Assembly: GCF_036199905.1 (NCBI RefSeq)
Contig: NZ_CP108109.1
Location: forward strand, 4,511,501-4,575,500
Source: Streptomyces sp. NBC_00223
GTDB taxonomy: Bacteria; Actinomycetota; Actinomycetes; Streptomycetales; Streptomycetaceae
DNA length: 64,000 nt
Direction: 5' to 3'
Each line of letters starts with the position of its first letter. Positions within the stretch are counted from its first letter, which is position 1. Position numbers and translations under genes: made by a program. This document shows, in pieces, positions 1-64,000 of this stretch. The notes beneath the pieces are model-generated. The model saw only the letters and a list, made by a program, of their open reading frames with translations. It did not search any database and had not been told where the DNA came from.

Positions 1-33
1 GCGCCGTCGCGCCGGTCCGACCTGGAGAACTCG

Positions 34-1302
34 ATGGACCGATCTCGCGAGAGCGGCGCCGACGAGCGCCCCCTTCTGCTGGTCGTCTCGACCGGCCCGC
101 GCGACTACCGCGAGTACCTTTTCGCCGCCATGCACACCCGTTACCGCATCCACCTGATCAACACGGTGGAGCCGACGTGGGAGCGGCCGTATCTGGTCGG
201 CAGCAGCCTGGTGGCCACCACCGACGTGGAGCTGGTCTCCCGGGCCGCCGCCGAGGTCGCCGCGCGCGAGCCGGTGCACGGGGTGCTGAGCTGGGACGAG
301 GCCAGGGTCCACCAGACGGCGATCGTGGCCGGCGAACTCGGTCTGCCGACCAGCCCCGCCGAGGCGGTCTGGCGCTGCCGCGACAAGCACCAGAGCCGTA
401 CCGCGCTGGCGGAGGCCGGACTGCCGCAGCCCGCCTTCGCGTTGGTGGGCACCGCCGAGGAGGCGACCGCCGCCGCGGCCCGGATCGGCTACCCGGTGAT
501 CGTCAAACCCCGTGCGGCGGCGGCCAGTTACGGCGTCTCCCTGGTGGCGTCACCGGAGGACATGGCGAGGTACTTCACCTTCGCCGACGACGCCACGGTC
601 CCGCACATGCCCGACTACGACCGGGCCGTCCTGGTCGAGGAGTACCTCACCGGGCCCGAGATCAGCGTCGACTCGGTGGTCCACGGCGGGCGGGTGCGCC
701 CGCTGTTCGTCGGGCACAAGCGCGTCGGCTTCCCGCCGTACTTCGAGGAGACCGGCCATGTGGTCTCCCACCGCGACCCGTTGCTGTCCGACCCCGATTT
801 CCTGACGCTGATGCAGCGGACGCACACCGCGCTCGGGTTCACCGACGGATGGACCCACGCGGAGCTCAAACTCACCCCGGAAGGACCCCGGTTGATCGAG
901 GTCAACGCCCGGCTCGGCGGCGACCTGATCCCTCATCTCGGCCAACTCGCCTCCGGCGTCGACCCCGGACTGATCGCCGCCGCGGTGGCCTGCGGACGCG
1001 AGCCGGAGATCACCGCAGACCGCGACCTGGTGGCAGCCGTGCGGTTCTGCTACGTCGACCACGACGACACCCTCATCGAGCGGGCGGAGTTCGACACCGC
1101 GGCGCTCCCGCCAGAGATACGGGCGGCGGTGGTGCTGGCCCGGCCCGGCGACGTCGTCTCGCCGCCCCCGCGCGGCCTGGTGTCGGGACGCGTCGCCTAC
1201 CTCACCGCGGCGGCTCCCACGGCCGCCGAGTGCGAGGCGGCGCTCGACACCGCGGTACGGGCGCTGCGGGTCACCGAAGGCGGCCGGGTCGACGCGCGGT
1301 GA
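34..1302 (+). CDS. ATP-grasp ligase (amino-acid ligase-like)
   Basis: Predicted ATP-dependent carboxylate-amine/thiol ligase of 422 aa. An N-terminal pre-ATP-grasp fold (about 1-115) is followed by the ATP-binding lobe with YPVIVKPRAAAASYGVSLV (about 164-182) and the Mg-binding end EVNARLGGDLIP (about 289-300). This pattern resembles BacD-type L-amino-acid ligases and carbamoyl-phosphate-synthase-like ATP-grasp enzymes. GGAG lies 6 bases before the ATG. The next gene, an MFS exporter, starts inside its stop codon, so the pair is probably coupled and the product may be a small peptide or amide that is exported. The substrate cannot be read from the sequence. The operon may continue to the left of the window. 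The family is secure; the product is inference. Confidence 0.85.
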   Translation: MDRSRESGADERPLLLVVSTGPRDYREYLFAAMHTRYRIHLINTVEPTWERPYLVGSSLVATTDVELVSRAAAEVAAREPVHGVLSWDEARVHQTAIVAGELGLPTSPAEAVWRCRDKHQSRTALAEAGLPQPAFALVGTAEEATAAAARIGYPVIVKPRAAAASYGVSLVASPEDMARYFTFADDATVPHMPDYDRAVLVEEYLTGPEISVDSVVHGGRVRPLFVGHKRVGFPPYFEETGHVVSHRDPLLSDPDFLTLMQRTHTALGFTDGWTHAELKLTPEGPRLIEVNARLGGDLIPHLGQLASGVDPGLIAAAVACGREPEITADRDLVAAVRFCYVDHDDTLIERAEFDTAALPPEIRAAVVLARPGDVVSPPPRGLVSGRVAYLTAAAPTAAECEAALDTAVRALRVTEGGRVDAR

Positions 1303-2603
1303 GCGGGACGGGGACCGGGCCCGCCGGGGGCGAGGCGGGGATCCGCGCCACCTTCACGGAGTCGTCGTTCGCGGTCAAGGCGCTGCTCTTCGGCGTGCTG
1401 GTCAACAAGCTCGGCGCCTTCATGCAGGTCTATCTGGTGCTGTTCATGACCAGCCGCGGCTTCACCGATGTGCAGGGCGGTCTGGCGCTGGCCGCCTACG
1501 GTGTCGGGTCGGTGCTCGGCGTCCTGCTCGGCGGCGGCCTGACCGACCGGCTCGGCGCGCGCTGGACCATCGCCGCGGGCATGTCGAGCACCGCGGTGCT
1601 GCTGGTCGCCGTCCTCCATGTGCGGCTCTACCCGGCGCTGCTGGCGGCGGTCGCGCTGGTCGGCATGATCAGCCAGGTCTACCGGCCGGCCGCGGCGACC
1701 GTGCTGTCGCAGGCCACCCCGCGGCACCGCCAGGTGATGGTCTTCGCGATGTACCGGCTGGCCCTCAATCTGGGGACCACCGCCGCGCCCCTGCTCGGCG
1801 CGCTGCTCCTGTCGGTGTCGTACAACCTGCTCTTCTACGGTGAGGCCGTCGCGGCTCTCGGCTACGCGGTCGTCGCCCTGTTCGCCCTGCCGCCGCGCCC
1901 GGCGGCGACCGGCTCCCCGGACCCGGCGGCCGGGGCCGCGAAGTCCTCGGGCGGCTACCTCAAGGTGCTGGCCGACCGGCGCTACGCGGCCTATCTGCTG
2001 GCGATGCTGCTGAACGCGGCCGTCTACATCCAGTACCTCAGCACCCTCCCGCTGGCCATGCGCGACGCGCACCTGAGCACCGTCTGGTACGGCGCCGTGG
2101 TGGCCCTCAACGGCGCCGTCGTCATCTGCTTCGAGCTGCTGATGACCAAGGTCGTCCAGCACTGGCGGATGCGTACGGTGCTCACCGTGGGCTTCGTCCT
2201 GCTCGGCTCCGGCATGGCCCTGTACGCCCTGCCCGGCGGACCGGCCGTCTTCGTCGTCGGCACACTGCTGTGGACGCTGGCCGAGATCGTCGAGGGCCCG
2301 ACGATGTTCGCGTACCCGGGGATGGCGGGACCGCCCGAGTCCAGCGGGCGCTACATCGGGGCCGCGCACGCCATGTTCGGCATCGGCTCGGCCGTCGGCC
2401 CGGCGGCGGGCGTGCTGCTGTGGAGCGGGATGGGCCAGGCCGCCTGGGTGCTGATCGGCGCGACGTCCGTACTGGCGCTGGTGCCGGCCTGGTACGGGAT
2501 CGGTTCGGTCGGGGCGGCGGCCTCCGGCGGGGGTGCGTCCGAGGAGGGCGCGGGGGAGGCGGCGGACACGGGGGACGCGGCTGCCGCGGAGGCGGCGGGC
2601 TGA
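1299..2603 (+). CDS. MFS transporter
   Basis: Major facilitator superfamily permease, about 434 aa with roughly 12 membrane segments. The reading frame stays open far upstream, but the GTG at 1299 overlaps the ligase stop as GTGA and begins a protein with an N-terminus typical of the family. The loop between helices 2 and 3 carries GGGLTDRLGARW, the MFS motif-A signature (G-x3-D-R-x-G-x-R). The C-terminus (about residues 405-434) is an Ala/Gly/Glu-rich tail without predicted structure. Translational coupling to the ATP-grasp gene suggests it exports that enzyme's product or an intermediate, which is inference. It could equally be a drug or sugar efflux pump. Confidence 0.85.
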   Translation: MSGTGTGPAGGEAGIRATFTESSFAVKALLFGVLVNKLGAFMQVYLVLFMTSRGFTDVQGGLALAAYGVGSVLGVLLGGGLTDRLGARWTIAAGMSSTAVLLVAVLHVRLYPALLAAVALVGMISQVYRPAAATVLSQATPRHRQVMVFAMYRLALNLGTTAAPLLGALLLSVSYNLLFYGEAVAALGYAVVALFALPPRPAATGSPDPAAGAAKSSGGYLKVLADRRYAAYLLAMLLNAAVYIQYLSTLPLAMRDAHLSTVWYGAVVALNGAVVICFELLMTKVVQHWRMRTVLTVGFVLLGSGMALYALPGGPAVFVVGTLLWTLAEIVEGPTMFAYPGMAGPPESSGRYIGAAHAMFGIGSAVGPAAGVLLWSGMGQAAWVLIGATSVLALVPAWYGIGSVGAAASGGGASEEGAGEAADTGDAAAAEAAG

Positions 2604-2629
2604 GGGGGCGCCGCGCTTTGTCGGCGCTC

Positions 2630-2682
2630 GGGGTCGCTTGGGGTCGCTCGGGGTCGGCGCATGGGGTCGGCGCCTGGGGTCG
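2630..2682. repeat. ggggtcg short repeats downstream of MFS gene
   Basis: Five copies of GGGGTCG start at 2630, 2640, 2650, 2663 and 2676, with spacings of 10, 10, 13 and 13 bases, in the 188-base gap between the MFS and VWA genes. They look like replication-slippage repeats. No promoter or terminator was recognised with confidence here. Confidence 0.6.
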
Positions 2683-2791
2683 GCGCTTCTCGGCAGGGTC
2701 GGCGGTCGGGTGTGCGCGGGCGCTGTCGGCCGGTGACATGTTTCGGCGAATTTCGGTCGCCGGTAGTCGCATTGGAGGATGATCACGTCGT

Positions 2792-3541
2792 ATGGCCATC
2801 GACTACCGCAAGCGTCCCAAGGCGCCCACCGCCGCCATCAGCCTGGAGAAGATCGCGGGCCGCGCGCCCGGACTCGTCAGCCTCTACAAGACCGCCGCGG
2901 TCTCGCTGGCCAAACACCGGGTCAGCGGTCAGCGCGCCGCCGTCTACCTCGTACTCGACCGTTCCGGCAGCATGCGCCCGTACTACCGCGACGGCTCCGT
3001 GCAGCACCTCGCCGAGCAGACGCTCGCGCTGGCCGCGAACCTCGACGACGACGGCGTCGTGCCCGTCGTCTTCTTCTCCACCGAGATCGACGGGACCGCC
3101 GAGATCAGCCTCGACGCCTACCGCGACCGGATCAATCCGCTGCACGACTCCATGGGCCACATGGGACGCACCAACTACCACGTCGCCATGCAGGCGGTCA
3201 TCGACCACTACGAGGCGTGCGGTGCCACGGACCCGGCGTTCGTGATCTTCCAGACCGACGGGTCCCCGAGTTCCAAGACCGCCGCCGAGCATGTGCTGTG
3301 CACGGCGGCGAAGCTGCCGATCTTCTGGCAGTTCGTCGGCTTCGGCGACGACGAGTTCCGCTTTCTGCGGAAGCTGGACGAACTGCCGGCGCCGGGGCGG
3401 CGGGTGGTCGACAACGCCGGGTTCTTCGCGGCGGGGAAGTCGCCCACGACCATCTCCGACGCGGACCTCTACGACCGGCTCCTCCAGGAGTTCCCCCTCT
3501 GGCTGACGGCGGCCCGGGCGGCGGGCGTGATCCGGGACTGA
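2792..3541 (+). CDS. VWA-domain (TerF-like) protein
   Basis: Soluble 249-aa protein consisting almost entirely of one von Willebrand A domain of the TerF/TerY type. The metal-ion-dependent adhesion site is complete: D56-x-S58-x-S60 (LDRSGSM), T127 (MGRTNYH) and D156 (FQTDGS). It should therefore bind a divalent metal and act in protein-protein assembly. This class is linked to tellurium-resistance and other chemical-stress modules in actinobacteria, but no other ter gene is visible nearby. GGAGG lies 14 bases before the ATG, which is rather far, so the start is moderately certain. It stands alone, 188 bases after the MFS gene and followed by a long gene-free stretch. Confidence 0.85.
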   Translation: MAIDYRKRPKAPTAAISLEKIAGRAPGLVSLYKTAAVSLAKHRVSGQRAAVYLVLDRSGSMRPYYRDGSVQHLAEQTLALAANLDDDGVVPVVFFSTEIDGTAEISLDAYRDRINPLHDSMGHMGRTNYHVAMQAVIDHYEACGATDPAFVIFQTDGSPSSKTAAEHVLCTAAKLPIFWQFVGFGDDEFRFLRKLDELPAPGRRVVDNAGFFAAGKSPTTISDADLYDRLLQEFPLWLTAARAAGVIRD

Positions 3542-3595
3542 CACCGGGGGCCGTACGGGAGTTGCCGCCGGGCGTGTTTCGGCCCTGACGCCAGG

Positions 3596-3612
3596 GCTGT
3601 ACGTCGTACAGC
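3596..3612. promoter_or_regulatory. 17-bp perfect palindrome, operator candidate
   Basis: GCTGTACG-T-CGTACAGC: two 8-base arms around a single central base, 54 bases after the VWA stop. A one-base centre cannot make a tight RNA hairpin loop, so this is more likely a DNA-binding site than a terminator. It shares the core GTACGTCGTAC layout with the palindrome at 3757. The 557-base gap holding both contains no convincing gene. Confidence 0.5.
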
Positions 3613-3756
3613 GTCGCCGCGCGTCGCCCGTTGTCCTACGGGGTCGCCGCCCGGCGTTCCGGCGTGCCCTCGATCCGGCGACGGCGGCCGAAAACGGGCG
3701 GAGGGCTTTCGGCCGTTTCCCCGGACGCGGTGGCGGGCCCGCCGCGAGGCCCGCGG

Positions 3757-3775
3757 TCGTATACGTCGTATACGA
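3757..3775. promoter_or_regulatory. 19-bp perfect palindrome, operator candidate
   Basis: TCGTATACG-T-CGTATACGA: two perfect 9-base arms around a single T, unusually AT-containing for this region. It lies 216 bases after the VWA gene and 324 bases before asnB. It resembles the operators bound by dimeric TetR- or GntR-type repressors. No regulator gene is adjacent, so the ligand and protein are unknown. Confidence 0.55.
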
Positions 3776-3970
3776 AGCCGCGCCGGAGCCGTACTCCGCC
3801 GCGGGTGCCGCCGAGGCGCGCGAAGCTCAGGGCAGACCCTCGGCGGAACGTAATCGTTGCCCGACCCCAGGGCCCTTTATGCGGGTCGAAGGCACTCTGA
3901 CCGAAAGATGCCCTGAGCAACTTCTCCTTGCTTTCCCTTGGTTGACGGCCACCCCGAGGCACCTCACGAT

Positions 3971-4009
3971 CCCGTTAGGTGCTCAATACATCTGAATGTG
4001 TGTAACGGG
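3971..4009. promoter_or_regulatory. asnB leader inverted repeat
   Basis: CCCGTTA (3971-3977) and TAACGGG (4003-4009) form a perfect 7-base inverted repeat with 25 bases between, 90-128 bases before the asnB start. The enclosed stretch is AT-richer than its surroundings. It could be an operator pair or part of the asnB promoter or leader. No standard -10/-35 pair is clear. Confidence 0.35.
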
Positions 4010-4098
4010 CACGTTGCGAGGGGCCGTCGAGCGGCCCGGTCATCACGGGGGCGCGGCCAGGCGCCGCGCACGGCACCGAACGAAGCGGAGGACGACGC

Positions 4099-5940
4099 AT
4101 GTGCGGAATCGCCGGATGGATCTCCTACGAGCGCGACTTGAGGGCACAGCAGGCCACCGTCGACGCGATGACCGAGACGATGTCCTGCCGCGGCCCGGAC
4201 GCCCGGGGCACCTGGGTGAAGGGGCCGGCCGCCCTCGGCCACCGCAGGCTCGCCGTCATCGACCTGCCCGGCGGGCGCCAGCCGATGAGCGTCGACACCC
4301 CGCACGGGCCGGTCGCCATGGTCTACTCCGGCGAGGCGTACAACTTCACCGAGTTACGCGGTGAACTCGCCGCGCGCGGCCACCGTTTCACCACCGACTC
4401 GGACACCGAGGTGGTGCTGCACGGCTACTTGGAGTGGGGCGCGGCGGTCGCCGAACGCCTCAACGGCATGTACGCCTTCGCGATCTGGGACGACCGCGAG
4501 CAGAAGCTCGTGATGATCCGCGACCGGATGGGCATCAAGCCGTTCTACTACTACCCGACCGCCGACGGCGTGCTCTTCGGGTCCGAGCCCAAGGCGATCC
4601 TGGCCAACCCGCTCGCCGAGCGGACCGTGACGGCGGACGGGCTGCGCGAGCTGTTCGCCTTCGTCAAGACCCCCGGCCACGCGGTCTGGAAGGGGATGCG
4701 CGAGATCGAGCCCGGCACGGTGGTGACCGTCGACCGCGGCGGCATACGCACCCACGTCTACTGGTCGCTGGAGACCCGGCCGCACACCGACGACCAGGAG
4801 ACCTCCGTCGCGCACGTGCGTACGCTGCTCGACGACATCATCCGCCGGCAACTGGTCGCCGACGTCCCGCGCTGCACCCTGCTCTCCGGCGGCCTGGACT
4901 CCTCGGCGATGACCGCGATCGCGGCCGGCCAGCTGGCCGAGACCGGCGAGACGGTACGCAGCTTCGCCGTGGACTTCGTCGGTCAGGCGGAGAACTTCGT
5001 CGCCGACGAGCTGCGCGCCACGCCGGACACCCCCTTCGTGCACGACGTCGCGCGCACCGCACGGACCGAGCACCAGGACATCGTGCTCGACTCCGACCAG
5101 CTCGCCGACCCCGAGGTGCGTTCCCGGGTGATCCGGGCCAGGGACCTGCCGGCCGGGTTCGGGGACATGGACGCCTCGCTCTATCTGCTCTTCAGGGCGA
5201 TCCGCGAGCACTCGACGGTGGCGCTGTCGGGGGAGTCCGCGGACGAGGTGTTCGGCGGCTACCAGCAGTTCTTCGACCCCGAGGCCCGCAAGGGCGGGAA
5301 CTTCCCGTGGCTGGTGAAGTTCGCCGAGCAGTTCGGCGAGGACGAGAGCATCCTCACCGAGGGCGCCGCCAAGCTGCTCGACCTCGACGGCTACACACGT
5401 GACAGCTACGCCACGGCCGTCACCGGCGTCCAGCGGCTGGACGGGGAGAGCGACTTCGAGTTCCGGATGCGCACGATCTCGTATCTGCACCTGACCCGGT
5501 TCGTCCGCGTCCTGCTGGACCGCAAGGACCGGGCCAGCATGGCGGTCGGCCTGGAGGTGCGGGTGCCGTTCTGCGACCACCGGCTGGTCGAGTACGTCTA
5601 CAACGCGCCGTGGGCGCTGAAGTCCTTCGACGGCCGGGAGAAGAGTCTGCTGCGCGAGGCGACGGCGGACGTGCTGCCCCGGTCGGTCTACGACCGCGTC
5701 AAGAGCCCGTACCCGTCCACGCAGGACCCGGCGTACGCGGTCGCGCTCCAGCGCGGCCTCAAGGAGCTGCTGACCCGGCCGTCGCACCCGGTCTTCGACC
5801 TGGTCAGCCACGCGTGGCTGAAGCGGGCGGTGGAGATCACGACGCCGCAGATCACGCAGGCGTCGCGCCGCGGCCTGGAACGCACGCTCGACCTGGCCCT
5901 GTGGCTGGACCTCTACACCCCCACCCTCACCCTCGCCTGA
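4099..5940 (+). CDS. asnB: Asparagine synthase, glutamine-hydrolysing
   Basis: Makes asparagine from aspartate, glutamine and ATP. The 613-aa protein has the class-II glutamine amidotransferase domain with the nucleophile Cys2 exposed after Met removal (MCGIAGW) and RGPD at about 31-34. The synthetase domain carries the pyrophosphate loop SGGLDSS at 263-269 and SGESADEVFGGY. The length is normal for bacterial AsnB. The start is fixed by the required Cys2, with GAGGACGACGC upstream. Codon 86 (4354-4356) is TTA, the rare leucine codon read by the bldA tRNA in Streptomyces, so translation may be limited to late growth (inference). It is monocistronic. Some AsnB homologues amidate antibiotics or lipids instead, and the sequence alone does not exclude this. 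Confidence 0.95.
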   Translation: MCGIAGWISYERDLRAQQATVDAMTETMSCRGPDARGTWVKGPAALGHRRLAVIDLPGGRQPMSVDTPHGPVAMVYSGEAYNFTELRGELAARGHRFTTDSDTEVVLHGYLEWGAAVAERLNGMYAFAIWDDREQKLVMIRDRMGIKPFYYYPTADGVLFGSEPKAILANPLAERTVTADGLRELFAFVKTPGHAVWKGMREIEPGTVVTVDRGGIRTHVYWSLETRPHTDDQETSVAHVRTLLDDIIRRQLVADVPRCTLLSGGLDSSAMTAIAAGQLAETGETVRSFAVDFVGQAENFVADELRATPDTPFVHDVARTARTEHQDIVLDSDQLADPEVRSRVIRARDLPAGFGDMDASLYLLFRAIREHSTVALSGESADEVFGGYQQFFDPEARKGGNFPWLVKFAEQFGEDESILTEGAAKLLDLDGYTRDSYATAVTGVQRLDGESDFEFRMRTISYLHLTRFVRVLLDRKDRASMAVGLEVRVPFCDHRLVEYVYNAPWALKSFDGREKSLLREATADVLPRSVYDRVKSPYPSTQDPAYAVALQRGLKELLTRPSHPVFDLVSHAWLKRAVEITTPQITQASRRGLERTLDLALWLDLYTPTLTLA

Positions 5941-5950
5941 CCCCGTCCCC

Positions 5951-5978
5951 GCCGCCCGCCGCCCGCCGCCCGCCGCCC
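5951..5978. repeat. Four tandem GCCGCCC heptamers
   Basis: Four perfect copies of GCCGCCC directly after the asnB stop, followed by more C/G-only sequence up to 6023. This is probably slippage-prone filler between convergent genes. No clean hairpin terminator is visible. Confidence 0.7.
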
Positions 5979-6023
5979 GCGCCCCGCGCCCCCGCGAGGC
6001 GCGGCCGCGGCCGTCGCGGGGTT

Positions 6024-6467
6024 TCAGAGCGGAAGGTCGTCGGGCAGAAGTCGGAAGGACTTGTGGCGGCCGATCGGGCGCACGGCCCGGAAATCGCGGC
6101 GGCCGAGAGTGAGGACGGCATCGGTGTCGTATTCGGCCGCGAGGGCGACGTTCACCGAGTCCGCAAGGTCGAGGTTGAGCGCTGTGTACCGGGCTCGTAC
6201 GGCCTGCGCGGCCGAGAGATGGGCTTCGGTGATTTCCGGCACGGCGATCCGACTCGCACGCATCCACCGCTGGATGTCGTCGATCGCGCTGACGGCCGCC
6301 GCCCGTCCCAGCTCGCGGGTGGCCACGTGATCGATCTCGGCGAGCAGCAACGGAGACATCACGAGGAGACCGGCCGCCATGATCGCTTCGTTGGCTCCCT
6401 GATGCTCCGGGTGCGCGGAGTCGAGCGCCGCCAGCAGACCGGAGGTGTCGGCGACGACGACGATCAC
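6024..6467 (-). CDS. PIN-domain (VapC-type) toxin
   Basis: Predicted Mg-dependent ribonuclease toxin of a type II toxin-antitoxin pair, 147 aa. The PIN acidic residues are present: D7 (VADTSG), E44 (LLAEIDH), D100 and D103 (NLDLADSVNVALA), and D125. Its ATG overlaps the antitoxin stop (6464-6467, ATGA), the usual coupled order of antitoxin then toxin. It should cleave a tRNA or another structured RNA when freed from the antitoxin; the target cannot be predicted. It lies convergent to asnB. It appears intact. Confidence 0.88.
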   Translation of the reverse strand: MIVVVADTSGLLAALDSAHPEHQGANEAIMAAGLLVMSPLLLAEIDHVATRELGRAAAVSAIDDIQRWMRASRIAVPEITEAHLSAAQAVRARYTALNLDLADSVNVALAAEYDTDAVLTLGRRDFRAVRPIGRHKSFRLLPDDLPL

Positions 6468-6724
6468 GCGGTGACCCCGGACTCACCCTCGCGCTGGACG
6501 GCGTCGGCCACCGCGCTGCGGACGTCCTCCTTGGAGGGGGTTCGGCCCGGACCCTCGAAGGTGCGGGAGAAAAGCGGTTCGTCCCAGACTCGATTGGCCA
6601 TGGCCGCGAGATGGATGCCCTGGCGGATGATCTCGGCCTCACTGATCCCACGCCGGGCGGCCGCCTCCTTGATGATCGCGAGGTCCTCGGGGTCCGCGTA
6701 GACGTTCGTACGTTTCATGGACAT
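6464..6724 (-). CDS. Ribbon-helix-helix antitoxin
   Basis: Antitoxin partner of the PIN toxin, about 86 aa from the ATG at 6724 (another ATG lies two codons on, at 6718). The N-terminus KRTNVYADPEDLAIIKEAAA followed by RGISEAEIIRQGIHLAA fits a ribbon-helix-helix DNA-binding domain. The C-terminal part (about 45-86) should wrap the toxin. An upstream ATG at 6760 would add 12 residues, but these lie over the direct repeats that look like the operator. No Shine-Dalgarno is seen before 6724 or 6718, so a leaderless mRNA is possible. It probably autoregulates the pair. Confidence 0.8.
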   Translation of the reverse strand: MSMKRTNVYADPEDLAIIKEAAARRGISEAEIIRQGIHLAAMANRVWDEPLFSRTFEGPGRTPSKEDVRSAVADAVQREGESGVTA

Positions 6725-6748
6725 GTACCAAGAGTTGTTGATGTACCA
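6723..6748. promoter_or_regulatory. ATGTACCA direct repeats, TA operator candidate
   Basis: Two identical ATGTACCA octamers, 6723-6730 and 6741-6748, start 18 bases apart. They sit on and just upstream of the antitoxin start. Ribbon-helix-helix antitoxins commonly bind tandem short repeats over their own promoter, so this is a natural autoregulatory operator candidate. Confidence 0.5.
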
Positions 6749-6816
6749 GAGATGCCCCACGGCTCCCCTATGCCGCGACGCCCGACCCGTGGGCCTTGTG
6801 GTGGTCGTTGGACGGG

Positions 6817-7992
6817 TCAGCCGACCAGTACCCGCAGGGCGTCGTCGCTGACGAAGATCCGACCGTAGCGGCCTTCGGAGAACTGGCGCAGGAGCCCAAG
6901 GCTGACAAGCTTGTTCACCGCATTGCTCGCCGCCTGGTAGCTGACGTCATAACGTTCTGCGGCCCAGGTGATCGTGAGCATCGGATAGCCGATCAGGTCA
7001 TCGACGATGCGCCTGGTGATGCCCTTGGAGCGCGCGTCGTGCAGAGTGTCGAGCATGCTGTTCTTCAGTTCGACAAGCGTTCCTATGCGCTCCACGGCCT
7101 CCTTGGCCTGCGCGGCAACCGCCTCGCAGAAGAACCGCACCCACGGCTCGAAGTCGCCTGTCGCGCTGACTTCGAACAGGTGGTCCTGATAGGCGCGGCG
7201 CCGGGACTCCAGCCACGGTGACAGCGCGATGGCGTGAAGCGCCAACTCGCCGGCGGACATCAGTTGCAGCAAGGCGACGAGTCTGCCGAGCCGACCGTTC
7301 CCGTCGTTGAAGGGGTGCAGCGTCTCGAACTGGTAGTGCCCGATCGCCATACGCACGAGCAGCGGCATGTCATCGCTCGTCTCGTTGATCCAACCCTCCC
7401 ATGCGAGCAATCCGTCCCGGAGGTGGTAGCCGTGCGGACAGGGAACGAAGCGCGCGTTCTCGACATCAGCGGTTTTCAGGCCGATGAACACGTCCGTGGT
7501 GCGCACACGGCCCGCCTGGACAGTGTCACTTGACGTCCCGCGCACGAGGGTGCCCTGCAGGTGCTCCAGGAAAGCCACCGTGAGTGGCCGGTCCTTGATC
7601 CATCCAGTGGCGGCCTCCGCCGCCGTGACGTAGTTCCGGATCTCGGCGACCTCCGGGCTGATCGCGGAGGCATCCTCGAAGTCGGCCTTGAGGACGTCTT
7701 CCATCGCTGCGTAGGTGCCCTCGATCGCAGAAGTGCTGAGGGCCTCACGCCGGATCGAGAGCCGTGCCAGCAGGTCGGGATTGGGAAGGTGCGTCACGGC
7801 TTGGTCCGCCCGGGCCACCAGGCCGGCAGCCCGGACTACTGCTGTGTACGTCCTGGGACTCAACGGGACTTCCGTCGGCGGCGGCGCCGGAAGAAAGGCA
7901 TGCGTGGTGTACTCGCGCTGGTTGCGCGGATCGAACCCACTGATCGGGACGAGAGTGCCGACGGGGGACTGGGCAAGGCGAGACATGTCCAC
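6817..7992 (-). CDS. Fic-family AMP-transferase
   Basis: Fic/DOC enzyme, 391 aa, predicted to transfer AMP from ATP onto a target protein. It has an N-terminal Fic_N region. A class-II inhibitory helix motif T-S-A-I-E-G (87-92, fitting S/T-x3-E-G/N) comes next. The intact active-site loop HPFNDGNGRLGR begins at His226. A C-terminal winged-helix-like segment (about 320-391) may bind DNA and regulate the gene itself. The inhibitory helix makes a separate antitoxin unnecessary. The start is GTG at 7992 or ATG at 7986. It is next to the PIN toxin-antitoxin pair on the same strand and has AT-rich, repeat-bearing upstream DNA, both of which suggest acquired sequence. Confidence 0.92.
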   Translation of the reverse strand: MDMSRLAQSPVGTLVPISGFDPRNQREYTTHAFLPAPPPTEVPLSPRTYTAVVRAAGLVARADQAVTHLPNPDLLARLSIRREALSTSAIEGTYAAMEDVLKADFEDASAISPEVAEIRNYVTAAEAATGWIKDRPLTVAFLEHLQGTLVRGTSSDTVQAGRVRTTDVFIGLKTADVENARFVPCPHGYHLRDGLLAWEGWINETSDDMPLLVRMAIGHYQFETLHPFNDGNGRLGRLVALLQLMSAGELALHAIALSPWLESRRRAYQDHLFEVSATGDFEPWVRFFCEAVAAQAKEAVERIGTLVELKNSMLDTLHDARSKGITRRIVDDLIGYPMLTITWAAERYDVSYQAASNAVNKLVSLGLLRQFSEGRYGRIFVSDDALRVLVG

Positions 7993-8013
7993 AAATCAAG
8001 ATTAGCAGGAAAA

Positions 8014-8042
8014 ACTTGAGAAGCGACCTCGGCTTTTCAAGT
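8014..8042. promoter_or_regulatory. Inverted repeat upstream of fic
   Basis: ACTTGAGAAGC (8014-8024) and GCTTTTCAAGT (8032-8042) match over 10 of 11 positions with a 7-base spacer. They lie 22-50 bases upstream of the Fic start, where a promoter should be. Further CTTGAA/TTCAAG half-sites occur at about 8118-8146. A repressor, possibly the winged-helix tail of Fic itself, is the natural candidate. Confidence 0.45.
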
Positions 8043-8164
8043 CGGCTTGAGTACCTGGATCTGATCCCCAACATGCGTCTTTACGGAGACGGTGTGTGGA
8101 TGTCTCACCCGAGAGGGCTTGAAATGTATGGTTTCAAATTCAAGTTTTAGTCACTCTGACGATG

Positions 8165-8200
8165 CTCGGGGGCCTCGGGGGCCTCGGGGGCCTCGGGGTC
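8165..8200. repeat. Four tandem 9-bp repeats in fic-aminotransferase gap
   Basis: CTCGGGGGC three times followed by CTCGGGGTC, in the 313-base gene-free gap 7993-8305. The left part of the gap is the AT-rich fic upstream region and the right part has no recognisable gene or clear terminator. Confidence 0.7.
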
Positions 8201-8305
8201 CGGGAGCGGTCTGCGGATGGCGGGGCGGCTTCCGTCATGGTTCGTCCCTGACCGTGGATTCGAGCGCGGGCACCCGGGCCGTCGGTCTACGCGGGCAGCT
8301 GCCGG

Positions 8306-9481
8306 TCAGCCGTTGAAGGTCTTCCGGAGGCGTGATGCCGCCTCGGTCAGGACGTCCTCGCGTTTGCAGAAGGCGAAGCGGACTTGGGTGCGGCCGATGT
8401 CGGGGTGGTCGTAGAAGACGGAGTTGGGGACGGCGACGACGCCGCAGCGGTCGGGGAGGGTGCGGCAGAAGGTGAGGGCGTCGGTGCCGGGGGCGAGTTC
8501 GGCGATGTCCGTGGTGATGAAGTAGGTGCCCTGCGGCACGTAGACCTGGAAGCCGGCGTCGCGGAGCCCGGTGGCCAGCAGATCGCGTTTGGTCCGCAGT
8601 TCGTCGCGGAAGGCGGCGAAGTAGGTGTCGGGCAGGCGCAGCGCGTCCGCGACGGCGTACTGGAACGGTCCCGCGCTCACATACGTCAGGAACTGCTTCG
8701 TGGTCCGCACCGCCGCCACCAACTCCCGTGACCCGGTGACCCAGCCGACCTTCCAGCCCGTGAAGGAGAAGGTCTTGCCCGCCGAGGAGATGGAGACCGT
8801 GCGGTCGCGCATGCCCGGCAGGGAGATCAGGGGAGTGTGGGCCGCGCCGTCGAACGTGAGGTGCTCGTAGACCTCGTCGGTGACGACGAGCAAGTCGTGT
8901 TCGACAGCGATCGCGGCAATGGCGGTCAGTTCGTCGTGGGTGAGGACCATGCCCGTCGGGTTGTGCGGGGAGTTGAGGAGCAGCAGTCGGGTGCGCGGCG
9001 TGATCGCGTCCCGCAGCGCGTCGAGGTCGGGGCGGAAGTCCGGCGCCCGCAGCGTCAGCGGCACCCGCACCCCGCCGGCCATCGCGACGCAGGCCGCGTA
9101 GGAGTCGTAGAAGGGCTCGAAGGCGATGACCTCGTCACCGGGTTCGAGCAGCGCGAGCATGGCCGCGGCGATCGCCTCGGTGGCACCCGTGGTGACCAGC
9201 ACCTCGGTGTCGGGGTCGAACGACAGCCCGTAGAAGCGCTGTTGGTGCTCCGCGATCGCCGTACGCAGTTCTGGGACTCCCGGCCCCGGCGGGTACTGGT
9301 TGCCGCGCCCGTCGCGCAGCGCCCGCACCGCCGCCTCCCGTACGGACTCGGGCCCGTCCGTGTCCGGGAAGCCCTGCCCGAGGTTGATCGCGCCGGTCGC
9401 CACCGCCAGCGCCGACATCTCCGCGAAGATCGTCGTCCCGAGGCCGTCCAGCCTCCGGTTCAGCAACGGTCTGCCCCGCAT
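8306..9481 (-). CDS. PLP-dependent aminotransferase, class I fold
   Basis: Fold-type I aminotransferase, 391 aa from the ATG at 9481, with GGGGAAGCGGG 10 bases upstream. Longer starts only add low-complexity Arg/Ala sequence. It shows the substrate and PLP contacts NSPHNPTG, the tyrosine loop VTDEVYEHL and the PLP lysine in SSAGKTFSFTGWK. The sequence is closest to the methionine/kynurenine aminotransferase and N-succinyl-diaminopimelate aminotransferase (DapC-like) subgroup. A kynurenine operon is present 10 kb away, but the two are not linked. The exact amino donor is not decided by the sequence. Confidence 0.9.
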   Translation of the reverse strand: MRGRPLLNRRLDGLGTTIFAEMSALAVATGAINLGQGFPDTDGPESVREAAVRALRDGRGNQYPPGPGVPELRTAIAEHQQRFYGLSFDPDTEVLVTTGATEAIAAAMLALLEPGDEVIAFEPFYDSYAACVAMAGGVRVPLTLRAPDFRPDLDALRDAITPRTRLLLLNSPHNPTGMVLTHDELTAIAAIAVEHDLLVVTDEVYEHLTFDGAAHTPLISLPGMRDRTVSISSAGKTFSFTGWKVGWVTGSRELVAAVRTTKQFLTYVSAGPFQYAVADALRLPDTYFAAFRDELRTKRDLLATGLRDAGFQVYVPQGTYFITTDIAELAPGTDALTFCRTLPDRCGVVAVPNSVFYDHPDIGRTQVRFAFCKREDVLTEAASRLRKTFNG

Positions 9482-9836
9482 ACGCCCACACCCGCTTCCC
9501 CTCGCGCGCGCCGCCGGCCGACGCCGACCACCCGCGTCACCCGCGCCCACCGCCCGGTCCCGCGCCCGAACCCGATACCCATGCTGATACCGATCAAACG
9601 AGCGTACTTGGTCGTCATACCGGAACACCTGAACTCACAAGCGCTCCAAGGGATGGAAAGTACGTACAGATGGGTAAAAAGGCTGAGGGCAGCCCACGAT
9701 TCATGATTCCGTAGTGAACGGACCCCTTCGGTCCACGGACCCACGTGGGCACGAGCCGGCGCACCTTCCGACAGGTGCGGGTCGGCCCAACTTCCACCGC
9801 GTGTTTGATCCCCCTGCGTGCTTGCGGAGCCGACCC
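9482..9836. promoter_or_regulatory. Divergent promoter region, 355 bp
   Basis: Non-coding stretch between the divergent aminotransferase and DUF2617 genes. The part from about 9590 to 9720 is clearly AT-richer than its surroundings and presumably carries both promoters. A short hairpin-like GGACC/GGTCC pair occurs near 9720-9735. No operator was recognised and no ORF here is convincing. Confidence 0.4.
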
Positions 9837-10361
9837 ATGCTCACCACCCTTCAGACCGCTTATACGGACACCCGTGCGGGAGATCTCGCCTGGTGCCTCG
9901 GAAAAGACGCGCTGCCCGCCCTCGCCGTGCTCGGCGTACGGGTCGGCGATGCACGCGGGCTGCGGGCCGAGGTGGAATTACGGCTGCTCGGCGCCTCCCA
10001 TCAGGTGCTCGTGGACGCCGGGCGGGGAGTGGACTGCTCGGAGACGGTCGCCTGTCTTCCCGGCAGCCAGGCTCCGCTGCCCTTCGGCGTCGCGCGCCGC
10101 GTCGGGGTGTGGGACTACGAGTTCGCGGCGCGCATCGAGACCCTGTCGCAGGGCTCGTTCGCGGGCCGGGCCCAGGAGTTGCTCGCGCTCGTCGCCGACC
10201 ACCCGAACGGGCTCGCGGGCACCTTCCCCGGCGATCCGCACGCCTTCACCGCGATGCTGGTGCAGTGCGCGGAAGGGAGCGTGCGCTGGCGCACATGGCA
10301 CGCCTATCCGCAGGAGGGGCGGCTGGTGACGACACGGACGCGGGTCAGCGTCATGGGGTGA
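9837..10361 (+). CDS. DUF2617 family protein
   Basis: Protein of unknown function, 174 aa, recognised as DUF2617 by its overall pattern (start LTTLQTAYTDTRAGDLAWCL, later GSFAGRAQELLALV and WHAYPQEGRLV). The start at 9837 is supported by GGAG 7 bases upstream; the frame upstream of it looks non-coding. Codon 48 (9978-9980) is TTA, implying bldA-dependent translation. The next gene, a membrane aminopropyltransferase, also carries TTA. In other actinobacteria, as I recall, DUF2617 sits with DUF350, DUF4178 and DUF4247 genes and a spermidine-synthase-like gene; here only the two end members remain. Confidence 0.8.
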   Translation: MLTTLQTAYTDTRAGDLAWCLGKDALPALAVLGVRVGDARGLRAEVELRLLGASHQVLVDAGRGVDCSETVACLPGSQAPLPFGVARRVGVWDYEFAARIETLSQGSFAGRAQELLALVADHPNGLAGTFPGDPHAFTAMLVQCAEGSVRWRTWHAYPQEGRLVTTRTRVSVMG

Positions 10362-10545
10362 GGGCCGTCGCGCGCCCCCCTCTCGTCGGCCGGACCGTCG
10401 TACGGACGGGTCCGGCCCGCCGCGGGGGCGCGCGGAAAGCGGCACGATCCCCTACCGCCATTGGGCGTCATATAACCCTCCACTGCTGCCAATTGCACCC
10501 TTGTGGGTGACTTGTCGCGGCACGACCCTGACATAACGTGCACTC

Positions 10546-12120
10546 ATGATCGACCGGACGGCCCGCCGACAGACCCCCCGACTTCCCCTCCCGCTGCCCC
10601 TGCCCGTGCCCCCGAAGGCGGCCCGCGCGGTAGTCCTCGCCGCGGTCTTCGTCTGCGCGGCCTGCGGTCTGGTCTACGAGCTGGAACTCGTCGCGCTCGC
10701 CTCCTATTTGGTGGGCGACTCGGTCACCCAGGCGTCCGTCGTGCTGTCCGTGATGGTCTTCGCGATGGGCTGCGGTTCGCTGTTGGCAAAACGGTTACGC
10801 ACCCGCGCCGCCGCGGCTTTCGCGGCCGTCGAATCCGCCCTCGCCCTCGTCGGCGGACTGTCCGTCATGGCGCTCTACGCCTTCTTCGCCTGGTACGGGC
10901 AGGCCCGGATCGCCATGGTCGGCTGCGCGTTCGCGATCGGCGTGCTGATCGGGGCCGAGGTGCCGCTGCTGATGACGCTCGTGCAGCGCATCCGGCGCCA
11001 GGACGCGGGGGGCGCGGTCGCCGACATCTTCGCCGTCGACTACGTGGGCGCGCTGGTCGGCGGCCTCGCGTTCCCCTTTCTTCTGCTGCCGCACTTCGGG
11101 CAGTTGACGGGCGCGCTGGCCACCGGCGGGGTCAACGCGGTGGCCGGGAGCGCGACCGTGCTCTGGCTCTTCCGCGGCGATCTCGCGCTCCGCACCCGGG
11201 TGTGGCTCCTGGTCGCGAACGTCAGCGTGCTCGCCGTCCTGGCCTGCGCCGCCGTGGCCGCCGGCCCCTTCGAACGCGTCGCGCGGCAGGCGGTGTACGG
11301 GGGCCGGGTGCGGGTGGCCGAGCAGACGGCCGTGCAGGAGATCGTGCTGACGGGCGGCTCCTCGGGCGGCTCCTCGCTCCGGCTCTTCCTCGACGGACGG
11401 CTGCGGGTGTGCGGGGCGGACGAGGTCCGCTACCACCAGGCGCTGGTCCACCCGGCGATGGCCGGCCCGCGCGGGCGCGTCCTCGTACTCGGCGGCGGCG
11501 ACGGCCTCGCCCTGCGGGAGGTGCTGCGCTACCGCGACGTACGGTCGGCGACGGTGGTGGACGACGACGGTGAGCTGCTGCGGCTCGGCCGCACGGACGC
11601 GGGGCTCGCCGCGCTCAACGGGCACGCGTTCGCCGATCCGCGGGTACGTACGGTGACGGCGGACGTCTTCGACTGGCTGCGGGGACAGGCCGGGCGGGGG
11701 GCGTACGACGTGATCGTCGCGGATCTGCCCGACGCAGCGGTCTCGCGGAGCGCCAAGCTCTACTCGGAGGAGTTCTACGGGCTGGCCGCGCGGGCGCTCG
11801 CCGGCGGGGGGCGGCTGGTCGTGCACGCGGGGGGTTCGGCGCACGAGCTGTGGACGGTCGACGCGACGCTGCGGGCGGTGGGGCTCGCCGCGGCGCCGTA
11901 CGTGCTCGGGGGCCGCGCCTGCGGGCGGGACGAGCCCGCGGACTGGGGGCTGCTGCTGGCCTCGCCGGGGGCGCCGCGGCTCGCGCTCCCGAGGGGCGCG
12001 CCGCGGGGCCTGACCGTCACGACGGCCTCGCTGTCGGCGGCGTCCCACCGCGCGCAGACCGTCAGACCCGCCCGCGACCTCCCCTCCTCCACCCTCCTCC
12101 GCCCCCGCCTCGCCCCCTGA
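10546..12120 (+). CDS. Membrane-bound spermidine-synthase-like aminopropyltransferase
   Basis: A 524-aa protein in two parts. The N-terminal half (about 28-245) has about seven hydrophobic segments. The C-terminal half is a Rossmann methyltransferase-like spermidine synthase domain with [16 protein letters not shown] (about 309-324) and VIVADLPD (about 389-396). The classical PAPT aspartate triad is only partly recognisable, so the substrate may not be putrescine. Codon 84 (10795-10797) is TTA. The last 50 residues are low-complexity. It lies 184 bases after DUF2617 in the same direction and may be expressed with it. Confidence 0.82.
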
Positions 12121-12143
12121 CCGCCAGCAGCGCTACGGCGAGC

Positions 12144-12375
12144 TACGCCCGCCAAAATCAGCCCGTCCACCGCCCTGCCGGCCCTGGCGCCGTACGCCCG
12201 CCAAATTCAGCCCGTCCACCGCCCTGCCGGCCCTGGCGCCGTATGCCCGCCAAATTCAGCCCGTCCACTGCCCTGCCGGCCCTGGCGCCGTACGCCCGCC
12301 AAATTCAGCCCGTCCACCGCCCTGCCCGCCCCAGCGCCGTACGCCCGCCAAATTCAGCCCGTCCGGCGTTTGAGG
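12144..12375. repeat. 49-bp tandem repeat array (4.7 copies)
   Basis: Units start at 12144, 12193, 12242, 12291 and 12340, exactly 49 bases apart and over 90% identical. The last unit is truncated and ends in GTCCGGCGTTTGAGGAC. The unit core GCCAAATTCAGCCCGTCC followed by that end is a dispersed intergenic element I recognise from many Streptomyces genomes. The array fills the gap between the aminopropyltransferase and CoxG-like genes. No coding sense is apparent. Confidence 0.85.
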
Positions 12376-12387
12376 ACACAAAGGGCG

Positions 12388-12424
12388 GGCGGGTGGGCGA
12401 AAAAGACCGCGCCGCCCACCCGCC
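12388..12424. terminator. GC-rich hairpin before coxG-like gene
   Basis: GGCGGGTGGGCG (12388-12399) and CGCCCACCCGCC (12413-12424) form a perfect 12-bp stem with a 13-base A-rich loop. It lies 33 bases before the next start. It could stop transcription arriving from the repeat array, or be the 5' end of the CoxG-like mRNA. Confidence 0.55.
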
Positions 12425-12456
12425 AGGGCCCCGCACTCCTGGGTAGGCTCCGCCGC

Positions 12457-13353
12457 ATGGAGCACGAGTCCTTCGTCCCGACCCCCGCCCCCCTCCTGGC
12501 CCAAGCCCTCCGCACTCCGGGCGCGGTCGCCCGGAGCCTGCCGGGCTGGCAGCCGGACCCGTCGCCCCCCGCCGGCGCGGAGGGGCCGGGCCAGAGCGGC
12601 CGCCTCCGCCTGCGCGTCGCCGGCTCGACCATCACCTACCGCGGCACCGTGACGGTCCGCGGCACCGCCTCCCCGTTCACGCTGGAAGCGCACGGCACGG
12701 AGGTACGCGGCTCGGGCACGGTCCGGCTGACCGCGCAGATCACCGTGGCGCCGACCGAGCACCCGGACCCGGGCACCACGCTGACCTGGCACGGCCGGGC
12801 GCAGGCCGACGGCCGCCTCGCGTCGTACGAGCCCGCGGTCGTGGAAGCGGCGGTCCGCCGCCTGCTGGACCGTTTCGCCGCCGAGCTGGCCGCCCACGCC
12901 CCGGAGGAGCCGCCCTCGCCGGAGCCGTCGGGCCTCAACGAGCCGCAGGCCCCCGTGGCGCCGCCGTCCGAGCGGGAGCCCGCCGACCGGGAACCCGAGG
13001 AGCCCGACGAGCCCGAGGAGCCGGAGGAGGACGTCGTCGACGACCTGGGCGAGCCCCTGCCCCCCGCCGGGCTGGACGACTTCGAGCTGGTCGAGGTCGA
13101 GGTGGAGGTCCCGGAGAGCGCAGCCGCGCTCGACGACCTCGTACCGCCCGCGGAGGCCGCCCACGCCCGCCGTACGATGATCGGCCGCAGCGCGGAGGAA
13201 GTGGACCACGCCCCGCCCCGCGGCCGGTACGCGCCCGTGCCGGCGCCGGACGCCTCGTCCGCTGCGGCGACCCTGCGATGGGCGGCTCCGGCCGCCGCCG
13301 CCCTGCTCGCTTCCGCCGTGGTCGTCGGCCGGGTGCTGCGCCGTCGCAAGTGA
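12457..13353 (+). CDS. CoxG-like SRPBCC membrane protein
   Basis: A 298-aa protein. Residues about 1-150 form a CoxG/SRPBCC-type lipid-binding fold (RLRVAGSTITYRGTVTV, then LEAHGTEVRGSGTVRL). A very acidic Glu/Pro-rich linker (about 150-230) follows, and a single membrane helix near 278-294 ends in RRRK. It is therefore probably anchored to the inner face of the membrane by its C-terminus. The start ATG at 12457 is chosen because upstream codons run into the hairpin and repeat. The CO-dehydrogenase partner genes seen with true coxG are absent, so the role is unknown. Confidence 0.75.
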   Translation: MEHESFVPTPAPLLAQALRTPGAVARSLPGWQPDPSPPAGAEGPGQSGRLRLRVAGSTITYRGTVTVRGTASPFTLEAHGTEVRGSGTVRLTAQITVAPTEHPDPGTTLTWHGRAQADGRLASYEPAVVEAAVRRLLDRFAAELAAHAPEEPPSPEPSGLNEPQAPVAPPSEREPADREPEEPDEPEEPEEDVVDDLGEPLPPAGLDDFELVEVEVEVPESAAALDDLVPPAEAAHARRTMIGRSAEEVDHAPPRGRYAPVPAPDASSAAATLRWAAPAAAALLASAVVVGRVLRRRK

Positions 13354-13373
13354 CGCCCGCTACGCTCGGGACT

Positions 13374-14171
13374 GTGGAGAATGAGACGAAACTGACGGCG
13401 GGCGACGCCGAACTGACCTTGCGACCGGATCAGGGCTGCCGGATCGCCTCGCTGCGCGTCGGCGGGACCGAACTCCTACGGCAGGGCGACAAGTACGGCG
13501 CCTTCCTGATGGTGCCGTGGTGCGGCCGTACGGAGAACGGTGTGTTCCGCAACGGCGCGGTGAGCCATCAACTCCCCGTCGACGCCCCTCCGCACGCGAT
13601 CCACGGCACCGGACGCCATGTCGCCTGGCACGAGGCGGCCCCGGCGACCGGCACCACGGCGGCGTACTACTTCGACCTCGCGGACCCCTGGCCGTACCCC
13701 GGACGGGTGACGCACACCGTGGAACTCGCGCCGCACTCCGTGAAGCTGACGCTGAGCGTGGAGGCGACCGGCGACTCCTTCCCCGCGCAGGCGGGATGGC
13801 ACCCGTGGTGGCTGCGCAATCTCGGCCAGGGCGGCCAGGACGTCGAACTCGCCTTCAGCGCCGCCTGGCAGGAGGAGCGCGGCGACAACCACCTGCCGAA
13901 CGGCAACCGTGTCGACCCCAAGCCGGGCCCGTGGGACGACTGCTTCGGAATGCCCGACGGGGTGGACGTCACCCTGACCTGGCCGGGCGAGATGCGGGTC
14001 CAGGTGGAGAGCCCGGCGCAGTGGGCCGTGATCTACACCGAGCCGCCGGAGGCGGTCTGCGTGGAGCCGCAGTCCGGCCCGCCCAACGGCCTCAACACCC
14101 TTCCCCGGCTGGTCACCCCGATCGATCCGCTGGAGATCAGCACGACCTGGTCCTGGCACCGGATCGGCTGA
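13374..14171 (+). CDS. Aldose 1-epimerase family protein
   Basis: Galactose-mutarotase-fold protein, 265 aa. It shows the family pattern GCRIASLRVGGTELL, the loop MVPWCGRTENGVF, HAIHGTGRHVAW with the catalytic-type His, AGWHPWWLRN with the second His, and C-terminal EPQSGPPNGLN. It probably interconverts sugar anomers in the cytoplasm; the specific sugar is unknown. The start is GTG at 13374; upstream in-frame codons overlap the CoxG-like gene in another frame. It lies 20 bases after the CoxG-like stop, so the two may share a transcript. Confidence 0.85.
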   Translation: MENETKLTAGDAELTLRPDQGCRIASLRVGGTELLRQGDKYGAFLMVPWCGRTENGVFRNGAVSHQLPVDAPPHAIHGTGRHVAWHEAAPATGTTAAYYFDLADPWPYPGRVTHTVELAPHSVKLTLSVEATGDSFPAQAGWHPWWLRNLGQGGQDVELAFSAAWQEERGDNHLPNGNRVDPKPGPWDDCFGMPDGVDVTLTWPGEMRVQVESPAQWAVIYTEPPEAVCVEPQSGPPNGLNTLPRLVTPIDPLEISTTWSWHRIG

Positions 14172-14284
14172 GCGCCCTTCCGCCGCGCCCTTCCGCCGAG
14201 CCGTTTCGCACGCCTTGCCGCGAACCCTTCCACGCGCCGATCCGCGCATCGTTCTGCGCCGAACGCTCCGTTAACCTCATCCGT

Positions 14285-14827
14285 ATGAGCGACGACGTAC
14301 GCGCTGCCCTGCTGCGGCACATCAAGGACAAGGCCGTCGTGCACGGCAAGGTGACCCTCTCGTCCGGGATCGAGGCCGACTTCTACGTCGACCTGCGCCG
14401 GATCACCCTGGACGGTGAGGCGGCGCCGCTCGCCGGCCAGGTGATGCTCGACCTCACCGCCGACCTGGACTTCGACGCGGTCGGCGGGCTGACCCTGGGC
14501 GCCGACCCGGTGGCGACGTCGATGCTGCACGCCGCCGCCGCGCGCGGACAGCGGCTCGACGCCTTCGTGGTCCGCAAGGCCAACAAGGCGCACGGGTTGC
14601 AGCGCCGGATCGAAGGCACCGAGGTCAAGGGCCGGCGGGTGCTGGTCGTGGAGGACACCTCGACCACCGGCGGCTCGCCGCTGACCGCGGTGGAGGCCGT
14701 ACGGGAGGCGGGCGGCGAAGTGGTGGCCGTCGCGGTCATCGTGGACCGCGGCGCCGCGCCGAGGATCGCCGAGGCGGGCCTGCCGTACCTGTCGGCGTAC
14801 TCGCTCGCGGAACTCGGCCTGGCCTGA
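14285..14827 (+). CDS. pyrE: Orotate phosphoribosyltransferase
   Basis: Pyrimidine biosynthesis: converts orotate and PRPP to orotidine 5'-phosphate. 180 aa, normal length. It carries the PRPP loop VLVVEDTSTTGGSPLTA (about 121-137), the flexible loop with VVRKANKAHGLQ, and the N-terminal TLSSGIEADFYVDLRR. The reading frame is open far upstream, but the ATG at 14285 gives the conserved N-terminus. It is followed by the parS-containing palindrome and then fba in the same direction. Confidence 0.95.
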   Translation: MSDDVRAALLRHIKDKAVVHGKVTLSSGIEADFYVDLRRITLDGEAAPLAGQVMLDLTADLDFDAVGGLTLGADPVATSMLHAAAARGQRLDAFVVRKANKAHGLQRRIEGTEVKGRRVLVVEDTSTTGGSPLTAVEAVREAGGEVVAVAVIVDRGAAPRIAEAGLPYLSAYSLAELGLA

Positions 14828-14890
14828 CCGGGCGGGACCGGACGCGACGCCGTCAGCGCCTGTCCGACCCCTTCTGACCTGAGGTTTTCC

Positions 14891-14928
14891 GGCCCCCGCG
14901 ATGTTTCACGTGAAACATCGCGGGGGCC
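14891..14928. promoter_or_regulatory. parS centromere site within a 38-bp perfect palindrome
   Basis: TGTTTCACGTGAAACA at 14902-14917 is a perfect match to the ParB-binding parS consensus. It sits at the exact centre of a longer perfect palindrome, with arms of 19 bases starting GGCCCCCGCG, so as RNA it would also fold into a strong hairpin. It lies 63 bases after pyrE and could double as its terminator. Streptomyces chromosomes carry about twenty parS sites clustered around oriC (established); neither parA nor parB is in this window. Confidence 0.93.
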
Positions 14929-15045
14929 GTCGCGCGCCCGCGACACACGGAGGTGGTGTATCGGAGCGAGTCTGGGAAGATAAGGGCGACGATGACGTCG
15001 CCACGCCAGCAGTACCACCCCGCGGAATCATGAGGAGCGGAAACG

Positions 15046-16068
15046 ATGCCCATCGCAACCCCCGAGGTCTACAGCGAGTTGCTCGACCGGGCGAAGGCAG
15101 GCAAGTTCGCCTACCCGGCCATCAACGTCACGTCGTCGCAGACGCTGCACGCCGCGCTGCGCGGCCTCGCGGAGGCGGAGAGCGACGGCATCATCCAGAT
15201 CTCCACGGGCGGTGCGGAGTTCCTCGGCGGCCAGTACAGCAAGGACATGGTCACGGGCGCGGTGGCGCTCGCCGAGTTCGCGCACATCGTCGCCGAGAAG
15301 TACCCGATCACGGTCGCCCTGCACACCGACCACTGCCCGAAGGACAAGCTGGACGCGTACGTCCGGCCGCTGCTGAAGATCTCCCAGGAGCGGGTGAGCG
15401 CGGGCCGCAACCCGCTCTTCCAGTCGCACATGTGGGACGGCTCGGCGGAGAACCTGGACGACAACCTGGCCATCGCCAAGGAGCTGCTGGCCGAGGCCGT
15501 CAAGGCCAAGATCATCCTGGAGATGGAGATCACCCCGACCGGCGGTGAGGAGGACGGCGTCTCGCACGAGATCAACGACAACCTCTACACCACCGTCGAC
15601 GACGCCTTCCGTACGGTCGAGGCCGTCGGCCTGGGCGAGCAGGGCCGCTACCTGCTGGCCGCGTCCTTCGGCAATGTGCACGGCGTCTACAAGCCGGGCA
15701 ATGTCGTGCTGCGCCCCGGCATCCTCAAGGAGCTCCAGGACGCCGTCGCGCAGAAGTACGGCAAGGCCGGCGCGTTCGACTTCGTCTTCCACGGCGGCTC
15801 CGGCTCGACGATCGAGGAGATCAACGAGGCGCTGGAGAACGGCGTCGTCAAGATGAACATCGACACGGACCTGCAGTACGCCTTCACCCGGCCGGTCGCG
15901 GACCACATGCTCCGCAACTACGACGGTGTCCTCAAGGTCGACGGCGAGGTCGGCAACAAGAAGGTGTACGACCCCCGGGTCTGGGGCAAGGCGGCGGAGG
16001 CGGGCATGGCCGCGCGCGTCGTCGTCGCGGCGGAGAACCTCCGCTCGGCGGGCAACAAGTCCAAGTAG
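15046..16068 (+). CDS. fba: Class II fructose-bisphosphate aldolase
   Basis: Glycolytic and gluconeogenic zinc aldolase, 340 aa. It has the HTDHC zinc and metal-binding region (about 102-106), LEMEITPTGGEEDG, VHGVYKPGN with another zinc histidine, and VFHGGSGS with the third. The start has GAGGAGCGGAAACG directly upstream, a strong ribosome-binding site. It appears monocistronic, with the parS palindrome before it and DUF3151 233 bases after it. A GCCCGGCACGGGGGC-type hairpin occurs near 16100-16130 and may terminate it. Confidence 0.97.
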   Translation: MPIATPEVYSELLDRAKAGKFAYPAINVTSSQTLHAALRGLAEAESDGIIQISTGGAEFLGGQYSKDMVTGAVALAEFAHIVAEKYPITVALHTDHCPKDKLDAYVRPLLKISQERVSAGRNPLFQSHMWDGSAENLDDNLAIAKELLAEAVKAKIILEMEITPTGGEEDGVSHEINDNLYTTVDDAFRTVEAVGLGEQGRYLLAASFGNVHGVYKPGNVVLRPGILKELQDAVAQKYGKAGAFDFVFHGGSGSTIEEINEALENGVVKMNIDTDLQYAFTRPVADHMLRNYDGVLKVDGEVGNKKVYDPRVWGKAAEAGMAARVVVAAENLRSAGNKSK

Positions 16069-16301
16069 CCCCCGGCGGACAAGCACTCCACGGCCCCCGC
16101 GCCGGGCACGAGCCCGGCACGGGGGCCGTACGCGTACGGCGGGCGCGCCGATAGAGGCCGCGCGGTCCGGGGGGCGGGCGGTGCGGCCGTACGTCGCCAG
16201 GGGCCGGTTGACGTACGGAACACGTCAATCGGATGCCCGGAATCAGGCCTCTGGCAACTGCCGGGGGCCTTCCGCGCGCCGACTCGGGCAGACTGGAACC
16301 C

Positions 16302-16715
16302 ATGTCCAATCACGAGAACCTTCTCGGGGGCCCCGCCCCGACCCATCTGCCCGACGACCCGGAGCCGCGCGAACTCCTCGCCGCCGGGGCGGCGCCCGCC
16401 GAGGTCGCCGCCAAGCACCCGACCTCCTCCCTCGCCTGGGCGCAGCTGTCCGACGACGCCTTCGAGGGCGGCCGGGTCGTGGAGTCCTACGCCTACGCCC
16501 GCACCGGCTACCACCGCGGCCTGGACTCGCTGCGCAGGTCCGGCTGGAAGGGACACGGCCCGGTGCCGTTCGAGCACGAGCCGAACCGCGGCTTCCTGCG
16601 GGCCCTGCACGCCCTCGGCCGGGCCGCCCAGGCCATCGGCGAGGACGAGGAGTACAAGCGCTGCACGGCCTTCCTGCGGGACAGCTCGCCGACCGCCGCC
16701 GACACCCTGGGCTGA
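16302..16715 (+). CDS. DUF3151 family protein
   Basis: Conserved actinobacterial cytoplasmic protein of unknown function, 137 aa. The pattern LPDDPEPRELLAAGAAP, HPTSSLAWAQLSDDA and RAGLDSLRRSGWKG-like GYHRGLDSLRRSGWKG marks it as DUF3151, with helical TPR-like character. The start at 16302 gives the usual N-terminus MSNHENLLG; the upstream extension looks non-coding. In many actinobacteria it lies next to fba, as here. Confidence 0.85.
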   Translation: MSNHENLLGGPAPTHLPDDPEPRELLAAGAAPAEVAAKHPTSSLAWAQLSDDAFEGGRVVESYAYARTGYHRGLDSLRRSGWKGHGPVPFEHEPNRGFLRALHALGRAAQAIGEDEEYKRCTAFLRDSSPTAADTLG

Positions 16716-17016
16716 CCGCCCCCGGGCCGCCGGCCTGAGGTCCGCTCGCCCGTCCGGACCCTGGTCCCCTCCTTCCCGGCCTGCCCCGGCCCGCCCCGGC
16801 CCCCTCCACCGCGACCCCGGCCGAATGTCGCAGTCCTGCCACAGGCTGCCCCTGGTCAACGGATGCGCGTACACGTGTGCGATCGTGATCCCTGCTGTTC
16901 CGCACCGGACGGCACGACGCGTCACGCGTCGCCGCACATACGTCGAATCCGCAGCACGGAAGCGCCACGGGGGGCCGGGGTCGCGGGCGCTTGCTGCGCC
17001 CGCCCCAGGGGGAGTC

Positions 17017-17874
17017 TTGGCAGGACAGCGCCGCAAGGACAGCAGCAGCCGCGAGCAGGGCCGGGCTTCGATCTCCGGGCCGCTCGTACTCTTCTGCGTC
17101 GTCGTCCTCGGCTGCGGCGCGGGGTACGCCTGGCACGAGTCCAAGGGCGGCGCGGCCGACACCGCCGCCCTCGACCGCGGGGCCGCGGCCACCACGACCC
17201 CCGCCGGCGGCTCCTCCGCGCAAGCCGCGCCCAAGCCCTCGCGCGGCAGGAACACGGACGACAAAGCGCCGACCCGCCCCTCGTCCACCACGACGAAGCC
17301 GATCAAGGTGCCGAAGTCGGGCACCGGTGTGTTCAGCACCGCCCAGGCCAGCGGCTCGGCCACCGGGCACGGCACGGTCCGCCGCTACAAGGTCCAGGTC
17401 GAGGGCGGTATCGACCTGTCCTCCGCGGACGCCGCCCATGAGATCGCCGGAATCCTGGCCGACCCGCGCGGCTGGACCGCCGACGGCCACGACGCCTTCC
17501 AACTGGTGGCCTCCGGCTCCGCGGACTTCGTGATCAAGATCGCCACGCCCGACACCGTGGACGCGATCTGCGGCGAGGCGGGGCTGCTCACCCGGGGCGA
17601 GGTCAACTGCGACGTCGGCGCCACCGTCGTGGTCAACCTCAAGCGCTGGGTGCAGGGCTCGCCGGAGTTCAACGGCCCGATCCACGACTACCGCGCCCTG
17701 ATCATCAACCACGAGGTCGGCCACCGCATCGGCCACGGCCACGAGGGCTGCCCCGGCCCGGGCAAGCCCGCACCGGTGATGATGCAGCAGATCAAGGGCC
17801 TGCACGGGTGTGTCGCCAACGCCTGGCCGTACGACACCAAGGGCCACTACCTCCAGGGCCCGCCCACCGCCTGA
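17017..17874 (+). CDS. DUF3152 protein with metzincin-type zinc motif
   Basis: Extracytoplasmic protein, about 285 aa from the proposed TTG at 17017. A membrane anchor or signal helix lies at about 22-41 (LVLFCVVVLGCGAGYAW), then a Ser/Thr/Pro linker to about 105, then the DUF3152 domain. That domain contains HEVGHRIGHGH (232-242), a full HExxHxxGxxH zinc signature, and a Met-rich VMM turn at 254-256, as in metzincin peptidases. A start at ATG 16825 is possible, but third-position GC falls to about 70% upstream of 17017 and the translation looks non-coding. The ribosome-binding site (GGGGGAG, 2 bases away) is close to the TTG. Substrate unknown. Confidence 0.75.
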   Translation: MAGQRRKDSSSREQGRASISGPLVLFCVVVLGCGAGYAWHESKGGAADTAALDRGAAATTTPAGGSSAQAAPKPSRGRNTDDKAPTRPSSTTTKPIKVPKSGTGVFSTAQASGSATGHGTVRRYKVQVEGGIDLSSADAAHEIAGILADPRGWTADGHDAFQLVASGSADFVIKIATPDTVDAICGEAGLLTRGEVNCDVGATVVVNLKRWVQGSPEFNGPIHDYRALIINHEVGHRIGHGHEGCPGPGKPAPVMMQQIKGLHGCVANAWPYDTKGHYLQGPPTA

Positions 17875-18020
17875 CCTGCGGCCGCGCCCACCCGAACGGC
17901 GCACCCCCCAAAGCCGCCGGAGCGCGGCGCCGGGGCCCGCGGGCCTTGCCGGAACGGCCCGCACCGCAGATGATCGCGGCACAGCCCGGTGATCCCGGGC
18001 CCCGTTCTGGAGGTATCCCC

Positions 18021-18857
18021 ATGTCCGACGCACCGACCGACGAGGCGGCGACCCCGAACCTCTCGTTCGAGGGCACGACTCCCTACGAGGACTACGTGCA
18101 GGCGTCCGTCCTCACCCATCTGCAGCACCCGCTGTCCGACGAGCCCGGCGAGATGGCCTTCCTGGTCACCACGCAGGTCATGGAGCTGTGGTTCACCCTG
18201 CTCGTGCACGAGTGGACCACCGCGGCCGCCGCGCTGCGCAAGGACGACCTGACCACCGCCATGGCCGCGCTGCGGCGCAGTCTGCCGGAACTCGAATCGC
18301 TCAACGCGTCCTGGAAACCGATCGCGCACCTCACCCCCGCCCAGTTCAACGCCTACCGGTCCGCCCTCGGCGAGGGCTCCGGCTTCCAGTCCGCGATGTA
18401 CCGGCGGCTGGAATTCCTGCTCGGCGACAAGTCCGCGTCCATGCTGGTCCCGCACCACGGCACTCCCAGCGCCCACGCGGAGCTGGAGAAGGCCCTCACC
18501 GAGCCGAGCCTCTACGACGAGGTGCTGCGGCTGCTGGCCCGCCGCGGCCACCCGGTGCCCGCGCAGGTGCTCGACCGTGACCCCTCGCTGCGCTACGAGC
18601 CCCACCCCGAGGTCGAGGCCGCCTGGCAGCAGGTCTACGCCGCCGAGGACCAGGAGTCCGACCTGATCCGGCTGGGCGAACTGCTCACCGACGTCGCCGA
18701 ACTCGTCTGGCGCTGGCGCAACGACCACCTGGTGGCGACCCGGCGCGCCATGGGCGCGAAGTCCGGCACCGGAGGCTCGGCGGGGGTGGCCTGGCTGGAG
18801 AAACGGGCCACGAAGAATGTCTTCCCCGAGCTGTGGACGGCCCGCAGCCATGTCTGA
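18021..18857 (+). CDS. kynA: Tryptophan 2,3-dioxygenase
   Basis: Heme dioxygenase opening the indole ring of tryptophan to N-formylkynurenine, 278 aa. The family pattern is clear: PYEDYVQASVLTHLQHP, FLVTTQVMELWFTLLVHE, GEGSGFQSAMYRRLEFLLG, and the heme-ligand region WRNDHLVATRRAMGAKSGTGGS. The start has GGAGG 7 bases before the ATG. It is the first gene of the kynurenine operon; its last 8 bases overlap the start of kynU. Confidence 0.95.
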   Translation: MSDAPTDEAATPNLSFEGTTPYEDYVQASVLTHLQHPLSDEPGEMAFLVTTQVMELWFTLLVHEWTTAAAALRKDDLTTAMAALRRSLPELESLNASWKPIAHLTPAQFNAYRSALGEGSGFQSAMYRRLEFLLGDKSASMLVPHHGTPSAHAELEKALTEPSLYDEVLRLLARRGHPVPAQVLDRDPSLRYEPHPEVEAAWQQVYAAEDQESDLIRLGELLTDVAELVWRWRNDHLVATRRAMGAKSGTGGSAGVAWLEKRATKNVFPELWTARSHV

Positions 18858-20100
18858 GCCGACGACGTACAGCCCCGGACCCGACCGCGCGCCCACGGGC
18901 CGTCCCGGCGGCGGACTGGACGCGCGGGCCGCCGCCCTGGACGCGGCCGACCCGCTGGCGGCCGTACGGGAGCGCTTCACGCTGGACGACACGGTCTACC
19001 TGGACGGCAACTCGCTCGGCGCCCTGCCCGCCGGAGTGCTGCCCCGGCTGACCGACGTGATCACCCGGGAGTGGGGCGAACTGCGCATCGGCTCCTGGGA
19101 GGAGAGCGGCTGGTGGACGGCGCCCGAGCGGATCGGCGACCGGATCGCCCCGCTGGTCGGCGCCGCGCCCGGGCAGATCGTGGTCGGCGACTCCACCAGC
19201 GTCAATGTCTTCAAGGCGCTGGTCGCCGCTGTCCGGATGGCCCCGGCCGCCCGCACCGAGATCCTGGTGGACGCCGCGACCTTCCCCACCGACGGCTACA
19301 TCGCGGAATCCGCCGCCCGGCTGACCGGCCACACCGTACGGGCCGTGGCCGCCGGGGAGATCGCCGCCGCGGCCGGGGAACGTACCGCCGCGGCCCTGGT
19401 CAACCACGTCGACTACCGCACCGGCCGGCTGCACGACCTGCCCGGGATCACGGCCGCGCTGCACGCGGCGGGCGCGCTCGCCGTCTGGGACCTGTGCCAC
19501 AGCGCGGGGGCGCTGCCCGTCGCCCTGGACGCGAACGCCGTCGACCTCGCCGTCGGCTGCACGTACAAGTACCTCAACGGCGGGCCCGGCGCGCCCGCGT
19601 ACCTCTACGTACGGCACGCGCTCCAGCCGCGCTTCGACTCCCCGCTGCCCGGCTGGAACTCCCACGCCGACCCCTTCGGCATGGCCCCCGGCTACGTGCC
19701 CGCCGAGGGGGCGCCGCGCGGGCGGGTCGGCACCCCCGAGATCCTGTCCCTGCTCGCCCTGGACGCGGCGCTCGCCGTCTGGGACGGCGTGTCGGTCACC
19801 GACGTACGCGACAAGAGCCTGGCGCTCACCGACTTCTTCCTGGAGTGTGTGGCCGCGCTCGTGCCCGCCGGGCGGGTGGAGCCGGTCACGCCGACCGCGC
19901 ACGAGGAGCGCGGCAGCCAGGTGTCGCTGCGCTGCCAGGGCGCGGACGAGGTGATGCGACAGCTCACCGCGCGGGGTGTCGTCGGCGACTTCCGCAGGCC
20001 CGACGTGCTGCGCTTCGGCTTCACCCCGCTCTACACCCGTTACGCCGACGCGTGGCGCGCCGCGCGTGTGCTGGCCGCCGTACTCGAAGGGACCGCTTAA
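18850..20100 (+). CDS. kynU: Kynureninase
   Basis: PLP enzyme cleaving kynurenine to anthranilate and alanine, 416 aa. It shows VYLDGNSLGALP near the N-terminus, FPTDGYIAES, VWDLCHSAGALPV with the PLP aspartate, and the PLP lysine motif VGCTYKYLNGGPG, all diagnostic of kynureninase. The ATG at 18850 lies inside the last codons of kynA, an 8-base overlap implying coupled translation. Length is normal. The operon therefore sends tryptophan to anthranilate. Confidence 0.95.
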   Translation: MSEPTTYSPGPDRAPTGRPGGGLDARAAALDAADPLAAVRERFTLDDTVYLDGNSLGALPAGVLPRLTDVITREWGELRIGSWEESGWWTAPERIGDRIAPLVGAAPGQIVVGDSTSVNVFKALVAAVRMAPAARTEILVDAATFPTDGYIAESAARLTGHTVRAVAAGEIAAAAGERTAAALVNHVDYRTGRLHDLPGITAALHAAGALAVWDLCHSAGALPVALDANAVDLAVGCTYKYLNGGPGAPAYLYVRHALQPRFDSPLPGWNSHADPFGMAPGYVPAEGAPRGRVGTPEILSLLALDAALAVWDGVSVTDVRDKSLALTDFFLECVAALVPAGRVEPVTPTAHEERGSQVSLRCQGADEVMRQLTARGVVGDFRRPDVLRFGFTPLYTRYADAWRAARVLAAVLEGTA

Positions 20101-20103
20101 CCG

Positions 20104-21012
20104 ATGAACGCCGCCGAGCCCCGTACGTCCCCGCAACCGACCGCCGACCGGGCGGCGGCCGAGGAGGAGTCGGTGTTCGGCCATCCGCCCGTACCGCCCC
20201 ATGCCACCGCGGCGTACGGCGACCACCCCGACCAGGTGGTCGACTTCTACCGGCCGCGGTGCGGGAGCGGACCCGCGCCGCTCGTGGGGCTGCTGCACGG
20301 GGGTGCCTGGCGGGCGGCCTACGACCGGGTGCACGTCTCGCCGCTCGCCGCCCACCTCGCGGACGTGCACGGCTTCGCCGTGGCCTCGATCGAATACCGC
20401 CGCGGCGGCGCGACCCAGGGCCCGCAGGAGGCCGCGCAGGCGCCCGCCGGGCGGTGGCCCGACACCTTCGACGACGTGGCCGCCGTGGTGGACGCGCTGC
20501 CCGAGCTGGCCCTCCGCGCGCTCGGCGCGGACACGGTCGACCCCCGCCGGACCGTGCTCACCGGGCACAGCGCGGGCGGGCACCTCGCCCTGTGGGCCGC
20601 CGCACGTCATGTGCTGCCGCCCGATTCCCCCTGGCACCGCTCCTCACCTCCCCCTTTGCGCGGGGTCGTGGCTCTCGCCCCGATCGCCGACCTGACCTCG
20701 GCGATACGGTTGCGCGTCTGCTCGGACGCGGTGCTCGGTCTGCTCGGTGGTCGGGACCACCTCGCCGCCCGTCTGCCCCACGCCGATCCGGCCGCGCTCG
20801 TCCCCACCGGCATCGCCACGACCATCGTGCACGGGACCACTGACAATGTGGTTCCGGCGCAGGTCAGCGCGGGGTTCGCTCGCACGGCGGCCGGGGCGGG
20901 GGAGGAGGCGACGGTCGCGTGGCTGGCCGATGTGGGGCACTTCGCGTTGATCGATCCTCTGACGGAATCGTCCGCGACCGTCGCGGACGAGATCGCCCAA
21001 CTCGCCTGGTAG
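20104..21012 (+). CDS. Alpha/beta hydrolase, probable kynurenine formamidase
   Basis: Serine hydrolase of the alpha/beta fold, 302 aa. It has the oxyanion motif HGGAW, the nucleophile elbow GHSAGGH and a late acid and histidine (VGHFALID). HGG-x-W hydrolases of this type include kynurenine formamidases, and the gene starts 3 bases after kynU, so it most likely hydrolyses N-formylkynurenine, the one step missing between kynA and kynU. Function is inferred mainly from position. It lacks the metal-binding pattern of the unrelated bacterial KynB cyclase family. Confidence 0.8.
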   Translation: MNAAEPRTSPQPTADRAAAEEESVFGHPPVPPHATAAYGDHPDQVVDFYRPRCGSGPAPLVGLLHGGAWRAAYDRVHVSPLAAHLADVHGFAVASIEYRRGGATQGPQEAAQAPAGRWPDTFDDVAAVVDALPELALRALGADTVDPRRTVLTGHSAGGHLALWAAARHVLPPDSPWHRSSPPPLRGVVALAPIADLTSAIRLRVCSDAVLGLLGGRDHLAARLPHADPAALVPTGIATTIVHGTTDNVVPAQVSAGFARTAAGAGEEATVAWLADVGHFALIDPLTESSATVADEIAQLAW

Positions 21013-21044
21013 TCGCCCCTGCGGGTGGGTCCTCCGGCCGCCGG

Positions 21045-21169
21045 TAGGGGCGCGAGGAACTGCGCGGCCGGCCACGGTGTGGCGGTACATGCCCGCCGGC
21101 CGAGCCCCTTGCGGTCGTTCCCGGGCCACGGGCCGGTCGTGGTTGCGCGCGCAGTTCCTGGCGCCCCTA
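21045..21169. terminator. Large inverted repeat (dispersed Streptomyces element) between convergent genes
   Basis: A 22-base arm starting TAGGGGCGCGAGGAAC (21045-21066) pairs with 21148-21169 with one mismatch, enclosing about 80 bases. The core GGGGCGCGAGGAACTGCGCG is a dispersed intergenic element known to me from many Streptomyces genomes, and it recurs at 55985 in this window. It lies between the convergent kynurenine operon and crp and probably serves as a bidirectional terminator. Confidence 0.75.
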
Positions 21170-21251
21170 ACAGGGCCCGTGGCCCCGACGGTCGTGGTCC
21201 GGCCACCGGCCGGTGGGGCGGACAGGAACCGCGCTGGAAGCGGCTAAGCGG

Positions 21252-21926
21252 CTAGCGGGACCGCTTCGCGAGCCGCTCGACGTCGAGCAGAATGACCGCG
21301 CGCGCTTCGAGGCGAAGCCAGCCCCGACCCGCGAAATCGGCAAGCGCCTTGTTCACCGTCTCGCGCGACGCGCCGACAAGCTGCGCCAGCTCCTCCTGCG
21401 TGAGGTCGTGGACGACGTGAATGCCCTCCTCCGACTGGACGCCGAAGCGCCGCGAGAGGTCGAGCAGGGCCTTGGCGACCCGCCCGGGCACGTCGGAGAA
21501 GACCAGGTCGGACATGACGTCGTTGGTCCGGCGCAGCCGCCGCGCGACGGCGCGCAGCAGGGCCGTGGAGACCTCGGGCCGCACGTTCAGCCACGGCTGG
21601 AGATCACCGTGGCCAAGCCCCAGCAGCTTCACCTCGGTGAGCGCCGTGCCCGTGGCCGTACGGGGGCCCGGGTCGAAGAGCGACAGCTCCCCGATCAGCT
21701 CGCCGGGTCCGACCACGGCGAGCATGTTCTCCCGTCCGTCGGGCGAGGTGCGGTGCAGCTTGACCTTGCCTTCGGTGACGACGTACAGCCGGTCCCCGGG
21801 GTCGCCCTCGTGGAACAGCGAATCGCCACGCGCGAGCGTGACCTCCGTCATGGAGGCACGCAGTTCAGCGGCCTGCTCGTCGTCGAGCGCCGCGAAAAGC
21901 GGGGCACGGCGCAGAACGTCGTCCAC
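21252..21926 (-). CDS. crp: Crp/Fnr-family cAMP receptor regulator
   Basis: Global regulator of the Streptomyces Crp type, 224 aa from the GTG at 21926, which has AAGGAG 7-8 bases upstream. The N-terminal cyclic-nucleotide domain carries GELIGELSLFDPGPRTAT, the phosphate-binding cassette with its arginine. The C-terminal winged helix has LTQEELAQLVGASRETVNKA as the recognition region. Streptomyces Crp is required for normal germination and influences antibiotic production (established). It is divergent from nth and convergent with the kyn operon. Confidence 0.95.
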   Translation of the reverse strand: MDDVLRRAPLFAALDDEQAAELRASMTEVTLARGDSLFHEGDPGDRLYVVTEGKVKLHRTSPDGRENMLAVVGPGELIGELSLFDPGPRTATGTALTEVKLLGLGHGDLQPWLNVRPEVSTALLRAVARRLRRTNDVMSDLVFSDVPGRVAKALLDLSRRFGVQSEEGIHVVHDLTQEELAQLVGASRETVNKALADFAGRGWLRLEARAVILLDVERLAKRSR

Positions 21927-22007
21927 GAGCTCTCTCCTTGTCGACATCGCCGGGTTTTCCCCATGATGCATGACGTCTCAAACAGTGCGATCAATCACAA
22001 GGATGTC

Positions 22008-22220
22008 TTATGTGTGCGCGCCGTAGTGCCTCGGGGGTCCGATTGGCCGTCGGATTTCCGTGATTCGGGAGGGCTCGGCGGCCGAACGAGTGGCCGAGAT
22101 GGGCGATTCCGCTGTGAGCGAACACCCCCGGTCGTCCAGCACTGCACCGCCGTTCGCGAGGACTGCCCGGCAGCGGACGAGCACCTCGTCGCGGTCCAGC
22201 AGAGCCGTCGCGTCGCTCAT
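22008..22220 (-). CDS. Possible 70-aa hypothetical protein (weak)
   Basis: A 70-codon frame in the 487-base gap between crp and nth, beginning MSDATALLDRDEVLVRCRAV. Its first 30 codons have coding-like third-position GC, but the second half does not, and no ribosome-binding site precedes the ATG. It resembles no family I know. It may be a decayed remnant. The same gap holds the crp upstream region. Confidence 0.2.
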   Translation of the reverse strand: MSDATALLDRDEVLVRCRAVLANGGAVLDDRGCSLTAESPISATRSAAEPSRITEIRRPIGPPRHYGAHT

Positions 22221-22258
22221 CGCGAAGAGTGTCCACCCGGGCGCCGGGAATGGTCCAG

Positions 22259-22327
22259 TCCTCAGCGGCGGCCCTCGCGCATCCTCAGCGGCGGCCCTCG
22301 CGCGTCCTCGGCGGCGGCCCGCGCGGG
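22259..22327. repeat. Three tandem 23-bp repeats upstream of nth
   Basis: Copies at 22259-22281, 22282-22304 and 22305-22327, each starting TCCTC(A/G)GCGGCGGCC. The first two are nearly identical and the third has several changes. They end 86 bases before the nth start, within its presumed promoter region. Confidence 0.75.
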
Positions 22328-22413
22328 CGTGCCCGTCAACGGCCACGGATTGCCGCTCCGGCGCTGTCCGAGAACAGCCGCGGGTTGTCGGACCCACGGC
22401 GTAGCCTTCCCTC

Positions 22414-23241
22414 ATGGCACAGAGCAAGGTCGGCAAGGCCGAGTCGGAGACGAAGGCGGTCGTACGGCCGGGCAAGCCGGAATCGCAGGTGGCGAAGGTG
22501 CGGCGGGCCCGCCGGATCAACCGCGAGCTGGCCGAGGTGTATCCGTACGCCCACCCCGAGCTGGACTTCGAGAACCCGTTCGAGCTGCTGATCGCCACCG
22601 TGTTGTCCGCGCAGACCACCGACCTGCGGGTCAACCAGACGACGCCCGCGCTGTTCGCGAAGTACCCCACGCCCGAGGACATGGCCGCCGCCGACCCGGC
22701 CGATCTGGAGCGGATCCTGCGGCCGACCGGCTTCTTCCGGGCCAAGGCCAGATCCGTGCTCGGCCTGTCCGCCGCGCTGCGGGACGAGTTCGGCGGCGAG
22801 GTGCCCGGCCGTCTGGAGGACCTGGTCAAGCTGCCGGGCGTTGGCCGCAAGACGGCCAATGTCGTCCTTGGCAACGCCTTCGGCGTCCCCGGGATCACCG
22901 TCGACACCCACTTCGGCCGTCTGTCCCGGCGCTTCGGCTGGACCGAGTCCCAGGACCCGGAGCAGGTCGAGAAGGACGTCGCCGCGCTCTTCCCGAAGTC
23001 GGACTGGACGATGCTGTCGCACCGCGTCGTCTTCCACGGCCGCCGGATGTGCCACGCCCGCAAGCCCGCGTGCGGCGTCTGCCCGATCGCCGCCCTGTGC
23101 CCGTCGTACGGCGAGGGCGAGATGGACCCGGAGAAGGCGAAGAAGCTGCTCAAGTACGAGAAGGGCGGCTTCCCCGGGCAGCGCCTGAAGCCGCCGGCGG
23201 ACTACCCGGGACAGCCCGCGCCGCCCCTGGCCGCCTCATGA
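22414..23241 (+). CDS. nth: Endonuclease III
   Basis: DNA glycosylase/AP lyase for oxidised pyrimidines, 275 aa. It contains the helix-hairpin-helix [14 protein letters not shown] with the catalytic lysine, the catalytic aspartate in [13 protein letters not shown], and the 4Fe-4S cysteines in [17 protein letters not shown] (C-x6-C-x2-C-x5-C). About 35 extra N-terminal residues, rich in Lys, precede the usual start region. It overlaps the Nudix gene by ATGA, giving a coupled nth-nudix pair. Confidence 0.95.
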
Positions 23242-23948
23242 CACAGTCCCGGGGGCCGGGGGCCGCGGATCTGTCGGGCGCCTCCGGAGCCCCGCCCGTC
23301 GAGGTCACCGCGGAAGGCGTGCCGGACTGGCTGCTCCCGGTGGCCGAGGTGGTCGACGACATACGGCCCGAGCAGCTCAGCCGCTTTCTGCCGCCCGCCG
23401 CCGGAGGACGGCAGTCGGCCGTGCTCATTCTGTTCGGCGACGGGGACCGCGGGCCCGACCTGCTGCTGATTGAGCGCTCGGCGGCGCTGCGCTCGCACGC
23501 CGGGCAGCCGTCGTTCCCGGGCGGCGCCCTGGACCCGGAGGACGGTGACCCGGACGGCGACGGGCCGCTGCGTGCCGCACTGCGGGAGGCCGAGGAGGAG
23601 ACCGGCCTCGACCCCTCAGGTGTGCAGGTCTTCGGCGTGCTGCCGCGGCTCTACATCTCGGTGAGCGGCTTCGTGGTCACCCCCGTGCTCGGCTGGTGGC
23701 GCGACCAGACCCCGGTCGGCGTGGTGGACCCGGCCGAGACCGCCCGGGTCTTCCGGGTCCCCGTGACCGATCTCACGGACCCGGCGAACCGCGCGACGCT
23801 CACCCACCCCAGCGGCTTCCGCGGCCCCGCCTTCCTGGTCGAGGGCGCCCTGGTCTGGGGTTTCACCGCGGGCCTGATCGACAAGATCATGCATTTCGCG
23901 GGCTGGGAGCGGCCCTGGGACCGGGACCGTACGGTGCCGCTGGGCTAG
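23238..23948 (+). CDS. Nudix hydrolase, CoA pyrophosphatase-like
   Basis: A 236-aa Nudix enzyme. The box reads [14 protein letters not shown] followed by [15 protein letters not shown], the REx2EExG core with the longer insert typical of CoA diphosphatases (NudL/PCD1 type); [19 protein letters not shown] just before it is also typical of that group. It should cleave a CoA or nucleoside diphosphate derivative. It starts at ATG 23238 inside the nth stop codon; the long open frame upstream of that is a shadow of nth and crp. Confidence 0.88.
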
Positions 23949-24140
23949 ACCGCGCCGGCGAGCACGCGGCCCTGGCCCGTAGGGCTCGCCGGGCAGGAAT
24001 CGGCGCGGCTCGCGCGGCCGCGGGTCGGTACGGCGTGCGCCCTCGTGGCCCGTACGCCGTGCGCCGCACCGGGCCGTACGGCTTGCACGGCCTGGCCCGT
24101 ACAGTGCCGCGGGCTCGTACGGCCATGAGACCGTGTCCCC

Positions 24141-25340
24141 GTGAACGTCCTGGACTTCCTGCTCATCCTCGCCGCTGTCTGGTTCGCCGTGGTCGGCTAC
24201 CGGCAGGGCTTCGTCGTCGGCGTCATGTCGGTGATCGGCTTCCTAGGTGGCGGGTTCGCCGCGGTGTATCTGCTGCCGCTGATCTGGGACCGGGCGACCG
24301 GCACGGCCGACCCCGGCTCGGTGACGATCATGGTCGCCGTGGTCATCGTCATCGTGTGCGCGTCGGTGGGGCAGGCGTTCACCACCCACCTGGGCAACAA
24401 GCTGCGTACCCGTATCACCTGGTCACCGGCCCGGGCGCTGGACGCGAGCGGCGGGGCGCTGGTCAATGTCCTGGCGATGCTGCTGGTGACGTGGCTGATC
24501 GGCAGCGCCCTCGCGACCACGACCCTGCCCACCATAGGACGCGAAGTGCGCTCCTCGAAGGTGCTGCTCGGGGTCTCGCAGGTGGTGCCGTCCGGGGCCG
24601 ACACCTGGTTCACCGACTTCAGCGACACCCTCGCGCGCAACGGTCTGCCGCAGGTCTTCGGCACCTTTGGCGCCGAGTCGATCACCTCGGTGCCCGCCCC
24701 CGACCCGGCGCTGGTCAGCAGCCCGGTCGTCACCACGGCGCGGCGGAGCATCGTGAAGATCGTCGGCACCGCCCCGAGCTGCGGCAAGGTGCTGGAGGGC
24801 TCCGGCTTCGTCTTCGCCAAGGACCGGGTGATGACCAACGCCCATGTCGTCGGCGGCGTCTCCGAGCCGACCGTGCAGGTCGGCGGCCAGGGCCGGCTCC
24901 ACGACGCGCGTGTGGTGCTCTACGACTGGAAGCGCGACATCGCCGTCCTGGACGTACCTGGCCTGGACGCGCCCGCGCTGCACTTCGCCACGCGCGACGA
25001 GCAGACCCGGGACGACGCCATCGTGGCCGGCTTCCCGGAGAACGGCGCCTTCGACGTCCGGGCCGCCCGGGTCCGCGACCGGATCGAGGCCAAGGGCCCG
25101 GACATCTACCACCGCGGCACCGTACGCCGCGACGTCTACTCGCTGTACGCGACGGTCCGCCAGGGCAACTCGGGCGGGCCGCTGCTCACCACGAGCGGCG
25201 AGGTCGCGGGTGTGGTCTTCGCGAAGTCTCTCGACGACGCCAACACGGGTTACGCGCTGACCGCCGACGAGATCGCGCCCGACGCGACCGCGGGGCGTAC
25301 CGCGGACCAGCGGGTGGACAGCCAGAACTGCGCGCTGTGA
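24141..25340 (+). CDS. MarP-like membrane serine protease
   Basis: A 399-aa protein with four membrane helices in an N-terminal CvpA-like domain (about 1-125) and an extracytoplasmic trypsin-fold protease. The catalytic triad is His235 (MTNAHVV), Asp266 (WKRDIAVLD) and Ser344 (GNSGGP). Cys214 and the cysteine four residues from the end probably form the regulatory disulfide known in the M. tuberculosis acid-resistance protease MarP (Rv3671c). The start is GTG at 24141 without a good ribosome-binding site. The preceding 192 bases (23949-24140) hold scattered GGCCCGTAC repeats and no gene. Confidence 0.93.
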   Translation: MNVLDFLLILAAVWFAVVGYRQGFVVGVMSVIGFLGGGFAAVYLLPLIWDRATGTADPGSVTIMVAVVIVIVCASVGQAFTTHLGNKLRTRITWSPARALDASGGALVNVLAMLLVTWLIGSALATTTLPTIGREVRSSKVLLGVSQVVPSGADTWFTDFSDTLARNGLPQVFGTFGAESITSVPAPDPALVSSPVVTTARRSIVKIVGTAPSCGKVLEGSGFVFAKDRVMTNAHVVGGVSEPTVQVGGQGRLHDARVVLYDWKRDIAVLDVPGLDAPALHFATRDEQTRDDAIVAGFPENGAFDVRAARVRDRIEAKGPDIYHRGTVRRDVYSLYATVRQGNSGGPLLTTSGEVAGVVFAKSLDDANTGYALTADEIAPDATAGRTADQRVDSQNCAL

Positions 25341-25364
25341 GCGGGGCGGTCCCGGCGGACGTGC

Positions 25365-25547
25365 TCAGTCCCTGACGTGGCGCAGCCGGGCGCCGACCCA
25401 GCGGGCCCGGCGCCCCAGGATGCGGGGGATGCCGAGACGGCTCTCCCCCGGCGGGAGTATGGCCATGGGAGCCGTGCGACCGACGGCTGCTACGGAGATG
25501 CTGCGGCGATTGCGTGATACGTCACGGTAGTCGTGCGTCCAACCCAT
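25365..25547 (-). CDS. Small 60-aa hypothetical protein
   Basis: Begins MGWTHDYRDVSRNRRSISVA and ends RWVGARLRHVRD; basic, without membrane helices. The codons show high third-position GC and the peptide does not look like an antisense shadow, since the facing strand is intergenic. It sits between the MarP-like gene and the hydrolase gene. No ribosome-binding site is evident. Function unknown; a similar small protein in other Streptomyces is my impression only. Confidence 0.5.
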   Translation of the reverse strand: MGWTHDYRDVSRNRRSISVAAVGRTAPMAILPPGESRLGIPRILGRRARWVGARLRHVRD

Positions 25548-25685
25548 ACCGAGCTACGTGCCCGCGCCCCTTGGTCGGTAATCGCCGTTCGGTTGCCCGA
25601 TTGGCCTATGCGTCCGGCATTTTGGCGATCATGCGAAAGTCGTATCGGACATACTCTCGATGCCCGCCACGGCCGGGGGGAAGGC

Positions 25686-26633
25686 TCAGCGGTCCGGTTC
25701 CGGGTCCTTGAGCCAGTTGATCAGCTCGGTCGAGAACGCCGCCGGGTCCTCCTCGTGCGGAAAGTGCCCGAGCCCGTCGAACAGCCGCCAGCGGTACGGC
25801 GCTTCGACGTACTCCCCGCTGCCGGCCACGCTCCGGGTGCCGATCGCCGGATCGAGCGAACCGTGCATTTGCAGAGTGGGGACCCGAACCGGGCGCTTCA
25901 TCCGCCGGTTGAACTGGATGCCGTCCGGCCGGGCCATCGACCGCACCATCCAGCGGTACGGCTCGATCGCGCAGTGCGCGGTGGACGGGATCTGCATCGC
26001 CTGGCGGTAGACCTCGACCGCCTCGTCGTCCGGCAGCCTCGGCCCCGACCAGCCCTCGACCAGCTTGCCGACCAGCGCCGCGTCGTCCGCGACCAGCTGC
26101 CGCTCCGGCAGCCAGGGCCGCTGGAAGCCCCAGATGTACGTGCCCGACCTGCTCTGCCGCAGATCGGTGAGCATCGCGGAACGCCAGCGACGCGGGTGCG
26201 GCATCGAGCAGACCGCGAGCCTGCGCACCAGCTTCGGCCGCATCGCCGCCGCGGTCCAGGCCAGATAGCCGCCCAGGTCATGGCCGACCAGCGCGGCGTC
26301 GGGCTCACCCAGGGAGCGGATCACCCCGGTGACGTCGAGCGCGAGATTGCCCGGGTCGTAGCCGCGCGGCGTACGGTCGCTGCCGCCGACCCCGCGCAGG
26401 TCCATCGCCACCGCGCGGAAACCGGCCTCGGCGAGCGCGGGCAGCTGATGCCGCCAGGTCCACCAGAACTGCGGGAAGCCGTGCAGCAGTAGCACCAGCG
26501 GCCCGTCGCCCATCTCGGCGATGTGGAAACGGGCGCCGTTGGCGGCCACGTCCCGGTGGGTCCACGGCCCGTCGAGCCGTGCGACCGAAGCGCCCTTGCT
26601 GGGCTGTCCGTGCGACCCGGCAGAGAGATTCAT
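25686..26633 (-). CDS. Alpha/beta hydrolase, epoxide hydrolase-like
   Basis: A 315-aa alpha/beta hydrolase with the epoxide/haloalkane-hydrolase pattern: oxyanion HGFPQFWWTWR, nucleophile aspartate in GHDLGGY (Asp rather than Ser), DLRGVGGSDRTP and the late histidine in DGLGHFPHEEDP. It should act through an alkyl-enzyme ester on an epoxide or halide. It starts 13 bases after the holin-like gene stop on the same strand, so the two are probably cotranscribed. Substrate unknown. Confidence 0.88.
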   Translation of the reverse strand: MNLSAGSHGQPSKGASVARLDGPWTHRDVAANGARFHIAEMGDGPLVLLLHGFPQFWWTWRHQLPALAEAGFRAVAMDLRGVGGSDRTPRGYDPGNLALDVTGVIRSLGEPDAALVGHDLGGYLAWTAAAMRPKLVRRLAVCSMPHPRRWRSAMLTDLRQSRSGTYIWGFQRPWLPERQLVADDAALVGKLVEGWSGPRLPDDEAVEVYRQAMQIPSTAHCAIEPYRWMVRSMARPDGIQFNRRMKRPVRVPTLQMHGSLDPAIGTRSVAGSGEYVEAPYRWRLFDGLGHFPHEEDPAAFSTELINWLKDPEPDR

Positions 26634-26646
26634 GAGGCAGAGCGTG

Positions 26647-27123
26647 TCACATCTTGCTCTCGATCGCGGGCGCCGCCACTGTGGCGCCCAGCGCCTTGAC
26701 GTCCTGAGGCGCCGTCGGGCGCGGATGCGGCCTGGCCTTCTGCAGCACCGCGGCGGACTCCTTGGCGGACGCGATCGAACGCTCGGGCTTCTTCACCTTC
26801 TTGAACCGGCTGTAACCGAACAGCCCGGCCAGGAGGGCGATCAGCACATACGCGCCGCCGACGATCGCGAACGACCAGCCGAGCGTGATGCCCAGCGCGT
26901 GGATGCCCAGCGCGGCGGCGATGCTCAGCACCGGCACGGCCAGGCACAGGACGGTCAGCGCCGCGATCAGGGCGCCGCTGCCGACCGCCACCCGCTTGGC
27001 GTCCCGCATGACCTCGGCCTTGGCGAGGGCGATCTCTTCGTGCACCAGGGCGGAGAGCTCCGCCGTGGCGGAGGCGAACAGCTGGCCGAGGCTGCGCTCG
27101 TCACCGTTCGAGGCTGCGCTCAT
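26647..27123 (-). CDS. Phage-holin-like / DUF1469 membrane protein
   Basis: A 158-aa protein with two strong membrane helices (about 48-70 and 80-102). The N-terminal amphipathic segment SLGQLFASATAELSALVHEE is typical of the Phage_holin_3_6 (DUF1469) family, and the C-terminus is a basic tail. Despite the family name there is no phage context; chromosomal members are common in actinobacteria and their role is unclear. It is the first gene of the pair with the epoxide-hydrolase-like gene. Confidence 0.85.
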   Translation of the reverse strand: MSAASNGDERSLGQLFASATAELSALVHEEIALAKAEVMRDAKRVAVGSGALIAALTVLCLAVPVLSIAAALGIHALGITLGWSFAIVGGAYVLIALLAGLFGYSRFKKVKKPERSIASAKESAAVLQKARPHPRPTAPQDVKALGATVAAPAIESKM

Positions 27124-27181
27124 GGCGTCCTCCGTCGTTTCGGTCCGTCAGGGTCTTTGTGCGTCTGCCCCCGATCATGCC

Positions 27182-28570
27182 TTACGTCTCGTCAGGCGTG
27201 CCGGTGCGCGGGGCCGGTCGGGCGCGCCCGCGGGGCCTTTCGCGGGCTTCTCGCCCGTGCCGGCCGTTCGTCTTGCCCTGCTCGTCCTGCTCGTCCTGCT
27301 CGTCCCGCTCGGTCTGTTCGCTCTGTTCGTCCTGCTCGTGCGCGGCCAGGGCCCGGTACTTGTTGTTGCGCAACTTCAGGAGGATCGCGGCCAGCGCGGC
27401 GGCGAGGACCGAACCGACCAGCACGGCCGCCTTGGTCTCGTCGGTGAGCCGTGGGTCGTCGGTGAAGGCCAGCTCGCTGATCAGCAGTGAGACGGTGAAG
27501 CCGATGCCGGACAGCGTGGCGATGGCGAGCACGTCGGGCCAGACGAGGCCGGGGTCCAGCCGTGCGCGGGTGAAGCGGGCGGCGAGCCAGGTGCCGCCGA
27601 AGACGCCGAGGGCCTTGCCGAGCACCAGACCGAGCACCACGCCGAGCGTCTCGGGCCTGCGGAAGACGTCGCCGAGGGCCCCGCCCGACACCGACACGCC
27701 GGCCGAGAACAGCGCGAACAGCGGTACGGCCAGGCCCGCCGAGACCGGCCGGACCAGGTGCTCCACCCGCTCGCCGGGGGAGTGCTCCTCGCCGTCCGCG
27801 GTGGTGCAGCGCAGCATCAGGCCGATGGCGACGCCCGCGACGGTGGCGTGCACCCCGCTGTTGTCCATCAGGGCCCAGATCACCAGCGCGAGCGGCACGT
27901 ACACGTACCAACCGTGTACGCCGGCCCGCAGCAGCAGCCAGAAGACCGCGAGCGCGACCACCGCTCCGGCCAGGGCGGCGTAGTTGATGCTCGACGTGAA
28001 GAAGACCGCGATGATCAGGATCGCGAAGAGGTCGTCCACGACGGCGAGGGTGAGCAGAAAGGCGCGCAGGGCGGAGGGCAGCGAGGTGCCGAGGACGGCG
28101 AGTACGGCCAGGGCGAAGGCGATGTCGGTCGCGGTCGGCACCGCCCAGCCCCGGAGCGAGCCGCCGCCGGTGCTGCTGACCAGCGTGTACACGATCGCTG
28201 GCATCGCCATGCCGCACAGCGCGGCGACCACCGGGAGGGCGGCGGCGGACGGCGAGCGCAGTTCGCCCGCGACCAGTTCGCGTTTGAGCTCGACGCCCGC
28301 GACGAAGAAGAAGACGGCGAGCAGGCCGTCGGCGGCCCAGTGCTGGGCGGACAGGTGCAGGCCGAGCGCCGCCGGGCCGAAGTGGACGTCGAGCACGGAC
28401 TCGTAGCCGTGCGGGAACACATTCGCCCATACGAGGGCCACCACGGCGGCGAGCAGGAGCAGTACCCCGCCGACCGTCTCGGTGCGCAGGGCGTCGGCGA
28501 CGAAGGCCCGTTCGGGGAGCGGAAGGCGTCCGAGCAGTACGGGGGAACGACGGGGCTGCTGCTCAGTCAC
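27182..28570 (-). CDS. nhaA: Na+/H+ antiporter NhaA
   Basis: Sodium-proton antiporter, about 462 aa and 12 membrane helices. It carries the ion-binding aspartate pair in TLAVVDDLFAILIIA, the PTATDIAFALA discontinuous-helix motif and LSGIGFTVSLLI. The start GTG at 28570 has GGAGG 15 bases upstream; a longer start at 28609 lacks a site. The C-terminal 75 residues are unusual: a run of Asp-Glu-Gln repeats (EQDEQSEQ type) followed by an Arg-rich tail, encoded by near-identical CTCGTCCTG triplet blocks. Confidence 0.93.
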   Translation of the reverse strand: MTEQQPRRSPVLLGRLPLPERAFVADALRTETVGGVLLLLAAVVALVWANVFPHGYESVLDVHFGPAALGLHLSAQHWAADGLLAVFFFVAGVELKRELVAGELRSPSAAALPVVAALCGMAMPAIVYTLVSSTGGGSLRGWAVPTATDIAFALAVLAVLGTSLPSALRAFLLTLAVVDDLFAILIIAVFFTSSINYAALAGAVVALAVFWLLLRAGVHGWYVYVPLALVIWALMDNSGVHATVAGVAIGLMLRCTTADGEEHSPGERVEHLVRPVSAGLAVPLFALFSAGVSVSGGALGDVFRRPETLGVVLGLVLGKALGVFGGTWLAARFTRARLDPGLVWPDVLAIATLSGIGFTVSLLISELAFTDDPRLTDETKAAVLVGSVLAAALAAILLKLRNNKYRALAAHEQDEQSEQTERDEQDEQDEQGKTNGRHGREARERPRGRARPAPRTGTPDET

Positions 28571-28691
28571 GGGGAGGTGACCTCCTGGGCGTCTGCCGGC
28601 GGTGGACACAGGTGTCCTGTGTGCCGACCAGACTTCCCGGCGCGCCCTTGGGTCCTGCCGCCCTGTGGGGCGACATGACGTCAGCCTAACC

Positions 28692-28741
28692 CGAACGAGT
28701 GAGGGGCGGACGGTGGTTGCCGGGCGCCCCTCACTCGTTCG
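28692..28741 (-). terminator. acsA terminator hairpin
   Basis: CGAACGAGTGAGGGGCG (28692-28708) pairs perfectly with 28725-28741, a 17-bp stem with a 16-base loop, starting 25 bases after the acsA stop on the minus strand. It is a strong factor-independent-type hairpin without a clear U-run, as is usual in Streptomyces. It also separates acsA from the nhaA promoter. Confidence 0.85.
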
Positions 28742-28765
28742 AGGGTCTTGCGGGACTGCTGCCGG

Positions 28766-30724
<1,959 letters not shown>

Positions 30725-30812
30725 GCCAGCTCCTTGTCAGGGTGTCCCAGATGTCCCAGCACTACCTCACCAGTCCTCGGGCACCCTGACAAGGGCCCTG
30801 GGTAAAAATGGT

Positions 30813-33125
30813 TTAGACCTTTGTGGCCGGACCGGGGTGCGGAGGGCCGCTGGTCGCGGTGCCGGCGGGGGTGGAAGCGGCGGGTGCGGGCGCGGGTGTG
30901 GCGGTGGTGGGCGGGGCGGTCTGCGGGCTGTGGTCCGGGCGTACCGCCGTGTACACGCCCGTCGACCGGTCCAGGATGTACGCCTGCGCCTCGGCGACGT
31001 GGAAGTACATGCCGTGCAGCTGGAGACTGCCGTCCGCGACGCGGCGGGCGACACACGCGTGCGCCGTCAGGTGATCGAGCTGCGTGATCACGTTGACCAG
31101 ACTGAGCCGTTCCAGGTCGTCGGCGACCGGTCGGTCCGCGAGCGCGACCCCGCCGCGGCCCGGCTCGCCGCTTCCGGCCAGGCGGGCCAGGCTCGGCTGC
31201 CCGTGCTTCAGCCACCGGGCCAGCGGGGTCGGCGCGCCGGGCTCGTGGTCGGAACCGAGCAGCGCCTGCATCGCCCCGCACCCGGAGTGGCCGCACACCG
31301 TGATGCTGGACACCTGGAGTACGTCCACCGCGTACTCGACGGCGGCGGCCACCGAATCGCACGAGCCGTCGGAGCCGGGCGGCGGCATCAGGTTGCCGAC
31401 GTTGCGCACGGTGAACAGATCGCCCGGCCCGCTCGACGTGATCATGCTGGTGACCAGCCGGGAGTCCGCGCAGGTCAGAAAGAGCTGGCCGGGGCTCTGC
31501 CCTTCGCGGGCCAGCCTCGCCAGCTCTTCACGGACCAGCGGGGCCGTATGGCGCTGGAAGGCGCTGACGCCGCCGAGGAGTTGGCCGCCGCTGGTGGCGG
31601 GTGCGGCGGCGGGCCGGGTGCAGTGGTGGTTGCGCCACGGTGTCCAGGGGCGGCAGGCGTGGGCGCTGACCGGCTCGCTGACGGCCCGTCCGGTGCCGTC
31701 GCCGAGCACCGCCCGGCCGCCGCGGGACCGGTGTCGCGTACTCCAGGAGCGCAGTGCTTCGTACGCCGCGTGGTCCATGAAGGAGCCGTCCAGCTCCACC
31801 ACCACGTCGGCGCCGTCGGGCACCCGGGCGAAGGCGCGGGTCAGCCTCGGCACCGCGAGAAACGTCAACTGCCCCGTCACCCGCACCCGGTGGCCGCTCT
31901 CGTCCTCGGTGACGCCGATCCGGGTACGGGTGAGGCCGCGCAACGCCAGGAGCACCGCGACCACGACACCGACGATCGCGCCCTGGAGCACCCCGAAGAC
32001 CACCACCGAGCCGAGTGTGGCCGCGTACACCGGGAATTCGCGGTGCCGGTGAATGTGCCGGATGTGGGCGAAGCTCACCATGCGCACCCCGACCAGCATC
32101 ACCAGCGCGGCGAGCGCGGCCAGCGGGATCGCCTTCAGCGCGGACGCGGCGAGCCCCGCGCAGAGCAGCACCCACACTCCGTGCAGCACCGTGGCGCGTC
32201 TTGTACGGGCGCCGGCCGCCACATTGGCCGAGCCGCGCATCGCGCCGCCCGCGATCGGGAGTCCGCCGAGCAGCCCGGAGACCACGTTGGCGGCGCCCTG
32301 GCCGAGCAGTTCGCGGTCGAGGTCGGCGGGCGCGGTGTGCGCGGCGGGCGGTCCCGGGCGCTGGGCCGCCAGCGCGTCGACGGCGACCGCGGACAGCAAC
32401 GACTCCATGGCCGCCACCAGCGCGACCGTGAGGACGGCGGCGGTCAGTCCCAGCACGGGCCCTTCGGGGAAGGCGGGCAGCACCGGGGCGCTCCAGCGCG
32501 GCAGTTCGACGCGGGGCATCGCGTGCCCGACGCTCGCGACGGTGGCCAGCGCGACCGCGGCGAGCGGCGCCGGGACCGTACGCAGCACCGCCGCTCTGCC
32601 CCGCAGCCGGGGCCAGCCGATGAGCACGGCGACGGTGAGGGCGCCGATGACCGGCGTTGCTGGGTGACTGCGCGTCAGCTGGCCGGGCAGCGCGGTGACA
32701 TTGGCGATCGCGGAGATCTGCGGGCTGCCGCCGAGGACCACATGCAGCTGGCCGACGGCGATGACCGTGCCGATGCCGGCCAGCAGACCGTGCACGATGG
32801 CGGGGCTGATCGCGAGCGCGGCCTTGGCCACCCGCAGCGCCCCCAGCAGCAGTTGGGCCAGTCCGGCGAGAACGGTGATCGCGCAGGTGGCCCGCCAGCC
32901 GTAGCGCTCCACGAGGCCGGCGGTCACCACGACCAGGCTGGTGGCAGCTCCGCTCACCTGGAGCGGCGCCCCGCCCAGGGCTCCGGCGACGATGCCGCCC
33001 ACGGCGGCCGCGAGCAGACCGGACTGCGGGGGCGCTCCGGTGGCCAGCGCGATGCCGAGCGAGAGCGGGACGGCGATCAGGAAGACCGTGATCGAGGCGG
33101 ACAGATCGGGTCGGTGGGCTCTCAT
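30813..33125 (-). CDS. SulP transporter-STAS-beta-carbonic anhydrase fusion
   Basis: One 770-aa polypeptide. Residues about 1-420 are a SulP anion transporter, starting DLSASITVFLIAVPLSLGIA. A STAS-like domain (about 440-530) follows, then a beta-carbonic anhydrase with zinc ligands in LTCADSRL and CGHSGCGA. The C-terminal 40 residues are Pro/Ala/Thr-rich. This fits a membrane bicarbonate transporter coupled to CO2-bicarbonate interconversion, as described for other bacterial SulP-CA fusions. ATG 33125 has AGGAG about 11 bases upstream; the longer frame upstream is AT-richer and probably non-coding. Confidence 0.92.
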   Translation of the reverse strand: MRAHRPDLSASITVFLIAVPLSLGIALATGAPPQSGLLAAAVGGIVAGALGGAPLQVSGAATSLVVVTAGLVERYGWRATCAITVLAGLAQLLLGALRVAKAALAISPAIVHGLLAGIGTVIAVGQLHVVLGGSPQISAIANVTALPGQLTRSHPATPVIGALTVAVLIGWPRLRGRAAVLRTVPAPLAAVALATVASVGHAMPRVELPRWSAPVLPAFPEGPVLGLTAAVLTVALVAAMESLLSAVAVDALAAQRPGPPAAHTAPADLDRELLGQGAANVVSGLLGGLPIAGGAMRGSANVAAGARTRRATVLHGVWVLLCAGLAASALKAIPLAALAALVMLVGVRMVSFAHIRHIHRHREFPVYAATLGSVVVFGVLQGAIVGVVVAVLLALRGLTRTRIGVTEDESGHRVRVTGQLTFLAVPRLTRAFARVPDGADVVVELDGSFMDHAAYEALRSWSTRHRSRGGRAVLGDGTGRAVSEPVSAHACRPWTPWRNHHCTRPAAAPATSGGQLLGGVSAFQRHTAPLVREELARLAREGQSPGQLFLTCADSRLVTSMITSSGPGDLFTVRNVGNLMPPPGSDGSCDSVAAAVEYAVDVLQVSSITVCGHSGCGAMQALLGSDHEPGAPTPLARWLKHGQPSLARLAGSGEPGRGGVALADRPVADDLERLSLVNVITQLDHLTAHACVARRVADGSLQLHGMYFHVAEAQAYILDRSTGVYTAVRPDHSPQTAPPTTATPAPAPAASTPAGTATSGPPHPGPATKV

Positions 33126-33193
33126 GGCTTTCCCGTCTCCTGGGGTGGTGGCGGCGGGATGTGGTGCCGCGGCATGACTCCGTGTAACGCCAT

Positions 33194-33211
33194 CGACACA
33201 TTCAAGTGTCG
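33194..33211. promoter_or_regulatory. Inverted repeat upstream of SulP-CA gene
   Basis: CGACACATTCAAGTGTCG: 6-base perfect arms with a 6-base centre, 69-86 bases before the SulP-CA start, in an AT-rich stretch 33180-33300 that probably holds its promoter. It is an operator candidate. The 283-base gap otherwise holds no gene. Confidence 0.35.
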
Positions 33212-33408
33212 GTAAATGAAGAGTAATGCCGCAAATGCAGAGAGTGAAGTGTGGAGTCTCGATTGAGGGGTTATTTCCCGCTATCGAGTGAACAGAGCGT
33301 GGTCCAGGCCCTGCTGGGGGCCGACGGGCCCGGGTCGGCGGCGGGTGGCGCGGGGCCGGTCCTCGGGAGGGGGAATGGGCGGCCCCGGCCGTCATCGGCC
33401 CGCGGCGG

Positions 33409-34404
33409 TCAGCCGGGAAGCGTGCCGGCCCGGTCGGGCAGCGCCTCGCTCAGCACGAACGCGGGATCGATCTGAGCCACCAGATCCGCGCCTGTCTTCT
33501 CGTTCCCCCAGCTCTCGGCGTTCTTGCGGTGGAAGTGCACCATCTGCCGCGTGTAGCGCTCCCAGTCGCGAGCCCCGTACGCCGCGCCCGCGTGCGCGTG
33601 CATCGTGGCCAGCGCCTCGCGATTGGCGTCCTCCAGCAGCTCGAACCGCGGCGGGCGCCCCTTCTCCATGGCCCGTACCCAGTCCGAGTGGCCGACGAAG
33701 GTCAGCAGGTCGTCGCCCGTCTCGGCGCGCAGGAAGGCGAGATCGTCCTCGCCCTGCACCTTGTTGCCGATCACCGCGAGCCGCACCCCGAAGTCGCGGG
33801 CGTACTCCTTGTACTGGCGGTAGACGGCGACCCCCTTACGGGTCGGCTCGGCCACCAGGAAGGTCATGTCGAACCGGGTGAACATGCCGGAGGCGAAGGA
33901 GTCGCTGCCCGCCGTCATGTCGACCACCAGATAGGCGTCGCTTCCGTCCACCAGATGATTCAGGCACAGCTCCACCGCGCCGACCTTGGAGTGGTAGCAG
34001 GCGACACCGAGATCGGATTCGTTGAACGGGCCGGTGACCATCAGCCGGACCTCGCCGTCGTCGAGAGCCACGTTCCGGGCGCAGGCGGCGTAGACCGGGT
34101 TGTCCTCCGTCAGCCGCAGCAGTCGTGAGCCGTGTCCGGGCGGGGTGGTCTTGATCATGGTCTCGGCGGAGGTGATCCGAGGGTTGGCGCCGCGCAGATA
34201 CTCCTTGATCTCCGGCAGATGGGCGCCGAGCGCGGGGAGAGCGGCGGCCTCGTCCTCGTCCAGGCCCAGGGCGGGGCCGAGGTGCTGGTTGATGTCCGCG
34301 TCGATCGCGACGACGGGGACGCGCGCGGCGGCGAGGTGACGGATGAACAGGGAGGACAGCGTGGTCTTGCCACTGCCGCCCTTTCCAACGAAAGCGATCT
34401 TCAT
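33409..34404 (-). CDS. CooC/MinD-like P-loop ATPase
   Basis: A 331-aa SIMIBI-class ATPase. The N-terminus MKIAFVGKGGSGKTTLSSLF carries the deviant Walker A; DADINQHLGPALG and LVVDMTAGSDSFASGMFTRFD (the Walker B/switch region) follow. This pattern resembles CooC-type metal-cluster insertion ATPases more than chromosome ParA. The start at 34404 is set by the conserved N-terminus. It is divergent from the degenerate Fic-fold gene, with 106 bases between starts. No metalloenzyme target gene is obvious nearby. Confidence 0.85.
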   Translation of the reverse strand: MKIAFVGKGGSGKTTLSSLFIRHLAAARVPVVAIDADINQHLGPALGLDEDEAAALPALGAHLPEIKEYLRGANPRITSAETMIKTTPPGHGSRLLRLTEDNPVYAACARNVALDDGEVRLMVTGPFNESDLGVACYHSKVGAVELCLNHLVDGSDAYLVVDMTAGSDSFASGMFTRFDMTFLVAEPTRKGVAVYRQYKEYARDFGVRLAVIGNKVQGEDDLAFLRAETGDDLLTFVGHSDWVRAMEKGRPPRFELLEDANREALATMHAHAGAAYGARDWERYTRQMVHFHRKNAESWGNEKTGADLVAQIDPAFVLSEALPDRAGTLPG

Positions 34405-34510
34405 GTTCGGTAAGCGTAGTGGGGGCGCTGACCCGGGCCCGCGCATTGAGTGGGGAAGGCCACTCGATCGGGGTCGATCCCGGTCAACGGCGATGCGTAG
34501 GGTCGTGGGC

Positions 34511-35368
34511 ATGGCTACGAACGCTGCTTCTTCCCCCGCCCCCGGGCAGGCGGACCCGCTGGCCGTACTCGGCACGCTGCCGGGCGTGCCCGATGCCGTG
34601 GACTCCGTACGGCGGGCCGTGGACGCGGTCTACGGGCACCGGGTGATGCGCCGCCGCTCCAATGAGGTGGCGTCCGAGGCGGCGCTGCGCGGCGCCCGCG
34701 GTTCGGCGGCGCTCGCGGGCGCCGACTGGCCGCTGGAAGAGGTGCGCCGGCGCAGCGACTTCTCGGCCGACGACGAGGGCCGTACGGTCGGCGCGGCGCT
34801 GCGGCTGACCGCGGAGGCCGGTCAACTCCTCAGCATCTGGCGGCGCTCGCCGACTCAGGCCCTGGCCCGTCTGCATCTGGTGGCGGCCGGCGGCGCGGCG
34901 GACGAACCGACGGTGGGACGGCCCCGGCTGGCGGGGGAGCCGGTGGCCGAACCGCTGATCGGGATCGCCGACATCCCGCTGCCGGACCCTGGCGAGGTGG
35001 CGGCCCGGCTGGACGGCCTGGCGGAACTACTGCGTACAGGCTCGTCGGCTCCCGCGCTGGTGGTGGGGGCCGTGGTGCACGGTGAACTGCTCTGTCTGCG
35101 CCCCTTCGGCTCCTTCAACGGCCCCGTCGCCCGGGCCGCCGAGCGCATCGTCCTGGTGGGCAGCGGCCTCGACCCGAAGTCCATCTGCCCGGCGGAAGTC
35201 GGCCACGCGGAGCTGGGCCGTGCCGCCTATCTCAAGGCCCTGGACGGATACGCCTCCGGTACGCCCGAGGGAATGGCCGAGTGGATCGGGCACTGCGGCC
35301 GGGCATTGGAATTGGGCGTACGCGAGAGCGTGGCCGTCTGTGAGGCACTTCAGCGCGGCGCGGCCTGA
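34511..35368 (+). CDS. Degenerate Fic-fold protein
   Basis: A 285-aa helical protein in which HGELLCLRPFGSFNGPVARA (about 189-208) aligns with the Fic loop HPFxxGNGRxxR. The catalytic histidine is replaced by Arg197 and the first loop arginine by proline, while F199, N203, G204 and R208 are kept. It is therefore probably unable to transfer AMP and may bind or scaffold instead. Older annotations of such genes as oxidoreductases have no support here. It shares a divergent promoter region (34405-34510) with the CooC-like ATPase. Confidence 0.7.
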   Translation: MATNAASSPAPGQADPLAVLGTLPGVPDAVDSVRRAVDAVYGHRVMRRRSNEVASEAALRGARGSAALAGADWPLEEVRRRSDFSADDEGRTVGAALRLTAEAGQLLSIWRRSPTQALARLHLVAAGGAADEPTVGRPRLAGEPVAEPLIGIADIPLPDPGEVAARLDGLAELLRTGSSAPALVVGAVVHGELLCLRPFGSFNGPVARAAERIVLVGSGLDPKSICPAEVGHAELGRAAYLKALDGYASGTPEGMAEWIGHCGRALELGVRESVAVCEALQRGAA

Positions 35369-35409
35369 CGGGCTTTCCCGGCCGGATTCCGGCGGTGGCG
35401 GCAAGGGTT

Positions 35410-35436
35410 GCGGCGGCACCGGACAGGTGCCGCCGC
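35410..35436. terminator. Hairpin after the Fic-like gene, plus gene-free 35437-35698
   Basis: GCGGCGGCACC and GGTGCCGCCGC form a perfect 11-bp stem with a 5-base loop, 42 bases after the stop. The following 260 bases up to the convergent HAD gene are AT-richer than average; a 79-codon minus-strand frame there lacks a ribosome-binding site and was not accepted. Confidence 0.85.
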
Positions 35437-35698
35437 TGACATGTCGGCCGAGTTACCAGTGCGTGCGTGGATTGTGCCGATCAGGTCGGAAACTTCGCCC
35501 GTTGCCTGGTACGGCTGGCCCGGTTGGCGGGTCGGCTACGCGTGGGTGCCCGGCTTTCATGCTCGGTCCGTGGGGCCTTCTGCTGTCACTCCGGTCTTCC
35601 TCTCGGAACTCCGTGGTCTCGCGGGCCGCTACAACCTTTCTACCGCCGGGCGAGGCGAAGCGGAACCCCTGGCTACACTTTTTACTTTTCATAGCGGA

Positions 35699-36520
35699 TC
35701 AGGACATAACCACCGGCCGACGGCGGCGGGACATCAGCCACACCAGGCCGGCGGCGGTGACGGCCGCCCCGATCGCGGCCGCGGCGAGTACCGGCCGGGG
35801 CGGCATCGACAGCGACGGGATGCGCTGGTTCAGCCGTACCGGACGGCTGAAGGTGAGCACGGGCCACTCCCGGGCGGCGGCCTCCTTGCGCAGCGGGCGG
35901 TCGGGATTCACCGCGTACGGATGGCCGACGGACTCCAGCAGGGGGATGTCCGTAGCCGAATCGCTGTAGGCGAAGGACCGCTCCAAGTCGTAGCCCTCCG
36001 ACTCGGCGAGCCGTCGGACCGCTTCGGCTTTCGCCGGACCGTAGACGTAGTGCTCGATCTCCCCGTTGTACGCGCCGTCCTCCACCACCATGCGGGTGGC
36101 CACTACATAGTCGGCGCCGAGCATCTCGCCGATCGGCTCGACGACCTCGGAACCCGAGGCGCTGACGATGACGACATCACGGCCGGCCGCGTGATGCTCC
36201 TCGATCAGCGAGGCAGCTTCGTCGTAGATGATCGGGTCGATCAGGTCATGCAGGGTCTCCGCCACGATCTCCCGCACCTGCTGGACATTCCAGCCGCGGC
36301 ACAGGTCGGAGAGATATCTGCGCATGCCTTCCATCTGGTCGTGATCGGCACCACCGACCAAGTAGACGAACTGGGCATATGCGGTACGCAATACCGCGCG
36401 CCTGTTGATGAGGCCGCCGTGGTAGAAGGATCGACTGAAGGCGAGCGTGCTGGACTTGGCGATCACGGTCTTGTCGAGATCGAAGAACGCCGCGGTGCGC
36501 GGTGGCAGGTGGTTTTCCAC
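35699..36520 (-). CDS. HAD-superfamily hydrolase (IB type)
   Basis: Phosphatase-like protein, about 273 aa. HAD motifs are complete: FDLDKTVI (I), IVSASGSEV (II), K in GPAKAEAV (III) and YSDSATDIPLLE (IV). The C-terminus carries a membrane helix (about 240-262) followed by SRRRRP, so it is probably membrane-anchored. Homologues in Streptomyces were once named morphological differentiation-associated proteins (from memory). The start GTG at 36520 gives the usual VENHLPPRTAAFFD beginning; ATG 36544 would add 8 residues. Neither has a clear ribosome-binding site. It is divergent from the Tad operon. Confidence 0.88.
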   Translation of the reverse strand: MENHLPPRTAAFFDLDKTVIAKSSTLAFSRSFYHGGLINRRAVLRTAYAQFVYLVGGADHDQMEGMRRYLSDLCRGWNVQQVREIVAETLHDLIDPIIYDEAASLIEEHHAAGRDVVIVSASGSEVVEPIGEMLGADYVVATRMVVEDGAYNGEIEHYVYGPAKAEAVRRLAESEGYDLERSFAYSDSATDIPLLESVGHPYAVNPDRPLRKEAAAREWPVLTFSRPVRLNQRIPSLSMPPRPVLAAAAIGAAVTAAGLVWLMSRRRRPVVMS

Positions 36521-36625
36521 GGGACGAGCATAGGCAACCACCATTCGGCGTAAGCCCAGGCGCGTGGGTTTGCCTGAGAGGGCCTTCGGGTACACCATGG
36601 AAGTCACGGATCGTTCGCGACCGTG

Positions 36626-36757
36626 CTAACCCGGTCTGGCTCCTCCCCCCCGAGTCGGACCGTGGGGACGACCCCCGCTCTCCCCCCCGGCGGGGGTCGT
36701 CGCATGTCCGGATGCCTTCAGTCGCTCCGGCCCGGGGTCTTCGCCGTACATGTGCAT
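36626..36757 (-). CDS. Possible 43-aa leader or small peptide upstream of HAD gene
   Basis: Starts MHMYGEDPGPERLKASG and has a very good ribosome-binding site, AAGGAG with 6-7 bases to the ATG, better than that of the HAD gene 105 bases downstream. A 12-bp stem lies inside it. The peptide has no recognised family. It may be a translated leader controlling the HAD gene, or an unrelated small protein. Confidence 0.4.
   Translation of the reverse strand: MHMYGEDPGPERLKASGHATTPAGGESGGRPHGPTRGGGARPG
36667..36701. terminator. 12-bp GC hairpin in the HAD upstream region
   Basis: GACGACCCCCGC and GCGGGGGTCGTC form a perfect 12-bp stem with an 11-base loop. It lies within the small ORF upstream of the HAD gene, so on the minus strand it could act as an attenuator. 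There is no U-run on either side. The remaining gap to ssd (36758-36982) is AT-rich and should hold both divergent promoters. Confidence 0.55.
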
Positions 36758-36982
36758 GTCTCTCTCCTTCGTATGTGTGTGCGTTTCGTTGTGTATGACG
36801 AGTAACGTTCCGTAATCGTTTCCCGATTTCGGTGAACTCACCCGTTCGAGTGGCGGAGTTATCCACAATCGCTGAGTTGTCCACCGATTCCGACCAAGAT
36901 CATCTCAATTCCCTGGACTGTCCCAAGCTGATCTCGGGCGAAGCACACCGTGCTCGCCCGACAAGCGACAGGAGACAGGGAA

Positions 36983-38095
36983 ATGACCGGAACCACGACA
37001 CGCGACTGTCTGCCGGCCTTGGCCGAACGGCCCGGCGGACCGCTGATTGTCACCGAGGACGAAAGCCTCCTCGACGATCTGCTCCGACTGTGCGCCGCGG
37101 CCGGAGCGGAACCGGAAGTCGTCTTCACCGCGCGGCCTCGCGCGACAAGTTGGGACAACGCACCACTTGTTCTGGTGGGAACGGAAGCTTCCGGAAGAGT
37201 ACGCGGCGCCGCACGCCGTAAAGGGGTCCTGCTCATCGGGCGGGATCCGACTGATCCGGACGTCTGGCGGCACGCCGTCGAGATCGGTGCCGACCAGGTC
37301 CTGCTGCTGCCGGAAGCCGAGACCTGGCTCGTGGAGCGGATCGCCGACGCCGCCGAGGGCGCGGGCGACCCCGCGCTGACCATCGGCGTGGTGGGTGGCC
37401 GCGGCGGCGCGGGTGCCAGCACCCTGGCCTGCGCGCTCGCCGTCACCGCGGCCCGCGCCGGGCGCCGCACGATGCTGGTGGACGGTGATCCGCTCGGCGG
37501 CGGCCTCGACATCCTGCTCGGTGCCGAGCGCACGGGCGGGCTGCGCTGGCCCGACCTCGCGGACTCCCGGGGCCGGGTCAACAGCGGGGCTCTGGAGGAG
37601 TCCTTGCCCAGATTCGACTCGCTGAGCGTCCTGAGCTGGGACCGCGGCGACTCCGTGCACATCCCGCCACAGGCCATGCGCTCCGTGCTCGGCGCCGCCC
37701 GGCGGCGCGGCGGGGTGGTGGTCGTCGACCTGCCGCGGCGCGTGGACGACGCGGTCGCCGAAACGCTGGCCCAGATCGACGTCGGGCTGCTCGTCGTCCC
37801 CGCCGAACTGCGGGCGGTGGCCGCGGCGGGCCGGGTCGCGGGAGCAGTCCACCTGGTCCTCAGGGATTTACGCGTCGTCGTCCGCACCACGCCCGGCTCC
37901 GGGCTCGACGACCGCGAGGTCGCCCGGCTGATCGGTCTTCCGCTCGCGGGCGAACTGCCTCCGGAACCGGCTCTCGCCGACGTCGTCCCACTGGGCGGTC
38001 CACCCGGCTCCGTGGCCCGCGGCCCCCTCGCCCGTTTCTGCACCGCCTTCCTCGCCCAGGCGCTCACCGCCACAGGGAGCGTGGTGCCGGTATGA
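36983..38095 (+). CDS. ssd: Septum-site-determining/CpaE-like ATPase
   Basis: First gene of the Tad operon, 370 aa. It has an N-terminal receiver-like domain (about 20-130) and a MinD/ParA-type ATPase domain with VVGGRGGAGASTLACALA (deviant Walker A) and VVVVDLPRR (Walker B). This matches the actinobacterial Ssd/CpaE family that localises Tad pilus machinery. The ATG has AGGAGACAGGGAA upstream. Codon 296 (37868-37870) is TTA, implying that translation of the whole coupled operon may depend on the bldA tRNA. It overlaps tadA by ATGA. Confidence 0.88.
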   Translation: MTGTTTRDCLPALAERPGGPLIVTEDESLLDDLLRLCAAAGAEPEVVFTARPRATSWDNAPLVLVGTEASGRVRGAARRKGVLLIGRDPTDPDVWRHAVEIGADQVLLLPEAETWLVERIADAAEGAGDPALTIGVVGGRGGAGASTLACALAVTAARAGRRTMLVDGDPLGGGLDILLGAERTGGLRWPDLADSRGRVNSGALEESLPRFDSLSVLSWDRGDSVHIPPQAMRSVLGAARRRGGVVVVDLPRRVDDAVAETLAQIDVGLLVVPAELRAVAAAGRVAGAVHLVLRDLRVVVRTTPGSGLDDREVARLIGLPLAGELPPEPALADVVPLGGPPGSVARGPLARFCTAFLAQALTATGSVVPV

Positions 38096-39246
38096 GCGCC
38101 GCACTTCTGGATGCCGTACGGCTCCACCTCGCGGACCAGGGCGGCGAACCCACCCCTGCCCGCGTGGCAGCCGCCCTGCGTGCCCAAGGGCGGCTGCTCG
38201 GCGACGCCGAAGTGCTCGAAGTGGTCGCCGCGCTGCGCTCCGAACTCGTGGGCGCGGGGCCCCTGGAGCCGCTGCTCGCCGACCCCCATGTCACCGACAT
38301 CCTCGTCAACGCCCCCGACCGGGTGTGGATCGACCGGGGCCGCGGGCTGGAGCGCAGCGATGTCCGCTTCTCCGACACCGCCGCCGTCCGCCGTCTCGCC
38401 CAGCGGCTGGCGACCACCGCCGGGCGGCGACTGGACGACGCCAGACCGTGGGTCGACGCGCGCCTGCCTGACGGCACCCGGCTGCACGCCGTGCTGCCGC
38501 CGGTCGTCGTCGGCTCCCCGTGCCTGTCCTTGCGCGTGGTGCGGGCCAGGGCCTTCACCCTTGGCGAACTCGTCGCCGCGGGCACCCTGGACACCGAGAC
38601 CGCGGCGCTGCTGCGGGCGGTACTCGACGCCCGCCTGTCGTTCATGATCAGCGGCGGCACGGGTTCGGGGAAGACCACGCTGCTGAGTTGCCTGCTCGGA
38701 CTCGTGGACCCGGCGGCGCGCATCGTCCTCGCCGAGGACTCCGCGGAGCTGAGGCCCGATCACCCCCATGTCGTCCGGCTGGAGACGCGGCCCGCCAACC
38801 AGGAGGGCGCCGGGCAGGTGACCCTGCGGGACCTCGTCCGGCAGGCCCTGCGGATGCGGCCCGACCGCCTGGTCGTCGGCGAGGTCCGGGGCGCCGAGGT
38901 ACTGGACCTGCTGGGCGCGCTCAACACCGGCCACGAGGGCGGGTGCTGCACCGTGCATGCCAACGCCGCGACCGATGTACCCGCGCGTCTGGAGGCCCTT
39001 GGCTCGACCGCCGGGCTCGACCGGGCCGCCCTGCACAGTCAGTTGGCCGCGGCCCTGTCGGTCGTGGTTCACCTGGTGCGCGACGGTTCGGGCCGGCGGA
39101 GGGTCGCTGAGATCCATGTCCTGCGGCGCGGTCCGGACGGGCTGGTCGCCACCGAGCCCGCCCTGGTGCGCGACGCCCGCGGCCGACTCGACCGCGGACC
39201 CGGCTGGCAGCGTCTGACGGCGCTGTGTTCGGCAGGTGCGTCATGA
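38092..39246 (+). CDS. tadA: Tad pilus ATPase TadA/CpaF
   Basis: Secretion ATPase powering Flp pilus assembly, 384 aa. It has Walker [14 protein letters not shown], the Asp box [11 protein letters not shown], Walker [14 protein letters not shown] and the His box [13 protein letters not shown] full N-terminal domain containing [16 protein letters not shown] is present. It starts within the ssd stop codon and ends within the tadB start, so it is translationally coupled on both sides. Confidence 0.95.
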
Positions 39247-40361
39247 GGGCGGCGCTGGACCCGACAGCCACGATGTGGGCCGCGACGGTCTGCGCGTGCC
39301 TCGCCGCCTGGGCGGTGCTGCAACGGGACGACCAGCGACGCAGGGCGCGCCGACTGCCCGGCGGGCTCAGGCAGGGCGGCGACGCGCAACGGCGGCCCCC
39401 ACGGGAGCCGCGTTCCGGGGACACCCCGACGAAGCCGAGGCGCAATCCGACCGGGCGCAATCCGACCGGGCGTGATCTGACACGACGTGGACGGACGTGG
39501 GCGGCCCGCGTCAAAAGACGTGCCTTGGCGGGACGTCGGGGTGTGCGAGACCTGTTCCGGCCGAAGGAGGGGCCCGGTGGTTCGGGTCGCCGACCGGCAC
39601 ATCTCATGGCGCTGTGCCCGGCCGGAGGGGCGGTGCTGGCCGTGGTGACGCGGTCGGTGCTGCCTTTGGCGGCGGGCGTGGTCGCGGTGCCCCTGGTACT
39701 GCGGGCGTTACGCCGACAGGACGAGCGGGCCGCGGCGGAGCGCGCGTCGGTCGCGGTGAGCGCGCTGTGCGGCACGGTGGCGGGTGATCTGCGAGCGGGC
39801 CTGCCGCCGCACGCGGCACTGGCCGACGCGGTGGAGTCCGCCGGATGGCCGGGATCGCCCGAACTCGCCGAAGCGGCAAGGCTGCTGTTGTCGGCCGCGC
39901 GGTTCGGCGGCGATGTCCCGCAGGCCCTGCGGTCGGCGTCCCAGTGCCGGGCCGGCACACACGGCCTGGCCGCGGCCGCCGCCTGCTGGCAGGTCGCGGT
40001 GGACGGCGGCGCCGGACTGGCGTCGGCCCTGGACCGGGTGGCCGCCGCACTACGGGCCGGGGCCGACCAACGCGACGATCTGCGGGCCCAGTTGGCCGGA
40101 CCACGCTCCACCGCCGTCCTGCTCGCGCTGCTCCCGGTCTTCGGGCTGGTCCTCGGCACGGGCCTCGGCGCCGATCCGGCGGCGGTGCTCCTGCACACCC
40201 CGGTCGGCCTGTGCTGCCTGACGGCGGGTGTGCTCCTGGAATGGGCCGGGCTGGCGTGGACCGCGCGGATCATCCGCTCGGCGGAGGGCGGCGGCCCGAG
40301 CGGCACCGGACGCGCACGGAAGGTGCTCCCTTCCGGAGTGCAGGAAGGGAGGCCGTCATGA
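39243..40361 (+). CDS. tadB: TadB-like type II secretion F-domain protein
   Basis: Inner-membrane platform protein, 372 aa. A first helix near 10-22 is followed by a long Arg-rich cytoplasmic linker containing an exact 15-base duplication (39441-39470, giving RNPTG twice). Two helices come next, then the T2SF domain with SVAVSALCGTVAGDLRAGLP and C-terminal helices. Codon 156 (39708-39710) is TTA. It is coupled by ATGA to both neighbours. The N-terminal linker is longer than I expect for the family. Confidence 0.85.
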   Translation: MRAALDPTATMWAATVCACLAAWAVLQRDDQRRRARRLPGGLRQGGDAQRRPPREPRSGDTPTKPRRNPTGRNPTGRDLTRRGRTWAARVKRRALAGRRGVRDLFRPKEGPGGSGRRPAHLMALCPAGGAVLAVVTRSVLPLAAGVVAVPLVLRALRRQDERAAAERASVAVSALCGTVAGDLRAGLPPHAALADAVESAGWPGSPELAEAARLLLSAARFGGDVPQALRSASQCRAGTHGLAAAAACWQVAVDGGAGLASALDRVAAALRAGADQRDDLRAQLAGPRSTAVLLALLPVFGLVLGTGLGADPAAVLLHTPVGLCCLTAGVLLEWAGLAWTARIIRSAEGGGPSGTGRARKVLPSGVQEGRPS

Positions 40362-41155
40362 GCGGCGCGACTGTCCACAGCCTGGGGATGACGGTGGCCG
40401 TGCTCGCGGCCGCCTTCGCGGGACTGCTCCTGGTGCTGGAGAGGCGGCAGCACACGGTCGGCGTGCGGCGGTTGCGGAAGGCACTCGGCGAGCGGCGTGT
40501 CCCGAAGCCGCCTGGCGTCCGGCTGGCGCGAATCCGGGGGCCGTTCCGGGAGTGGGGACCGACGGTGGCCGCCGGGCTCGGAGCCTGTGCGCTCGTCGGA
40601 GGGCCACTGGGCGGCCTCGCGGGGGTCGCGGCCGCCCTCGGGGCCCGGGCGTGGCTCGGAAGGCGGCAGCGGGCCGCTGACAGCCCGGAGGCCCGCGTCG
40701 TCAGGCCCGACCCCGCCGAACTACCGCTCTGCGCCGACCTGATGGCCGCCTGCCTGGCCGCCGGGGCCACACCCGGCGAGGCGGCGGGCGCCGTGGGGCG
40801 GTGTCTGGGCGGCCCCTTGGGCGCCGCGCTGATACGGGCACAGGCCGAACTGCGGCTCGGCGGGGAGGCGGCGGAGTGCTGGGACCGGTTCGGCCGGCTC
40901 CCCGAGGCTCGCGACATGGGCCGCTGTCTGGCCCGGGCCTCCACGACGGGCAGCGCGCCCGTGGCGGAGATGTCCCGGCTGGCCGCCGACTACCGCGCGG
41001 CGCATGCCCGTTCGGCCCTCGCCGGGGCCAGAAAGGCCGCGGTGCTCGCCACCGCACCGCTGGGCGTGTGCTTCCTTCCGGCCTTCCTGCTGGTCGGCGT
41101 CGCGCCCGTGGTGATCGGTCTGGCGGGGCCGGTTCTGAGAGGCGGGATGCGCTGA
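40358..41155 (+). CDS. tadC: TadC-like type II secretion F-domain protein
   Basis: Second inner-membrane platform protein, 265 aa. A first helix lies at about 8-25, a helix pair at about 67-100, and the T2SF core ELPLCADLMAACLAAGATPGE follows, with C-terminal helices. The ATG at 40358 overlaps the tadB stop; the open frame upstream is a tadB shadow. A 151-base gap separates it from the pilin-like DUF4244 gene, where a second promoter is possible. Confidence 0.85.
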   Translation: MSGATVHSLGMTVAVLAAAFAGLLLVLERRQHTVGVRRLRKALGERRVPKPPGVRLARIRGPFREWGPTVAAGLGACALVGGPLGGLAGVAAALGARAWLGRRQRAADSPEARVVRPDPAELPLCADLMAACLAAGATPGEAAGAVGRCLGGPLGAALIRAQAELRLGGEAAECWDRFGRLPEARDMGRCLARASTTGSAPVAEMSRLAADYRAAHARSALAGARKAAVLATAPLGVCFLPAFLLVGVAPVVIGLAGPVLRGGMR

Positions 41156-41306
41156 CCCCGACCGCCGCAGGACAGCCGCTTGCCCACACCGCGTGAACGC
41201 GCACGCCGACGGCACGTGCTCACGCACCGAGATCAACGATCCGTCACCTCAGCACCCGATCAGTACCCGAGTCACTTTCAGCACTCAAGACCAACAGGAG
41301 TTTCCG

Positions 41307-41528
41307 ATGACGAAGCGAACGAACACCCACCGGCCCGCGCACTGGCTCGCCCGGAGGGTCCACCGGTGCCGTGCCGCGGCGGAGGCCGGGATGAGTACGG
41401 CGGAATACGCCGTCGGCACGATCGCGGCCTGCGGGTTCGCGGCCGTGCTCTACAAGATCGTGACGAGTGACGCGGTGCGGACCGCTCTCTCGGGAGTGAT
41501 CGAGAAGGCCCTCAATGTGTCCTTCTGA
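41307..41528 (+). CDS. DUF4244 small pilin-like protein
   Basis: A 73-aa protein with an N-terminal basic part, then AAEAGMSTAEYAVGTIAACGFAA, a cleavage-and-helix pattern like Flp pilins (Gly before Met, Glu at position 5 of the mature part), then a short C-terminus. It is the probable major subunit of the Tad structure. CAGGAG lies 6 bases before the ATG. Its last 14 bases overlap the tadE start. Confidence 0.88.
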   Translation: MTKRTNTHRPAHWLARRVHRCRAAAEAGMSTAEYAVGTIAACGFAAVLYKIVTSDAVRTALSGVIEKALNVSF

Positions 41529-41892
41529 GCGAGCCGGGCCGCCGGGCCGAGGGGACCGCGGCTATGTCACGGCGGAGGCGGCCGTGGTGATCCCGACGCT
41601 TGTGGTGCTCGCCGCGCTGCTGGTCTGGGGGCTGATGGCGGCCGCGGCCGAGGTCCGCTGTGTGGACGCGGCCCGGGCCGGTGCGCGGGCCGCCGCCCGT
41701 TCCGAAACGGCCGCCGACGTGCTGCGGGTGACACGGGAAGCCGCGCCCGCGGGGGCCGAGGTGAGCGTGCGGCATACGGGAGACCTGGTCCGGGTCCGGG
41801 TGAAGGTGCCCGGACCGCGCTTCCCGGTCGTCCTGAGCGCCGAAGCCGTCGCCCTCGACGAGGACAGTGTGGAGGGCGGTGGCGGGCCATGA
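41515..41892 (+). CDS. tadE: TadE-like minor pseudopilin
   Basis: A 125-aa protein with GYVTAEAAVVIPTLVVLAALL, the TadE-type leader and hydrophobic helix with the conserved glutamate, followed by a small extracytoplasmic domain (EVRCVDAARAGARAAAR onward). The ATG at 41515 lies within the DUF4244 gene and the stop overlaps the next start by ATGA. It probably cooperates with the DUF4244 pilin and the TadG-like protein. Confidence 0.88.
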   Translation: MCPSERAGPPGRGDRGYVTAEAAVVIPTLVVLAALLVWGLMAAAAEVRCVDAARAGARAAARSETAADVLRVTREAAPAGAEVSVRHTGDLVRVRVKVPGPRFPVVLSAEAVALDEDSVEGGGGP

Positions 41893-42299
41893 GGGAGGAC
41901 GCCGGGCGTGGGGCGGATCGCGGGTCGGCCACGGTCTGGTCGCTCGGGCTGATGGGTCTGCTGCTCGGGGTCTTCGCGGCGGTGCTGCTGATAGACCACG
42001 CGGTGATCGCACGTCACCGCGCGGGCGCCGCCGCGGACCTGGCGGCGCTGGCCGCGGCCGACCACGCACTGGACGGTGAGGACGCCGCCTGTGCGCTGGC
42101 CGTCCGGGTGGCAGTGGCCCAGGGCGCCGTGCTGAGGAACTGCGGGGTCACCGGCGAGATCTCGGATGTCGTCGCCGAAGTGGCGGGGGCCCGGGTGCGC
42201 TCACGCGCGGGCCCGTCACTCGCCGCCGACACCGCCACCAGGTCCGTCCCGGCGATCCGGATCGACGCGGCCGGCTTCCGCGCCGATCGGGGCGCTGTC
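41889..42299 (+). CDS. TadG/Rv3654c-like protein, no stop codon in place
   Basis: Last Tad gene. The N-terminus GSATVWSLGLMGLLLGVFAAV and HRAGAAADLAALAAADHALDG are typical of the Rv3654c-like TadE/G family, whose recognisable part ends near 42218. The frame has no stop there and stays open to 44936, antisense to the helicase gene; no stop occurs in any forward frame from 42181 to about 42700. The end given here is arbitrary. A small deletion or sequence error may have removed the true ends of this gene and of the convergent helicase gene. Confidence 0.7.
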
Positions 42300-44894
42300 C
42301 GCGACACCGTCGTCCGAGTCGTCGGGGGCGCCGTCCGCGACCGTGGTCCGAGTCCCGCTCTTGGCGGCTTGGCCGCCCAGGGCGTCCTCCGCAGGCCCGG
42401 GGCCGGCGTTGCCCCCAACGCCCGTGCCGCCGTCTGCGGCGCCCTCACCGGGCTCGGCCCCGGCCCCCGGGCCGGTCGGCTCTTCGGGGGTGCCCGCGGA
42501 CAGCAGACAGTCGAGGAGGCGGACGGCGGCGGCCTTGTCCAGGGGTTCGTTGCCGTTGCCGCACTTGGGGGACTGGACGCAGGAGGGGCAGCCGAAGTCG
42601 CACTCGCAGGAGGCGATCGCCTCACGGGTGGCGGCGAGCCAGGAACGGGAGGTGCGGAAGGCGCGTTCGGCGAAGCCCGCCCCGCCGGGGTGGCCGTCGT
42701 AGACGAACACGGTGGGCAGCCCGGTGTCGGCGTGCAGGGGTATGGACACGCCGCCGATGTCCCACCGGTCACAGGTGGCGAAGAGTGGAAGGAGGCCGAT
42801 GGAAGCGTGCTCGGCGGCGTGAAGGGCGCCGGGCAGCTCCTCGGGGTGGATGCCGGCGGCGTCGAGTTGGGCGTCCGTGACGGTCCACCACACCGCCCGG
42901 GTGCGCAGGGTGCGCGGAGGGAGGTCGAGTTTGGTCTCGCCGAGCACTTCGCCGGTGATGAGGCGGCGGCGCAGATAGGAGACCACCTGGTGGGTCACCT
43001 CCACCGAGCCGAAGTGAATGCGGGCCTCGCCCCACGGTTCCTCGACCTCGCTGGAGAGGACACGCACGTCGGTGGTGTCGCGGGCCATCGTGGCGTAGGG
43101 CGGGTCGGCCCGTTCGACCAGGGCCACCCCGTCCTCCAGGTCCAGCCGCCGCACGAGGTAGGTGCGGCCCTGGTGGAGGTGGACGGCCCCGTCGTGGACG
43201 GTGGTGTGAGCGGCGGACGCGTCGACGGTGCCGAGCAGCCGCCCGGTGCCGGACTCCACGACCTGGACCGGCTTGCCGCCCTCGCCACGGATGTCGGTGA
43301 GGTCGGCGGCCCGCTCCCGCCGGGTCCAGTACCAGCCCGAGGGGCGCCGGCGCAGCAGCCCGCGCTTCTCCAGTTGGGGCACCAGGACAGCGGCCTCGGG
43401 ACCGAAGAGGACCAGGTCGTCGTCGGTGAGCGGGAGTTCGGCCGCGGCGGCGCACAGGTGCGGGGCGAGGACGTAGGGGTTGTCGGGGTCGAGGACGGTG
43501 GACTCGACGGGCCGTTCGAAGATCGCTTCGGGGTGGTGGACGAGATATGTGTCCAGAGGGTCGTCGCGGCCGACCATGACGGCGAGCGCGCCCTGCCCCG
43601 AGCGCCCGGCCCGGCCCGCCTGCTGCCACAGCGAGGCCCGGGTGCCGGGATAGCCGGCGAGCAGGACCGCGTCGAGGCCGGAGATGTCCACGCCGAGTTC
43701 GAGGGCGGAGGTGGAGGCGAGGCCGAGCAGGCGGCCCGAGTGCAGGTCGCGTTCCAGGGCGCGGCGTTCTTCCGGGAGGTAGCCGCCGCGGTAGGCGGCG
43801 ACCCGCCCGGGGAGCGAGGCGTCGATCTCGGCGAGGCGTTCCTGGGCGATGAGGGCGACGAGTTCCGCACCGCGCCGGGATCGGACGAAGGCGACCGTGC
43901 GCACACCCTGGAGGACCAGGTCGGTGAGGAGTTCCGCGCACTCGGCGGTGGCGGTGCGGCGGACGGGGGCGCCGTGCTCGCCGGGGAGCGAGGTGAGCGG
44001 GGGCTCCCACAGGGCGAAGGCGAGCTCGCCACGCGGCGAGGCGTCCTCGGTGACCTCGACGACCGGCACGCCGGTCAGCCGGGTAGCGGCCCGGGCGGGG
44101 TCGGCGGCCGTAGCCGAGGCGAGCAGGAAGACGGGCTCGGCGCCGTAACGGGCGCACAGCCGCCGCAGGCGTCGCAGCACCTGGGCGACGTGCGAGCCGA
44201 AGACCCCGCGGTAGGTGTGGCACTCGTCGATGACGACATAGCGCAGATTGCGCAGGAAGGAGGCCCAGCGGGCGTGGCCGGGAAGGATGCCGCGGTGCAG
44301 CATGTCGGGGTTGGTCAGGACGTAGGTCGCGTACTGCCGGACCCACTCGCGTTCCTCGAACGGCGTGTCCCCGTCGTAGACCGCGGTGCGCACCGCCTCG
44401 CCCAGCGGCTCCGCGAGCGCGCTGACCGCGCGGCGCTGGTCGGCGGCGAGCGCCTTGGTCGGCGCGAGGTAGAGGGCGGTGGCTCCCCGCGGGCCGGTCG
44501 GTCGGGCGTCCGTCCCCCGGACGGCCGCGCCACGCCCCCGGGAGCCTGCTGGACTGTCGAAACCGTCCAGCAGGGCGCTGAGGACCGGAGCGAGGTAGCC
44601 CAGGGACTTGCCGGAAGCCGTGCCGGTGGCCACGACCACCGACTCGCCGCGGGCCGCGTGGGCCGCCGCGAGCGCCTGGTGCTCCCACGGACGGTCGATT
44701 CCGGCTGCCCGAATCGCCTCGACCACTTCTGGACGGATGCCCTCCGGCCAGGATGCATGCCGGCCGACCCGCGGGGGCAGGTGCTCCGTATGGGTGATGC
44801 GTACGGCTCGGTCCGCCCCCGCGGTGAGCCGCTCAAGAGCGGTCCGGGGGGACGGGCGGCCGTGCGCCGACTGCGGAGCGGGATCCTGGGCCAT
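42216..44894 (-). CDS. DEAD/DEAH helicase with C-terminal Cys cluster (MrfA-like)
   Basis: Superfamily 2 helicase, about 892 aa. It shows ATGTASGKSLGYLAP (motif I), VIDECHTYRGVFG (motif II, DECH), LLASATAADP (III) and QQAGRAGRSGQG (VI). A C-terminal MZB-type zinc cluster CECDFGCPSCVQSPKCGN (C-x-C-x3-C-x2-C-x6-C) follows. This matches the MrfA/YprA family implicated in repair of mitomycin-type DNA damage. After LLDCLLSAG about 90 low-complexity residues follow, the last of them antisense to the TadG-like frame, so the tail may be abnormal. The start is ATG 44894 or GTG 44900. Confidence 0.93.
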   Translation of the reverse strand: MAQDPAPQSAHGRPSPRTALERLTAGADRAVRITHTEHLPPRVGRHASWPEGIRPEVVEAIRAAGIDRPWEHQALAAAHAARGESVVVATGTASGKSLGYLAPVLSALLDGFDSPAGSRGRGAAVRGTDARPTGPRGATALYLAPTKALAADQRRAVSALAEPLGEAVRTAVYDGDTPFEEREWVRQYATYVLTNPDMLHRGILPGHARWASFLRNLRYVVIDECHTYRGVFGSHVAQVLRRLRRLCARYGAEPVFLLASATAADPARAATRLTGVPVVEVTEDASPRGELAFALWEPPLTSLPGEHGAPVRRTATAECAELLTDLVLQGVRTVAFVRSRRGAELVALIAQERLAEIDASLPGRVAAYRGGYLPEERRALERDLHSGRLLGLASTSALELGVDISGLDAVLLAGYPGTRASLWQQAGRAGRSGQGALAVMVGRDDPLDTYLVHHPEAIFERPVESTVLDPDNPYVLAPHLCAAAAELPLTDDDLVLFGPEAAVLVPQLEKRGLLRRRPSGWYWTRRERAADLTDIRGEGGKPVQVVESGTGRLLGTVDASAAHTTVHDGAVHLHQGRTYLVRRLDLEDGVALVERADPPYATMARDTTDVRVLSSEVEEPWGEARIHFGSVEVTHQVVSYLRRRLITGEVLGETKLDLPPRTLRTRAVWWTVTDAQLDAAGIHPEELPGALHAAEHASIGLLPLFATCDRWDIGGVSIPLHADTGLPTVFVYDGHPGGAGFAERAFRTSRSWLAATREAIASCECDFGCPSCVQSPKCGNGNEPLDKAAAVRLLDCLLSAGTPEEPTGPGAGAEPGEGAADGGTGVGGNAGPGPAEDALGGQAAKSGTRTTVADGAPDDSDDGVADSAPIGAEAGRVDPDRRDGPGGGVGGE

Positions 44895-45003
44895 CGGCAC
44901 TCAGTGTGTCACCGGTGTGACGGACAATCGCAGTAAGGCGTCGTGCGGGCCACCCGCGAAGTGATTGAATGCCATCGCGGCGGCCGTTCCTTCCCCTACC
45001 AAC

Positions 45004-45040
45004 GGTGGGGAGGCCCCTACTACCTTCGGTGGGGAGGCCC
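45004..45040. repeat. 24-bp spaced direct repeat in bldG leader
   Basis: GGTGGGGAGGCCC occurs at 45004-45016 and again at 45028-45040, with related CCCTAC sequence before each copy, ending 39 bases before the bldG start. It lies within the expected bldG 5' leader and could be a binding site or simply a slippage duplication. Confidence 0.7.
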
Positions 45041-45079
45041 AGGGGGGCTGCCGCGTCGATGCAAGGTGCTGGAGGATCC

Positions 45080-45421
45080 GTGGACCTGTCCCTGTCGACC
45101 CGAACCGTCGGCGATCGCACGATCGTCGAGGTCGGCGGCGAGATTGATGTGTACACCGCGCCCAAGCTGCGCGAGCAACTGGTGGAGCTCGTGAACGACG
45201 GGAGCTACCACCTGGTCGTGGACATGGAAGGAGTCGACTTCCTCGACTCCACCGGCCTGGGTGTGCTCGTGGGCGGGCTCAAGCGGGTACGTGCGCATGA
45301 AGGATCGCTGCGTCTGGTGTGCAACCAGGAGCGCATTCTCAAGATTTTCCGAATCACCGGTCTGACCAAGGTGTTCCCCATTCACACCTCGGTCGACGAG
45401 GCTGTCGCGGCGACCGACTGA
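45080..45421 (+). CDS. bldG: Anti-sigma factor antagonist BldG
   Basis: Developmental STAS-domain anti-anti-sigma factor, 113 aa and essentially the known Streptomyces BldG sequence: [20 protein letters not shown] at the start and the phosphorylation site Ser57 in [11 protein letters not shown]. Unphosphorylated BldG binds anti-sigma factors and frees stress and development sigma factors; bldG mutants are bald (established). The GTG start at 45080 has GGAGG 4 bases upstream. It is followed by its anti-sigma partner gene, 80 bases downstream. Confidence 0.97.
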
Positions 45422-45501
45422 CGATCGCCCGAGAGGGGCACCGGACGGACCGCCGTCCGGGCCCCTGTGATGCCCAACCACAGGACCGGAGGGGGAGCCC
45501 C

Positions 45502-45912
45502 ATGCCCACCGTAGAACTGCTCTTCAGCGCCCAGCCCGAGCATGTGCGCACCGCACGGCTCGTCGCGGCTGCGGTGGCGCGCCGGGCGGGGGTGGACGAG
45601 GCGGCTCTGGACGAGGTCCGGCTGGCGGTCGGCGAGGCGTGCAGCCGCGCCGTCGGCCTGCACCGCAACAACGACGTGGAAGCGCCCGTCCGCGTGCTGC
45701 TGAACGAGGAGGACAAGAAGTTCTCCATCGAAGTGGCCGACGAGGTGCCCGGCAACGCGTCGGGCTCCGCCTCGGACGCCGGCGACGACCCGGCCGGCGA
45801 CGAGGGCGAGATGGGTCTCGCCGTGATCAGCGGCCTGGTCGACGACGTCGAGGTGATCGACGGCGACCACGGCGGAATCATCCGCATGACCTGGCCCACC
45901 GTCTCCGCCTAG
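45502..45912 (+). CDS. Anti-sigma factor kinase-like protein (BldG partner)
   Basis: A 136-aa protein of the HATPase/anti-sigma type: VRTARLVAAAVARRAGV, DEVRLAVGEACSRAVG (N-box region, here with few of the usual Asn residues) and GLAVISGLVDDVEV (G1-like). An acidic insert, about 86-102, splits the domain. In S. coelicolor the matching gene next to bldG encodes a BldG-interacting anti-sigma factor (established). GGAGGGGGAG precedes the ATG. Kinase activity is doubtful because the ATP lid is short. Confidence 0.88.
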   Translation: MPTVELLFSAQPEHVRTARLVAAAVARRAGVDEAALDEVRLAVGEACSRAVGLHRNNDVEAPVRVLLNEEDKKFSIEVADEVPGNASGSASDAGDDPAGDEGEMGLAVISGLVDDVEVIDGDHGGIIRMTWPTVSA

Positions 45913-46181
45913 CGCACCGCCCGGGCCGTGCCCCGCGCCTGCGGGCCCTCCGACCCGGGCGCCACGCCGTACCCCCGGCGCTCCCGCCGCGCCCGCGTGG
46001 CCGTATCCGCGCTGTGCCCACTCCAGCCTCGCCGCGCCCGGCCGTGCCCAGCGCTGAGCCTCGCCCTGCCCGGGACCCCGCCGCGCCCCGCCCTCGCCGT
46101 ACTCGCCCCCATTTCGGTGCCCGCCACCCGCGCAGATCGGCCATTCTTCATTTACCGGCGGAATTCCTGACGAGCACCCTT

Positions 46182-46208
46182 TTGTGATCTTTCGCTGCTC
46201 CCTACAAT
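46182..46208 (+). promoter_or_regulatory. Candidate hppA promoter
   Basis: TTGTGA (46182-46187) and TACAAT (46203-46208) are 15 bases apart, 89 bases before the hppA start and in the only AT-rich part of the 384-base gap 45913-46296. The spacing is short of 17, so this is tentative. The rest of the gap is GC-rich and holds no gene. Confidence 0.35.
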
Positions 46209-46296
46209 CCGTCCCACTTGCTCAGCTCGCCTGAGCGTTGCGGCTTGTCAGCCGTAAGGAGCCGCACGCCCACGCGCCAAACGTCAAGGAGGACGA

Positions 46297-48675
46297 ATGG
46301 CGGGGCCACTCTCAGCTCACACGCTTGCCGCGGCGCCGGTATTGACCGACGGAAACCGCGTACTCGTATGGATCATCGCGGCGGTCGCACTGGCCGCCCT
46401 GGGGCTCGCCGCAGTGCTGGTACGTCAAGTGCTCGCGGCGGACGAAGGTTCCGACCGCATGAAGAAGATCGCCGCCGCCGTGCAGGAAGGCGCCAATGCC
46501 TATCTCGCAAGGCAGTTCCGTACATTGGGGATCTTCGCGGTGGCGGCGTTCTTCCTGCTCATGCTGTTGCCCGCGGACAATATGTCGCAGCGAATCGGAA
46601 GGTCGATCTTCTTTCTCGTGGGGGCCGTCTTTTCCGCGGTGACCGGTTATATCGGAATGTGGCTCGCGGTCCGCAGCAATGTGCGGGTGGCGGCCGCGGC
46701 CAGGGCGGCGACCCCGGCCCCCGGTGAACCGCCCGCGAATCTCACCGCCGTCTCCCACCGGGCGATGCGGATCGCCTTCAGGACCGGCGGAGTGGTCGGC
46801 ATGTTCACCGTCGGCCTCGGACTGCTCGGCGCGTCCGCCGTCGTTCTGATCTACACGGCCGACGCGCCGAAGGTGCTGGAGGGATTCGGGTTCGGCGCGG
46901 CGCTGCTGGCCATGTTCATGAGGGTCGGCGGCGGTATCTTCACCAAGGCCGCGGATGTCGGCGCCGACCTGGTCGGCAAGGTCGAGCAGGGCATCCCCGA
47001 GGACGACCCCCGCAACGCCGCCACCATCGCGGACAACGTGGGCGACAACGTCGGCGACTGCGCGGGCATGGCCGCCGACCTGTTCGAGTCGTACGCCGTC
47101 ACCCTGGTGGCCGCACTCATCCTCGGCAAGGTCGCCTTCGGTGACTCCGGCCTCGCCTTCCCCCTCCTCATCCCCGCGATCGGCGTCCTGACCGCCATGG
47201 TCGGCATCTTCGCCGTCTCCCCGCGCCCCGCCGACCGCAGCGGTATGTCGGCCATCAACCGCGGCTTCTTCGTCTCCGCGGTGATCTCGCTGATCGGCGT
47301 GGCGGTCGCCGTCTACGCGTATCTGCCCTCCTCCTACGCCGATTTCAAGGGCGTCGGCACCGACATCGCCACCCACCCCGGCGATCCGCGCGTTCTCGCC
47401 CTGGTCGCCGTCGCCATCGGCATCGTGCTGGCCGCGCTGATCCAGCAGCTCACCGGCTACTTCACCGAGACCTCCCGCCGCCCGGTCCGCGACATCGGCA
47501 AGACCTCGCTGACCGGCCCGGCCACCGTGATCCTGTCCGGGATCTCGCTCGGCCTGGAGTCGGCGGTGTACTCGGCGCTGCTCATCGGCCTGTCCGTCTA
47601 CGGCGCCTTTCTGCTCGGCGGCACCTCCGTCTGGCTGGCGCTCTTCGCGGTGGCGTTGGCCGGCACCGGACTGCTGACCACCGTCGGCGTCATCGTTGCC
47701 ATGGACACCTTCGGCCCGGTCTCGGACAACGCCCAGGGCATCGCCGAGATGTCCGGCGACGTCCACGGCGAGGGCGCCCAGGTGCTCACCGACCTCGACG
47801 CCGTCGGCAACACGACCAAGGCCATCACCAAGGGCATCGCCATCGCCACCGCCGTACTGGCCGCCACCGCTCTGTTCGGTTCCTTCAAGGAGGCCGTCGA
47901 CACGGCCGTCAGCACAGCGCACCCGGCAGCCTCCGACGCCCGTTGGCTCTCCCTGGACATCTCCCAGCCCAACAACCTGGTCGGCCTCCTCTTCGGCGCG
48001 GCCGTCGTGTTCCTCTTCTCCGGCCTCGCCATCAACGCCGTCTCGCGCTCCGCGGGCGCGGTGGTCTACGAGGTGCGCCGACAGTTCCGCGAGCACCCCG
48101 GCATCATGGACGGCACCGAACTGCCCGAGTACGGCCGGGTCGTGGACATCTGCACCAAGGACGCGCTGCGCGAGTTGGCGACCCCCGGCCTGCTCGCCGT
48201 CCTCGCGCCCGTGGCGGTCGGCTTCTCCCTCGGCGTCGGCTCGCTCGCCTCCTACCTGGCGGGCGCGATCGGGACCGGCACCCTGATGGCGGTGTTCCTG
48301 GCCAACTCCGGGGGCGCCTGGGACAACGCCAAGAAGCTCGTCGAGGACGGCCACCACGGCGGCAAGGGCAGCGAGGCCCACGCCGCGACCGTCATCGGCG
48401 ACACCGTCGGCGATCCGTTCAAGGACACCGCGGGCCCGGCCATCAACCCGCTGCTCAAGGTGATGAACCTCGTCGCGCTGCTGATCGCGCCGGCCGTGGT
48501 GAAGTTCAGCTACGGCGTCGACGCCAATCTCGCGGTGCGCGTCACGGTCGCGGCCGTGGCGATCGTGGTCGTCGTCGCCGCGGTCTACGTCTCCAAGCGC
48601 CGCGGCATCGCCATGGACGACGGGGGAGGCGACGACCCGGCCCGTACGGAACCGGGCTCCGCGGTGGCTGTCTGA
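46297..48675 (+). CDS. hppA: Proton-pumping membrane pyrophosphatase
   Basis: Hydrolyses pyrophosphate to pump protons; 792 aa with about 16 membrane helices. The substrate-binding signature DDPRNAATIADNVGDNVGD and the second acid cluster GDTVGDPFKDTAGPAINP are intact. The sequence GNTTKAITKG has lysine where K+-dependent enzymes have alanine, marking the K+-independent H+ type. AAGGAGGACGA precedes the ATG. It ends with a short acidic tail and is followed by a strong terminator. Confidence 0.97.
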   Translation: MAGPLSAHTLAAAPVLTDGNRVLVWIIAAVALAALGLAAVLVRQVLAADEGSDRMKKIAAAVQEGANAYLARQFRTLGIFAVAAFFLLMLLPADNMSQRIGRSIFFLVGAVFSAVTGYIGMWLAVRSNVRVAAAARAATPAPGEPPANLTAVSHRAMRIAFRTGGVVGMFTVGLGLLGASAVVLIYTADAPKVLEGFGFGAALLAMFMRVGGGIFTKAADVGADLVGKVEQGIPEDDPRNAATIADNVGDNVGDCAGMAADLFESYAVTLVAALILGKVAFGDSGLAFPLLIPAIGVLTAMVGIFAVSPRPADRSGMSAINRGFFVSAVISLIGVAVAVYAYLPSSYADFKGVGTDIATHPGDPRVLALVAVAIGIVLAALIQQLTGYFTETSRRPVRDIGKTSLTGPATVILSGISLGLESAVYSALLIGLSVYGAFLLGGTSVWLALFAVALAGTGLLTTVGVIVAMDTFGPVSDNAQGIAEMSGDVHGEGAQVLTDLDAVGNTTKAITKGIAIATAVLAATALFGSFKEAVDTAVSTAHPAASDARWLSLDISQPNNLVGLLFGAAVVFLFSGLAINAVSRSAGAVVYEVRRQFREHPGIMDGTELPEYGRVVDICTKDALRELATPGLLAVLAPVAVGFSLGVGSLASYLAGAIGTGTLMAVFLANSGGAWDNAKKLVEDGHHGGKGSEAHAATVIGDTVGDPFKDTAGPAINPLLKVMNLVALLIAPAVVKFSYGVDANLAVRVTVAAVAIVVVVAAVYVSKRRGIAMDDGGGDDPARTEPGSAVAV

Positions 48676-48728
48676 CGCCGCGTCGACATCGAAATGACGG
48701 TACGTCACATAGACGTATCGTCAGAAGA

Positions 48729-48764
48729 ACGGGGTGCGTGCGGTCTTGACCGTTCGCACCCCGT
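48729..48764 (+). terminator. hppA terminator
   Basis: ACGGGGTGCG (48729-48738) pairs with CGCACCCCGT (48755-48764); inside it CGGTC and GACCG form a further 5-bp stem around a TT loop. A two-stage hairpin lying 54 bases after the hppA stop. Confidence 0.85.
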
Positions 48765-48769
48765 TCGCA

Positions 48770-48813
48770 CCCCGTACCCACCCCGTACCCACCCCGTACC
48801 CACCCCGTACACG
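48770..48813. repeat. 11-bp CCCCGTACCCA tandem repeat
   Basis: Three perfect copies (48770-48780, 48781-48791, 48792-48802) and a fourth partial copy, directly after the hppA terminator. The gap 48676-48979 otherwise holds an AT-rich stretch (48850-48900) that is the likely promoter of the lipoprotein gene. Confidence 0.85.
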
Positions 48814-48979
48814 CGCCCCCCGCCGACCACCCGCGCACCCTCCACCGCGTCGAAAATTCTTGCTGTGAATGGCTTGAATACCGGATAAATCGGTTCATTC
48901 AAGGGTAGGAATTCGTGGTCGGCGCCCCTCAGCCGTGTAAGTTCCGTGGCCGTAAGGCCATGGAAAGGGACCCCATCCG

Positions 48980-49552
48980 GTGAAGGTGAACAACAGGCTC
49001 CTGGCCGCGCTGTCCGGTGCGGCCCTGCTCCTGTCGCTGGCGGCGTGCGGCGGCGACGGCTCCGGCAAGAAGCGGGACGACTGGGCCAAGGGCGTCTGCG
49101 ACCAGTCCGCGGTGCAGATCGCGAAGATCAACGCGGCCAACACCGCGATCAGCAAGGTCGACAGCGGCGGCAAGCCCCAGGCCGTGAAGAGCGCGGACTC
49201 CGCCGCCTTCCAGACGATCTCCGGCGCCTACGGCTCGCTCAGCTCGATCTTCGACAAGGCGGGCGCCCCGCCCGGTGACGAGGGCATGAAGTTCCAGCAG
49301 AGCGCCGTGTCCTTCTTCAAGAACCTTTCCACCCAGTACGCCGGACTCAAGAAGCAGGTCGACGGCCTGGACACCAGCAGCCAGGGGAAGTTCGCCGACG
49401 GCCTCAAGAGCGTCTCCGACTCGCTCACCAAGGTCACCGCCGAGGCCGCGACCCCGCCGGCGACCCTCCGAGGCGGCGACACGGGCAAGGCGCTCGCCAA
49501 GCAGCCCGGCTGCCAGCAGGTTTCCGGCTCCCCCTCCCCGACCGCCTCGTAA
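48980..49552 (+). CDS. Small secreted lipoprotein
   Basis: A 190-aa protein with a type II signal peptide: basic VKVNNR, hydrophobic core LLAALSGAALLLSL, then lipobox LAAC with the lipidated Cys at about 23. The mature part (NAANTAISKVDS, FFKNLSTQYAGLKKQVDGLD) is helical with a coiled-coil look and no domain I recognise. The GTG start is followed directly by the signal. Transcribed alone after hppA. Function unknown. The next 198 bases (49553-49750) are GGGCCGTACGCGG-type repeats without a gene. Confidence 0.82.
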   Translation: MKVNNRLLAALSGAALLLSLAACGGDGSGKKRDDWAKGVCDQSAVQIAKINAANTAISKVDSGGKPQAVKSADSAAFQTISGAYGSLSSIFDKAGAPPGDEGMKFQQSAVSFFKNLSTQYAGLKKQVDGLDTSSQGKFADGLKSVSDSLTKVTAEAATPPATLRGGDTGKALAKQPGCQQVSGSPSPTAS

Positions 49553-49750
49553 CCCGCCGGCCCGGCCCCGGCCGCCGGGCCGTACGCGGACCGCACCCGG
49601 GGCCGTACGCGGACCGCGCACGGGCCTGTACACACGCCGCGCCCGGGCCCGTACGCGGGCGGCCCGCCGCCACCCCCAGACCGTACGAGCACGCCCCCGC
49701 GCCCTCTTCCGCCGTCCGACCCCGCGCCCGGCCCCCCGACTTCCGCGACA

Positions 49751-51274
49751 ATGGCCGGTGTGAGTACCCCCCTCCTCCCCGCTCCCGACAGCACGCCGTC
49801 CCTGCGCGACGACCTGCGCGACGCCGACTTCACCGCCGACGGCTGCCTCGACCTGCTCGGCGCTGTCGGCTACGCGGCCCTGTCCCGCGCCGAGACCGTC
49901 CCGGCCCTGCGTGCCACCCGCGGCGCGAGCCCCCTGGAGACCCTGGTCCGCCTCTTCCTCCTCCAGCGGCCCGTCCCGTACGACCGCGCCCGCGCCGCCC
50001 TGCGGAACCTGGAGCACCACGAGGCCGACGGCTGGCTGGTGCGCGACGGGGATGAGGTACGCGCGACCGTGGACGTACGCCCCTACGCCGGTGACGGCGG
50101 CGCGGACTGGTGGATCGTCTCCGACCTCGGCTGCGCGGTCGGCGGCGCGGGCGGCATCGGCAGCGCGCCCGGCGTCCCCCGCGCCGACCTGGTGCTCGGC
50201 GTCGGCGGCGCCTCCACGACGCTCGCCGGCCTCACCGTCCGTACGCCCGTCGGCAGCGCGCTCGACCTCGGCACCGGCTCCGGCGTCCAGGCGCTGCACG
50301 CCTCCCGCCACGCCACCCGGGTGACCGCCACCGACGTCAATCCGCGCGCCCTGCACTTCGCCCGGCTCACCCTCGCCCTGTCCGGCGCCCAGAAGCCCGA
50401 TCTGCGCCAGGGGAGTCTCTTCGAGCCGGTCGGCGACGAGAAGTACGACCTGATCGTGTCCAACCCGCCGTTCGTGATCTCGCCCGGCGGCAGGTTCACC
50501 TACCGCGACGGCGGCATGGCGGGCGACGACCTGTGCCGCACCCTCGTCGAGCAGGCCGCGGACCACCTCAACGACGGCGGCCACTGCCAACTGCTCGCCA
50601 ACTGGCAGCACACCGAGGGCCAGGACTGGCGCGAACGCGTCTCCTCCTGGGTGCCCGCCGGCTGCGACGCCTGGATCGTGCAGCGCGAGGTGCAGGACGT
50701 GGCCCAGTACGCGGAGCTGTGGCTGCGCGACGGCGGCGACCACCGCGCGGACCCGGCCGAGTACGCCGAGCGGTACGACGCCTGGCTGGAGGAGTTCGCG
50801 CGCCGCGGGGTCGACGGGATCGGCTTCGGCTGGATCACCCTGCGCAAGTCCGGCAGCGGGAGGCCCGTGGTCAGCGCCGAGGAGTGGCCGCACCCGGTGG
50901 AGCAGCCGCTCGGCCCGACCATCGCGGACTGGTTCGACCGGCAGGACTTCCTGCGGGCCCACGACGACGCCGCGCTGCTCGGCTCGCGCTTCCGGCTCGC
51001 GCCGGACGTCGTGCAGGAGCAGGTCGGGCTGCCGGGCGCGGAGGACCCGGAGCACGTGGTGCTGCGGTCGGCGCGCGGGATGCGGCGGGCCACGAAGGTC
51101 GACACGGTCGGCGCGGGCTTCGCGGGCGTCTGCGACGGCACGCTGCCGGCCGGCCGGATCGTGGACGCGATCGCCCAACTGCTCGGAGAGGACCCGGTGG
51201 TGCTGCGCGACCGCACTCCGGACTCGATCCGGCTGCTGGTCGGGCAGGGCTTCCTCGACCCGGTGGAGGCGTAG
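49751..51274 (+). CDS. Class I SAM-dependent methyltransferase
   Basis: A 507-aa protein. An N-terminal helical region (about 10-140) precedes a Rossmann methyltransferase domain with ALDLGTGSGVQALHA (motif I), TATDVNPRALHFA and the catalytic NPPF (IVSNPPFVISPGG), which indicates methylation of a planar nitrogen such as in RNA, DNA or glutamine. The C-terminal region (about 370-507) is specific to actinobacterial homologues. It resembles rRNA guanine-N2 or HemK-type enzymes; the target is unknown. GTG at 49760 is an alternative start. Confidence 0.88.
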   Translation: MAGVSTPLLPAPDSTPSLRDDLRDADFTADGCLDLLGAVGYAALSRAETVPALRATRGASPLETLVRLFLLQRPVPYDRARAALRNLEHHEADGWLVRDGDEVRATVDVRPYAGDGGADWWIVSDLGCAVGGAGGIGSAPGVPRADLVLGVGGASTTLAGLTVRTPVGSALDLGTGSGVQALHASRHATRVTATDVNPRALHFARLTLALSGAQKPDLRQGSLFEPVGDEKYDLIVSNPPFVISPGGRFTYRDGGMAGDDLCRTLVEQAADHLNDGGHCQLLANWQHTEGQDWRERVSSWVPAGCDAWIVQREVQDVAQYAELWLRDGGDHRADPAEYAERYDAWLEEFARRGVDGIGFGWITLRKSGSGRPVVSAEEWPHPVEQPLGPTIADWFDRQDFLRAHDDAALLGSRFRLAPDVVQEQVGLPGAEDPEHVVLRSARGMRRATKVDTVGAGFAGVCDGTLPAGRIVDAIAQLLGEDPVVLRDRTPDSIRLLVGQGFLDPVEA

Positions 51275-51307
51275 CGAGCCGCGTGCGGCCGACCCGGCGC
51301 CCCCGGA

Positions 51308-51751
51308 TCAGCGCAGATTGCGCACGACGGCCCACACCACGGCCGTGCTCAGCAGCATGGTCTGCGCCCGCGGGCTCATCACTGGCCTCCAGCGCCGTCC
51401 GCGCAGCCCCTCGAACAGCCAGCGCCCGCACGCCCACAGCGCGAGCGGCGAGACCAGCAGCATCAGCGCGTTGTCGTGGAAGGCCCGCGAGGGGTCGCCG
51501 TGCATCAGGTCGTAGACGAGCCGGGTGCCGCCGCAGGCCGGGCAGAGCAGGCCGGTGGCCCAGTTGAACGGGCAGCGCGGCAGCCAGTGGCCGCTCTCGT
51601 GCGGGTCGGTGCCGTAGAGGTAGACGGCCCCGGCCACGGCCGCCGCGAGCGCGCCCAGCGGGGCCACCGCCGGATGCCGCAGCCGCCCGGCCGGCCGGCC
51701 CCCCGCTGAAGGGGCGCCGGCCGGCGGGCGCGGAGCGTCGTACGGTGTCAT
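51308..51751 (-). CDS. DUF2752 membrane protein
   Basis: About 147 aa from the ATG at 51751. It carries the DUF2752 signature CPFNWATGLLCPACGGTR with its three cysteines and LMHGDPSRAFHDNALML, and about three membrane helices. A GTG at 51769 would overlap the TM2 gene stop by 8 bases, so the two minus-strand genes are likely coupled. DUF2752 and TM2 genes often occur together; function unknown. Confidence 0.88.
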   Translation of the reverse strand: MTPYDAPRPPAGAPSAGGRPAGRLRHPAVAPLGALAAAVAGAVYLYGTDPHESGHWLPRCPFNWATGLLCPACGGTRLVYDLMHGDPSRAFHDNALMLLVSPLALWACGRWLFEGLRGRRWRPVMSPRAQTMLLSTAVVWAVVRNLR

Positions 51752-51761
51752 GCGGGCTCGC

Positions 51762-52223
51762 TCAGCCACGCAGCGGACGGCCCTGGGCGTCCTTCTGGTC
51801 GTTGCCGGCGAGCAGCATGATGCCGTCGATCAGCGCCCAGATGCCGCAGCCGCCACAGGTGAAGAGCTGGCCGAGCGCGATGCCCGTGTGCCCGGTGTAG
51901 AAACGGCCGACGCCGAAGCCGCCGAGCAGCAACTGCAGTACGCCCGCGACGACCTTCGACTTCTCCGAGTACGGCCGCCCGTAAGGGTCGTAGCCGTAAG
52001 GCGCGTTCGGGTCACCGGTGTACGCGCCGCCACCGGGCGGCGGCGGGTAGGCACCGGCCGGCTGCTGCGGGTAGCCGTACCCCGGCGGCTGGCTGCCCTG
52101 CTGCGGGTAGCCGTACCCGGGCTGCTGACCCTGCTGACCGTACGGGTTCTGCTCGTGCGGCGGATTCTGGCCATACGGATTCTCGCCATACGGTTTCTCG
52201 CCGTACGGATTCTGGTCGGACAA
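51762..52223 (-). CDS. TM2-domain protein
   Basis: About 153 aa from a TTG at 52223, which has AGGGGGGA upstream and gives the usual start SDQNPYG; GTG or ATG starts to 52265 are possible. The N-terminal 80 residues are a Tyr/Pro/Gly/Gln-rich disordered tail built on NPYG-x-P repeats. The TM2 domain (about 90-150) has two helices with GGFGVGRFYTGHTGIALGQL and the DG of IDGIMLL. Confidence 0.88.
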   Translation of the reverse strand: MSDQNPYGEKPYGENPYGQNPPHEQNPYGQQGQQPGYGYPQQGSQPPGYGYPQQPAGAYPPPPGGGAYTGDPNAPYGYDPYGRPYSEKSKVVAGVLQLLLGGFGVGRFYTGHTGIALGQLFTCGGCGIWALIDGIMLLAGNDQKDAQGRPLRG

Positions 52224-52385
52224 GGCCGTCCCCCCTGCGCTGCGCTTGCTGTCGTTTCCGGCCATCCTCGCAGCCGCGGCGGGCCCGCGTCCCTCCCGGG
52301 GGCCGGTCGGCCAGTGTTCATCCCTGGTTCGCCCGCCCGTCGTACGGGACTGGCAGCGTCCGGAGCCTCACTCGGAGGAGGTTCT

Positions 52386-52580
52386 GTGGAGCCAGTGCCC
52401 GCGCTCTTCGCCGGTACGGTGTTCGGCTGCTTCGGCGCCGCGCTGCTGCTGTGGACGGCGGCCCGGCTGCGGCAGCGCCGTCCGGTCACCGTCGGGGGCG
52501 GACCGCACACGGCGGTGGTGTCCGCCGTGTGCGCGGTGGCCGCCCTCGGCGTCGGGATCTGGTGCCTCACCCAGGTCTGA
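52386..52580 (+). CDS. Small 64-aa membrane protein
   Basis: GTG start with GGAGGAG 5 bases upstream, a strong site. The peptide begins VEPVPALFAGTVFGCFG and has two hydrophobic segments (about 5-22 and 42-62) separated by a basic loop RLRQRRP. It is divergent from the TM2 gene across a 162-base promoter region. No known family. Confidence 0.65.
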   Translation: MEPVPALFAGTVFGCFGAALLLWTAARLRQRRPVTVGGGPHTAVVSAVCAVAALGVGIWCLTQV

Positions 52581-53105
52581 GCGCCGGACCCGAGGACCGC
52601 GGCGGCCCGGGAGGCCGGCCCAGGACGCCGCCGACGCCCCGGCCCCAGCGAGCCGCGACGACCGCGCCCGGTCACCCCGCCGGGACCTGATCCGGAATCG
52701 CCCTCGCCGACCCGGCCGCGCTTCTCCGACCAGTTCGGGCGCGCCGAGAAGTCCCGCAGCCGCGGAACCGGAGGCAGCGGCCCCGGCCCGCCCGTCGTCC
52801 TGGGGCCCGCCGAGTCGTACGGCGGCTCCGCCGACGCCGCGAGGACCCGGGAGAAGGATCCGTTTTCCTGTTCGCGCTTCCGCTGTGAACACCCGCCGGT
52901 CCGGCCGTCCACGGCTCGTCGCGCCGGATTTCGGGCGCGATCTTCCGGGGGGACGTAGCCTTCTTGAGGACCCCGACGGTGTGGATAGAACGTACATCGG
53001 GTTACCGTTCGAGTGGCGTTGTGGACTTTTCCCGTTTGACACGGGCCCAGGAGGTACGGTCACACTCCGCAGCGACACCCCTTCGACCCGGAGAGAAGAG
53101 CGAAG
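52581..53105. promoter_or_regulatory. topA upstream region, no gene seen
   Basis: A 525-base stretch without a supported ORF. TTGAGG (52964-52969) and TAGAAC (52986-52991), 16 apart, make a possible topA promoter 115 bases before its start; a TTGACA lies at 53036 without a good -10. Streptomyces topA is known to be induced when supercoiling rises, so this region should contain that control. Confidence 0.4.
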
Positions 53106-55928
53106 TTGTCCCCGACCCGCGAGACCGCACACAGCGGCCGCCGACTCGTCATCGTCGAGTCGCCTGCCAAGGCGAAGACGATCAAGGGCTATCTCGGCCC
53201 GGGATATGTCGTCGAGGCCAGCGTCGGGCACATCCGCGACCTCCCCAACGGGGCCGCCGAAGTGCCGGCGGAGTACAAGGGCCAGCCCTGGGCACGGCTC
53301 GGCGTCAATGTGGACAGCGATTTCCAGCCCATCTACGTGGTGAACGCCGACAAGAAGGCACAGGTCAAGAAGCTCAAGGATCTCCTCAAGGACTCCGACG
53401 AACTATTCCTCGCGACCGATGAGGACCGCGAGGGCGAGGCCATCGCCTGGCATTTGCAGGAAATCCTCAAGCCCAAGGTCCCGGTGCACCGGATGGTGTT
53501 CCACGAGATCACCAAGGACGCGATCCAGGAAGCCGTCCGCAATCCCCGCGAGCTGAACCAGCGACTGGTCGACGCCCAGGAGACCCGCCGCATCCTCGAC
53601 CGCCTCTATGGCTACGAGGTCTCGCCGGTGCTGTGGAAGAAGGTCATGCCCCGGCTGTCCGCCGGACGGGTGCAGTCCGTCGCGACCCGGCTGGTCGTCG
53701 AGCGGGAGCGCGAGCGGATGGCCTTCCGCACCGCCTCGTACTGGGACCTGACCGGCACTTTCGCCACCGGGCGTACCGGCGATGCCTCCGACCCCTCGAC
53801 GGTCGTCGCCCGCCTGGTCGCCGTGGACGGCCGCCGGGTCGCCCAGGGCCGTGACTTCGACGCCTCGACGGGCGCGCTCAAGGGCGGCGCCACCGTGCTG
53901 CACCTGGACGAGTCCGCCGCCAGGGCGCTGGCCGCAGCGCTCGCCGAGTCGCAGTTCTCGGTGCGCGGTGTCGAGTCCAAGCCGTACCGCCGCTCGCCGT
54001 ACGCGCCCTTCCGGACCACCACCCTCCAGCAGGAGGCGTCGCGCAAGCTGGGCTTCGGCGCAAAGGCGACGATGCAGGTGGCGCAGAAGCTGTACGAGAA
54101 CGGCTTCATCACCTACATGCGTACGGACTCCACCACGCTCTCGGAGACCGCGATCAAGGCCGCCCGCGCCCAGGTCACCCAGCTCTACGGCGCCGACTAC
54201 CTGCCGGACAAGCCCCGGGTGCACGCCGGCAAGGTCAAGAACGCGCAGGAGGCCCACGAGGCGATCCGCCCCTCCGGCGACCGCTTCCGCACCCCCGCCG
54301 AGACCGGTCTGACCGGCGACCAGTTCCGGCTCTACGAGCTGATCTGGATGCGGACCGTCGCCTCCCAGATGAAGGACGCGGTCGGCCAGTCCGTCACCGT
54401 CCGGGTCGGCGGCACTTCCGCCGACGGCCGCGACGCCGAGTTCTCGGCCGGCGGCAAGATCATCACCTTCCACGGCTTCCTCAAGGCGTACGTCGAAGGC
54501 GCCGACGACCCGAACGCCGAGCTGGACGACCGCGAGCGCCGGCTGCCGCAGGTCTCCGAGGGCGACCCGCTGACCGCCGAGGCGATCACCGCCGACGGCC
54601 ACTCCACCAAGCCGCCCGCCCGCTACACCGAGGCGTCGCTGGTCAAGGAGCTGGAGGAGCGCGAGATCGGCCGCCCGTCGACGTACGCGTCGATCATCGG
54701 CACGATCCTCGACCGCGGCTACGTCTTCAAGAAGGGCACCGCGCTCGTCCCGTCCTTCCTCTCCTTCGCGGTCGTCAACCTGCTGGAGAAGCACTTCGGT
54801 CGCCTGGTCGACTACGACTTCACCGCTTCGATGGAGGACGACCTCGACCGCATCGCCCGCGGCGAGGCCCAGGCTGTGCCGTGGCTGCGCCGCTTCTACT
54901 TCGGCGCCGACCCCGGCGACACCTCCGCGCCCGCGCCAGCCGCGGCGACGGCGGCCGACGCGGGCAACGGCGACGGGGACCACCTCGGTGGCCTCAAGGA
55001 ACTGGTCGAGGACCTCGGCGCCATCGACGCCCGCGAGATCTCGTCCTTCCCCGTCGGCGAGGGCATCACCTTGCGCGTCGGCCGTTACGGGCCCTACATC
55101 GAGCGCGGCGAGAAGGGCGAGGAGGGTCACCAGCGCGCGGACGTCCCCGAGGACCTGCCGCCGGACGAGCTGAGCGTCCCGTACGCCGAGGAGCTGTTCG
55201 CCAAGCCCAGCGGCGACTTCGAACTCGGTGTCGACCCGGCCACCGGGCGGCCCATCGTCGCCAAGGACGGCCGTTACGGGCCCTACGTCACCGAAATCCT
55301 CCCCGAGGACACCCCGAAGACCGGCAAGAACGCGGTCAAGCCGCGGACCGCGTCGCTGCTGAAGTCCATGGCCCTCGACACGGTCACCCTGGAGGACGCG
55401 CTCCGGCTGATGTCGCTGCCGCGGGTCGTCGGCACGGACGCCGAGGGCGTGGAGATCACCGCGCAGAACGGCCGCTACGGGCCGTACCTCAAGAAGGGCA
55501 CGGACTCGCGCTCCCTGGAGAGCGAGGAGCAGCTCTTCACCGTCACGCTGGACGAGGCGCTGGCCATCTACGCCCAGCCCAAGGCGCGCGGCCGGGCCGC
55601 GGCGAAGCCGCCGCTCAAGGAGCTCGGCACCGACCCGGTCAGCGAGCGGCCCGTCGTGGTCAAGGACGGCCGCTTCGGTCCCTACGTCACGGACGGCGAG
55701 ACCAACGCGACGCTGCGCCGCGAGGACGACGTCGAGACCATCACGCCCGACCGCGGTTACGAACTCCTGGCGGAGAAGCGGGCGAAGACCCCGGCCAAGA
55801 AGACGGCGAAGAAGGCTCCCGCCAAGAAGGCCGCCCCCGCGAAGAAGGCCCCGGCCAAAAAAGCCACGACCAAGAAGACCGCGGCCAAGAAAACCCCCTC
55901 GAAGAAAACCCCCACCTCCGCCGAATAG
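53106..55928 (+). CDS. topA: DNA topoisomerase I
   Basis: Type IA topoisomerase relaxing negative supercoils, 940 aa. It shows TOPRIM VIVESPAKAKTIKGYLG and DEDREGEAIAWH, and the active-site tyrosine in GFITYMRTDSTTL. Four C-terminal G(R)-Y/F-GPY repeats lie at about 657-865, as in actinobacteria that lack the zinc fingers. The last 60 residues are a Lys/Ala/Pro tail of AKK repeats, known in Streptomyces to increase processivity. Start TTG at 53106 with GGAGAG upstream. Confidence 0.97.
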   Translation: MSPTRETAHSGRRLVIVESPAKAKTIKGYLGPGYVVEASVGHIRDLPNGAAEVPAEYKGQPWARLGVNVDSDFQPIYVVNADKKAQVKKLKDLLKDSDELFLATDEDREGEAIAWHLQEILKPKVPVHRMVFHEITKDAIQEAVRNPRELNQRLVDAQETRRILDRLYGYEVSPVLWKKVMPRLSAGRVQSVATRLVVERERERMAFRTASYWDLTGTFATGRTGDASDPSTVVARLVAVDGRRVAQGRDFDASTGALKGGATVLHLDESAARALAAALAESQFSVRGVESKPYRRSPYAPFRTTTLQQEASRKLGFGAKATMQVAQKLYENGFITYMRTDSTTLSETAIKAARAQVTQLYGADYLPDKPRVHAGKVKNAQEAHEAIRPSGDRFRTPAETGLTGDQFRLYELIWMRTVASQMKDAVGQSVTVRVGGTSADGRDAEFSAGGKIITFHGFLKAYVEGADDPNAELDDRERRLPQVSEGDPLTAEAITADGHSTKPPARYTEASLVKELEEREIGRPSTYASIIGTILDRGYVFKKGTALVPSFLSFAVVNLLEKHFGRLVDYDFTASMEDDLDRIARGEAQAVPWLRRFYFGADPGDTSAPAPAAATAADAGNGDGDHLGGLKELVEDLGAIDAREISSFPVGEGITLRVGRYGPYIERGEKGEEGHQRADVPEDLPPDELSVPYAEELFAKPSGDFELGVDPATGRPIVAKDGRYGPYVTEILPEDTPKTGKNAVKPRTASLLKSMALDTVTLEDALRLMSLPRVVGTDAEGVEITAQNGRYGPYLKKGTDSRSLESEEQLFTVTLDEALAIYAQPKARGRAAAKPPLKELGTDPVSERPVVVKDGRFGPYVTDGETNATLRREDDVETITPDRGYELLAEKRAKTPAKKTAKKAPAKKAAPAKKAPAKKATTKKTAAKKTPSKKTPTSAE

Positions 55929-56330
55929 CCCCGCGCCCCACCTGGGCGCCGGGGCACCCCCTCCGGAGCGCTGGGGGCACCCCTTCAGGGGCGCGAGGAA
56001 CTGCGCGGGCAACCACGACGGTGCTGCACTGTGCCCACCGGCCTGGTGGGGCACCCCCTCCGGGGCGCTGGGGGTACCCCCGGGCGAAGCCTGGGGGAGG
56101 AACTGCGCGGGCAACCACGACGGCGCCGCACTGTCCCACCGGCCTGGTGGGGCACCCCCTCAGGGGTGCGAGGAACGGCGCGCTCAGCCGGGATGTGCCC
56201 GCAGTTGCTCACGGTCGGGTGGGGGCACCCCTTCCGGGGCGCTGGGGGTACCCCCGGGCGAAGCCTGGGGGAGGAACTGCGCGGGCAACCACGACGGCGC
56301 CGCAGTCGCCCACGGGCCCCAAGGGGGCCC
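55929..56330. repeat. Cluster of dispersed Streptomyces repeats after topA
   Basis: GAGGAACTGCGCGGGCAACC occurs near 55991, 56095 and 56269, each preceded by GGGGCACCCC(C/T)TC-type sequence, and a diverged copy lies at about 56150-56220. The same element occurs as a long inverted repeat at 21045-21169. The copies are in the same orientation, so they arose by duplication. They can form hairpins (GGGGGTACCCCCGGG parts) and may terminate topA. Confidence 0.85.
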
Positions 56331-56364
56331 CGGGTACGCGCGCCGAAGGCGAGAAGCGCGCGCG

Positions 56365-56484
56365 CCCGTACACAGAACCGACGCCGGAGGCGGACCCGTA
56401 CACAGAACCGACGCCGGAGGCGGACCCGTACACAGAACCGACGCCGGAGGCGGACCCGTACACGGAACCGATGCCGGAGGCGAC
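56365..56484. repeat. Four 30-bp tandem repeats before the tmk fusion gene
   Basis: Four copies of a 30-base unit starting CCCGTACACAGAACCGACGC, at 56365, 56395, 56425 and 56455. The first three are identical and the last has a few changes. They end 30 bases before the tmk fusion start, so they lie in its leader. The unit is a multiple of three and would read DPYTEPTPEA in one frame, but no start or context supports translation. Confidence 0.9.
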
Positions 56485-56513
56485 ACTTTCCCCCCTCCGG
56501 ATAGGCTGTCGGG

Positions 56514-59500
56514 ATGACGCGATCCGAGCACCCGGCCCAGCCCGCCGACCTCACAGCCGCGTTCGCCAACGACCTCGAGGCGGACTCACGTGAACGGGCC
56601 GTCGGCGCGCTGCTGAAGCTCCCGGCGCTGCGGAAACTCTGGGGCGCCCAGCTCACCGGAGCGGTCGCCGACCGCCTCGGCCTGCTGGTGCTGCTCGTCC
56701 TCACCGTGCAGGCCGTCGCCACCGCGAACTCCTTCGGCGGCGGCTTCCGCGGCATCGCCTTCGCGACCGCCGCCGTCTTCGGCGCCCGCCTGGTCGCGGG
56801 CCTCCTCTTCGGTGCTGTCCTGCTCGGCCCGCTCACCTCCCTGACGGACGCGTCCGGGCCGCTCGACCGCCGCTGGACGATGATCGGCGCGGACGGCGTA
56901 CGCCTCGCCCTGTTCATCGTCGCTCCGCTGTGGATCACCTGGGTGCCGGACTCCGCGTCCACCTGGCTGCTGGTCACCGCGTTCGTCACCGGGGTCGCCG
57001 AGCGCCTGTGGACCATCGCCAAGGACGGCGCCGCGCCCGCGCTGCTGCCGTCGCCCGGCGACACCTCGGTCCGGCCCGCGCCCGACCACTTCGCGACCCT
57101 GCACCGCCTGGACCTGCGTACCGGCTTCGTCGCGCTGCCGCTGGCCGCGGCCGTACTGGTCGTCGTCACCCTGGTCAACACGCTGATCGCGGTGGGCGTC
57201 ACCTGGTTCGACCAGCACCAGGTCGCGCTGGCCTCGTACGTCGCCGCCGGGCTCTTCTCGTCCTCGATGGCGGTGCTGTCCCTGCTGGAGCTGCCCTCGG
57301 GCACCCCCGCCCGGCCGCGTTCCCCGCTGGAGGGGCTGCGTCTGCCCAAGGGGCCCGCCGGGGCCGAGCGCGGCAGGACCGGCGTCCTGCCGCTGCTGGT
57401 GCTCGCGACCGCCGCCGTGGCCGGGGCGATCGGCGCGGCGGTGTCCGTGTCCTTCCTGCACGCCCTCGCCCTCGGCTTCGGGCCGATCGGCTTCGGGCTG
57501 CTGGTGCTGGCCCTGACCGCCGGTACGGTCGTCGGCATCCGGATCGCCCCCCATGTCCTGGCCGGTCTGTCCCGGCGGCGGCTGCTGGCCCTGGCCGTCG
57601 GCGTCACCGGCGTCGCCCTGCTGCTGACCGGCATCGTCGCCGACCAGACCACCGTGCTGCTGCTCGCGCTGCTGGCGGGCACGGTCGCCGGCGTGACCGC
57701 GAACACCGGGCACATACTGATCGAGCAGGAGGCCGAAGAGCCGCGCCGGGCCCGTACGACCGAGCATCTGCACGCGGTCACCCGGGCCGTGCTCGCCGTC
57801 GCCGCGGTCGGCGCGCCCCTGCTGGCCGGCGCGATCGGGCCGCACCGCATCCAGAGCGGCCACTTCACCTTCGACCACGGCGGCGCCGCGTACACGCTGA
57901 TGCTCGTCGGCGCGCTGCTGCTGCCGGTCGCCGCGCTGGTCCTCGGCAAGACCGACGACCGCGAGGGCGTACCGCTGCGCCGCGACCTGCGCGAGGCGCT
58001 GCGCGGCGCCGAACCGGCCGTGGCCCCCGCCGCCACCGGCTTCTTCATCGCCATGGAGGGCGGCGACGGCGCGGGCAAGTCCACCCAGGTCGACGCGCTC
58101 GCCGACTGGATTCGCGCCAAGGGACACGAAGTCGTCGTCACCCGCGAGCCCGGCGCCACCGCGGTGGGCAAGAGGCTGCGGTCCATCCTGCTCGACGTCT
58201 CCACGACGGGGATCTCGCACCGCGCCGAGGCCCTGCTGTACGCAGCCGACCGCGCCGAGCACGTCGACTCGGTGATCCGGCCCGCGCTCGCCCGGGGCGC
58301 GGTCGTCATCTCCGACCGCTACATCGACTCCTCCGTCGCGTACCAGGGCGCGGGCCGCGATCTCGCGCCCACGGAGATCGCCCGTATCTCCCGCTGGGCC
58401 ACCGACGGACTCGTCCCGCACCTCACCGTGCTGCTCGACATCTCCCCGGAGGCCGCCCGGGAGCGCTTCACCGAGGCGCCCGACCGGCTCGAGTCGGAAC
58501 CGGCGGAGTTCCACCAGCGGGTGCGGTCCGGTTTTCTCACCCTGGCCGCGGCCGACCCCGCCCGCTACCTCGTGGTCGACGCCGGGCAGGAGCCCGCCGC
58601 CGTCACCACGGTCGTACGGCACCGGCTCGACCAGGTGCTGCCGCTGTCCGCCCAGGAGATCGAGGCCCGCGCCGAGGCCGAGCGCAAGGCCGCGGAGGAG
58701 GCGGCCAGGCTCGTCGCCGAGGAGGCCGCGCGCAAGGCGGAGGAAGAGCGCCTGGAGCGCGAGCGGCAGGCCCAGTTGGAGAAGCTGCGCCGCGAGGAGG
58801 AGGAGCGCCGCCTCGCCGCGGAGGAGGCCGCCCGCCAGGAGATCGCCGAGCGCAAGGCCGCGCAGGAGGCCGAGGAGGCCCGGCTGCGGGCCGAGGAAGC
58901 CGCCAGGATCGAGGCGGAGGCCGCCGCGAGGCGTGCCGCCGAGGAGGCCGCGCGGGCCGCCGAGCAGGCGCGGCTGAAGCGGCTGGCCGAGGAGCAGGCC
59001 CGGCTGCGGGCCGAGGCCGAGGAGCGCCGGCTGGAGAAGCAGCGCAAGGCGGAGGAGGCGCTGCTCCGAGCGGAGGCCGCCCGGCGGGAGGCGGAAGCGG
59101 CGGCCATCGCGGCGTCGGCGGCTGCCGCGGCCGAGGAGACGGCGGTGCTGCCCGCGATCGCGCCGCCGGAGCGGGAGCCGGAGCCCCGGCCCGAATCGAC
59201 GTCGGAGCCGAAGCAGGAGTCCGGGCCGAAGCAGGAGTCCGGGCCGAAGCCGGAGGCGTCCGCCGAGACGACGACCGTGCTGCGGCCGGTGCTCCCGGCG
59301 AAGCCCGAGCGGGCGCCGGAGCCCGCACCCGAGCCGGAAGCGGCGCCGAAGTCCGAGCCGGACCCGAAGCCGGGGTTCGACTCGTCCGAGACCACGACGG
59401 TGCTGCCGTCCGTGCCCGACCCGGCGCGGGAGTCCGACTCCGCCGAGACGACGACCGTGCTGCCGCCCGTACCGGGCACCGCGCGCGACGCCGACCCCGC

Positions 59501-59696
59501 CGACCGGGTGCCGCCGTGGATCTTCCGGCCCGACCAGCCGGAGAACGAGCGCACCCGCGAGCTGCCTGCGGCCCAGCCGAGGCCCGCGCGTCGGCCACGC
59601 CCCGACTGGGCGGAGGAGACTCCCCTCGACGACCTCCCCACCCTCGCGGACGAACTGCTCGGCCCGCACGACGGCGACCACCCCGGCCGCCTCTGA
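56514..59696 (+). CDS. tmk: MFS-like membrane domain fused to thymidylate kinase
   Basis: A 1060-aa protein in four parts. Residues about 30-490 are an MFS-like domain with about 12 helices. Residues about 505-710 are a complete dTMP kinase with P-loop AMEGGDGAGKSTQ, ISDRYIDSSVAYQGAGRD and the lid RFTEAPDRLE. Residues about 715-880 are a very regular charged coiled coil (EEAARKAEEERLERER type). The rest is disordered with three ETTTVLxxVxP repeats and ends in an acidic segment. The kinase makes dTDP for DNA synthesis. Fusion to a transporter-like domain places the kinase at the membrane. Confidence 0.93.
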   Translation: MTRSEHPAQPADLTAAFANDLEADSRERAVGALLKLPALRKLWGAQLTGAVADRLGLLVLLVLTVQAVATANSFGGGFRGIAFATAAVFGARLVAGLLFGAVLLGPLTSLTDASGPLDRRWTMIGADGVRLALFIVAPLWITWVPDSASTWLLVTAFVTGVAERLWTIAKDGAAPALLPSPGDTSVRPAPDHFATLHRLDLRTGFVALPLAAAVLVVVTLVNTLIAVGVTWFDQHQVALASYVAAGLFSSSMAVLSLLELPSGTPARPRSPLEGLRLPKGPAGAERGRTGVLPLLVLATAAVAGAIGAAVSVSFLHALALGFGPIGFGLLVLALTAGTVVGIRIAPHVLAGLSRRRLLALAVGVTGVALLLTGIVADQTTVLLLALLAGTVAGVTANTGHILIEQEAEEPRRARTTEHLHAVTRAVLAVAAVGAPLLAGAIGPHRIQSGHFTFDHGGAAYTLMLVGALLLPVAALVLGKTDDREGVPLRRDLREALRGAEPAVAPAATGFFIAMEGGDGAGKSTQVDALADWIRAKGHEVVVTREPGATAVGKRLRSILLDVSTTGISHRAEALLYAADRAEHVDSVIRPALARGAVVISDRYIDSSVAYQGAGRDLAPTEIARISRWATDGLVPHLTVLLDISPEAARERFTEAPDRLESEPAEFHQRVRSGFLTLAAADPARYLVVDAGQEPAAVTTVVRHRLDQVLPLSAQEIEARAEAERKAAEEAARLVAEEAARKAEEERLERERQAQLEKLRREEEERRLAAEEAARQEIAERKAAQEAEEARLRAEEAARIEAEAAARRAAEEAARAAEQARLKRLAEEQARLRAEAEERRLEKQRKAEEALLRAEAARREAEAAAIAASAAAAAEETAVLPAIAPPEREPEPRPESTSEPKQESGPKQESGPKPEASAETTTVLRPVLPAKPERAPEPAPEPEAAPKSEPDPKPGFDSSETTTVLPSVPDPARESDSAETTTVLPPVPGTARDADPADRVPPWIFRPDQPENERTRELPAAQPRPARRPRPDWAEETPLDDLPTLADELLGPHDGDHPGRL

Positions 59697-59841
59697 GGTC
59701 CGCGGCCTGGTCGCGCGTGGGGGATGTGCGGGACACCGCCGCAGGGCACGACAATGGGCCCGCGCGGTGTCCGTGGCGCGCGAGGGCCCGCGGAAGCGGG
59801 CCGCTCCGGGGTGAGCCACGCCGGAGAGCGCCGCGCGGCGG

Positions 59842-62800
59842 ATGAGCGCACGGGCGCGGAAGGGGGACGGCCGGGTGGGCGAAGCACACGGCACGCGCTA
59901 CCTCGTCCTCGGCGCGACCGAGGTCTGGTCCGGCTCCACGCCGCTGTCCCTCGGGGGCCCGCGGCTGCGCGCCCTCCTCACCGCCCTGGCCCTGCGCCCC
60001 GGCCGGCCGGTCCCCGCGCGGACCCTGATCGACGAGGTCTGGGCGGACACCCCGCCCGGCGACGCGGCGGCCGCCCTCCAGGCCCTGGTCGCCCGCCTCC
60101 GCAAGACCCTCGGCCGGGCCGCCGTCACCTCAGAACCCGGCGGCTACCGGCTAGACACCCCGCGCGACACGGTGGACCTCTTCGCCTTCGAAGCCCTCCT
60201 GCGGGACGGCGAGAGCGCCCTGCGCGCAGGAGACCCCGCCACGGCCGCCCGTACGCTCACCAGCGCGCTCGCCCTGTGGCGCGGCCCCGCCCTGGCCGAC
60301 CTGCCGGACCGGGCCGCCGCCGCCCGCCCCGAAGCGCTACGGCTGACCGCGCTGCGGCTGAGGATCGACGCCGACCTCGCGCTCGGCGACAGCGCCCACG
60401 CGCTCGCCGCACTGCGTGAAGCCGTCGCCGACCACCCGCTGGACGAGGCGTTCAGGGCCCAGCTCATCCGCGCCCTGCGCGCCGAGGGCCGCACCGCCGA
60501 CGCGCTGGTGGCGTACGACGAGGCCAGGACCGTACTCGCGGACACGCTCGGCACCGCCCCGGGGCCCGAGCTGAGCGCCCTGCACCTGGAACTGCTCCGG
60601 CAGCCGGCACCGAAGCCGAACGCGCCTGGCGTACCCCCCGCCCCGCCTGGACTCCGCCGCAGGGGCAACCTCCGGTCCCGCCTGACCAGCTTCGTCGGCA
60701 GGGAGAGCGATCTGCTGGCCCTCCGGCGCGATCTGACCACCGCCCGTCTGGTCACCCTGACCGGGCCCGGCGGCTCGGGGAAGACCCGGCTGGCCCAGGA
60801 GGCCGCCGAAGCCGCGCAGCTGGGCCATGACCACCCCGACGGTGTCTGGCTGGCCGAACTCGCGCCCTTGGACGACCCCTCCGCCGTCCCGCACGCCGCC
60901 CTGACCGCCCTCGGCCTGCGCAACACCCTCCTGCCGGGCTCCGGCCGCGACCCGCTGAGACCCGAGCCGTACTCCGAGGACCCGATCGCGCGGCTGCTCG
61001 ACCACTGTGCGCACCGGCGCCTGCTGCTCGTCCTCGACAACTGCGAGCACCTGATCGGCGCCGCCGCCCACCTGGCCGCGGAACTGCTCTCCGCCTGCCC
61101 GGGTGTGACCGTACTGGCCACCAGCCGCGAGCCGCTGGGTGTACCGGGCGAGGTCGTACGGCCGGTGGAGCCGCTGCCGCCGCCGACCGCGTACCGGCTC
61201 TTCGCCGAGCGGGCCGCGACCGCCAGACCGCACCCGGGCGGCGCCCCGAGGACGGAGGACGCCGACGCCGTACGCGAGATCTGCCGGCGGCTGGACGGAC
61301 TGCCGCTGGCGATCGAACTGGCGGCGGCCCGGCTGAGGGTGCTGTCGCCGCGCCAGATCGCCGACCGGCTCGACGACCGCTTCCGGCTGCTGACCAGCGG
61401 CAGCCGTACGCTGCTGCCGCGCCAGCAGACCCTGCGGGCGGTGGTCGACTGGAGCTGGGACCTGCTGGACGCGCAGGAGCGTACGACGCTGCGCGCGCTG
61501 AGCGTCTTCGCGGGCGGCTGCACCCTGGCCGCCGCGGAGGCGGTGTGCGGGCCCGACGCGCTCCAGACGGTGGCCCAACTGGTCGACAAGTCCCTGGTGG
61601 TGGCCGACCACGGCCGTCCCGGCGGCACCCGCTACCGCCTGCTGGAGACGATCCACGAGTACGCGGCCGAACGCGCCGCCGAGCACCCGGCCGAGCGGGC
61701 AGCCGCCGCCGCCCGGCACACGGCGTACTTCCGCGAACTGGCCGCGACCGTCGACGCCGCGCTGCGCGGCGCGGACCAACTGCGCCGGCTGGAGGTGATG
61801 GAGACCGAACTCGACAACATCAGGGCGGCCCTGCTCCGCTCGATCGAGGACCGGGCGGAGCCGGACGCTCTCGCGATCACGCTGTCCATGGGCTGGTTCT
61901 GGTGGCTGCGCAACTACCGCGACGAGGCGAACGGCTGGCTGAGCCGGGTGACCGCGCTCGGCGGCGATCCGCCCGAGGACTCCGGCGACCCGATGTACTG
62001 GCCGCGGCTGGACGTGCGGATGCTGCATCTCTTCGTCAACAGCGACAGCGCCTCGGCGGAGCAGTGGTCGTCCGAGGCGATCCGGGCGACCGCCGGCCGG
62101 CTCGCGGCGGCGTACCGCGAGGGTGGCCCGCACGCGGCCCGCTTCCCCGGGCTGCTCTGGCCGTTCACCCTCTATCTGCTCGGCGACAGCTCCCGGGTGC
62201 TCGGCCACATCGACGAGGTGGTCGCCAACTGCCGGCGGTACGGGGGCGACTGGGAGCTGGCCTCGGCGCTGATGTTCCGCACCCATGCGACCGTGGACTC
62301 GCCCGGCGGCCTGGAGCGCACCGACGCGGACTGGGCCGAACTCCAGTCGCTCAACGAACGGCTCGGCGACCGCTGGATGCGCGCCCAGGTGCACACCGCC
62401 CGGGCCGAGATCGAGTCGGCCCGGGGGCACTACGCCGTCGCGCGCGCCGAGTACGAGGCGGCGCACCGGCTGGGCGAGGAGCTGGGCGCCCACGGCGAGG
62501 GCGCGTACCGGCTGGCCCGGATGGCGGAGCTGGCCCACCGCGGCGGCGCCGACGCCGCCGCGGAGGGACTGCTCGACCAGGCGATCGAGGAGGCCGAGCG
62601 GTACGCGGTGTGGGACGCGCTGACCTACACCCGCTACCTTCGGGCCCTGCTTCTGCTGGAAGCCGGCGAGGTCCAGGAGGCCAGGGCGCTGTGCGACGAG
62701 GCCCTGGCGCATGTGGGGGACGGCACACCGCCGCCGATGTTCCATGTGATGCTGCACGGTCTGGCGGCCCGGATCACGGCGGCCGAGGGCGATCCGGCCG

Positions 62801-63213
62801 CGGCGCTGGACCAGGTGGCCCTGGCGGCGCGGACGGCGCTGGACTCGGGCTGCACCGAGCCGGTCGTCGCGGGCCAGCTGGACACGGCGGCGCGGCTGCT
62901 GGCCGTGCTGGGCGACGCGCGGTCGGCGGTACGGCTGTCGGCCGCGGCCGAGTCGGTACGGGCGCCGCTGCCGCGCAGTGTGCCCGAGCAGGCGGGCGAG
63001 GACGAGGTACGGCGGCTGGCCGGAGCGGTGCTGTCGGCGGCGGAGCGGGCCGAGGAGCGGGCGGCGGGCGCGGCGCTGGACGCGGAGGCTGCGGTGCGGC
63101 TGCTGGCCGGGCTGGCGGAGGGCGGAACGGCCGCGAGGTCGGCGGGTGCGGCCGAGCGGCGGGCAGCAGGCGCGAGGGCTCCGGGCGGAGGAGCGGCGGC
63201 CGGGCGGGAATAG
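59842..63213 (+). CDS. BTAD/NB-ARC transcriptional regulator (AfsR-like)
   Basis: An 1123-aa regulator. An N-terminal winged helix (GGPRLRALLTALALRPGRPV, about 38-57) is followed by a bacterial transcriptional activation domain (about 110-255). An NB-ARC-type ATPase follows with P-loop GPGGSGKT (about 306-313) and LLLVLDNCEHL, then a TPR-like helical C-terminus to about 1050. The last 60 residues are Ala/Gly/Arg-rich. SARP-type proteins of this architecture activate secondary metabolism or differentiation. GTG at 59875 with AAGGGGGA upstream may be the real start. No biosynthetic cluster is adjacent. Confidence 0.9.
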   Translation: MSARARKGDGRVGEAHGTRYLVLGATEVWSGSTPLSLGGPRLRALLTALALRPGRPVPARTLIDEVWADTPPGDAAAALQALVARLRKTLGRAAVTSEPGGYRLDTPRDTVDLFAFEALLRDGESALRAGDPATAARTLTSALALWRGPALADLPDRAAAARPEALRLTALRLRIDADLALGDSAHALAALREAVADHPLDEAFRAQLIRALRAEGRTADALVAYDEARTVLADTLGTAPGPELSALHLELLRQPAPKPNAPGVPPAPPGLRRRGNLRSRLTSFVGRESDLLALRRDLTTARLVTLTGPGGSGKTRLAQEAAEAAQLGHDHPDGVWLAELAPLDDPSAVPHAALTALGLRNTLLPGSGRDPLRPEPYSEDPIARLLDHCAHRRLLLVLDNCEHLIGAAAHLAAELLSACPGVTVLATSREPLGVPGEVVRPVEPLPPPTAYRLFAERAATARPHPGGAPRTEDADAVREICRRLDGLPLAIELAAARLRVLSPRQIADRLDDRFRLLTSGSRTLLPRQQTLRAVVDWSWDLLDAQERTTLRALSVFAGGCTLAAAEAVCGPDALQTVAQLVDKSLVVADHGRPGGTRYRLLETIHEYAAERAAEHPAERAAAAARHTAYFRELAATVDAALRGADQLRRLEVMETELDNIRAALLRSIEDRAEPDALAITLSMGWFWWLRNYRDEANGWLSRVTALGGDPPEDSGDPMYWPRLDVRMLHLFVNSDSASAEQWSSEAIRATAGRLAAAYREGGPHAARFPGLLWPFTLYLLGDSSRVLGHIDEVVANCRRYGGDWELASALMFRTHATVDSPGGLERTDADWAELQSLNERLGDRWMRAQVHTARAEIESARGHYAVARAEYEAAHRLGEELGAHGEGAYRLARMAELAHRGGADAAAEGLLDQAIEEAERYAVWDALTYTRYLRALLLLEAGEVQEARALCDEALAHVGDGTPPPMFHVMLHGLAARITAAEGDPAAALDQVALAARTALDSGCTEPVVAGQLDTAARLLAVLGDARSAVRLSAAAESVRAPLPRSVPEQAGEDEVRRLAGAVLSAAERAEERAAGAALDAEAAVRLLAGLAEGGTAARSAGAAERRAAGARAPGGGAAAGRE

Positions 63214-63367
63214 CGGGGGCCGGCCGCCCGGTTGTCCGTGTTTGAGGGTTCAAGCATCAGCGGGGTCGTACGTGCCCGCGCGGATGCGCCTTCGTCCACG
63301 TCCAATTAGCCCGGGCCGGTCCTGATCCGATGATCGGCTCACCGCATGACCGGGAGTGAGAGAAGCC

Positions 63368-64000
63368 GTGAAGGTCGAGATCTGGTCCGACATCGCGTGT
63401 CCTTGGTGCTACGTCGGCAAGGCCCGCTTCGAACGCGCGCTGGCCGCCTTCCCGCAGGCCGACTCCGTCGAGGTGGTCTACCGGCCGTTCCAGCTCGACC
63501 CGGGCGCGCCGCACGAGCCCCGGCCGCACCACGAGATGATGGCCGCCAAGTTCGGGCCGCAGGGCGCGGCGATGGACGGGCGGATCGCCGCCCTGGGTGC
63601 CGCCGAGGGCCTCACCTTCGACTTCGCGACGGTCCTGGAGAACAACTCGCTGCTCGCCCACCGGCTGCTGCGCTTCGCCCTGGACTCCTACGGCCCCGAG
63701 ACACAGGCCCGGCTCAAGGGCCGGCTGATGTCCGGGCACTTCGGCGAGGGCATGGACATCGGCGACCACGGCCAGCTCACCGAGGCGGCCGTCGCCGCCG
63801 GGCTCGACCGGGACGCCGTGACGGCCTTCCTCGACAGCGACGCCCTGCGCGACGAGGTGGTCGGCGACATCGAGCAGGCCAGGGAGATAGGCATCACCGC
63901 CGTGCCGACCTTCGTCTTCGAGGGCCAGTGGGCCGTGCAGGGCGGGCAGGAGACATCCGTCTTCCTGCGGGCGCTGGAGCAGGTGGCGAAGGAGACGGCC
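63368..64000 (+). CDS. DsbA-family (FrnE-like) oxidoreductase, truncated by window end
   Basis: Starts GTG 63368 with GGGAG about 12 bases upstream and is open for 211 codons to the window edge, without a stop. Thioredoxin-fold pattern VEIWSDIACPWCYVGKARFE with a CPWC active site, then FQLDPGAP, and ITAVPTFVFEG with the cis-proline; this is the FrnE/2-hydroxychromene isomerase-like group. It probably ends a few codons beyond the window. The 154 bases before it hold no gene. Confidence 0.92.
   Translation, partial: MKVEIWSDIACPWCYVGKARFERALAAFPQADSVEVVYRPFQLDPGAPHEPRPHHEMMAAKFGPQGAAMDGRIAALGAAEGLTFDFATVLENNSLLAHRLLRFALDSYGPETQARLKGRLMSGHFGEGMDIGDHGQLTEAAVAAGLDRDAVTAFLDSDALRDEVVGDIEQAREIGITAVPTFVFEGQWAVQGGQETSVFLRALEQVAKETA

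Follow-up and report, generated by a model that had tools for sequence, protein, structure and literature searches.

A chromosomal parS site behind pyrE in a Streptomycetaceae genome, probably nested in a U-poor terminator hairpin

The parS site behind pyrE in this genome raises the question of why its flanks are complementary over a length well beyond the recognition core. The window, i.e. the whole stretch of 64,000 nucleotides analysed, corresponds to positions 4,511,501-4,575,500 of a 7.96-Mb single-contig genome belonging to an Actinacidiphila-like member of the Streptomycetaceae, whose Fba shares 94% identity with its counterpart in Actinacidiphila paucisporea, the top match among 80 named relatives. 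The site is flanked by pyrE (orotate phosphoribosyltransferase, 14285-14827, forward strand; TIGR00336, 120.8 bits against a cut-off of 106.8) and fba (class II fructose-bisphosphate aldolase, 15046-16068, forward strand; NF006628, 479.3 bits against a cut-off of 297), both of which exceed the curated NCBIfam cut-offs. The exact 14-mer core GTTTCACGTGAAAC (14903-14916), one of the genome's 21 canonical parS sites, and the exact 16-mer TGTTTCACGTGAAACA (14902-14917) occupy the centre of a perfect palindrome at 14890-14929, 40 bp in two halves of 20 that are 100% complementary, with no spacer and no mismatch. The preliminary description of this DNA had reported an exact 16-base consensus between pyrE and fba, which is borne out for both the consensus and its neighbours, embedded in a 38-bp (19+19) palindrome at 14891-14928, which is real and proves to be one base longer on each side. 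The core is the sole match in the window with up to three mismatches, where 0.77 such matches would be expected by chance.

The stem covers 63-102 nt downstream of the pyrE stop codon, with the right arm finishing 102 nt past the stop. As RNA, the palindrome forms one hairpin in which the parS core makes up the upper stem and the loop, and the predicted fold of the 65-nt region has an energy of -47.6 kcal/mol (z -7.69), a stability matched by 0 of 200 shuffles. The outer arms extend 13 nt beyond the 14-mer core on either side (14890-14902 and 14917-14929, forward strand), and the symmetric extension score of the site is 13. Across 20,000 random positions in DNA from parS regions, evaluated with a free 7-base half-core as the chance baseline, a score of at least 10 beyond the half-core was obtained at 0.015% of positions. 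The reading favoured here, to which we assign a rough probability of 0.72, is that a chromosomal parS is nested in a U-poor terminator hairpin of pyrE.

Of the 21 canonical parS sites in the genome, three are exact, seven carry one change and 11 read GTTCCACGTGGAAC. Twenty of them lie at 4.036-4.261 Mb, a cluster that also contains the ParB gene (L098:14829-15932; TIGR00180, 211 bits against a cut-off of 58.45), and the site behind pyrE (4.526 Mb) is the outermost of the set, 265 kb past the last of the others. The pyrE-site parS is likewise outermost in all four relatives with complete site lists (G025, G026, G027 and G028), at 162-428 kb from the next site. This position, along with symmetry that is perfect over 40 bp, speaks for an account at the level of DNA, in which the palindrome would serve ParB at an isolated distal site, either through symmetry that strengthens loading or through cruciform extrusion. 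Against this, symmetric extension is limited to six positions or fewer beyond the core at 18 of the 21 sites of this genome, and arms of this kind are also missing at 78 of 82 non-pyrE parS sites in five genomes. The claim that the arms exceed what ParB needs is thus upheld by the 18 sites without long arms; the pyrE site is, however, not unique, as two other sites of this genome are long-armed.

The three long-armed sites of this genome are those at pyrE (20), 4,088,040 (23) and 4,261,374 (26). The second lies between trxA and a convergent ORF, presumably encoding a GNAT protein, for which NCBIfam gave no match, while the third has a sensor-kinase gene on one side and a probable convergent ORF on the other. 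An extension of at least 10 beyond the core was found at 4 of the 82 non-pyrE sites, compared with 0.015% of random positions, and these four comprise the trxA and sensor-kinase sites, one site in G027, also at trxA and with a different arm sequence, and one in G026, lying between a gene of the SCO3897 family and a convergent gene for CCA tRNA nucleotidyltransferase. Three more long-armed sites were measured, one in G042, with a gene pair similar by sequence to that of the G026 site, and two in G079, one beside a similar CCA-type ORF and the other in an ambiguous context. Besides the two in this genome, the same design is therefore present at five parS sites in four related genomes, and long-armed parS appears to be a minority design that is located at gene ends wherever the gene context is clear. 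Among 24 genomes of the class (this genome and G042 included), the 16-mer pattern, which misses some end letters, was found in nine, and the eight sites in the seven non-family genomes of this group showed no comparably long arms by eye, albeit in a small sample.

A canonical parS was found downstream of pyrE in 32 of the 34 genus genomes with the locus, this one included; 35 were searched, and the pyrE-fba locus of G016, a genome 71% complete, produced no usable match. Of 62 named Streptomycetaceae loci, 30 carried the site, as did 23 of another 40 loci from the family, where 2 of the 17 negatives are only partly visible. No parS was detected behind pyrE at any of 18 named non-family loci, at 8 of which pyrE itself was not found nearby. 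Presence and absence of the site switch 10 times on a tree of 135 rows. In Streptomyces NRRL F-4489, four exact parS cores at 24 bp spacing lie between pyrE and fba (L024:2758-2890).

An element acting mainly on fba, through ParB at parS or through read-through of the hairpin, would be compatible with a core that ends 129 nt ahead of the fba start, and ParB has been reported to repress parS-adjacent promoters in Pseudomonas aeruginosa, at parS3 and parS4 (PMC7022226). However, in 11 parS-bearing loci of other genera the gap between pyrE and fba is 1.0-3.1 kb, and parS remains 6-135 nt past the pyrE stop in these loci, evidence against fba control as its primary role. The longest codon-biased ORF within the gap points towards pyrE in 10 of the 11, placing parS between convergent genes; these ORFs we take to be DedA-like. 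Moreover, the region upstream of fba is conserved in part at parS-negative loci too, and control of fba as the main function is the least probable of the alternatives weighed here. The block at 14970-15002 before fba contains GTCTGGGAAGAT and a small hairpin, GGCGACGATGACGTCGCC, and is largely conserved in family sequences whether parS is present or absent, possibly representing a promoter and leader hairpin; a terminator scan called the reverse strand of the same block terminator-like.

Constraint on the outer arms was assessed from a gapless alignment (A1) of 83 distinct pyrE-site parS from across the family, in which the 13 pairs outside the core were tested. Excluded from this set beforehand were L053, the left flank of which is cut at a contig end, and the duplicates L118 and L162, and the four cores of L024 were entered as one site. 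Core invariance in the set holds by construction, because the sites were selected on GTTYCACGTGRAAC; an unselected check, in which the 500 bp upstream of fba were scanned at 80 named loci with as many as three mismatches allowed, recovered the core in 28, each time as the exact 14-mer. Pairing was found in 79.1% of cells across these outer positions, compared with 47.1% in shuffles, and the covariation score was 0.750, against 0.228 in shuffled and 0.156-0.297 in slid controls, a value reached by none of 500 shuffles. Two-sided changes occurred at all 13 pairs, a count that nearly every shuffle also gives. When shared ancestry was removed by restricting the comparison to 41 disjoint sister pairs, pairing was preserved in 88 of 137 two-sided changes (64%), compared with only 14-24% (14 to 27 changes) for partners slid by -3, -2, +2, +3 or +4 positions, while one-sided changes broke a pair in 87 cases and preserved pairing in 33. 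Separate maintenance of the hairpin is supported, since the arms covary above both shuffled and slid controls.

Pairing extends to at least 11 of the 13 positions at 50 of the 83 sites and to at least 9 at 61, with 6 or fewer at 13, and the symmetric arms are poorly paired at 29. The arms therefore appear to change in sequence yet mostly stay complementary around the core, although the rule is not universal. The preliminary description had suggested that ParB binding and RNA folding may be combined in one sequence, and had looked to conservation of the outer arms as a palindrome across species, with uncompensated change counting against it: the arms do covary above controls, in sister pairs as well, but they are not kept everywhere, and uncompensated changes are found in a minority of sites. 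The number of flank-to-flank pairs predicted by RNAfold was set aside in favour of covariation as weak evidence when taken alone, because GC-rich flanks pair anyway; flank pairing of at least 8 bp was seen at 76 of 83 pyrE sites, 47 of the 82 non-pyrE parS sites and 65% of cases with swapped flanks, with median pair counts of 21, 12 and 11.9, respectively.

The same pattern could in principle be a mutational by-product, in which template switching at a short inverted repeat perfects the flanks and mimics covariation without selection. Several sites have perfect arms, and a single event could rewrite a whole arm, as this explanation would have it. Such a process should nevertheless strike every parS, yet extension of at least 10 is confined to 4 of 82 other sites and the extended sites with a clear context are all at gene ends. 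Nor does it predict an excess of G-T over A-C mismatches, out-of-register arms or arms that outlive the core, each of which was observed as set out below, and a mutational origin of the arms is consequently considered improbable.

Mismatches read on the pyrE-sense strand of 48 of the 83 sites, near-perfect ones picked by a strand-symmetric rule, comprised 42 G-T and 14 A-C, against a background of 1.40 to 1 from species-swapped arms (P 0.0072 for the G-T excess). The ratio exceeded 2 at other cut-offs, but the strand bias is modest and suggestive only, because slid controls scatter from 0.35 to 5.8. Out-of-register pairing of the flanks, around or across the core, was present at L159, L174-L176, L180 and L183, indicating that the RNA stem has been kept at these loci and the DNA symmetry has not. 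In the congener L109 the core has decayed to GTCCCCGTGACAC and 15+15 perfect arms remain, while the congeners L110, L113, L119 and L126 retain an intact core with poorly paired arms. Core and arms thus appear to share one sequence but to evolve separately. For the palindrome as a DNA-level feature of ParB loading, this is a difficulty in that some congeners keep the core while the arms decay, and both the out-of-register pairing and the one-strand G-T excess fit RNA better, so that this account is regarded as very unlikely. At L075, L178 and L188 a separate strong hairpin lies beside parS, and another strong hairpin was found nearby at 15 of the 29 poor-arm sites compared with 7 of the other 54 (Fisher P 0.00024); replacement hairpins were rejected as proof, the association being not significant in phylogenetically independent pairs (13 pairs, median P 0.5).

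The predicted terminator is of an unconventional kind. A scan for canonical terminators did not call the palindrome, which has no U run 3' of the stem, and at least three T within the next 8 nt were seen at just 15 of 54 well-paired family sites. Streptomyces terminators have been described as poor in U, their hairpins exceeding those of the other species compared in both length and stability and their 3' UTRs having medians of 66-76 nt (PMC12207403, which lists Term-seq sets for seven Streptomyces species), and a U-lacking, I-shaped terminator class has been reported in S. clavuligerus (PMC8269248). The features of an I-shaped terminator are found at the pyrE site, i.e. a stable GC-rich hairpin near the gene end with compensatory changes in the stem, albeit not in every species. 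Among 51 parS-negative loci (in L173 pyrE was not found, and L185 contains N), 30 had no hairpin scoring at least 9, suggesting that pyrE does not always depend on one; among the rest, the hairpin of several loci lies immediately ahead of fba, and in one it is artefactual, caused by N. Known RNA families were rejected as an explanation, as the top Rfam scores, for gyrA RNA (28.2 bits, gathering score 45) and sodF sRNA (27.8, gathering score 46), fell below the gathering scores and are explained by hairpin shape.

Directly before the hairpin lies the motif TGACCTGAGGTTTT (14875-14888, forward strand), a one-mismatch copy of TGACCTGCGNTTTT. In 47 of the 83 pyrE sites the motif begins 28-29 nt upstream of the core (up to one mismatch to TGACCTGCG), and at this stringency it is present at 50 of the 83 parS-bearing sites compared with 1 of 51 parS-negative loci. 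It is nevertheless not counted as part of the parS-hairpin element, as it recurs elsewhere in genomes, with 132 matches (up to one mismatch) in eight genomes compared with nine for a reversed control. Of the 18 other copies in this genome (L213-L230), 17 fall outside codon-biased ORFs; the copies are mostly intergenic, and parS was absent from the stretches inspected. Further motif loci are L201-L212. At L226 (near 4,301,640) and L227 (near 4,450,460), the motif directly follows repeat-like sequences, which we take to resemble type I-E CRISPR repeats.

Under the nested parS-terminator reading, the 14-bp core would be retained as DNA and bound by ParB as at any parS, while its own inverted repeat would supply the tip of a hairpin in the RNA and the 13 bp flanking it on each side would be kept complementary so that the pyrE transcript stops there. 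RNA polymerase leaving pyrE would accordingly produce a long, GC-rich, I-shaped hairpin followed by few U, and a shared position at gene ends would be the reason for the nesting. The core, the palindrome, its placement, the covariation, the separable loss of the two parts and the recurrence at gene ends are read from the sequences themselves, and from these we infer ParB binding and transcript termination at the site. It is conceivable, although doubtful, that the nesting is itself functional, with the terminator keeping RNA polymerase off the spot at which ParB clamps are loaded and the ParB-parS complex, as a roadblock, making termination sharper on both strands. If so, a subset of streptomycete centromere sites, including the widely conserved distal pyrE site, would be insulated parS-terminators.

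More generally, one short sequence would be constrained in two separable ways, in the core as a DNA centromere and in the arms as an RNA stem, which suggests a reason for the persistence of parS at gene ends. Loci in which the core has decayed and the arms are kept, and those in which the arms have decayed and the core is kept, would represent natural experiments on whether the loading of ParB clamps requires transcription to end at that spot. The distal pyrE parS, located outside the origin cluster and widespread among family members, offers a test target for studies of segregation and chromosome folding.

No paper describing a parS inside a terminator was found in the open-access literature; most subscription papers lie outside that coverage and novelty is unproven. 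A survey of parS in 20 streptomycete genomes exists (PMC8743542), and 24 chromosomal parS have been reported in S. coelicolor and 16-17 in S. venezuelae, in the latter within approximately 200 kb of oriC (PMC4852455, PMC12511625). The set described here resembles these in its exact canonical core, its many sites clustered near oriC and the ParB gene within the cluster, and differs in that the pyrE site is set apart from the other 20 by 265 kb and forms the tip of a 40-bp palindrome at a gene end. As in the U-poor, I-shaped (HS-U-lack) terminators of Streptomyces (PMC8269248, PMC12207403), the hairpin is long, stable, GC-rich, located in the 3' UTR and accompanied by few U; unlike in those terminators, its loop and upper stem correspond to a fixed DNA sequence recognised by a protein, and the terminator is putative here. 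The nearest precedent found is that of the Neisseria DNA uptake sequences, which have been reported to act as Rho-independent terminators (PMC2397512) and in which a DNA recognition motif likewise doubles as part of a terminator hairpin. In Neisseria, however, two copies of the motif make the inverted repeat, whereas at the pyrE site the apex is a single palindromic motif and the stem is made of unrelated arms that change in sequence, and the DNA-level role is uptake in the one case and segregation in the other.
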